A stretch of 33,924 nt of DNA from an uncultured Ignavibacteriales bacterium (GTDB lineage Bacteria; Bacteroidota; Ignavibacteria; Ignavibacteriales; Ignavibacteriaceae), in NCBI GenBank assembly GCA_903929035.1, contig CAIYTF010000190.1, positions 1 through 33,924 of the forward strand. The letters run 5' to 3'. This document shows positions 1-33,924 of this stretch, piece by piece. A program made the position numbers and the translations under genes. Within the stretch, counting starts at the first letter, position 1. Each line of letters begins with the position of its first letter. The notes under the pieces were generated by a model. The model searched no databases. It was given only the letters and a program-made list of their open reading frames with translations, and had not been told where the DNA came from.

Positions 1-3
1 CTG

Positions 4-78
4 CCCTCTCCCGAAAGAGAGGGAATTTGCGCGTAACCACAATCGATATGATCTCCCCTCTCCTCAAAGGAGAGGGGA
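4..78. repeat. Two purine/pyrimidine-rich hairpins at window edge
   Basis: Two short inverted repeats lie side by side. The first pairs CCCTCTC (4-10) with GAGAGGG (17-23). The second pairs an 11-nt arm TCCCCTCTCCT (54-64) with its exact complement (68-78) over a 3-nt loop. The segment after it (79-93, ending GGGGTGAGG) completes a phrase I associate with dispersed genomic repeats, but no second copy is visible in this window. From 94 to 223 I see only AT-rich sequence with no gene. Confidence 0.5.
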
Positions 79-223
79 TTAAGGGGTGAGGTTAATATTA
101 TACCATTTTCATCAGGATACAAAACATACTTGTTTTTTTGACCTAAACAGTTACGCCATCTTTAAATTTATTTGTTACGGCTACAAATCTGAATCTCCTC
201 TATTAACAATTTACAACTAACCA

Positions 224-1152
224 TTAACCATTATTTTTTGGTATAGTGAAAAAGAAAGTGCTTCGTATCCCTTCTTCGCTTTCAACCCAAATTTTGCCGC
301 CGTGCTTTTCAACAAATTCCTTGCATAGGATTAATCCCAAACCGGTGGTTGGTTCGTCCTCTGTTCCGGTTGTGCCCACTTTTTCGCCAACTATGCGCAT
401 ACGTGCGAATGCCGTTCGGAAGTTTTCGAGTAATATTCAAATTGTAACGGTTCACCCGTTAAAGCGACCTTTCCATAGTTTTCAATTTGCAGCTTATCTG
501 CCCGCGGAAAAATATCAAGCATTGTTTTGCCAATTACTTCCTTGGAATTGAAGCCCGTGTGACGTTCATAAGCGGCATTTGTTTCGAGAAAACGAAAATC
601 AACAGCAGGTCCGTTTTCATCGGTGATTATTTCGTGGAGAGAAACCCCATCATCCATATTCTCGAATAATCTACGATACTTTAGTTCCCTTGCTTGCAAA
701 GCTTCTTCTGCACGCTTCAGTTCGGTAATATCTATTACAAGAGCGGATATAACCAATAAAAGTACCATCAGGCGTAAAGTAGGGAGTACCGTTATCCAAA
801 ATCCATCGATACTCACCATCCGCCCGGCGAAGACGATATTCTATTTCAAATTTTTGGTGCTTATTGAAGGAATCAAGATAGATTATAGATGCGATGTTGA
901 AAGTCAACCGGGTGCCCATCCATTGCCTATTTCCAGTTTAAGCGTCTGCCCTGTAAAATCGAGCCAAGGCTTGTTAAAATAATTACATAGTTTGTCGGTG
1001 CCGGACATCCAAATCAATACAGGTGCTGTGTCTGCCAAGTACTTAAATCGCTCCTCGCTTTCAAGAATATCCTTATTCTTATTAAAAGCGGTTTTCAGAG
1101 ATTGGTTCTCTTGTTTAAGATCTTCAAATTCTTTTAGAAGTTCTTCGTTTGA
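224..1152 (-). pseudogene. Degraded PAS-domain sensor histidine kinase with internal deletion
   Basis: The minus strand carries pieces of one histidine kinase in several frames. About 1152-904 encodes a coiled segment and PAS start (SEERFKYLADTAPVLIWMSG, then YFNKPWLDFTG) and ends at a TGA. The next frame continues the same PAS (FEIEYRLRRADGEYRWILDN, near 850-780). A third frame holds DITELKRAEEALQARELKYR and a second PAS (about 755-430). It then runs directly into the end of a HATPase domain in another frame ([19 protein letters not shown], then WVESEEG and FFFTIP), stopping at 224-226. There are thus at least three frame breaks. The whole HisKA domain and the N and G1 boxes of the ATPase are missing. 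No start codon is in frame at the 5' end; a TAA at 1153-1155 precedes the first piece. It follows menC and is almost certainly nonfunctional. Confidence 0.85.
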
Positions 1153-1201
1153 TTATGAATCGATAAACGATAAATAGGAACGCCGAGCTAAGGAATATTT
1201 C

Positions 1202-2242
1202 TCAAATAATCAGCCTATCAACTTTGATTTGTCCTCGTACGACCGGATATATATCTTCAATGCCGGTGTTTTTGAAAAATCTTACAGTATCCAATCCCGC
1301 GGGGCGCAGATTTTTTGTGATCGCGGCAAGTACTACAGCTTTGCGTTTTCCGATTGGAGAATCGAGGGAAGATGTGATGGTTATATTTTTGTTAACAACC
1401 ATAGCCGCGGATATGGTTGTTATCGTGGGAATTATCCCTCCCATAACCGCCGGTTTAAATACTAACGTATCCACTGCAGGATTGTTGTATGCGCTAATAA
1501 TATTTTTCAAACTTGAAAGGCTTTCATCAAGCGCGATTGGAATGGAACAAACTTTTCCGAACTCCTCGATTTCATCGGGATTTTTTAGCGGTTCTTCTAT
1601 GTATTGAATATGCGCACCATTCAAAGCCAAGCAAAATTGCTCCGCGGCGGCGAAGTCCCAATGTTGATTCGCGTCAAGCCTTATGGTTATTTTATCGCCG
1701 AATATTTCGCAAATGCGGGTGACGAAGCTAATATCATCTTTCACATTGTTTCGCCCGACTTTCAGTTTGACGCAAGTAAATCCTTCCTTTATAGCCGTAT
1801 TTATGTTTTTAACCGCGATTGGCAAATCGCGAATACCTATTGCTGCATTCACAGGGATAGTATTATTTAATATCGAAAAATATCTAAATTCATCTAAGCT
1901 GCTGTCATTATGATTACAGGATGCTGACAGAATTAATTGTTCAAGGCCGCTCAGGAAAGCAGGTGATGCTGAAAAATTTGCAAAAAGTATATCATAATCT
2001 ATTTTATCAAATCTAAGAGCTTCAGGCAATACATCTTGCAGTTTAGAAAAATCATTGGTGATTGTACGGGCATTTTCGTTTGAAAAGCCCTGAAGAGGAG
2101 ATATTTCTCCCGTGCAAAGCATATCATTTATTGTTGCCTGCAAAAACCAGACATCGCGCGAGGTGTAGGCGGTACCTCCTGTTGAAAAAGGTGTTATAAC
2201 TTTTAATCGCAGGGGAACCAATTTAACGGGATATTTTTCCAA
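1202..2242 (-). CDS. menC: o-Succinylbenzoate synthase (MenC)
   Basis: A 346-residue enolase-superfamily enzyme that dehydrates SHCHC to o-succinylbenzoate in menaquinone synthesis. The barrel signatures are in order: the KxK catalytic lysines in VKLKVG (K159, K161), metal ligand D190 in IRLDANQHW, E216 in IEEPL, D239 in ALDESL, and the second catalytic lysine K263 in VFKPAVMGG. These match the OSBS branch of the muconate-lactonizing subgroup, and the neighbouring men genes settle the assignment against a dipeptide epimerase. The start lies 20 bp inside the end of menA, so the two are translationally coupled. It is the last gene of the operon; the kinase pseudogene lies beyond it. Confidence 0.88.
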   Translation of the reverse strand: MEKYPVKLVPLRLKVITPFSTGGTAYTSRDVWFLQATINDMLCTGEISPLQGFSNENARTITNDFSKLQDVLPEALRFDKIDYDILFANFSASPAFLSGLEQLILSASCNHNDSSLDEFRYFSILNNTIPVNAAIGIRDLPIAVKNINTAIKEGFTCVKLKVGRNNVKDDISFVTRICEIFGDKITIRLDANQHWDFAAAEQFCLALNGAHIQYIEEPLKNPDEIEEFGKVCSIPIALDESLSSLKNIISAYNNPAVDTLVFKPAVMGGIIPTITTISAAMVVNKNITITSSLDSPIGKRKAVVLAAITKNLRPAGLDTVRFFKNTGIEDIYPVVRGQIKVDRLII

Positions 2243-3134
2243 TGACCAATCCTATAGAAAATAAAAGACCGAATAGTGCCGCGAATTTTGCGGTTAATTC
2301 TAATAATGAGTTTAAAGCTTGATTTCTAAATTTAAATAGCATCGAAATCATTCTCAATGCCAGCGGGAGTAACAAGCAGGGGAGCAGCAGCCAAATACTG
2401 AAATGAGAATGATAAACTAAATACACGGGAGCAAAAAAAGCCAACAAAAGCAAAGCGATATATTCCATTCTCGTGAATGATTTACCAAACTTTACAGCCA
2501 ATGTTTTTTTTCCTGCTTTCGCATCCTGCACAATGTCGCGATAATTGTTAACTACAAGTATAGCGGTAATTAGCGCGCCCACCGGAATTGAAGCTATAAA
2601 TGAATGCAGCGACCATTCTTTAATGTTCACGTAGTAAGTGCCCATTGTCCCGACTACACCGAAGAATACAAAAGAAAATAAATCACCAAGTCCATTATAT
2701 GCAAGTGGATACGGTCCGGCGGTATAAATAATACCGGAAAAAATTGAGAGGATACCAATAATAAAAATAGAAATTCCGCCAATTTGTACAAGATAAAGTC
2801 CTGCAAAAAAAGCCGCGCCAAAAACCACGATGATTGCATTTTTCATTTCCGATTTTGATATCAAACCCGCGCTCAATACCCGCGTTGGTCCTACGCGTTC
2901 ATCAGTATCCGCGCCTTTAATAAAATCAAATAAATCATTGGTGAAGTTGGTTCCAATCTGAATGCACATCGAACAGAAGAAAGCGACTAAGGAAGCTGTC
3001 CAGGAAAACTTATCAATGTTATCTGAATAAGCTAATGTTCCTCCAACAAGCACCGGCACTACCGCTGCCAAAAGAGTTTTTGGTCTTGCAGCAAGCAGCC
3101 ACGAGCGTGGTTTTGAAATATTTTGGTTATTCAT
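2223..3134 (-). CDS. menA: 1,4-Dihydroxy-2-naphthoate polyprenyltransferase (MenA)
   Basis: A 303-residue UbiA-family membrane prenyltransferase that attaches the polyprenyl chain to DHNA to give demethylmenaquinone. The first Asp-rich prenyl-diphosphate/Mg2+ motif is at about residues 63-76 (TNFTNDLFDFIKGAD) and the second at about 196-214 (NNYRDIVQDAKAGKKTLAV), which is typical of MenA. Several hydrophobic helices fill the rest (for example 105-138, 150-168, 182-196 and the C-terminal third). The gene starts 20 bp downstream of the menB stop and overlaps menC by 20 bp. No strong ribosome-binding site is visible, which is common in Bacteroidota-like organisms. Confidence 0.92.
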   Translation of the reverse strand: MNNQNISKPRSWLLAARPKTLLAAVVPVLVGGTLAYSDNIDKFSWTASLVAFFCSMCIQIGTNFTNDLFDFIKGADTDERVGPTRVLSAGLISKSEMKNAIIVVFGAAFFAGLYLVQIGGISIFIIGILSIFSGIIYTAGPYPLAYNGLGDLFSFVFFGVVGTMGTYYVNIKEWSLHSFIASIPVGALITAILVVNNYRDIVQDAKAGKKTLAVKFGKSFTRMEYIALLLLAFFAPVYLVYHSHFSIWLLLPCLLLPLALRMISMLFKFRNQALNSLLELTAKFAALFGLLFSIGLVIGKISR

Positions 3135-3154
3135 TTCTATTGAAACATCACTGG

Positions 3155-3988
3155 TTAGGGAAGACGAGGGAATTTTTTGAAATCAGGTTTTCTCTTTTCT
3201 AAATATGCTTTTTTCCCTTCCTGCGCCTCTTCGCTCATATAGTAAAGCAGCGTTGCATTGCCGGCAAGTTCCTGAATTCCTTGTTGACCGTCAAGTTCGG
3301 CATTGAATGCAGACTTCAGCAGCCTTATGGAAAGGGGTGACATTTCTAATATTTCATTTGCCCACTGCACTCCTTCAGATTCCAATTCTGCAACAGGGAC
3401 AACTTTATTAACTAAGCCCATATCCATTGCTTCGCGCGCGTTATATTGCCGGCATAGGAACCAAATTTCGCGTGCTTTTTTTTGACCAACTAATCTTGCA
3501 AGATAGCTTGCACCAAAACCGCCGTCGAAACTGCCTACTTTTGGTCCGGTCTGTCCAAAGACTGCGTTATCAGCGGCAATAGAAAGGTCGCAAACAACGT
3601 GCAGCACGTGTCCGCCGCCGATTGCATAGCCTGCAACAAGTGCAATAACCACTTTTGGAATACTTCGTATTAGTTTCTGCAAATCAAGCACGTTCAAACG
3701 AGGAACGCCGTCTCCGCCTACATAGCCTTTATCTGCGCGTATTCGCTGATCGCCGCCGGAACAAAAGGCGTATTTACCATCTTTTGCCGGACCATAACCT
3801 GTTAAAAAAATAACCCCAATTTCAGGGTCCTCGCGCGCGTCAATAAACGCGTTGTACATTTCTGTTACAGTTTCGGGACGGAACGCGTTCCGCACTTCGG
3901 GACGGTTGATAGTTATTTTCGCGATACCGGTCATTTTTTCGTAAATGATATCTTCAAAATTTCCTGCTTTTTTCCAATCAAATTTCAT
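3155..3988 (-). CDS. menB: 1,4-Dihydroxy-2-naphthoyl-CoA synthase (MenB)
   Basis: A 277-residue crotonase-fold enzyme that cyclises o-succinylbenzoyl-CoA to DHNA-CoA. It has the MenB signatures RNAFRPETV (33-41), FCSGGDQR (75-82) with the oxyanion-hole glycines, [11 protein letters not shown] (120-130), and [13 protein letters not shown] (145-157). Gly at 148 of QTG and Trp at 176 (REIWFLCRQ) are the residues that mark the bicarbonate-dependent type I enzymes such as E. coli MenB, so bicarbonate is the inferred cofactor. Length is normal for that class. It is separated from menH by about 140 bp that contains a 97-bp repeat, while menA follows after 20 bp. No Shine-Dalgarno sequence precedes the ATG. 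Confidence 0.95.
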
Positions 3989-4052
3989 ATTATTTCTAAA
4001 GTTTTCTAATAAAATATTCGCGAGAAAAATTTCTCACCCTCTAACCGGTTAC

Positions 4053-4149
4053 TAAGTCCTTGTAAAGAAATAACATTTACATCTTCTAAATCAAACTTTC
4101 GCGGTCTTCGCGTGAGAAAGTGTTAATGTTATTTCTGAACGAGTCCTAA
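4053..4149 (-). repeat. 97-bp dispersed repeat, copy 1 (at menH 3' end)
   Basis: Read on the minus strand this is the same 97-bp unit found at 12021-12117 and 22851-22947. It starts TTAGGACTCGTTCAGAAATAAC-like and ends in the imperfect inverse of that sequence (about 16 of 22 positions match; the inner GAAATAAC is exact). A CGCG-AAGAC-CGCG mini-hairpin sits in the middle. This copy overlaps the last 21 bases of the menH reading frame and supplies its last six codons and stop. It lies inside the men operon, between menH and menB. Confidence 0.85.
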
Positions 4150-4968
4150 ATCGTTAATAAAGCCAACAATTAGTTTAGCAAATTGTTCGGGTTTTTCAAT
4201 GTGGGTATTGTGACCGGCCGCTTCAATGATATGGCATTTCGCGGAAGGAAAAATGTCTATCATTATGTTCTGTATTGCACGATATTTTTCATCTTCTGAA
4301 CCCGCGATAAGCATAACCGGTATTTCAACATTTGTTATATCATTCCATAAATGGGGCATTGCTCCTGTGCCAAAAACTGTCAGTGAATTAATTAAACCGG
4401 CAGGTGAGCTATTAAGTTTTTCATTTCGAATCCATTCAATTGTTTCGTAAGGTAAATTTTGTTGTGTCTTGAATATACTTCGAGTAAGCCAATAATCGGT
4501 GAATGTTTCTATACCGCCCGCTTGGATTAAAGAGCAAACTAATTCGTCAGCCAAAACACGTTTATTTCTTTCTTTTCGGTCTTCAATTCCCGGGGACCCG
4601 CTCTCGATAATTAGTCCTACAAGCTTTCGCGGGAAACGGCACGCGAATGAAAGCGCGTATCTTCCGCCCATTGAATATCCTAATAAAATATTATTTTTAT
4701 ATTTAAATGACTCAATTATTTCCGCGAGAAGTTCAGATGTAAAGTCAGCGGTGTAGCAATCAGGGTTTTCGGGACTATCACTTTCGCCAAATCCGGGTAA
4801 GTCGATGCTGATAATATCGAAACCCTGCATTGCAGTTGGGAAAGGGAATTTCCATTCTTTCTTAGAGCCTGCAAAACCGTGTATGCAAAAGAGGGCAGTC
4901 CGCTTCGTGTTACCGGAGGATTGAACCGCAAGTGAAATTAATAAGCCTGTACTTGATTTAAAAATCAT
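4129..4968 (-). CDS. menH: Alpha/beta hydrolase, probable SHCHC synthase (MenH)
   Basis: A 279-residue alpha/beta-hydrolase. The oxyanion region is IHGFAGSKKEW (29-39), followed by SIDLPGFGESD (54-64). The nucleophile elbow is GYSMGGR with Ser99 and Arg103, the acid is Asp226 (AGSEDE) and the base His253 (AAGHNTHIEKP). The ESGSPGIEDRKERNKR stretch (122-137) and W160 resemble the cap residues of MenH, which eliminates pyruvate from SEPHCHC. The men-gene context supports MenH, although a generic hydrolase cannot be excluded. It overlaps the upstream M28 gene by 4 bp (ATGA). Its last six codons (LGLVQK) and the TAA come from the end of a 97-bp repeat, so the native C-terminus has been replaced. 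Confidence 0.8.
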   Translation of the reverse strand: MIFKSSTGLLISLAVQSSGNTKRTALFCIHGFAGSKKEWKFPFPTAMQGFDIISIDLPGFGESDSPENPDCYTADFTSELLAEIIESFKYKNNILLGYSMGGRYALSFACRFPRKLVGLIIESGSPGIEDRKERNKRVLADELVCSLIQAGGIETFTDYWLTRSIFKTQQNLPYETIEWIRNEKLNSSPAGLINSLTVFGTGAMPHLWNDITNVEIPVMLIAGSEDEKYRAIQNIMIDIFPSAKCHIIEAAGHNTHIEKPEQFAKLIVGFINDLGLVQK

Positions 4969-5954
4969 TCGTTAATCTGCAGGGAATAAATAAAATATAT
5001 TAGTGTATTTCCGACATCGGTAATGGCAGCTTGCCCGATATTTGATAGATCATCTTTTAACGTGTGCCAATAAGCGCGCCTGCCCAATGTTTTGTCCGCG
5101 CCCACTAATTCCGCGTCGATAATATCGATGGTTCTTATACCGTTTTTGATGAGTGGAATATGGTCGTCATAAATAGAATATTTATTTTGATTAACAAACG
5201 AAACAGCAGAAACTTTTGCCGCTGCATCCCAAAATAAATCAACTACATCCTCAGCAGCGTTTATCGAGTTTTCTTCTTTATAAAATTTTGCTTCTTTATC
5301 ACCAACCAAATCTAACAGTATTCCAAATGCCGGATGATAGTCGTTCTTTGTCGCGGCGAAATATTTTGAACCGAGACAGAACATACTCAAGTCGGAACTT
5401 TTGCCATAATCTTCACCATCAACAAACAGTAAATCAACGCCAATGTTTGGTTGTTTTTCTTTCAGTATTCGGGCAGCTTCCAGCATAATGCCAACCCCGC
5501 TGCCTCCATCGTTAACGCCGTGAACCGGTTGTTTATGAAGTAGAGTATCATTCTCAGCATCTGCCCACGGGCGTGAATCCCAATGAGTGCATATCAATAT
5601 TCGCTTTGCCTGGGCGGGATTAAACGATGCGATGATATTTGTTAAGTCTAATTTTACTCCATCATATCCGGAAATAGTGAAGTCTTGTTTGACAACCTTA
5701 TCGGCGTATTTGTTAATAATGGAAAGAATGTAGTTCTTTGCATCGGTATGAGCTTTGGTGTTGGGAACGCGTGCCCCAAATTCCGCGTAGTTGGCAACGT
5801 GTTTATATGCCGATTCTCCGTTAAAGAATGGAATATCCGCTGTAGAAGAAAGTTCAAATGCCGGCTTGTTTATAGGCTGTTCCGTTTCTTTTTTGCATCC
5901 ATTAAAAACAATAAATAGGAACAGACATAAGAATGGTATTATTTTTATGGTCAT
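4965..5954 (-). CDS. M28-family lipoprotein, glutaminyl-peptide cyclotransferase-like
   Basis: A 329-residue secreted zinc enzyme. A signal peptide with a lipobox ends at Cys20 (FIVFNGC), so a membrane-anchored lipoprotein is predicted. The M28 metal site can be followed: HWDSRPWAD (125-132), NDGGSGVG with D149 (148-155), FVDGEDYG with E181 (177-184), LLDLVGD with D215 and the final YWHTLKDD with H297. W-D-S-R and the spacing resemble type II glutaminyl cyclases of Bacteroidota, which form N-terminal pyroglutamate on exported proteins; an aminopeptidase is the alternative. It is the first gene of the men operon and overlaps menH by 4 bp, although it has no evident role in quinone synthesis. 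Confidence 0.8.
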   Translation of the reverse strand: MTIKIIPFLCLFLFIVFNGCKKETEQPINKPAFELSSTADIPFFNGESAYKHVANYAEFGARVPNTKAHTDAKNYILSIINKYADKVVKQDFTISGYDGVKLDLTNIIASFNPAQAKRILICTHWDSRPWADAENDTLLHKQPVHGVNDGGSGVGIMLEAARILKEKQPNIGVDLLFVDGEDYGKSSDLSMFCLGSKYFAATKNDYHPAFGILLDLVGDKEAKFYKEENSINAAEDVVDLFWDAAAKVSAVSFVNQNKYSIYDDHIPLIKNGIRTIDIIDAELVGADKTLGRRAYWHTLKDDLSNIGQAAITDVGNTLIYFIYSLQINE

Positions 5955-5987
5955 TTATTTTCGGCACATTCGACATTAATTAAAAAG

Positions 5988-5995
5988 TAAATATA
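5988..5995 (-). promoter_or_regulatory. Possible -7 element upstream of the M28-men operon
   Basis: On the minus strand TATATTTA lies 34-41 bp upstream of the first ATG and resembles the Bacteroidota -7 consensus TAnnTTTG. No convincing TTTG is found 19-21 bp further upstream, so the call is weak. Confidence 0.2.
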
Positions 5996-6065
5996 CGGAT
6001 TTGTGTTAGTATTATTGATTATGGTAACAGTTAATATGAAAGTGGGATATGCCCCATATAACAGC

Positions 6066-7631
6066 TTACAATGCAAGGATTGAAATTAAACTGACATCAT
6101 CCTCAAATTTGCCATCTGTGAAAGTATTCAGATTAGATTGGAGATATTCCAAAGGGTCCGAATTTCGCGGTATCATTGAAACTAACCGCATTAAATTATC
6201 GGTTCCCAATGGTACTCCCTGTGAATTTCGTGATTCAATAATTCCATCAGTAATTAGAATAACAATATCTCCCCTTTCAAAAGAAAGAACGCGGTCTTCA
6301 AAATGTCCTTCTTCCGAAAAGCCAAGGAGCATACCGCCTGATGTTACCTGACCGGTTGAGCCGTCCTTCGCTTTTCGATAAATAATGGGCAAATCACCCG
6401 CGCCCGAATATCTTAAAATATTAGTTTTGGAATTAAACGTCAGCACCGAAAGAGTTGCAAAAACTTCGGATATTTTAGCGTCTTTATAAACGGACTTGTT
6501 TACTTTATCTAAAATATCTTTAGGTGTTGATTGAGCTGAGTTTTGTAAATTAAGGCGTATTGCACTCCGCACATAGCCGGCGTAAGCGATTGCAAAATAC
6601 CAGGCACCCCAACGTTTTCCCATCACATCACCAAGAATCACTGCAATATTATCTTCATCAGATTGATAATAGTCAATAAAATCACCGCCGGGAATTCCTT
6701 TATAAGGTTGATGCCAATGTTTTATATCTAATCTTGGGAATTGAGGGAATGAATCAGGTACCACATTTACACGCATAGTATCAGCCGCGCGATGTAATTC
6801 CGAAACAACACGCTGACGTTCTTTACCAAGACTCTTGATGATCGCGGAAACCTTTGCTACAACAACCCGTGGGCCGGCAGTCTTTAGAACGTAATCTGTA
6901 ATGCCGAGATCATATCCTTCAAGAATATCATCTTCTGCAGCTTTGGAAGTAAGAAAAATAAAAGGAATTCCTTTTAAGTCGTTATCTTCTAACAACATTC
7001 TGCGGAAATGAAAACCATCTTGTTTTGGCATCATAATATCCGAGATGATAATATCAGGAGCATATTTTTTTGCCAAAGGAACTGCATCTTCAACGCTATT
7101 AGCTGTTTTACATTCAAAACCGGCTTTTGTAAGGTTATATTGAAATAACTTAGCAAGAGAAACATCATCATCAACGAGCAATATTTTGGGAGTTTCTTCA
7201 ACTATAGTTTGCTCAAAATTTTTCTTTGAGCCATACGTCTTATATATATCAGCACGACGAATAAGAGATTGTACCTTCAATAATAATTCAGGAACTTCAA
7301 AAGGTTTAGTGATTATATCATCTCCTCCCACCCTCATAGCAGTTTCTTTATCTGCCAAACTACTTTTGGCTGTAACAAAAATGAAAGGCAAGACTTTATG
7401 CTTTTCATCTTCCCTGACTTTTTTGCAGAAACTGAAACCGTCCATTCCATCCATATTTACATCACAAAGTACAAGGTCCACTTTCTCTCTTGATAGAAAT
7501 TGGAATCCTCCTTCTGAACCTTCAGCTTCCAGTACACGATATTCCTTTCGCTTGAGATGAAAACTTAAAAGCTTCCTCACTGTTAAATCATCATCGATTA
7601 TAAGTATCGTTGTTTCTGAATTTTCTGCCAT
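6066..7631 (-). CDS. Double-receiver PP2C (SpoIIE/RsbU-type) serine phosphatase
   Basis: 521 residues in three modules. Receiver 1 (about 8-125) has acidic DDD at 13-15, phosphoacceptor D57, and K109 in TKP. Receiver 2 (about 148-267) has DDD at 154-156, D198 and K250, but K250 is followed by TAGP rather than P. After a short helical linker comes a PPM phosphatase domain (about 300-520) with GGDF (315-318), GDVMGKRWGAWYF (334-346, the GDVSGHG motif), YSGAGDLP (408-415), ITDGIIES (460-467) and DDVSL (511-515), so the metal aspartates are present. Such enzymes dephosphorylate STAS anti-anti-sigma proteins, and one is encoded 38 bp upstream. Phosphorylation of either receiver probably gates the phosphatase. 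It is the last gene of the kinase/regulator/STAS operon. Confidence 0.9.
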   Translation of the reverse strand: MAENSETTILIIDDDLTVRKLLSFHLKRKEYRVLEAEGSEGGFQFLSREKVDLVLCDVNMDGMDGFSFCKKVREDEKHKVLPFIFVTAKSSLADKETAMRVGGDDIITKPFEVPELLLKVQSLIRRADIYKTYGSKKNFEQTIVEETPKILLVDDDVSLAKLFQYNLTKAGFECKTANSVEDAVPLAKKYAPDIIISDIMMPKQDGFHFRRMLLEDNDLKGIPFIFLTSKAAEDDILEGYDLGITDYVLKTAGPRVVVAKVSAIIKSLGKERQRVVSELHRAADTMRVNVVPDSFPQFPRLDIKHWHQPYKGIPGGDFIDYYQSDEDNIAVILGDVMGKRWGAWYFAIAYAGYVRSAIRLNLQNSAQSTPKDILDKVNKSVYKDAKISEVFATLSVLTFNSKTNILRYSGAGDLPIIYRKAKDGSTGQVTSGGMLLGFSEEGHFEDRVLSFERGDIVILITDGIIESRNSQGVPLGTDNLMRLVSMIPRNSDPLEYLQSNLNTFTDGKFEDDVSLISILAL

Positions 7632-7669
7632 AGATTTTTGGTAATAAGTATGAAAAAATAAATATATGT

Positions 7670-8017
7670 TTAGAAACGAACTCCAAAGCTTTCGACAGCC
7701 GCTTGGCGTGTTGGGAATGCTTCAAATACACGGTACATCCGTGTTAATTCAAACATAGAGTGAACTGAAGGCTGGAAACCCACCAGGCGCAAGTCACCGC
7801 CGAGCGCGGTTATTTTTTTTAATGAAACAACAAGCGCACCAAGAAAAGTTGAGTCGATAAACTCACATTCACTTAGATCAACAATAAGTTTTCTTGTTCC
7901 ATTTCCAATTTCAGTGGAGAGAACTCGTTTGAATTCTTCTGCTTCTTTTAATGTAGCGCGAGAAAGGTTTACAATCTCAACTACAACATCTAAATAGTTT
8001 TCACGCGTGAAATCCAT
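7670..8017 (-). CDS. STAS-domain anti-sigma factor antagonist
   Basis: A 115-residue single STAS domain of the SpoIIAA/RsbV type. The signature VDLSECEFIDSTFLGALV (46-63) carries the regulatory serine S56 in the expected DS(T/S) position, with T57 as the alternative. In the known partner-switch scheme, the unphosphorylated form binds an anti-sigma kinase and frees its target; phosphorylation by the kinase stops this and a PP2C phosphatase restores it. The phosphatase is the next gene downstream, but no RsbW-like kinase is encoded in the window. A good Shine-Dalgarno sequence (AAGGA) precedes the ATG, and the upstream gene ends 15 bp away, so it is part of the operon. Confidence 0.92.
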   Translation of the reverse strand: MDFTRENYLDVVVEIVNLSRATLKEAEEFKRVLSTEIGNGTRKLIVDLSECEFIDSTFLGALVVSLKKITALGGDLRLVGFQPSVHSMFELTRMYRVFEAFPTRQAAVESFGVRF

Positions 8018-8032
8018 ATCAGTATCCTTTTT

Positions 8033-9424
8033 TTAGTTTTTAGTCTCAAATTCACTTTGATTTATTTTGTATTTATCTAATAATCTATAGATAGTTGCTC
8101 TGCCTAATTTTAATTTCTTTGCTGCAGAAAGAATATTTCCGCGCGTTACGCGCAGAGCGTGGCGTAATGCTTCTTCTTTAATCTTCTCAAATGATATGAT
8201 AACATCGTCCTGAAAAAAAGGAGATGAACCTTCTAATTTCATATCATCATTAGCGGAACGAATATGCGCGGGGAAATCATCAACATCAATTACTTGATTT
8301 TCAGACATAATAATACTACGTTCCACAGTATTTTCTAATTCACGCACGTTACCGGGCCAATCATATTCATACATCAACCGTAAAGCACGCTTTGAAAATC
8401 CGGTAATAGATTTAGACATTTTCTTGTTGAATATTTCAAGAAAGTGAGCAGCTAAGACTAAAATATCGCTTCGTCTTGTACGCAGAGGAGGCAGTGTAAT
8501 CGGAAACGAGTTCAGACGATAAAATAAGTCTTCGCGAAATTCCTTCATATCAACCGCTTTTTTTAAGTCGCGGTTTGTTGCTGAAATTATTCGGACATCG
8601 GACTTTAGAAGCTCATTACCGCCAATTCTTTCAAATGTTTTCTCTTGAATAACGCGCAGAAGTTTTGCCTGTAAAGTCATTTCTAATTCACCAATTTCAT
8701 CGAGGAAAATGGTACCGGAATGAGCAAGTTCAAATTTCCCTATTTTTCGCTGATGCGCACCTGTGAACGCTCCGCGTTCATACCCAAACAGCTCGCTTTC
8801 TAATAGTTCACGCGGAATTGACGCGCAGTTGATGACAACAAACGGCTGATTCTTTCGGATTCCATTATAATGGATAGCGCGGGCAATAAGTTCTTTACCT
8901 GTTCCGCTCTCTCCGTGTATTAGTACGGTAATATCTGAATTGAGTACTTTCGTCATTAGACGAAAAATATCCTGCATTTTGCCATCAACAGAAATAATAC
9001 TTTCAAATTTATATGCCTGCTGCATATTTTCACGCAAGTTCTCAACTTCCTTGGAGAGATCATACGTTTTTATTGCATTCTTAATAGCAGGTTCTAATCG
9101 CTGAGTATCGATTGGTTTGGGAAAATAGTCATAAGCCCCCATTCGCAATGCCTCAAGCGCAACCTCTATTCGTCCTTGTGCTGAAAGAAGTATAATGGGT
9201 AGTCGGTCATTAAATTGTTTAACCTGTTTTAAAACATCAATTCCGCTGATACCCGGCATCATAATATCTAAAAGAATCAAGTCAGGATTTTCAGAAAGTT
9301 TTTGAAGCATAGTTTCGCCGTTTGCAAATGTTTTTGCATTATAACCCCACTTATCACGCACCCAATAAGTGAGTAATTTTGCGATTGAAGGTTCATCATC
9401 AACGATGAAAATGGTTTTGCTCAT
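8033..9424 (-). CDS. NtrC-family sigma54-dependent response regulator
   Basis: 463 residues with receiver, AAA+ and Fis-type HTH domains. The receiver (3-120) has D53 (LLLDIMMPG) and K103 (FPKP). The AAA+ domain (about 140-370) has Walker A GESGTGKE (171-178), GAFTGA (218-223), which contacts sigma54, Walker B IFLDEIGE (239-246), and sensor and arginine-finger regions around SATNRDL (281-287) and FREDLFYRLN (296-305). WPGNVREL (356-363) closes the domain. The C-terminus (about 413-455) is a helix-turn-helix (AAKKLKLGRATIYRLLDKY). It should activate sigma54 promoters when phosphorylated. The histidine kinase is encoded 9 bp upstream and is the obvious partner. No -24/-12 promoter was found by eye in the window, so its targets probably lie elsewhere. 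Confidence 0.95.
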   Translation of the reverse strand: MSKTIFIVDDEPSIAKLLTYWVRDKWGYNAKTFANGETMLQKLSENPDLILLDIMMPGISGIDVLKQVKQFNDRLPIILLSAQGRIEVALEALRMGAYDYFPKPIDTQRLEPAIKNAIKTYDLSKEVENLRENMQQAYKFESIISVDGKMQDIFRLMTKVLNSDITVLIHGESGTGKELIARAIHYNGIRKNQPFVVINCASIPRELLESELFGYERGAFTGAHQRKIGKFELAHSGTIFLDEIGELEMTLQAKLLRVIQEKTFERIGGNELLKSDVRIISATNRDLKKAVDMKEFREDLFYRLNSFPITLPPLRTRRSDILVLAAHFLEIFNKKMSKSITGFSKRALRLMYEYDWPGNVRELENTVERSIIMSENQVIDVDDFPAHIRSANDDMKLEGSSPFFQDDVIISFEKIKEEALRHALRVTRGNILSAAKKLKLGRATIYRLLDKYKINQSEFETKN

Positions 9425-9433
9425 TTTAGACTT

Positions 9434-10996
9434 TTACTCTTTTTTGACGATTGGAAGTTTTACCACGATGGTTGTTCCTTTATTTTCCTCGCTTCGGATT
9501 CCAATATAGCCTTTGTGGAGATCAATAATTTGTTTAACAAATGCCAATCCCAGACCTGTTCCGGGTATTTCAGAACCGGGGCGGCTTACCCGATAGAATT
9601 TTTGAAAAAGGAATGGTATATCTTTTTTTGGTATGCCTATTCCCGTATCTGTCAAGAGAACTTCGTATTCACGATAAAGGCTTTGTGCCAGTAAAGTGAT
9701 TCGTCCTTCATTGGTGAATTTTATAGCATTGTTAAGCAGATTTTCAAATACCTGAACAATTCTATCTCTGTCGCCAAATACGGTTACGGATTGCTTTGGT
9801 ATGTCGTGCCAAAAAACAATACCTTTTTCCTCAATCTTATTTTTGAACTGATTAATAAGCGGAAGAAGAACAGTATTAATATCAAATTCGGTTTTTGCTA
9901 AATTAATTTTTCCTTCTTCAATTTTTGAAATATCAAGAACGTCATTAATAAGTTTAGCTAATCTTTTTGCTTCGCTGAGTATAATTTGATTAAACTCACG
10001 ATGAAGTTCAGTCGGCATCTCTGAGTCTGAATCTATTGTTTCTGCAAATCCGATTATGGAAGCAAGAGGGGTTCGCAATTCGTGCGAGATATTAGAAACA
10101 AATTCATTTTTTAAACGATTTAATTCTTCCAAAATGGAAATTTTCTGTTTTGCTCTGTCGCGTTCAATTGAGATAATTCGATTTGCTTCGATTAATTTAT
10201 TGTTCAAATCCTTCATTTTTTCTTGATCGAGCAATCGATTAGAAATATTGCGGCCTATGCCAATGACTCCTGCTAACCTTCCGTTTTCATACAATGCCCG
10301 AGCACTAATTTCAAAAATGAGTGTTTTATTATATTTACTTTGGAATGATGCTTCGAAAGTAACAACGTGGTGATTTCTTAAAATTTCCTGAAATTTTCTG
10401 GCAATCTCTGCTTTTTTGTCGCCCGTGATAAATTCAAAAAAATGTCGTCCTGACATTTCCTGCGGGAGATACTCGAGGTTCAGCGCGCCGTTATTATTAA
10501 CTGTCGAAAAATTACCGCTTTCGTCCAAGGTAAAAATGAAATCATCAGCAGTTTCCACGATGTTTCGCAGTCGTTCTTCTGATTTGCGCAGCCGCTCCTC
10601 ATTCAATTTTTCTTTAGTTATATCGTGAATGATCCCGTCAACTCTGATAATAATATCATTTTCAATTACGGGAAATGCAGAATGCCGCAAGTAAATAGTG
10701 TTTCCTGAAATATTTTTAATACGGTACTCAACAGTTGAGGGAAATCCGCTTTTTGCCTGTTGGCATAAATATTTAAACTCGCTGAAATCTTCTCTGAAAA
10801 TAAGACGCATCACGAAAGTAAGATGGGATATTGCATAATCCGGCGTAATGCCAATAATTTTTTCAATAGCCTGACTAATAAAGTAGTATCTTTTCCCATC
10901 CGGCGAGGATGAGAAAATTATCGAGTCCAAATACTGTAAGGTATTCAGAAATAAAATGGTTGCAGATTCTTTTTCCGGAGTAGTTTCCGTAAACAC
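9434..10996 (-). CDS. PAS-PAS sensor histidine kinase
   Basis: 520 residues with no transmembrane segment, so it is probably cytoplasmic. PAS 1 covers about 20-128 (ending GIIHDITKEK) and PAS 2 about 145-255 (ending GIGRNISNR). A coiled coil (about 257-297) leads to HisKA with SNISHELRTPL, phosphorylation site H305. The HATPase follows with the N box FENLLNNAIKFT (417-428), G1 TDTGIGIP (449-456), F box, and G2 GTGLGL (479-484); all catalytic boxes are intact. It is the first gene of the operon and is immediately followed by the sigma54 regulator, the likely receiver of its phosphate. It might also phosphorylate the double-receiver phosphatase encoded at the operon end. Confidence 0.94.
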   Translation of the reverse strand: MFTETTPEKESATILFLNTLQYLDSIIFSSSPDGKRYYFISQAIEKIIGITPDYAISHLTFVMRLIFREDFSEFKYLCQQAKSGFPSTVEYRIKNISGNTIYLRHSAFPVIENDIIIRVDGIIHDITKEKLNEERLRKSEERLRNIVETADDFIFTLDESGNFSTVNNNGALNLEYLPQEMSGRHFFEFITGDKKAEIARKFQEILRNHHVVTFEASFQSKYNKTLIFEISARALYENGRLAGVIGIGRNISNRLLDQEKMKDLNNKLIEANRIISIERDRAKQKISILEELNRLKNEFVSNISHELRTPLASIIGFAETIDSDSEMPTELHREFNQIILSEAKRLAKLINDVLDISKIEEGKINLAKTEFDINTVLLPLINQFKNKIEEKGIVFWHDIPKQSVTVFGDRDRIVQVFENLLNNAIKFTNEGRITLLAQSLYREYEVLLTDTGIGIPKKDIPFLFQKFYRVSRPGSEIPGTGLGLAFVKQIIDLHKGYIGIRSEENKGTTIVVKLPIVKKE

Positions 10997-11048
10997 GTTC
11001 TTTTTCTACTTAAGCTATTGAAAAATGAAATTTATCCTAATTAACCTT

Positions 11049-11080
11049 GAAAGATACAAAATAATTTTGTTCAATTGAAA
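11049..11080 (-). promoter_or_regulatory. Candidate Bacteroidota-type promoter for the kinase/STAS/PP2C operon
   Basis: On the minus strand TTTC (11080-11077) is followed by exactly 20 nt and TATCTTTC (11056-11049). Each half differs by one base from the TTTG and TAnnTTTG consensus, and the site lies about 53 bp upstream of the kinase ATG. This is a consensus match only. The 233-bp divergent spacer also has TATAAT at 11167-11172 facing the plus-strand gene. Confidence 0.35.
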
Positions 11081-11229
11081 AATTCATTTGTAAAAAGCTA
11101 TTCGCTCTATTATTTACATAATATTTTGATTTTGTATTTGGTAAATGTATTTAATATTTTAACGGATATAATTTGGTATTCTTAAAAATAAGAAAATAAT
11201 TCAACTTATCAGTCAGAAAGGAACAGGAA

Positions 11230-11931
11230 ATGAAAGAATCAGGTCCCATTGATAAAGCAAAACGGTATATTGAATCTCATACGATTGATGCCGATAGTCA
11301 TCGTAAGAAAAAAGGCGGTCCTTGCATAACCTTTTCAAGGCAAACGGGAGCCGGTGCCGACAGAATAGGAGAAAAACTTATCGAGTATTTCGAGAGATTT
11401 AATCAGGAATTTGTCCTTTTCGATAAAACCCTCATAGATAAAATTCTTGAGGATAATGAACTCCCGAATAAAATTAGCACCTACTTCCACGAGGACAAGT
11501 TTCCTATTATCAGTACCACGATGAATGAATTATTCGGTATCCATCCGCCTATCGTGAAACTGCTGCGTGTATCTGCAAAAACAATGCTCCAAATCGGGCA
11601 GATCGGAAATGTTATTCTTGTTGGAAGAGCAGGGAATATTGTTACTGCAAATCTGCCAAATAGTTTTCACGTCCGCTTAGTTGCTCCCCTTGATGTTCGG
11701 ATAACTAATATGCAGACTTACTACCAAATGGGGCATAAAGAGGCTGCCAATTTTGTAGAGAAAGAGGATAAAGCACGCGAAAATTTTGTTTCAGCAAATT
11801 ATCATAAGGATGTAGATGATCCAACTCTATATCATATAGTAGTAAATGTTCACGCGTTTTCGGTAGATGAATCTGCCGCGGTTATTGGCAATGCAGTTAT
11901 GATGAAATTCCCGGGATGGTTTGAAGGATGA
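11230..11931 (+). CDS. Cytidylate kinase-like protein
   Basis: A 233-residue protein of the cytidylate kinase-like P-loop family (PF13189 type). The nucleotide-binding segment is ITFSRQTGAGADRIGEKL (33-50), a variant of the GxxGxGK loop lacking the usual GK(S/T). A second family signature is VILVGRAGNIVTA (about 127-142), followed by FHVRLVAPLDVRI, where the Arg residues could be the lid or phosphate-binding arginines. These proteins are distinct from the housekeeping Cmk and their substrate is generally unknown. An AGGAACAGGAA sequence just upstream supports the ATG. It stands alone, divergent from the kinase operon and followed by repeats. Confidence 0.82.
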   Translation: MKESGPIDKAKRYIESHTIDADSHRKKKGGPCITFSRQTGAGADRIGEKLIEYFERFNQEFVLFDKTLIDKILEDNELPNKISTYFHEDKFPIISTTMNELFGIHPPIVKLLRVSAKTMLQIGQIGNVILVGRAGNIVTANLPNSFHVRLVAPLDVRITNMQTYYQMGHKEAANFVEKEDKARENFVSANYHKDVDDPTLYHIVVNVHAFSVDESAAVIGNAVMMKFPGWFEG

Positions 11932-11944
11932 TTTATTAATTTCT

Positions 11945-12000
11945 TGTTTCGGCTCCGCTCAAAGAATCAAGTTTGCCGGTCATTGAGCGAAGTCGAAACA
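11945..12000. repeat. 18-bp imperfect inverted repeat
   Basis: The arms TGTTTCGGCTCCGCTCAA (11945-11962) and its near complement (11983-12000) match at 16 of 18 positions over a 20-nt loop. The sequence resembles a dispersed repeat phrase (TTTCGACTTCGCTCAA) that I recall from Bacteroidota-like genomes. It lies just after the cytidylate-kinase-like gene and could also act as a transcript-end hairpin, although no T-run follows. Confidence 0.5.
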
Positions 12001-12020
12001 CCATTTTTATCCTGATTTGC

Positions 12021-12117
12021 TTAGGACTCGTTCAGAAATAACATTAACACTTTCTCACGCGAAGACCGCGAAGGTTAGATTTAGAAGTTGTAAAGGTTAT
12101 TTCTTTACAAGGACTTA
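12021..12117 (+). repeat. 97-bp dispersed repeat, copy 2
   Basis: The second copy of the unit at 4053-4149 is nearly identical over its full 97 bp to the reverse complement of copy 1. It starts TTAGGACTCG and ends AAGGACTTA. The inner inverted ends GAAATAAC (12034-12041) and GTTATTTC (12097-12104) can pair. It lies about 90 bp downstream of the cytidylate-kinase-like gene and upstream of the fur promoter, in the 334-bp spacer. The spacer holds no gene. Confidence 0.85.
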
Positions 12118-12207
12118 ACGTGATTTATTAATCTCTCATTTCGGATTCCCCCGATAGAATTGGGACAAGGCTCAACTAATGGAGCTATATTTAAATCCTA
12201 TTTTTCA

Positions 12208-12239
12208 TTTGAAATCAACAATTATTTTTCTTATCTTTA
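12208..12239 (+). promoter_or_regulatory. Bacteroidota-type promoter of fur-feoA-feoB
   Basis: TTTG (12208-12211), 20 nt, then TATCTTTA (12232-12239) fits TTTG-N19-21-TAnnTTTG with only the last base off. It lies 27 bp before the fur ATG. I see no clear Fur box around it, so iron autoregulation is plausible from the gene content but not shown by the sequence. Confidence 0.5.
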
Positions 12240-12265
12240 TATAGACTAAATCTTAATAATATGTA

Positions 12266-12718
12266 ATGAATAATAAGCAAGCCGCTGAAATTTTGAGTGA
12301 CTACCTGAAAAAGGGGAAACATCGTATCACTCCGGAACGTTTTGAAGTTCTTGATGCTGCTATCGAGTATGAAGGACACTTCACCGCGGATGAGTTATAT
12401 ATTTTTATGAAAAACAATAATTCCAATGTCTCCCGCGCCACTGTTTATAAAACTCTCGAATTACTGACCGCTTGCAAACTCATATCTCTCCGCAACTTTG
12501 GGGATAATATGAACAGGTACGAAAGTAATTTTAAGCGGAAACAGCACGATCATCTCCTCTGCTTAGATTGCGGGCGGATAGTGGAATTTACCGATAACAA
12601 AGTAAATAAAATACAAGAAGATATCAGCGAGAATCTGGGATTTACATCCTCATCCTATTCTTTCAACATTTTTGTCCGCTGTAAAAACAAAGCCAATTGT
12701 CCACACTACAATGATTAA
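12266..12718 (+). CDS. fur: Fur-family metalloregulator
   Basis: A 150-residue Fur-family repressor. The winged-helix DNA-binding domain covers about 1-85 (RITPERFEVLDA, HFTADELY, and recognition helix SRATVYKTLELL at 56-67). The dimerisation domain carries the metal-site motif KQHDHLLCLDCGRIVEF with H94, H96, C99 and C102, and a second cysteine pair C139 and C145 (RCKNKANC), together forming the structural zinc site. Co-transcription with feoA and feoB argues for iron sensing (Fur) rather than Zur or PerR, although sequence alone cannot exclude these. feoA begins 8 bp before its stop codon, so the three genes form an operon. Confidence 0.88.
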   Translation: MNNKQAAEILSDYLKKGKHRITPERFEVLDAAIEYEGHFTADELYIFMKNNNSNVSRATVYKTLELLTACKLISLRNFGDNMNRYESNFKRKQHDHLLCLDCGRIVEFTDNKVNKIQEDISENLGFTSSSYSFNIFVRCKNKANCPHYND

Positions 12719-12941
12719 AAAAACATTAGACCAAGCTATTAAAGGTTCATTAATTGAGATTAACCGCTTACCTCAGGATCATCAGCGTTTGCAGCTCCTT
12801 CGTTTCGGGATAGGGGAGGGCGAACGTGTTTTATGTTTGCAGAATCTTCCCGGCGGAACTATCATTCTCCGTAAGAGACGGCAGGAAATTGCTATCGGTT
12901 TCGATCTTGCCAGATGTATTCACATCACCGAACTTTCCTGA
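12711..12941 (+). CDS. feoA: FeoA, ferrous iron transport accessory protein
   Basis: A 76-residue SH3-like FeoA protein. It has the usual layout: a short N-terminal strand (GSLIEINRLP), a LRFGIGEGERVLCLQNLPGG core where LGI(x)xG is typical, then the hydrophobic C-terminal strand (AIGFDLARCIHI). The ATG at 12711 was chosen over an in-frame upstream ATG at 12672, because the latter lies deep inside fur and adds residues not found in FeoA. The chosen start overlaps the fur stop by 8 bp and leaves a 7-bp gap to feoB. FeoA is a small cytoplasmic partner that modulates FeoB. Confidence 0.88.
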   Translation: MIKKTLDQAIKGSLIEINRLPQDHQRLQLLRFGIGEGERVLCLQNLPGGTIILRKRRQEIAIGFDLARCIHITELS

Positions 12942-12948
12942 TTCCCAA

Positions 12949-14985
12949 ATGAGAACGGAAACGAGTATGGCTGCACCGGCGAAGTTAGAAAGCAACCGCG
13001 TTTTTAGAGAAGACCGGAATATTAAAGTTGTGAAGGTAGTGCTTGTCGGCAATCCTAACGTGGGCAAATCGCTTTTCTTCAATTACCTCACCGGTACTTA
13101 TATGGAAGTTTCAAACTTCCCGGGGACAACTGTTTCGGTAACGAAGGGAAAATTCAAAGATTATGATATTTATGATACACCCGGCATTTACGGCGTGTCT
13201 TCTTTCAACGATGAAGAACGGGTTGCCCGTGATATTATTCTTGAAGCTGACGTGGTTATCAATATTGTTAACTCGCTATATCTGGAACGCGATTTGTTTC
13301 TTACCCGTCAGTTGATTGATATGGGGAAGAAAATGTGCGTGTTCCTGAATTTTGCCGATGAGGTGAAAAAGAAGAATATTAAGATCGAATATGATAAACT
13401 TTCTAAGCTGCTTGGCGTGTCTGTTTTTTGCACTTCGGCGGTGGATAGCAGGGGATTCGAGTTTCTGGAAGAGGGAATTCGTACCGCGAAGCAGGGGATT
13501 GATGATCCTGAAATATTTGCAGTGATAGCTCCTCTTGGATTAAAAAATATTTTACGCCACGATGCTCTCTTAATTAAAGAAGGCGACCCTGAAGTTTCAA
13601 AGCGGTTGAACGAGCCAATCGGAACCCCCGATGACAGGGAAATTATCTACATTAAACGCCGAAGCTCCGTGAACGAGATTGTTAGCGAGGTTGAGTTTGA
13701 AGATTCTTCGCGCGGAAAATTTCTTAATAAACTTTCTTCGCTGGTTATTAATCCCTACACGGGCATACCGTTTCTAATGTTTGTTTTAACTGTTTTTTAT
13801 TTCATCATTGGCGATTTGGTCGCGCAGCGGTTAGTGACTTATACCGAGAAAGAACTTGGAAGACGATATTTCGAGTATAATCTCAAGTCGCTTGTCGCGG
13901 ATTATTCAGCTGTCGCTATAGATGTTTCCGTGATTGACCAAGCAGGAAAAAAAATATTTGTTAAGAATTTTGTTTTTCCGCGTGGAATGAAGAGTGATGA
14001 AATTCAGCGAACGGAATTTAAATATTACTCAAACTTACCTCATTCTGTTCTATCATTCAAATATACTAATGTTTTGGCACGGTTTCTTTTTGGCGACTTT
14101 GGTGTTATAAGTATGACAGTTACCTATTTAGTTTTTCTGTTATTCCCATTGGTATTGGCATTTTATTTTTCGATGGCATTTCTTGAGGATAGCGGCTATC
14201 TGCCGAGACTTGCTGCTTTATCTGACAGAACACTTAACTGTTTGGGTTTGAATGGCAGGGCAGTGATACCTATTATTCTTGGTTTCGGCTGCGTGACTAT
14301 GGCAACAATTACCACGCGCATACTTGGTTCGCACCGTGAACGTACAATCGCGACAGCCATTCTGCAATTTGTAATACCCTGTTCTGCCCAGCTCGCGGTT
14401 ATCGCGGTTTTGATGAGTACAGCAGGACTTGCGCCATTCTTAATATATGTAACGGTGATACTTATTGTATTAATAGTATTATCCACAGGGTTGAATAAAA
14501 TGCTTCCCGGTAAAAGTATGCCGCTGCTGATAGATTTGCCTCCAATGCGGCTTCCGCGATTGAGTAACTTGTTAAAAAAAACTTTCTACCGTAGTATCGA
14601 TTTTCTAAAAGAAGCGAGTCTATGGTTTTTTGTCGGTGCAGCCATAGTTGGCATTATGGAAATGACAGGGCTGTTAGAGGTCTTTCAGAATATTCTTGCC
14701 CCTTTCACCGTACACTGGTTAAAACTTCCGAAAGAAGCAGCGAACGCGTTTATAATGGGAATGGTACGCAGGGATTTTGGAACGGCGGGTTTGTTTGATT
14801 TACATCTCACGGCAATGCAGGCTACGGTTGCTATTATTACCATTACACTGTTCGTTCCGTGCATTGCATCGTTTATGGTTATGCTGAAAGAACGCGGATG
14901 GAAAGAAGGCTGGGCTATCTGGTTTGGCGCGTGGATCGGGGCATTCACCATTGGCGGGCTGGTCGCGCAGATTATCGTTCGTTGA
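12949..14985 (+). CDS. feoB: FeoB, ferrous iron transporter with GTPase domain
   Basis: 678 residues from the ATG at 12949; MAAPAKL at 12967 is an alternative start. The N-terminal G domain has G1 GNPNVGKS (34-41), the FPGTT switch (58-62), G3 DTPG (76-79), G4 NFAD (134-137) and G5 TSAVD. The Gate region has GFGCVTMATITTRIL (442-455) where classical FeoB has GFGCNVPAI, and PCSAQLAV (474-481) for PCSARLP. FVPCIASF near the C-terminus is conserved. I believe the GCxTMATxTTR form marks a known FeoB subgroup in anaerobes. Between the first and second membrane helices is a long, partly polar stretch (about 290-380). It moves Fe2+ into the cytoplasm with feoA and fur upstream. Confidence 0.9.
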   Translation: MRTETSMAAPAKLESNRVFREDRNIKVVKVVLVGNPNVGKSLFFNYLTGTYMEVSNFPGTTVSVTKGKFKDYDIYDTPGIYGVSSFNDEERVARDIILEADVVINIVNSLYLERDLFLTRQLIDMGKKMCVFLNFADEVKKKNIKIEYDKLSKLLGVSVFCTSAVDSRGFEFLEEGIRTAKQGIDDPEIFAVIAPLGLKNILRHDALLIKEGDPEVSKRLNEPIGTPDDREIIYIKRRSSVNEIVSEVEFEDSSRGKFLNKLSSLVINPYTGIPFLMFVLTVFYFIIGDLVAQRLVTYTEKELGRRYFEYNLKSLVADYSAVAIDVSVIDQAGKKIFVKNFVFPRGMKSDEIQRTEFKYYSNLPHSVLSFKYTNVLARFLFGDFGVISMTVTYLVFLLFPLVLAFYFSMAFLEDSGYLPRLAALSDRTLNCLGLNGRAVIPIILGFGCVTMATITTRILGSHRERTIATAILQFVIPCSAQLAVIAVLMSTAGLAPFLIYVTVILIVLIVLSTGLNKMLPGKSMPLLIDLPPMRLPRLSNLLKKTFYRSIDFLKEASLWFFVGAAIVGIMEMTGLLEVFQNILAPFTVHWLKLPKEAANAFIMGMVRRDFGTAGLFDLHLTAMQATVAIITITLFVPCIASFMVMLKERGWKEGWAIWFGAWIGAFTIGGLVAQIIVR

Positions 14986-15054
14986 TATTTATATATTTCG
15001 GCGAATACGGTTTGTGATGGATACATCCCGAAAGGATTGTCAAGAACCTTATTA

Positions 15055-16287
15055 TTAAGTTTCGTGCCGCAATGCTTCGATCGGGTCTAAGTTTGCCGCT
15101 TTGTACGCCGGATATGTGCCGAACAATACTCCAACAAAAACACAGGTGGAGATGCCGATGGCTATCCAGTTGTAAGGGATTGCAGTTTGGGCGTTAATCA
15201 GTTTGCCAACAAGATTGCCTAACCCAACGCCAAGTGCAATTCCGATAACACCGCCAATTATACAAAGCAATATGGCTTCAAACAAGAACTGGATTAATAT
15301 ATCCGCGCGTTTCGCGCCAACGGCTTTCCTGATTCCTATCTCTTTGGTTCTTTCAGTAACAGAAACAAGCATAATATTCATAATGCCGACACCGGCGGCG
15401 AGCAGTGCAATAATTGAAACAACTAACGCGCCGATTTTAATTCCGGAGGTTATGTCGTTTACTTGGCTAATGAGCGATTCATTTGAGAAAATATAAAAAT
15501 CATTATCTTCGCCCGGAGCCACTTTGCGAATAGTCCGCATATATCCCATAGCTGCATCAATCACCTGATTATAATCTTCTTTGCTGTGTGACATTACCGT
15601 GATATTAACCGACCTTCCTGTTTTTCCGTAAATAATCTGCCAAGACGAAATAGGGAAAACAATGTAATTATCCTTGCTTTGCCCAAATAATTGCGGCGTA
15701 CGTTCCAGAACACCGACAACCGTTATGGGCAATCCGTCAATAATTACCTGCTGACCAAGGGGATCAACACCGGTAAAAATTTTATCAACCACATCCATTC
15801 CGATTAAACACACGTTGCGTGCAAAATCGATATCTGTTTGAATAAAATCTCTGCCGACTTCAACTTTAACATTATTGTTTCGCAATGCACCGATTGTCAT
15901 TCCCGCTATTTGTACATTAGGATTTGTTTCTTTGTTTCCATACTTCACCACGCGGCCAAAACTCCATTGCTCCGCGCCTATATATAGTGCCTGCGTCAGC
16001 ATTCCCTGCAGTCTGTCAAAATCTTCAATTGTAATATCTTTGCGGTTGCGATCTCCGTGGTGGTGCGGTCCCATTCGCATTGCTTCCCATTTTTGAATTT
16101 GGAATGTGTTTTTATTCAGATCTGAAAACCCGCTTTCTATACTGTTTTGCAGCATAGTGATAATTGTCATAATCACGATAATAGAAAAAATACCGACTAC
16201 TACCCCTAATATTGTCAATCCTGCCCGCAGTCTATTTTGCCTGATTGAGCCAAAGGCTACAGAAAATACTTCATAGTTAATTCTCAT
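15055..16287 (-). CDS. MacB-like ABC transporter permease (second)
   Basis: 410 residues with the MacB/FtsX plan: one N-terminal membrane helix (about 22-45), a large periplasmic MacB_PCD-like domain (about 48-275), then three C-terminal helices. The coupling signature ERTKEIGIRKAVGAKRADIL lies after the second helix. It has no ATPase domain and must use the separate ATPase encoded upstream. Its ATG overlaps the stop of the other permease by one base (TAATG), which implies translational coupling. The two permeases share layout but differ clearly in their periplasmic domains, so a heterodimer is likely. The gene is convergent with feoB; the 69-bp spacer shows no clear terminator hairpin. Confidence 0.9.
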   Translation of the reverse strand: MRINYEVFSVAFGSIRQNRLRAGLTILGVVVGIFSIIVIMTIITMLQNSIESGFSDLNKNTFQIQKWEAMRMGPHHHGDRNRKDITIEDFDRLQGMLTQALYIGAEQWSFGRVVKYGNKETNPNVQIAGMTIGALRNNNVKVEVGRDFIQTDIDFARNVCLIGMDVVDKIFTGVDPLGQQVIIDGLPITVVGVLERTPQLFGQSKDNYIVFPISSWQIIYGKTGRSVNITVMSHSKEDYNQVIDAAMGYMRTIRKVAPGEDNDFYIFSNESLISQVNDITSGIKIGALVVSIIALLAAGVGIMNIMLVSVTERTKEIGIRKAVGAKRADILIQFLFEAILLCIIGGVIGIALGVGLGNLVGKLINAQTAIPYNWIAIGISTCVFVGVLFGTYPAYKAANLDPIEALRHET

Positions 16288-17534
16288 TACTCATACCTCA
16301 GCGCGTCAACAGGGTCCATTTTAGCGGCGGTATATGCAGGTGCCAAGCCCGCGACCACGCCTGTTATCAATGATATTCCGATTGCAATAAATACCGCGCT
16401 TGCCTGAATTGATGTAGGCAGGAATCTATCGACTACATAACTAAGAAGTATCGCGACCAATAATCCAACAAAACCGCCCATCAGACATATCGTTGAAGAC
16501 TCAAGCAAGAACTGCGCGAGAATCGTTCTCCGCTTGGCACCTATTGCTTTGCGGACTCCAATCTCGCGGGTGCGTTCTTTCACCGATACAAACATAATAT
16601 TCATAATACCGATTGCCCCGACAAATAAGCTAAGGCTTGTTATAAATAATCCTGCCACTTGAATGACTCCCACCACCGAATTGTAATTTGTCATTAATCC
16701 TTCTTGCTGATTGACACTAAAGTCATTTTCAATACCAGGCGAAATAGAGCGGATTTTCCGCATTAATCCTTCTGCCTCTATTTTAGTTTCTTCAACGAGC
16801 GCGGGAGTTCGCGCGCGAACATTAATAGTAATTGAACGAAATGTTTCACTCGCGAAATGTTTAAATACTGTTCCAATCGGAACAAACACCTGATTATCAG
16901 GGTTAAAATCGCCAAGAATAAAACTGCCCTGTTCGGTTAAAACACCGACAATTTTGTAACCGAATCCCCCTATTTTAATAGTTTTATCTAAAGCATCTCC
17001 GCGCGGAAAAAGTTTATTTGCCAGCTCGCTTCCAATCACTGCAACATCCCGCGCGCCTTTCGCTTCAATATCGTTATAAAACCGTCCGAGAGCGAATGTG
17101 AAATTTGTTGTTTTTACATAGTCCGCGTTTGAACCGTTAATATTCACGCTCTCAACCGAGTTTTCATTATAAACAACTTTTTTTCTTGCATTGGAAACAG
17201 GGGCAACAGCCATTGGCAGCTGCGCGGTTTGCTTGTACTTTTCATATTGTTCCATAGTGATTTTTCTGCGATTACGCATTTTCCACCATTCGGTATTTGA
17301 AAACCAAGCCCACTTATCTATATAAAGAACATCTGTTCCTAACGCGCTGATACCCTTCTGAAACGAGGCATCAATTCCTTTAATTGCTGTACTCATAGAA
17401 ACAACAGAAGATATTCCAATCACAATTCCAAGCATAGTTAGGAACGAGCGTGCTTTATTCGCGACTATGGATTGAAGCGCGATAATAAATCCTTCGCGCA
17501 GCTCGAATAAAAGAAGACCTGTCTTTTTTTTCAT
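16287..17534 (-). CDS. MacB-like ABC transporter permease (first)
   Basis: 415 residues with an amphipathic N-terminal segment, a first membrane helix (about 31-50, MLGIVIGISSVVSMS), a periplasmic MacB_PCD-like domain and three C-terminal helices. The coupling motif VKERTREIGVRKAIGAKR is intact and the C-terminus ends KMDPVDALRYE, the usual end of this family. The ATPase gene ends 22 bp upstream, and the second permease follows with a one-base overlap. Together they make a Type VII (mechanotransmission) ABC exporter in which ATP hydrolysis in the cytoplasm moves the periplasmic domains. Confidence 0.9.
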   Translation of the reverse strand: MKKKTGLLLFELREGFIIALQSIVANKARSFLTMLGIVIGISSVVSMSTAIKGIDASFQKGISALGTDVLYIDKWAWFSNTEWWKMRNRRKITMEQYEKYKQTAQLPMAVAPVSNARKKVVYNENSVESVNINGSNADYVKTTNFTFALGRFYNDIEAKGARDVAVIGSELANKLFPRGDALDKTIKIGGFGYKIVGVLTEQGSFILGDFNPDNQVFVPIGTVFKHFASETFRSITINVRARTPALVEETKIEAEGLMRKIRSISPGIENDFSVNQQEGLMTNYNSVVGVIQVAGLFITSLSLFVGAIGIMNIMFVSVKERTREIGVRKAIGAKRRTILAQFLLESSTICLMGGFVGLLVAILLSYVVDRFLPTSIQASAVFIAIGISLITGVVAGLAPAYTAAKMDPVDALRYE

Positions 17535-17556
17535 TTTAATTTCGTGCTGTGTTTAT

Positions 17557-18291
17557 TTACTTAACAGCGGATTCGGGTTTTGATATGCCCGGTATATACC
17601 TGTTCACAATCGCTTCATCCCGTTCCACGAGTCCGTCACGTACGCGAATAACCCGCGCGGCGTGCTGCGCGATATATTCTTCGTGTGTTACCAAGATTAT
17701 AGTATTGCCTTTTTGATTAATCTCGTGGAAGAGAAGCATAATTTCTTCGCCTGTTTTAGAGTCAAGATTACCGGTGGGTTCATCGGCGAGAATTATAGCC
17801 GGATTTGTTACTAATGCTCTGGCGATTGCCACGCGCTGCCGCTGTCCGCCCGAAAGTTCATTTGGTTTATGATGAACTCGATCGCCCAAACCCACTGATA
17901 TCAATGCCTGATTAGCGCGTTCCTTACGCTCGGCAGACGGTACGCCGGCGTAAATCAGCGGCAACTCAACATTATGCAGCGCGTTGCTGCGAGAAAGAAG
18001 GTTAAAAGTTTGAAACACGAATCCTATTTCGCGATTACGAATTTCGGCAAGTTCATTGTCAGTCATTAAACTCACGTTGCGGGTTTTAAAATCATATTTT
18101 CCGCCCGATGGTGTATCTAAGCATCCAAGCATATTCATCAATGTTGACTTTCCGGAGCCGGAAGGTCCCATAATTGCAACATATTCAGTACTGTCAATCC
18201 TAAGGGATACATCGTAAAGCGCGTGTACCTTTACATCACCGACAGTGTAAACTTTCGAGATATGTTCAATGTTAATTATGTTTTCATTCAT
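17557..18291 (-). CDS. ABC exporter ATPase (MacB/LolD type)
   Basis: A 244-residue nucleotide-binding subunit. Walker [10 protein letters not shown] (42-50), Q-loop Q94 (FVFQTFNLL), signature LSGGQ (146-150), Walker B IILADE (167-171) followed by PTGNLD, and H-loop H203 (VTHEE) are all intact. The sequence around [11 protein letters not shown] is typical of the MacB/LolD/FtsE branch. It drives the two permeases encoded downstream. It starts 12 bp after the adaptor gene, so the five genes are one operon (tolC-like, adaptor, ATPase, permease, permease). Confidence 0.95.
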
Positions 18292-18303
18292 TGGTCTGCG
18301 CGA

Positions 18304-19605
18304 TCATTTCTTGTCTTTACTTGTCAGCTGGGTTCCTTTATTATTCTCGACACGAATAATTGAACCGTCATTTAAATCGCGTGATATTGCTTTGTAACTG
18401 CCTGTAACGACTTCTTCACCTCCGCTCAATCCGCTGAGTATTTCAATGTAATTGTCATCGGAAATTCCTGTTTTAACTTTTGCTGTCTTTGCTTTATTGT
18501 TATTAGTCAAAAACACGATTTCATCAGGCTTGTTATTGTCTTTTTTCTTTGCAGCGGCTTGCTTTTGTGCATCGCTTTCGCCTTTATCAGTCGATTCAGC
18601 TTTGGTTTCGGAACGCGCTGTAACCGAAGGTATCGGCACCGCTATTACATTGCTCTTGGTATCAGTTTCTATCGATGCGTTGCAGGACATTCCCGGGCGC
18701 AAATTTACATCTGGTTCTGTCAGCTTTATTTTTACTTCAAAATTAATTACTTGGTCCTGAGTTCCGGTCGATGATTGTTTCGCGCTGTTACCGATTTCAG
18801 TAACAATACCGATAAACTTGCGGTCGCCGAACGCGTCAACACTAACGCGGGCAGTGTCGCCTTTTGTGATATGAATGATGTCGTTTTCATTGACATCAAC
18901 GATTGCCTGAATGTTGGAAAGATCGGCAACCGTCATAATATTAGTACCCTGACTAAAACCGCTGCCAAGAACACGCTCGCCGAGGCGGACATTTAATTGT
19001 GTTACGATTCCATCGATAGGGGATAGAATTGTAGTTTTGTTTAACTGCTCAACAGCCTGCTTGACTGTTCCTTCGTTTTGCTGAACGTAAGACTGCGCGG
19101 CATCGTGCATTGCTTTTGAACCAAGGAAAGAGCTTTTCGAGGATTCAAGCTCTGCATCGCTGACTAATTTTTTTGTATGCAGTTCTTTAACGCGGCTGTA
19201 ATCCAGCGTGACTTTATCTAACTCAGCTTTGCGTTGATTTTGGGTGAATTTTGCTGACTGTAAATTTGCCTGCGCGCTTTGCAATTGTGCCGCGTAGGCA
19301 TCCGCTTTTATTTTTATGAGAACGTCACCTTTTTTTATATGGTCGCCCTCTTTAACAGGGAGAGCAACTATTTCGCCTGTCACTTCAGGTGTTATGGCAA
19401 TCTTTAATTCAGGATCTATTTTTCCTGTCGCGGGCACTTTCTGCGTGATAGTTCGGCGGGCAACTTTTTCGGTTTGAACAATAGTGATTTCATCCCTGCT
19501 GCCTTGGAAAATAGCGATTCCGGCTACAGAGAGGACTAATAAGCCCAATCCGCTAAAAATATAAAGTTTTTTTCTTGATTTCCTTTTATTCAGTTCTTTC
19601 GCCAT
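18304..19605 (-). CDS. Periplasmic adaptor (MacA/HlyD family)
   Basis: A 433-residue membrane fusion protein. It has a short basic N-terminus, one membrane anchor (about 13-33), and a split biotinyl-lipoyl domain (GEIVALPVKEGDHIKKGDVL near 70-90 and ILSPIDGIVTQLNVRLGERV near 193-212). Between the halves is an alpha-helical hairpin rich in Q, A and K (about 95-180). Beta-barrel and membrane-proximal domains follow. A low-complexity charged insert (about 328-358, rich in K, D, S and A) interrupts the C-terminal part. Shine-Dalgarno AAGGAG lies 9 bp before the ATG. It bridges the permease pair to the TolC-like channel. Confidence 0.93.
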   Translation of the reverse strand: MAKELNKRKSRKKLYIFSGLGLLVLSVAGIAIFQGSRDEITIVQTEKVARRTITQKVPATGKIDPELKIAITPEVTGEIVALPVKEGDHIKKGDVLIKIKADAYAAQLQSAQANLQSAKFTQNQRKAELDKVTLDYSRVKELHTKKLVSDAELESSKSSFLGSKAMHDAAQSYVQQNEGTVKQAVEQLNKTTILSPIDGIVTQLNVRLGERVLGSGFSQGTNIMTVADLSNIQAIVDVNENDIIHITKGDTARVSVDAFGDRKFIGIVTEIGNSAKQSSTGTQDQVINFEVKIKLTEPDVNLRPGMSCNASIETDTKSNVIAVPIPSVTARSETKAESTDKGESDAQKQAAAKKKDNNKPDEIVFLTNNNKAKTAKVKTGISDDNYIEILSGLSGGEEVVTGSYKAISRDLNDGSIIRVENNKGTQLTSKDKK

Positions 19606-19619
19606 AATTAAAATCTCCT

Positions 19620-20954
19620 TTACTTTTCAAATTTTTGATAATCTAATTTACCCAGCAAATATTCCGTTTGGTCTTTTAGTTTGCGAAACTCGTATTTCGC
19701 GTTTATCAGTCCCGTGGACGCGTTTGTTAAACTTGAATTGGCTATCAACACGTTTAATAGAGTAGTGGCTCCGAGAGAATATTTTTCTTCTTCAATGCGG
19801 CGGTTCTCTTCTGCAGCTTTCACTGTTTCTCTGCTAACCTCTAAACGTTTATATGATGCCTGCAAATCCAGATAATTTTTTTGAATATCCCGCTTGATTT
19901 GCCGGGTGAGGTCATCCAATTGTATTTGCTTTACTTTATGTGCAACTTCCGCGAGCTGAACCTGATTATCAATTGCCCAGCCTCTGAAAATCGGGATACT
20001 CAGATTTAGTCCAAACGAATAATCTCTATCTGAAAAAAGATTTTTGAGACTGCCGACACTCGATGAAATAGCGATACTGTTGGTTAAAACGGGCAAGTAA
20101 CCTGCCTGTGCTATCTTGATGGATTCGGAAGCACTCTCAACTTGCAATTTTGCACTTGTATAGTCCGCTCGATTTGCCGCTGCATCGCTCACTAAATTTG
20201 AAATTTTCTCGAAGTCTGTTTTTGTTCCTGCCTCAGGCTGATTTTCATTTGTGTTCTCAATAGGTTCAACAAAGGAATATTCTTCAAGCACGTCAAGTCC
20301 CAAATAATATAGGAATGAACTTTGGAGTGACTGGTAATTATTTTTTGCTTTAATCAATTCAAGTTCGGCGTTGCCGAGATTTACTTGCTGCTGATATACA
20401 TCAGCGAGAGTTAAGGCACCCAATTTATTTTTTTCGACAATGATTTCATAGTTTTTCTTATTCCACTTCAAATCTTCTTCTTTCACCGATAGAAGTTTTT
20501 GAGCATCAAGTAAATCATAAAAATAACTCAATGTCTGGAAAACCACGTCTTGTTTCAATTTTAACAATTCATATTTCGCGGCTTCAAAGTTTTTTTCGCC
20601 GCGGAAGAGAGACGCGTAATTAGATAAGCCGTCATACACTGTCCATTCCGAATTTACTGAAGTGCTATAAGTTCTGCTGTCAATTGTGGACGTTGGTGCC
20701 CCTTGATAAAGAGACCCTGAACCATACACGCTTTTACTATAGTTCCATCCCGCGCTACCGTTAACGGAAGGCAATAATGAGCCATAAGCCGATTTTTTTG
20801 CAGACTCCGATGATTTCAGGTTTTCGTTGGCAGTCATAAGCGACACATTTCTTTGCAGTGCTATTTTGACTGATTCTTCTGCAGTTAATGGTTTTTGAGC
20901 TGCAATCGGGTAAACTCCGATAACCAGCATCATCAATCCAATTAGTTTATTCAT
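19620..20954 (-). CDS. TolC-like outer membrane efflux protein
   Basis: 444 residues. A signal peptide (1-19, ending AA before Q20) precedes LTAEESVKIALQRNVSL, the usual opening of OEP-family proteins. Two repeats of long helices with a short central beta segment follow: SVNSEWTVYDGLSNYASLFR in the first and NLSIPIFRGWAIDNQVQ in the second (about 305-325), each with the F/D-G-hydrophobic strand. The family end helix (EEKYSLGATTLLNVLIA) is present. It should trimerise as the outer-membrane exit duct for the exporter. It is the first gene of the operon, with GGAGA as the ribosome-binding site and a strong hairpin in the leader just upstream. Confidence 0.93.
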   Translation of the reverse strand: MNKLIGLMMLVIGVYPIAAQKPLTAEESVKIALQRNVSLMTANENLKSSESAKKSAYGSLLPSVNGSAGWNYSKSVYGSGSLYQGAPTSTIDSRTYSTSVNSEWTVYDGLSNYASLFRGEKNFEAAKYELLKLKQDVVFQTLSYFYDLLDAQKLLSVKEEDLKWNKKNYEIIVEKNKLGALTLADVYQQQVNLGNAELELIKAKNNYQSLQSSFLYYLGLDVLEEYSFVEPIENTNENQPEAGTKTDFEKISNLVSDAAANRADYTSAKLQVESASESIKIAQAGYLPVLTNSIAISSSVGSLKNLFSDRDYSFGLNLSIPIFRGWAIDNQVQLAEVAHKVKQIQLDDLTRQIKRDIQKNYLDLQASYKRLEVSRETVKAAEENRRIEEEKYSLGATTLLNVLIANSSLTNASTGLINAKYEFRKLKDQTEYLLGKLDYQKFEK

Positions 20955-20969
20955 TTATTTTCTCCGGGT

Positions 20970-20992
20970 ACGCTTTTCTTTTGGAAAAGCGT
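20970..20992 (-). promoter_or_regulatory. Perfect 9-bp leader hairpin before the exporter operon RBS
   Basis: On the minus strand ACGCTTTTC and GAAAAGCGT pair perfectly over a 5-nt loop. The hairpin ends only a few bases before the GGAGA ribosome-binding site of the tolC-like gene and 16 bp before its ATG. It could stabilise the mRNA or affect initiation. It lacks a T-run on the minus strand, so it is not a standard terminator. Confidence 0.55.
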
Positions 20993-21123
20993 TTAAATTA
21001 TTTCTAAACTTACATAAACAATAAAGCAATTTAATTTAATAAATCACAAACGGTAATATTTCTTGATATTTGTTAATAAAATTACATATTTTGTAATCAA
21101 ATTCAATAACTTTTGGTGCCGAA

Positions 21124-22836
21124 GTGCAAGATAATTCGGACAATCTCTCTTGGAGTCCCAATAAAGTTGTATTCAGCGTGGTTGATGTGGAAACCACAGG
21201 TGTATCAGCACGTTTCAACAGGGTAACGGAAATAGGCATAATCACGTTTCGCGGTGACGAGATTATAAATATGTATAACTCTTTCATTAATCCCGGATGC
21301 CCGATCCCGAGGGAAATTACTAGAATAACAGGGATTTCCGATAAAGATGTCGCGGATGCGCCTTCATTTGATGATGTTGCACGGGAAATTTATTCCCAAT
21401 TAGAAAACACTGTGATTGTCGGGCATAATCTTGCTTTTGATTATCAGTTTCTGAGAGCCGAGTTTCTTCGCGCTGGTATTCAGGAGTTTAATCCGATGCA
21501 AATATGCACGCTTCGATTGGCGAGAAGGCTTTATCCTCAGCTAAAATCCAAATCATTGGGGAATGTGGCGCATCACCTGCAAATATTTGTTGCGCGGGCA
21601 CATCGTGCTTTGGATGATGCCGATATCACTCTGAAGGTATTCAAAAAACAGATTACAGAGCTAAAGTCTTTAGAGTTTAAAACACTTAAACAAATTTATA
21701 CTTTCCAATTTTCTGCATCGGCGAACAACCTGAAAAAAATGTCTATCAATAAAGAAGACAAATCCATTTACAGCCGCATTCCGGATTCGCCGGGGGTTTA
21801 TCTATTTCTCGATGCCAAAGGGAAGGTAATATATATCGGCAAAGGTAAATCTTTAAAGAAACGACTGCAGTCACATTTTGCATCATCGGCACCAAAGAAG
21901 AGCAAATCCATTACCGAGCGCGGAAGGAAGCTGCATCTTTATACCACCAATTCAGAGTTGGTTGCTTTGCTGTTGGAAGCTGAATTAATTAAACTGTTTA
22001 TGCCTAAGTCTAACGTGCAGTTGAAACGATACGGTCCCGCGTATTTTCTAAAGGTGAACTTAACCTCTGAGATTCCCGCGATTGAAATCACCAGCAAATT
22101 TGCTTATGATGGCAGCGATTATTTTGGATTGTTCATTAACCGGATAAAAGCTAATGATACATTTGAGCTAATTCAAAAAACATTCCGTATAAGGGAATGC
22201 GCCGACAGCGTATTAAAGAAAGGACTACGGTGCTACCTCGCGGATATTGACCGCTGCACCGCGCCTTGCGAAAACGGTGACGCGGAAGCCCAGGAAAATG
22301 AATTAAACGCGGTATATGAGTTTTTATTCGGGAAACAACAGACCGCGCTAAATTATCTTTTGCAAAAGATGAAAAAATATTCCGATGCATTGAAGTTCGA
22401 ACAAGCGGCAGAGACAAAAGAAGCTATTGACCTGCTATTGAAACAAGTTCACCGTTCTTCTCTTCTCGCGGAGCCTGTTAATAAAGCTAATCTATTAATA
22501 AAAATCACCGGAGCGGCAGGGGACCAAGACTTTATATTGCTGAACGAGGGACGCGCGGTTATCAAGGACTATCCGATGGATGACCGAAATAATTTCGAGC
22601 AGTTGATTGAAGAATATTACACGGGTTTGATTCACAGCGATGTTACACCTGAAAAAGAAGATTTGGAAAAAATGAAAATCATATTGAACTGGGTAATCAA
22701 TAATCGCGACCGCTGCGAGTTTTACTACCTGAAATCATATTCATCAAAAGAACAACTCCTCGCCGCGATTCCTTCCGGCAGCAAAGCTCAAAAAGAAAAG
22801 GTAATGAATATAGAAGTGGAGTCTTTTTTGAAGTGA
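21124..22836 (+). CDS. DnaQ-like exonuclease fused to a GIY-YIG (UvrC/Cho-like) nuclease
   Basis: 570 residues starting at GTG (21124). The N-terminal DEDDh exonuclease (about 15-180) has D21 and E23 (VVDVETTG), D106 (HNLAFDYQFL) and H160/D165 (AHRALDDAD), a complete catalytic set. A linker leads to a GIY-YIG domain (about 213-300) with GVYLF (Y226), IYIGKG (Y237), R247, E285 (LLLEAELIK) and N297. A Cho/UvrC-like cysteine segment (RCYLADIDRCTAPC, 369-382) and a UVR-like helical stretch (about 412-440) follow. The UvrC endonuclease V/RNase H and HhH domains are absent. This architecture is known in several phyla and is thought to act in DNA repair. A UvrD-like helicase is encoded about 370 bp downstream. 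Confidence 0.93.
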   Translation: MQDNSDNLSWSPNKVVFSVVDVETTGVSARFNRVTEIGIITFRGDEIINMYNSFINPGCPIPREITRITGISDKDVADAPSFDDVAREIYSQLENTVIVGHNLAFDYQFLRAEFLRAGIQEFNPMQICTLRLARRLYPQLKSKSLGNVAHHLQIFVARAHRALDDADITLKVFKKQITELKSLEFKTLKQIYTFQFSASANNLKKMSINKEDKSIYSRIPDSPGVYLFLDAKGKVIYIGKGKSLKKRLQSHFASSAPKKSKSITERGRKLHLYTTNSELVALLLEAELIKLFMPKSNVQLKRYGPAYFLKVNLTSEIPAIEITSKFAYDGSDYFGLFINRIKANDTFELIQKTFRIRECADSVLKKGLRCYLADIDRCTAPCENGDAEAQENELNAVYEFLFGKQQTALNYLLQKMKKYSDALKFEQAAETKEAIDLLLKQVHRSSLLAEPVNKANLLIKITGAAGDQDFILLNEGRAVIKDYPMDDRNNFEQLIEEYYTGLIHSDVTPEKEDLEKMKIILNWVINNRDRCEFYYLKSYSSKEQLLAAIPSGSKAQKEKVMNIEVESFLK

Positions 22837-22850
22837 ATGGAATGGAACAC

Positions 22851-22947
22851 TTAGGACTCGTTCAGAAATAACAACAACACTTTCTCATACGAAGATCGCG
22901 AAGGTTAAATTTAGAAGTTGTAAAGGTTATTTCTTTAGAAGGATTTA
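22851..22947 (+). repeat. 97-bp dispersed repeat, copy 3
   Basis: The third copy of the unit at 4053-4149 and 12021-12117 is the same length, with roughly ten substitutions relative to copy 2 (for example ATTAAC to ACAACA near the left end and ACTTA to ATTTA at the right end). It begins 15 bp after the stop of the exonuclease/GIY-YIG gene. Its older-looking substitutions suggest independent decay. The rest of the spacer to 23075 holds nothing recognisable. Confidence 0.85.
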
Positions 22948-23075
22948 ATGCTTAATTGCCGCATCCCATCAGCCGCGTTTCAGAATATTTTACAAATTGC
23001 CACACCCATCAGCATTAACAATTGATCCCCAATTCACTATATTTCAAATATGAAAAATAAAGTTTCTGTATTAAA

Positions 23076-23207
23076 ATGAAAACCCCAAAAGATATCCCTT
23101 ACGGCACTTCCGATTTCAGTAGCCTGATTCTAGAAAAAATGTATTATGTCGATAGGACGAATTATATTGAAAGAATTAGAATAATGAATGAACTTGTAAG
23201 AGCCTGA
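23076..23207 (+). pseudogene. Truncated AAA-ATPase-like / PD-(D/E)XK nuclease family gene (N-terminal 43 codons)
   Basis: A 43-codon ORF starting MKTPKDIPYGTSDFSSLI and continuing EKMYYVDRTNYIERI looks like the N-terminus of the AAA-ATPase-like/DUF1703 proteins (PF09820 type), which begin with a PYGxxDFxxLxxxxYYVDKTxxIE pattern and run to about 500 residues. Here it stops after 43 codons. Its TGA overlaps the ATG of the helicase gene (TGATG). It may survive only as a short leader ORF for uvrD. Confidence 0.6.
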
Positions 23208-25198
23208 TGGACAAAAAATATAAACTAACCCGACTAACAAGCGAAGCACTCGAAAACGTGCAGCCTCTCAAGGGTAAATTTACCATAGATTATGAAAACC
23301 TTCTGAACCCCGCTCAATTGGAGGCGGTCAAGGCGGTTGACGGCGCATATCTTATTATTGCCGGTGCAGGCACCGGTAAAACCCGAACACTGATATATCG
23401 CCTTGCCCGCCTTATAGAGTCGGGATATGATCCGCGGTCTATTCTATTGCTCACGTTCACTCGCAAGTCTGCAAAAGAAATGCTGAACAGGGCAGCTTTG
23501 CTGCTTGATAACAGGTGTGATAATGTCAATGGCGGTACATTTCATTCTTTCGCCAATACAATTTTGCGTAAGCACGCTAAGGCAATGGGCTTTCTTACTT
23601 CGTTTACCATACTTGACCAAGGTGATAGTGAAGATGTTATAAATCTTATTCGCGCTCAAACCGACCCTGTTAAAAAAAAGCGGCGGTTTCCAACGAAATC
23701 AACCCTCCAAAAAATATACAGCCTGTCTGTTAATACCGGCAAAAATATCAACGATATTCTCGGCAAGGATTATCCGCACTTCATCGAAGAGATAGATGAA
23801 ATAAAAAACATTTTTGCAAAATTCAAGACTTACAAAAAAGAAAACAGTTTAGTTGATTATGACGATTTACTGATTCACTCGCGCGATTTTTTGCTCTCTA
23901 ATACTCCGGATTCATTGAGCGTGTTAAATTCTATCAGATTTGTAATGGTTGACGAATATCAGGATACGAATCATTTGCAGTCTCAGATAGTGAAAGCTCT
24001 CTGCCAATTAAAACAAAATATAATGGTGGTTGGTGATGACGCGCAGTCAATATATTCTTTCCGCGGTGCAAATTTTGAGAACATAATGAAGTTCCCCGAT
24101 ATATACCCGGATGTGAAAATAATCAAGCTGGAAGAAAACTATCGCAGCACACCGCAAATATTGAATGTTGCTAACCGCATCTATGAAGGCGCGATTCAAA
24201 AATACGACAAGGTTCTATACACTTCAAATGCAGGCGGTGAATTACCCGCTATACTTGCCGCTGCAACCGTGCAACTCCAATCGGCATTCATTGTTGATAA
24301 GGTTTTAGACCTTCACGAAGGGGGCACGCCTCTTTCGGAAATTGCAGTGCTGTTCCGTTCCTCTTTTTTCTCGTTTGATTTGGAAATTGCTCTGACAAAA
24401 GCGAATATCCCGTTTCAAAAGTTCGGCGGGATGAAATTTGTTGAAACTGCCCATATTAAAGACATTCTTGCTATACTCCGTATATCTCTTAACCCGCGTG
24501 ACGTGGTGTGCTGGTTCAGGGTTCTTATGCTGCACGAAGGAATAGGACCAAAGACAGCAGAGAAGATATTAACCGCGATTACTGAAGGCAAAATATCACT
24601 GCAGAATAAGCCTGATTCGTTTAATTCAAAATTGGTGAGTGACAAAGTGTTTCCGCTCTTTCAGCTGTTATATACTTTGCGAACGAGAGAACTCTCGATA
24701 CGCGATAGAGTAGTGCTTACAGTGGAATATTATTATCCTATCTTCAAAATAAAATACGATGATTTCAATAAACGAAAAAAAGATTTGGATATTTTTCTAA
24801 ATATCGCTGCAAACTATCGTTCGTTAGAAAGTCTTATTTCCGATATGGCAATTGAACCGCCGATGGATTCAGTTACTGATTTAGGCGAAGAGGATAAACA
24901 AGATGATTATTTAACCCTTTCAACTATTCACTCTGCAAAGGGATTAGAATGGCATTCGGTATTTATCATTCATACTGTTGACGGTTTTTTTCCGTCAAAC
25001 CGTTCTGCAGAATCACTTGAATCACTTGATGAGGAACGGCGGTTACTTTATGTAGCGGCAACACGAGCGAAACAAAATTTATATGTCACCTATCCGATGA
25101 ATATCTTCGACCGCGAAACCGGCACGACACTTTCTAAACCATCGCGCTTTTTAAGCGGTGTTACGCCTGATATTGCAGATGGATGGCTGCTTGATTGA
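23207..25198 (+). CDS. UvrD/PcrA-like SF1A DNA helicase
   Basis: 663 residues with the full set of superfamily 1A motifs: Q motif LNPAQLEAV (33-41), Walker A AGAGTGKT (52-59), LLTFTRKSAKEM (81-92), GTFHSF (110-115), Walker B VDEYQDTN (248-255), GDDAQSIYSFRGA (276-288), ENYRST (310-315), then TIHSAKGLEWHSVFI and EERRLLYVAATRAK near the C-terminus. It is somewhat shorter than E. coli UvrD (720). It should unwind DNA 3'-5' in repair or act as an anti-recombinase. The start overlaps the stop of the preceding remnant ORF. Its last 102 bp occur again at 27394-27495 in opposite orientation. Confidence 0.93.
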   Translation: MDKKYKLTRLTSEALENVQPLKGKFTIDYENLLNPAQLEAVKAVDGAYLIIAGAGTGKTRTLIYRLARLIESGYDPRSILLLTFTRKSAKEMLNRAALLLDNRCDNVNGGTFHSFANTILRKHAKAMGFLTSFTILDQGDSEDVINLIRAQTDPVKKKRRFPTKSTLQKIYSLSVNTGKNINDILGKDYPHFIEEIDEIKNIFAKFKTYKKENSLVDYDDLLIHSRDFLLSNTPDSLSVLNSIRFVMVDEYQDTNHLQSQIVKALCQLKQNIMVVGDDAQSIYSFRGANFENIMKFPDIYPDVKIIKLEENYRSTPQILNVANRIYEGAIQKYDKVLYTSNAGGELPAILAAATVQLQSAFIVDKVLDLHEGGTPLSEIAVLFRSSFFSFDLEIALTKANIPFQKFGGMKFVETAHIKDILAILRISLNPRDVVCWFRVLMLHEGIGPKTAEKILTAITEGKISLQNKPDSFNSKLVSDKVFPLFQLLYTLRTRELSIRDRVVLTVEYYYPIFKIKYDDFNKRKKDLDIFLNIAANYRSLESLISDMAIEPPMDSVTDLGEEDKQDDYLTLSTIHSAKGLEWHSVFIIHTVDGFFPSNRSAESLESLDEERRLLYVAATRAKQNLYVTYPMNIFDRETGTTLSKPSRFLSGVTPDIADGWLLD

Positions 25199-25280
25199 AC
25201 TTTCATTCCATCTAACTTGCCGTAAGTTATTGATATTAAATGGCTTATAAAAGCGATATTTCAACAGGATTTGCGGCTAA

Positions 25281-25407
25281 GTCCCGTAGGAACGAAATGT
25301 GTATTGCAAACAATATCCAATAATAATTGCTAAAGCACCTTTCGTACATACGGAACTTGATGGTTGTTTTCATTGGCTTGCTATAACCATTTTGTTCCTA
25401 ATGGTAC
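25281..25407. repeat. Degenerate palindromic repeat remnants
   Basis: The 310-bp spacer between uvrD and the radical SAM gene contains GTCCCGTAGGAACGAAATG (25281-25299) and an imperfect inverse copy of it (25387-25407). A third, weaker inverse copy lies between (about 25336-25354). The GTCCCxxxGGGAC-like core resembles that of the nested palindrome at 27636-27906 and the REP-like sequences associated with IS200-type transposases. No transposase is present. Nothing else is seen in the spacer. Confidence 0.4.
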
Positions 25408-25508
25408 ATCCAAAACGGCAGTATTTAGTGTAAAGTATTTAGAGTTTTTGCACTACTTCTCTTTTTTTTTGCTTATTTTTATGACGGTTTCTTATATATT
25501 AGCATAAT

Positions 25509-26573
25509 ATGAACACTATATCAGCACTACCTGACTTTCACCCCGCGCTGTGGCAAGAGCCGATTAGCATCGGGAAAGTTTCGTGTACCCTTTGTCCGCG
25601 CTATTGTGAATTGGGTGCAGGTCAGAATGGTTTTTGTTACGTGAGAAAAAACATTGACGGGAAACTCTATTCTCTCGCTTATGGAAAACCAACCGGATTT
25701 GCTGTTGACCCGATTGAGAAGAAACCGCTCAATCATTTTTTGCCCGGCTCTTCTATTTTAAGTTTCGGAACCGCTGGTTGTAATCTCGGCTGCAAATTCT
25801 GCCAAAATTGGTCAATGAGTAAAGCGAAAATTGACAGTGTATTATCATTGAATTGCTCGCCCGAAGATGTGATACAAATGGCAAAAGGAAATGATACACC
25901 GTCAATTGCTTTCACCTATAATGACCCTGTTATATTTGGCGAGTACGTTATCGACATCTCGCGGCTGGCACGGGAGGAACAAATAAATTCGGTTATGGTC
26001 ACTGCCGGTTATATAGATAAGCACGCGCGACAGGATGTCTTCAAATATATTGATGCTGCAAATGTTGATTTAAAAGCATTTTCTGAATCGTTTTATCATA
26101 ATCTTACATCCGCGCACCTGCAAGATGTGCTGGATACACTATTATGGCTGCGGCACGATACCAATATTTGGCTCGAAATTACCACTCTGCTAATTCCCGG
26201 TGAAAACGATTCGGAAGATGAAACAAAAGCAATGTGCGATTGGGTGTTAGAAAATTTGGGTGATTGTATTCCGCTGCACTTCACTGCATTTCATCCGGAT
26301 TTTAAAATGACCAACAAACAATTAACCCCTACTAAAACCATACTGCACGCGAGAGAACTCGCGCTTTCCGCGGGCATTAAATATTGTTATGTTGGAAATA
26401 TCATTGACCGTAAAGGACAAACCACTTTCTGTCCGCGATGCGACAGTAAACTGATAGAACGAAATTGGCACGGTGTTGCCGGCAATAAAATGACCGGTGA
26501 CAAGTGCCCGAAATGCGGCACGGTTATCGCCGGCAAATTTAATAAATATAGCAGCAACATTATCCCTGATTAG
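25509..26573 (+). CDS. amrS: AmmeMemoRadiSam system radical SAM enzyme
   Basis: A 354-residue radical SAM protein. The 4Fe-4S motif is CNLGCKFC (C91, C95, C98), preceded by GTAG and followed by QNW as in the AmrS/PflA-like branch. The N-terminus has a further cysteine set (C26, C29, C33, C43 in SCTLCPRYCELGAGQNGFC), and the C-terminus a rubredoxin-like zinc ribbon (FCPRCDS ... DKCPKCGTV). This arrangement defines the AmmeMemoRadiSam radical SAM family. Its usual partners, an AMMECR1 domain protein and a Memo-like protein, are not in the window. The chemistry is still poorly defined. Its stop overlaps the convergent DUF4905-like gene by 4 bp (shared TTAG). Confidence 0.9.
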   Translation: MNTISALPDFHPALWQEPISIGKVSCTLCPRYCELGAGQNGFCYVRKNIDGKLYSLAYGKPTGFAVDPIEKKPLNHFLPGSSILSFGTAGCNLGCKFCQNWSMSKAKIDSVLSLNCSPEDVIQMAKGNDTPSIAFTYNDPVIFGEYVIDISRLAREEQINSVMVTAGYIDKHARQDVFKYIDAANVDLKAFSESFYHNLTSAHLQDVLDTLLWLRHDTNIWLEITTLLIPGENDSEDETKAMCDWVLENLGDCIPLHFTAFHPDFKMTNKQLTPTKTILHARELALSAGIKYCYVGNIIDRKGQTTFCPRCDSKLIERNWHGVAGNKMTGDKCPKCGTVIAGKFNKYSSNIIPD

Positions 26574-27409
26574 GGCGCGTTCACAAATTCTTTGAGTTTA
26601 TAGACGATAATATCACTCTTGTTTTTGATAGTTATCAAATATCCGGAAAAGACAAAAAAAGAATCAAACAGAAAAGTATTTTGATTTTCATTTATAGTTT
26701 CATTAAATATTATATTTCCGGTTGAAATATCAACTCCTCGAAGCCATTGATTATGCAGACCTGTGCTTTCCGTTTCCTGAAATATATAAAAGAAAGTGCC
26801 GTTATAAGAAAGAGTTTCCACAATGGTTTGACCCTGCTTCAAAAGAGTGGAGAGAAGCATATCAGATTCAGGCAAAACATTCGCGGTATAAGCATTGGGA
26901 AACTCGTATCGAGAATAGTCCGCGTGCGCCTGAGCGATGTATCGCCGTTGGTTAACGGATTCAGCAGCTTCAATTTCGCCAAGTAATTCTCCGGTAAGTT
27001 TATCCACTGAATAAAATTTAAGGCTTTCAAACTCTTGCTTTTGACAGACTAAATTATTTTGTTCGCCAAACGAGAAAACATAATCAGGGTGAGACCAGAT
27101 AAATTTTCCTTTGGAAACAGAATAAGCATATATTCCTTGGTGCCAAGGCATATCTGGCTTGCGATAGCCGTGGAAATACACGATGTCTCCATCGAATAAT
27201 TCTACACCAGCCCAGAATTTATTGACCGGCTGCAAATCCGAAAACATCTTTTTACCTGAAGCCAATTGATAACATTGAAAAAAAACTTCGCGATTAGCTA
27301 AATCGCGTTCTTCGATGAGAAGAAGAGATTCGTTATTCAGTAAAACACGCCACGCCGTTCTATTCTTAGAATGACGGAATATTTTTTTTATTTTCAATTC
27401 AGCAGCCAT
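26570..27409 (-). CDS. DUF4905-like protein of unknown function
   Basis: 279 residues, no signal peptide and no membrane helix. Repeated short beta-rich segments (WRVLLNNESLLLIEERD, WAGVELFDGDIVYFHGYRKP, GIYAYSVSKGKFIWSHPDY, SVDKLTGELLGEI, GVDISTGNIIFNE) suggest a WD/PQQ-like beta-propeller. The HGYxxPxxPWHxGI stretch resembles DUF4905 proteins of Bacteroidota; the assignment is from memory. No function is proposed. The only usable ATG (27407-27409) lies inside a duplicated fragment of the uvrD 3' end: the first five codons overlap that fragment in another frame, and GAGGG abuts the ATG. The same ATGGCTGCT sits at the end of the intact uvrD, where no such gene follows. Confidence 0.7.
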   Translation of the reverse strand: MAAELKIKKIFRHSKNRTAWRVLLNNESLLLIEERDLANREVFFQCYQLASGKKMFSDLQPVNKFWAGVELFDGDIVYFHGYRKPDMPWHQGIYAYSVSKGKFIWSHPDYVFSFGEQNNLVCQKQEFESLKFYSVDKLTGELLGEIEAAESVNQRRYIAQAHADYSRYEFPNAYTANVLPESDMLLSTLLKQGQTIVETLSYNGTFFYIFQETESTGLHNQWLRGVDISTGNIIFNETINENQNTFLFDSFFVFSGYLITIKNKSDIIVYKLKEFVNAP

Positions 27410-27495
27410 CCCTCTGCAATAGCAGACGTAACACCGCTTAAAAAGCGCGATGGTTTATAAAGGGTCGTGCCGGTTTCGAGATATAAGATATTCAT
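27394..27495 (-). pseudogene. Duplicated 3' fragment of uvrD
   Basis: On the minus strand these 102 bp align without gaps to the last 102 bp of the helicase gene (25097-25198); by my count 91 of 102 bases match, including the TGA. The translation keeps ETGTTL-KPSRFLSGVT and EGWLL. No other part of uvrD is present here. It is joined upstream to a secA-like 5' fragment and contains the start of the DUF4905-like gene. Confidence 0.85.
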
Positions 27496-27566
27496 TTTAC
27501 AGGTTTAAGCGGCTGAATATCTTTCGATTTCTTATCGCCAAATAACATTTTAATAAACTCTAACAT
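27492..27566 (-). pseudogene. secA-like 5' fragment (24 codons)
   Basis: The minus-strand ATG at 27566 opens a 24-codon ORF beginning MLEFIKMLFGDKKSKDI and ending KPVK before a TGA. This is very like the N-terminus of SecA proteins (MLxFIKKxFGxKxxRDxKxLxP). The similarity stops exactly where the uvrD-derived fragment begins; the TGA overlaps that fragment's ATG. No secA gene lies in the window. A coincidental small ORF is the alternative. Confidence 0.5.
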
Positions 27567-27611
27567 TATATGAAAAACTCCGGATTACTATAATTTCTAT
27601 CTTTTAATTAA

Positions 27612-27634
27612 TAAGTCCTTGTTAAAGAAATAAC
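27612..27634 (+). repeat. Solo terminal repeat of the 97-bp element
   Basis: TAAGTCCTTG then TTAAAGAAATAAC matches the right-hand end (inverse orientation) of the 97-bp repeats, with one extra T. The rest of the unit is absent. The nested palindrome begins two bases later, suggesting that one element inserted at, or recombined with, the end of the other. Confidence 0.6.
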
Positions 27635-27635
27635 C

Positions 27636-27906
27636 GTAACTACTCATTCTCCTGAAATCAAGAAAATATACGGTACTGATATTATGTCCCAACGGGACTA
27701 AATTTGAATAACCGTGAGTTGACAACTCACGGGAGAATGATAAAAAGCATCTATGTCCCCGAAGGGGGCAAATTCACGCCGCGTAGTTAGTTCGCCCCCA
27801 TTTCGGGGACGCTATTTGTTTGGGCTTACTTTTCCGTGAGTTAGCACTCACGGTTATTCAAATTTAGTCCCGTTGGTACAAATTCAAGAACAGGCTGAGT
27901 AGTTAC
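27636..27906. mobile_element. 271-bp nested palindromic element, copy A
   Basis: Ends are GTAACTACTCA (27636-27646) and its exact inverse (27896-27906). Inside, a 35-nt arm at 27685-27719 pairs with 27846-27880 with one mismatch. Each arm holds its own small palindrome (GTCCCAACGGGAC at 27686-27698) and a hairpin of CCGTGAGTT/AACTCACGG type (27712-27732, and 27834-27853 on the other side). A G+C-rich centre pairs 27755-27769 with 27794-27810. No ORF is present. It resembles a non-autonomous, transposase-less palindromic element. Its first 77 bp recur at 33848-33924. Confidence 0.75.
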
Positions 27907-28055
27907 GAAAGTGAGATAATTCACTGTTTAATATTCCTATGAATAATTAACATTCAATTCTTTCTTTGTATATTATTGTAGCAAATATAATCATTTTTCC
28001 TAAGCGGTCAACTTGAGTTATTTAAATTCCGGTAACAAAAACGTAACAAAGAAGG

Positions 28056-28187
28056 ATGCAGTTTTACAGAAGCTTTGGACAAACGTTGAGTTCTAAAACG
28101 GATTTATTCAATTGGTCAAATCCAAAGCACGAGAGGTTAGAAATCATAACAATTTTAGGAACAAGATATTTATCTTGGGTAATATGA
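28056..28187 (+). CDS. Small ORF, unknown
   Basis: A 43-codon ORF (MQFYRSFGQTLSSKTDLFNW start) with GAAGG just before the ATG. It matches nothing I recognise and ends 56 bp before the hybrid-kinase start. It could be a chance ORF, a leader peptide or a gene fragment. The rest of 27907-28243 is AT-rich with no gene or clear promoter. Confidence 0.2.
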   Translation: MQFYRSFGQTLSSKTDLFNWSNPKHERLEIITILGTRYLSWVI

Positions 28188-28243
28188 TTTTCGACTTCCA
28201 CTGATTTTACCAAAGAACCACCAAATAAAGATTGGCGTAAGGT

Positions 28244-31200
28244 ATGAATATCATCGAAACATCAAAAGCTCCGGGCATTCTTATTATAGACGATAGCATA
28301 GACAAAATATTATTGCTCGAATCTATGTTTCGCGGGCTTAACATAGATATTGTTAGTGCTGATTCAGGAAGCGATGGACTAAGAAAATTGAAAGTTCGGG
28401 ACTTTGCCTGTATTTTGCTCGATGTAAAAATGCCCATAATGGATGGCTTCGAAACGGCCGACTTAATTAGAAAGTACCATAAGTCTCGGAATACACCCAT
28501 ACTATTTATTACTGCCCTTATCGCTGATGAAATCGATATGAGGAAAGGATATTCTTTAGGTGCAGTGGATTTTATTTTCGCGCCGATTGTTCCCGAAGTT
28601 CTCCAAGCCAAAGTGAGAGTTTTCATAGAGCTGTTTGAAAACAGCTTACTCTTGAAAAAACAAACCGAGGAGCTTAACAAAGCCAACTTCAAACTATCCG
28701 AATATTCCAATCTGCTGAAAAAAAACAACGAAGAACTTGAAATCCGTGTTCAAAGGCGAACCGAAGAAGCCTTGCAATCCGAAAAAAAATACCGCGATAT
28801 TATTGAAACATCGCTCGTGGGTGTTTATTCAACTTCGATTAACGGCGAAATATTGTATATCAATGATGCAGTAGTTCAAATGATGGAGGCAGAGTCCGCG
28901 GAAGAATATATTTCATTGTCAATCCGCTCGTTGTATAAGAATCCGGCAGATTGGGACATATTAATTGCGCGATTGCAGGAAAGCGGAACCATAACCGATT
29001 TTCAAATGTATTTGATAACCAAAAAAGGAAATGTTTTAACCGTTCTGATTAGTGCCAAGCTGCAGAAAGACGTTATCACCGGAATGATAATCGATATTAC
29101 ATCGCGCCATAAAGCGGAACGAGACATAATAAAAGCCAATCGCATATACGCGGTGCTAAGTAATATCAATCACACGCTTGTTCACGTTCAGGACAAACAA
29201 ACTCTTTATAACGAAACCTGCAGAATCGCGGTCGCTGACGGCAAGTTCAGAATGGCGTGGATCGGGGTGATAGATGAGCGATTGAATAAATTTATTCCGG
29301 TCGCCGCCGATGGCTGTGGAGAAGATGTAAAAACGCTTATCATTGATTTAAATGATCATATTCTGGGGAATGGACTAATCGGACTGTCTATAAATTCGGG
29401 TGTTTATTATTTGGCGAACGATATAGCCAGCGATCCCGGGATGCTCCAGTGGAGCGAACAAATCATAAAACTTGGCTGTAAATCTTTTATTACATTGCCA
29501 TTTAATGTCTTCGGACATACAATTGGTGCTTTTCAGCTTTATTCTGAAGAGCCGTTTTTTTTCGATGAAATCGAAGTAAAGCTCCTTGAGGAAGTGGTGA
29601 TGGATATCGCTTTCGCAATCGAGTCAATACAAACCCAGCAGTTGATTGTAACGCAGCGCGATCTGGGGGTCGAGCTAAATTCAATAATCTCGCTTAAAGA
29701 GCTATATAATGTTTCGATTGAAGCTTTTCGGAAATTGATCGGAACGGATCGAGGCGGCATTTATCTTTCAAACAGTGAAACGCGGGGAATGGATTTGGTT
29801 TTCAGTAAAGGATTGTCGGAACGATTTGCTGCAATCACATCTCGTTACGAAGCAGATTCGGAAGTCGCCCGGCTTGTAGATACCGGCAAACCGGCCTTTA
29901 TTGAGCTTGTAGAATCTCCTTTTCATCAAAATGATAGTCAAATAGAAGAAAAATTGGCAACCCTGGTTGTTTTGCCTTTGATTTATAAAGGAGTGTCGAT
30001 AGGGTCAATAAACTTGGCTACTCACGAAAAAATAACGCTGTCGAATAATATGCTAAAAGGCATAGAAGATATAGCCGTTCTGGTTAGCAATGCCTTGGGA
30101 AGAATTCGAAATGAAGAAGAAATTAGAAACAATAACGCGAATCTTGAAATGCTGGTTGAAGAAAGAACCCAACAGCTTGAGGTGATAAACAGAAATCTGC
30201 ATAATAAAATCGAAGAGCGCGACATAATTGAAAGAAAAGTGAAAGAAAGCGAGACCGCCCTAATCGAAGCCCAAAACATTGCCAAGATGGGCAGTTGGGA
30301 ATGGAACATAGTCACCGGCAGGCACAAATGGTCTGATAATTTTTTCACACTGCGAGGATTAAAGCCCAACGAAATAGAGCCATCGATGGATAATTTCAGC
30401 AAGGCGATCTTCTCCGAAGATGTTTGTTTATTCGAAGAATTTCTTACGGGACTAATGAATGGAAAAAAAGCGGATGGGCTGGAATTAAGGATTATTCATT
30501 CCTCCGGTTCGATAAAATGGGTTAAATGCCTAATTGTCCCAAATTTGGAAAATAATGTAATCACGAAACTTAGCGGTGTTATTGTCGATATCACCGAGCG
30601 TAAACTATTCGAGGAAGAAATTTCAAAAGCGAGATATGAAGCAGAACGGGCGAATATAGCAAAAAGCGATTTTCTTTCGCGTATGAGCCACGAACTGCGG
30701 ACTCCGTTAAATTCCATTCTCGGTTTCGCGCAAATGATGGAAATGTCAGAATTGATTCCGGCTCACAAAAAAAGAGTAGGACATATTATGCAAAGCGGGA
30801 AACATTTGCTCGGTTTAATCAATGAAGTCCTCGATATAGCGCGGATAGAATCGGGGCATATTTCTATTTCAATTGAACCAATCAAGCTGCGCTGCGTTAT
30901 TACGGAAGCCTTAGATATTTTGCGTCCGCTTGCCGAGAAAATGGTAATTACATTAGAACTATCGGACTCGAAATTTAACGACTTATTCGTAAAAGCGGAT
31001 AAGCAATTGTTGAAGCAAGTTCTCCTTAATTTGATAAACAACGCCATTAAATACAATCGTGTCGCGGGTAAGGTTAAAATAGAATGCGAATTAAGCGATG
31101 GCGGTAAGGAAAAAAGAGTCCGAATCAAAGTAATTGATACAGGGTTAGGCATCCCTCCCGAAGAGATAACCAAGCTTTTCACTCCTTTCGAGCGAATAGG

Positions 31201-31810
31201 AGCGGAGCAAACTCCGACCGAAGGAACCGGGCTTGGACTTGCCGTGGTTAAAAGCATTATGACGGTTATGGGCGGTAAATACGGCGTGGATAGCGAAATC
31301 GGACAAGGCAGCGTCTTTTGGGTGGAATTGTCATTAACCAAAAGCCCTGCAGCCGCCAAACCATTAGGGAATTCGGTTATTAATAAAACCGCTATAACGG
31401 AGCGAATTGGAACTATTTTATACATCGAAGATAATCTTCCAAACATACAACTGGTGGAAGACATATTGGCGGCTTATCGTCCCACGATACGTTTGGTGTC
31501 TGAAATGTATGGCAGAAGAGCCGTTAAACTCGCGGCAGATTATCTACCCGATTTAATTCTGCTTGATCTCGATCTGCCGGATATACACGGCGGCGAAGTG
31601 TTAAAACTTCTTCAATCCAACGCTAAAACGGCATCTATCCCCGTCATCATACTAAGTGCCGATGCTATGAGCCGAAAGATTGAGCAGTTTATGCAATACG
31701 GAGCAAAACATTATTTTACCAAACCATTGGACGTTGTGGTATTTCTGAAAGTCTTGGATGAATGGATGATTAACGGCGACAAACAAAAATCAACCGGCAG
31801 CGGGGAATAG
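28244..31810 (+). CDS. Hybrid histidine kinase: REC-PAS-GAF-GAF-PAS-HisKA-HATPase-REC
   Basis: 1188 residues, cytoplasmic. Receiver 1 (about 10-130) has DD at 16-17 and D60, but the conserved Lys is replaced (IFAP, A113). A coiled coil (134-180) leads to PAS 1 (about 180-290), GAF 1 (about 315-462), GAF 2 (about 485-620), a second coiled coil, and PAS 2 (about 675-788). HisKA has SRMSHELRTPLNSIL with H816. The HATPase has N box LLNLINNAIKYN (927-938), G1 IDTGLGIP (964-971) and G2 GTGLGL (994-999). Receiver 2 (about 1056-1172) has D1108 and K1160. All kinase boxes are intact. The second hybrid kinase starts 40 bp downstream, so a phosphorelay pair is likely; the pair is bracketed by copies of a palindromic element. 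Confidence 0.93.
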   Translation: MNIIETSKAPGILIIDDSIDKILLLESMFRGLNIDIVSADSGSDGLRKLKVRDFACILLDVKMPIMDGFETADLIRKYHKSRNTPILFITALIADEIDMRKGYSLGAVDFIFAPIVPEVLQAKVRVFIELFENSLLLKKQTEELNKANFKLSEYSNLLKKNNEELEIRVQRRTEEALQSEKKYRDIIETSLVGVYSTSINGEILYINDAVVQMMEAESAEEYISLSIRSLYKNPADWDILIARLQESGTITDFQMYLITKKGNVLTVLISAKLQKDVITGMIIDITSRHKAERDIIKANRIYAVLSNINHTLVHVQDKQTLYNETCRIAVADGKFRMAWIGVIDERLNKFIPVAADGCGEDVKTLIIDLNDHILGNGLIGLSINSGVYYLANDIASDPGMLQWSEQIIKLGCKSFITLPFNVFGHTIGAFQLYSEEPFFFDEIEVKLLEEVVMDIAFAIESIQTQQLIVTQRDLGVELNSIISLKELYNVSIEAFRKLIGTDRGGIYLSNSETRGMDLVFSKGLSERFAAITSRYEADSEVARLVDTGKPAFIELVESPFHQNDSQIEEKLATLVVLPLIYKGVSIGSINLATHEKITLSNNMLKGIEDIAVLVSNALGRIRNEEEIRNNNANLEMLVEERTQQLEVINRNLHNKIEERDIIERKVKESETALIEAQNIAKMGSWEWNIVTGRHKWSDNFFTLRGLKPNEIEPSMDNFSKAIFSEDVCLFEEFLTGLMNGKKADGLELRIIHSSGSIKWVKCLIVPNLENNVITKLSGVIVDITERKLFEEEISKARYEAERANIAKSDFLSRMSHELRTPLNSILGFAQMMEMSELIPAHKKRVGHIMQSGKHLLGLINEVLDIARIESGHISISIEPIKLRCVITEALDILRPLAEKMVITLELSDSKFNDLFVKADKQLLKQVLLNLINNAIKYNRVAGKVKIECELSDGGKEKRVRIKVIDTGLGIPPEEITKLFTPFERIGAEQTPTEGTGLGLAVVKSIMTVMGGKYGVDSEIGQGSVFWVELSLTKSPAAAKPLGNSVINKTAITERIGTILYIEDNLPNIQLVEDILAAYRPTIRLVSEMYGRRAVKLAADYLPDLILLDLDLPDIHGGEVLKLLQSNAKTASIPVIILSADAMSRKIEQFMQYGAKHYFTKPLDVVVFLKVLDEWMINGDKQKSTGSGE

Positions 31811-31850
31811 CGAAAACTATCGCCTACGACCTATGCAGAAAGAATAAACA

Positions 31851-33509
31851 ATGACTGATTCAACATTAAAAAACGCGAACATACTTATCATAGATGATCA
31901 GCAAACGAATATTGACGTTCTTATAGATTTACTTGAATTTAAAGAATATACCAATCTTAAAACAACCACGGATTCGCGTTTGGCAGTAAGTTTGTTTCAA
32001 GAATTCAATCCGGATTTAGTTCTACTGGACCTGATGATGCCTAATTTGAATGGTTATCAGGTTATGGAACAGTTAAAATCTCTGATACCCGATGGTGAGT
32101 ATCTGCCGATATTAGTACTTACCGCGGACGTAAACCCCAGCACGAAGCAAATAGCACTTGCCGGCGGTGCCCGTGATTTTCTTTCTAAACCATTCGATTT
32201 GATCGAAGTGGAGCTGCGGATAAAAAATCTGCTTGAAACCAGGTTTCTGCACTTGCAGCTCGAAAACCAGAATAAAATTTTGGAAGGAAAAGTGAAAGAA
32301 CGCACAGCGGTGCTTAAAAAAACAAACGCGTTGTTGATTTTGGCTAATGAACAAGCCAATGAAATGAATCGGGTGAAATCTTTTTTTCTATCCAATATGA
32401 GCCACGAATTGCGGACGCCCTTAATCGCGGTAATGGGGTTCGCGCAAATACTTGAAGACGATTTGAGCGATCCGGCACAATTGATACTCATAAGGCATAT
32501 CGCCAAAGGAGGTGAAAGATTAAGCAACACGTTAAACAGTATTTTAGAATTGACTTCGATCGAAGATCAGAAGTCATCCAAGAAACTTTTCAAATTCAAT
32601 CTTAAAGAAGAAATCGAAAGAATAGTCCCATCTTTTTTTACTCTCTCCGATGGGAAAAATCTTTATTTAAAAACCGAATTTCTTGATAAAGACCTTTTCG
32701 CGAACATAGAACGGGAACTCTTCGAAAGACTTCTTTTCCATCTTGTTGCCAACGCGGTGAAATTTACCAAACAAGGAGGTGTCATCATTACTCTTGAACG
32801 CGTCCAAAAAGATAACATTGATTGGGGAGTTATAAAGATAAACGATTCCGGCATCGGGATTAGCAAAAAAGATTACGAGAAAATATTCGGGGAGTTCAGG
32901 CAGTCGAGCGAGGGATATTCCAGAAGCCACGAAGGTGCCGGACTTGGTTTGACAATAAGTAAACAAATAGTCGAAATAATGGGGGGAGCTATTCAAGTGG
33001 AAAGTAAAATAGGGCAGGGTTCAGTTTTTTCGATTTGGCTTCCGGCGGTGTTGGACGAAGAGGAAATAGCGGTAAAGATAAAAGAAAAAAGCAGTACCGC
33101 GCGGAGTGAATTAGTGGTTTCCGGCGAAAGCGGTCTTCTCCAAATATTGTCCATTGAAGATAATCACACGAATAGATTGCTCTATAAGCAGATGCTCGCG
33201 AAATTAGCGAATATCTTTGAAGCGGCAGACGGATTTACCGCCATTAACATCGCATCGGAAAGAAGATTCGATTTAATTATGATGGATATAAATTTAGGAT
33301 ACGGCATTGACGGCGTTGAAACGATGCGTCAAATAAGAAAATTACCGGCTTATGCCAATACCCCGATTATAGCAGTTACCGCCTATGCTATGCCCGGCGA
33401 TCGTGATTACTTTCTCGAACAAGGATTCGATGAATATTTGAAAAAACCTTTTAAAAAGAATCAACTGTTGCAATTGATACAAAACGTGGTTGGAAAGTTC
33501 AAACATTGA
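31851..33509 (+). CDS. Hybrid histidine kinase: REC-HisKA-HATPase-REC
   Basis: 552 residues without membrane helices. Receiver 1 (about 9-128) has DD at 15-16, D60 (LVLLDLMMP) and K113 (SKPF), all intact. A coiled coil (about 131-178) leads to HisKA with SNMSHELRTPL, H185. The HATPase has N box LVANAVKFT (298-306), G1 NDSGIGI (331-337) and G2 GAGLGL (363-368; Ala for the usual Thr). Receiver 2 (about 431-546) has D479 (LIMMDINLG) and K532 (KKPF). With no sensor domain of its own, it probably takes its signal through receiver 1, perhaps from the preceding kinase. AGAAAG lies about 10 bases before the ATG. It ends the two-gene operon. Confidence 0.93.
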   Translation: MTDSTLKNANILIIDDQQTNIDVLIDLLEFKEYTNLKTTTDSRLAVSLFQEFNPDLVLLDLMMPNLNGYQVMEQLKSLIPDGEYLPILVLTADVNPSTKQIALAGGARDFLSKPFDLIEVELRIKNLLETRFLHLQLENQNKILEGKVKERTAVLKKTNALLILANEQANEMNRVKSFFLSNMSHELRTPLIAVMGFAQILEDDLSDPAQLILIRHIAKGGERLSNTLNSILELTSIEDQKSSKKLFKFNLKEEIERIVPSFFTLSDGKNLYLKTEFLDKDLFANIERELFERLLFHLVANAVKFTKQGGVIITLERVQKDNIDWGVIKINDSGIGISKKDYEKIFGEFRQSSEGYSRSHEGAGLGLTISKQIVEIMGGAIQVESKIGQGSVFSIWLPAVLDEEEIAVKIKEKSSTARSELVVSGESGLLQILSIEDNHTNRLLYKQMLAKLANIFEAADGFTAINIASERRFDLIMMDINLGYGIDGVETMRQIRKLPAYANTPIIAVTAYAMPGDRDYFLEQGFDEYLKKPFKKNQLLQLIQNVVGKFKH

Positions 33510-33514
33510 AATTG

Positions 33515-33649
33515 GATTCCTTTTAGTGCTTTACCGAAAATATTATTAGGATATTCAGCAAAATATTTTTCACATATCTATAGATTCTCTATCTCACTTT
33601 TCGGCCAGTCCATATTTTCTTTCAGTTCATCGGCAAATAGTTCTGTCAT
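33515..33649 (-). pseudogene. Small degraded ORF of unknown family
   Basis: The minus-strand ATG at 33649 gives 23 codons (MTELFADELKENMDWPKSEI, then ENL), a TAG at 33580-33578, and a continuing protein-like in-frame stretch (ICEKYFAEYPNNIFGKALKG) that runs towards the 3' end of the hybrid kinase. It looks like a short gene broken by one stop and cut at its end. I do not recognise the family. The rest of 33510-33815 holds nothing else clear. Confidence 0.3.
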
Positions 33650-33815
33650 TTTTTTTATGAGGTCTCATTCTTGTGTATATACAAAAATGTGAGTAAATAT
33701 ACGTGTATTAGCGGAATATTTTTCAAGGACAAAAAAATTATTTGCATAATATTACAAAAACATCTAACTTTTGTTTGCTTTTGAAATTTCTTTTTCAGTT
33801 AAAAGGCAAAATGAT

Positions 33816-33843
33816 TTTTTATCATCTGAGCAGATGATAAAAA
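33816..33843. terminator. Perfect 12-bp hairpin, possible bidirectional terminator
   Basis: TTTTTATCATCT and AGATGATAAAAA pair perfectly over GAGC. The AT-rich stem carries T-tracts on both strands and lies 306 bp downstream of the hybrid kinases. It abuts the second palindromic element (from 33848). It could be a terminator or part of the element's insertion site. Confidence 0.4.
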
Positions 33844-33847
33844 GATG

Positions 33848-33924
33848 GTAACTACTCAGTCTCCTGAAATCAAGAAAATATATGGTACGGATATTATGTC
33901 CCAACGGGACTAAATTTGAATAAC
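33848..33924. mobile_element. Nested palindromic element, copy B (cut by window edge)
   Basis: The last 77 bases match 27636-27712 at 74 of 77 positions without gaps and in the same orientation. They include the GTAACTACTCA end and the GTCCCAACGGGAC palindrome. The element continues past the window, so its inner arms cannot be checked. Confidence 0.8.

Follow-up and report, generated by a model that had tools for sequence, protein, structure and literature searches.

The window, a stretch of 33,924 nucleotides from an uncultured Ignavibacteriales bacterium, carries directly in front of a DUF4905 gene a chimera of about 220 bp (minus strand, 27616→27393) that consists of two short ectopic copies, one of the secA 5' end and one of the uvrD 3' end. 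As judged by sequence comparison, this secA'/uvrD' patch is a genuine, lineage-specific rearrangement scar, and the short secA-like and uvrD-like open reading frames at this site are gene fragments, not genes. The locus presents a well-preserved example of a relocated single gene that can be dated, with readable junctions and a native start codon replaced by pieces of two housekeeping genes. The following features of the window are relevant:

23076..23207, plus strand: 5' fragment of a multicopy AAA-ATPase_like (PF09820) gene; its TGA overlaps the ATG of the intact uvrD (TGATG)
23207..25198, plus strand: intact UvrD/Rep-type helicase gene (Pfam UvrD-helicase, UvrD_C), source of the 3' fragment, away from its usual floA-like neighbourhood
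25088..25199, plus strand: donor arm, the last ~110 bp of uvrD with the stop codon (inverted repeat I1, own-genome search)
25509..26573, plus strand: AmrS-like radical SAM gene (Radical_SAM), convergent with DUF4905, 4 bp overlap
26570..27409, minus strand: DUF4905 gene (PF16248, E 8e-22), away from AMMECR1-MEMO
27393..27504, minus strand: uvrD 3'-end copy, an inverted repeat with an open 33-codon mini-ORF from ATG 27495 to TGA 27394
27498..27616, minus strand: secA 5'-end copy with 50 bp of leader, an RBS-like GGAG, ATG 27566, 23 secA codons and a TGA overlapping the uvrD' ATG
27612..27635, no strand assigned: partial terminus of a ~99-bp dispersed repeat (TAAGTCCTTGTAAAGAAATAAC), adjoining the secA side of the patch
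27636..27906, no strand assigned: 271-bp dispersed repeat with the ends GTAACTACTCA and TGAGTAGTTAC, multicopy, frequently located at the ends of contigs

Composition of the patch

Read along the minus strand, the end of a dispersed repeat is followed by the secA leader with its GGAG, secA codons 1-23, the TGA/ATG overlap, the last 33 codons and the stop of uvrD, and DUF4905. In searches of the own genome the secA piece aligned with 92-93 % identity over 119-120 bp to positions 3301-3420 of contig C147, which comprise the 50 bp leader, the RBS-like GGAG and 23 codons of the only full-length secA of this genome. The uvrD piece pairs with the end of the nearby helicase gene as an inverted repeat (25088-25199 with 27393-27504; ungapped extension of 112 nt, 87 %), and its core of 103 bp was found with 89 % identity (E 6e-33 and 2e-31). 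Both sources remain in place, secA and uvrD being intact elsewhere in the genome, and a Pfam search confirmed the DUF4905, UvrD and SecA assignments. A first-pass annotation had described an inverted uvrD 3' end of about 89 % identity, a secA-like 5' end, their overlapping TGA/ATG and a DUF4905 ATG inside the uvrD piece; all of these were recovered, the secA piece proving longer than first seen. A conserved stand-alone small gene (~170-220 bp), named in the same annotation as the finding that would speak against a scar, was ruled out: among 80 family genomes searched, no match in another genome spanned both pieces, the few other matches being the relatives' own secA or uvrD.

The secA side of the patch is bordered by repeats. 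Copies of the ~99-bp repeat lie at 4052-4150, 12020-12118 and 22850-22948, with imperfect inverted ends (TTAAGTCCTTGTAAAGAAATAAC) and dozens of copies in the genome. The 271-bp repeat has about 40 matches in the genome and also occupies 33848-33924 at the end of the window. Capture by a Pack-MITE was rejected, as a second repeat terminus was not present on the DUF4905 side of the patch.

Displacement of DUF4905 and uvrD

DUF4905, UvrD-type helicases and SecA are present in all 31 genomes searched (the own genome and 30 relatives), DUF4905 as a single copy in this genome. DUF4905 directly precedes AMMECR1 and MEMO throughout the relative loci that were read (L010-L028, 19 of 19), the same-genus genome included. 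Its upstream neighbour in the same-genus genome resembles a GlcD-type FAD oxidase, not uvrD; the names GlcD, floA, ProC and ComEC used here were assigned from reading of the sequences, not by Pfam. In our genome AMMECR1-MEMO is situated on contig C3 and, as in the genus-mate, is followed by ProC-like and ComEC-like genes; DUF4905 alone has moved, and a piece of the ~99-bp repeat marks the junction in front of AMMECR1-MEMO. In 14 of 19 relative loci, among them that of the genus-mate, uvrD has a floA-like gene close by; a search of this genome for the floA-like gene, run without a positive control inside this genome, gave no match. AmrS loci fetched from relatives adjoin neither uvrD nor DUF4905 nor secA. 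The neighbourhoods of the relatives differ from those seen here, therefore both uvrD and DUF4905 stand in new surroundings. None of the relatives compared shows an intermediate state, the genus-mate being the only genome of the same genus.

The first-pass annotation had explained the scar by duplication plus inversion of an ancestral uvrD-DUF4905 order. The scar and both copies hold, but the ancestral order is not supported: the two genes are close to each other in none of the 30 relatives. Nor does secA lie near uvrD in the two single-contig relatives.

A new start codon for DUF4905

The in-frame ATG of DUF4905 (27409) falls in the uvrD-derived piece. The native ATG of the relatives aligns with a TTG at 27397, four codons downstream, so that the join with the uvrD piece falls on the former DUF4905 start codon. 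In relatives the gene begins with ATGAAA.. (L010: ATGAAAATAAAA, or close variants), here with TTGAAAATAAAA. Intact uvrD contains the shared ATGGCTGCT out of the uvrD frame and with a TGA immediately after it. Two base changes in the copy (CTTGAT to CTGAAT) abolish this in-frame stop, and only because of them is ATG 27409 usable.

DUF4905 is an intact open reading frame whose product has an amino-acid identity to the protein of the genus-mate of 57 % in the N part and 43 % in the C part, and third codon positions differ most between the two genes; on these grounds the gene probably remains functional. DUF4905 is not mentioned by name in the literature searched. The patch may act as its leader, with the secA ribosome-binding site, a 24-codon ORF, the 33-codon ORF and DUF4905 linked by overlapping stop and start codons. 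A sigma-70 scan of the patch gave weak consensus matches only.

Junctions and divergence of the pieces

The junctions of the patch have putative microhomologies of 4-6 bp (TGAA, ACCTAT and ACTTA). At the secA/uvrD join, where both parents are known, secA and uvrD have ACCTAT in common and in register. At the DUF4905/uvrD join, uvrD GATTGAA passes into DUF4905 AATAAAA with an overlap of TGAA at the old start codon. ACTTA at the third junction lies against the repeat end and includes a 1-nt indel; a conventional insertion of the dispersed repeat could account for this junction. At random junctions in this genome, runs of at least 4, 5 and 6 bp are met with frequencies of 0.021, 0.007 and 0.0023 per junction. 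As a sign of the joining mechanism the microhomologies are suggestive, not proof, because the DUF4905-side parent is a reconstruction and several bases after ACCT at the secA/uvrD join agree poorly with either parent.

From their sources the uvrD copy differs at 11 of 102 and the secA copy at 8 of 119 positions (Fisher p 0.34), a similar divergence that would be compatible with one event. The uvrD genes of our genome and the genus-mate (G000-G001) differ at 58 % of third positions, hence the copying should be younger than that split. Of the ten codons changed in uvrD', eight carry non-synonymous changes, and several of these fall on residues that are conserved in the relatives; the codon-position contrast, based on few sites, is not significant (p 0.35). 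Both mini-ORFs, secA' and uvrD', are still open, which by our reasoning is fairly often expected by chance, given so few changes.

Origin of the patch

From these observations we infer a single event, and consider it reasonably probable that a lineage-specific junction patch was made by repair or template switching after the split from the genus-mate, DUF4905 being joined to the nearby inverted uvrD and then to secA. DUF4905 would have moved away from AMMECR1, and its broken end, cut at the start codon, would have been extended at the new site with two unlinked pieces, either copied or captured: initially the uvrD 3' end, which lies inverted at a distance of 2.2 kb, and next the secA 5' end from elsewhere. 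Joins at 4-6 bp of microhomology would point to template switching or to microhomology end joining. The chain of pieces would terminate at the dispersed repeat, and the uvrD copy would afterwards have drifted without clear amino-acid constraint. MMBIR/FoSTeS-type junctions are template-switch, or microhomology-mediated, templated insertions. The patch resembles them in its short unlinked pieces, one of them nearby and inverted, apparently joined at microhomologies of this length; it differs in that the process is deduced from a single junction that is old and diverged and belongs to the draft genome of a bacterium. The scar belongs to a known general kind and is a readable case with an unsurprising mechanism.

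Exactly the AmrS-DUF4905 segment is flanked by the inverted copies of the uvrD end, as a staggered-break inversion would leave them. Under that explanation uvrD and DUF4905 were joined in this lineage, an inversion of DUF4905-AmrS placed the uvrD 3' end at both ends of the segment, and the far breakpoint had carried secA' beforehand. Drosophila inversions are described as having such inverted duplications at their breakpoints (PMC5080602), and the patch shares with them the inverted copies at both ends of a gene segment, but the required ancestral order is absent from the relatives. With no relative having uvrD beside DUF4905, and with an additional unseen uvrD-DUF4905 fusion and a pre-existing secA fragment to be assumed, we regard such an inversion as unlikely.

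The 6-bp direct repeat at the secA/uvrD join is also what a deletion in a former segmental duplicate would produce, if secA and uvrD copies of greater length formerly stood before DUF4905 and were fused by deletion between the ACCTAT repeats. Bacterial gene fusions born by deletion, in which the start of one gene and the end of another are joined at a microhomology, are documented (PMC12803068). The patch is similar to these fusions in joining a gene start to another gene's end at an apparent microhomology; unlike them, it leaves both source genes intact, and its pieces do not form one reading frame but meet in a TGA/ATG overlap. Two prior duplications at one site would be needed, the single-contig relatives do not have secA next to uvrD, and the genome carries no other trace of larger secA or uvrD copies, which makes a deletion-born fusion distinctly improbable. 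An assembly or binning artefact, conceivable in a draft genome of 222 contigs of which many end in the 271-bp repeat that adjoins the patch, has very little probability: a divergence of 7-13 % separates the two pieces from their only counterparts in the genome, so that they are not simply misplaced own sequence, and the patch is internal to a 34-kb contig, the sequence continuing into DUF4905.

Other gene-end fragments in the genome

The AAA-ATPase_like fragment at 23076-23207 is a second leader-like 5' end of a gene in the window. On contig C105 (L121:10492-11733), an insert of ~1 kb lies between the copies of a 126-bp direct repeat that comprises the 3' end of a reductase-like gene and the initial bases of the gene after it, and the repeated copy of the reductase-like 3' end directly precedes the ATG of the next gene. 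The insert has two small ORFs; a 178-aa protein in it had no Pfam match. Considering the C105 and AAA-ATPase_like fragments, the DUF4905 site is not the only place in this genome where a gene-end fragment precedes a start codon. Low-copy repeat pairs with one side in an ORF of at least 180 aa and the other outside numbered 13 in ~0.90 Mb here, and a single-contig relative gave 1 in 0.80 Mb, the sample from our genome having been taken as stretches and not at random, with some contigs chosen for repeats or AAA-ATPase fragments. Among the 13 pairs, several are transposase-like and one is the template/variable pair of a diversity-generating retroelement; several others are 3' ends of genes. Short gene ends might continually be scattered before displaced genes in this genome and there become working leaders by translational coupling (secA'/uvrD' for DUF4905, the AAA-ATPase 5' end for uvrD), but this is a speculation to which we give little credence.

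The diversity-generating retroelement is located on contig C8 (L132:7777-9592) and consists of an FGE-sulfatase target with a variable 3' end, bAvd, a reverse transcriptase and the template repeat. Nearly all differences between its repeats are at adenines of the coding strand of the template. The differences between the uvrD copies are mixed and not adenine-specific, unlike those of the C8 pair, and a retroelement repeat pair was ruled out for them. Close to this retroelement, C8:7471-7527 shows 82 % identity to a segment of 57 bp downstream of the intact uvrD (25205-25261).
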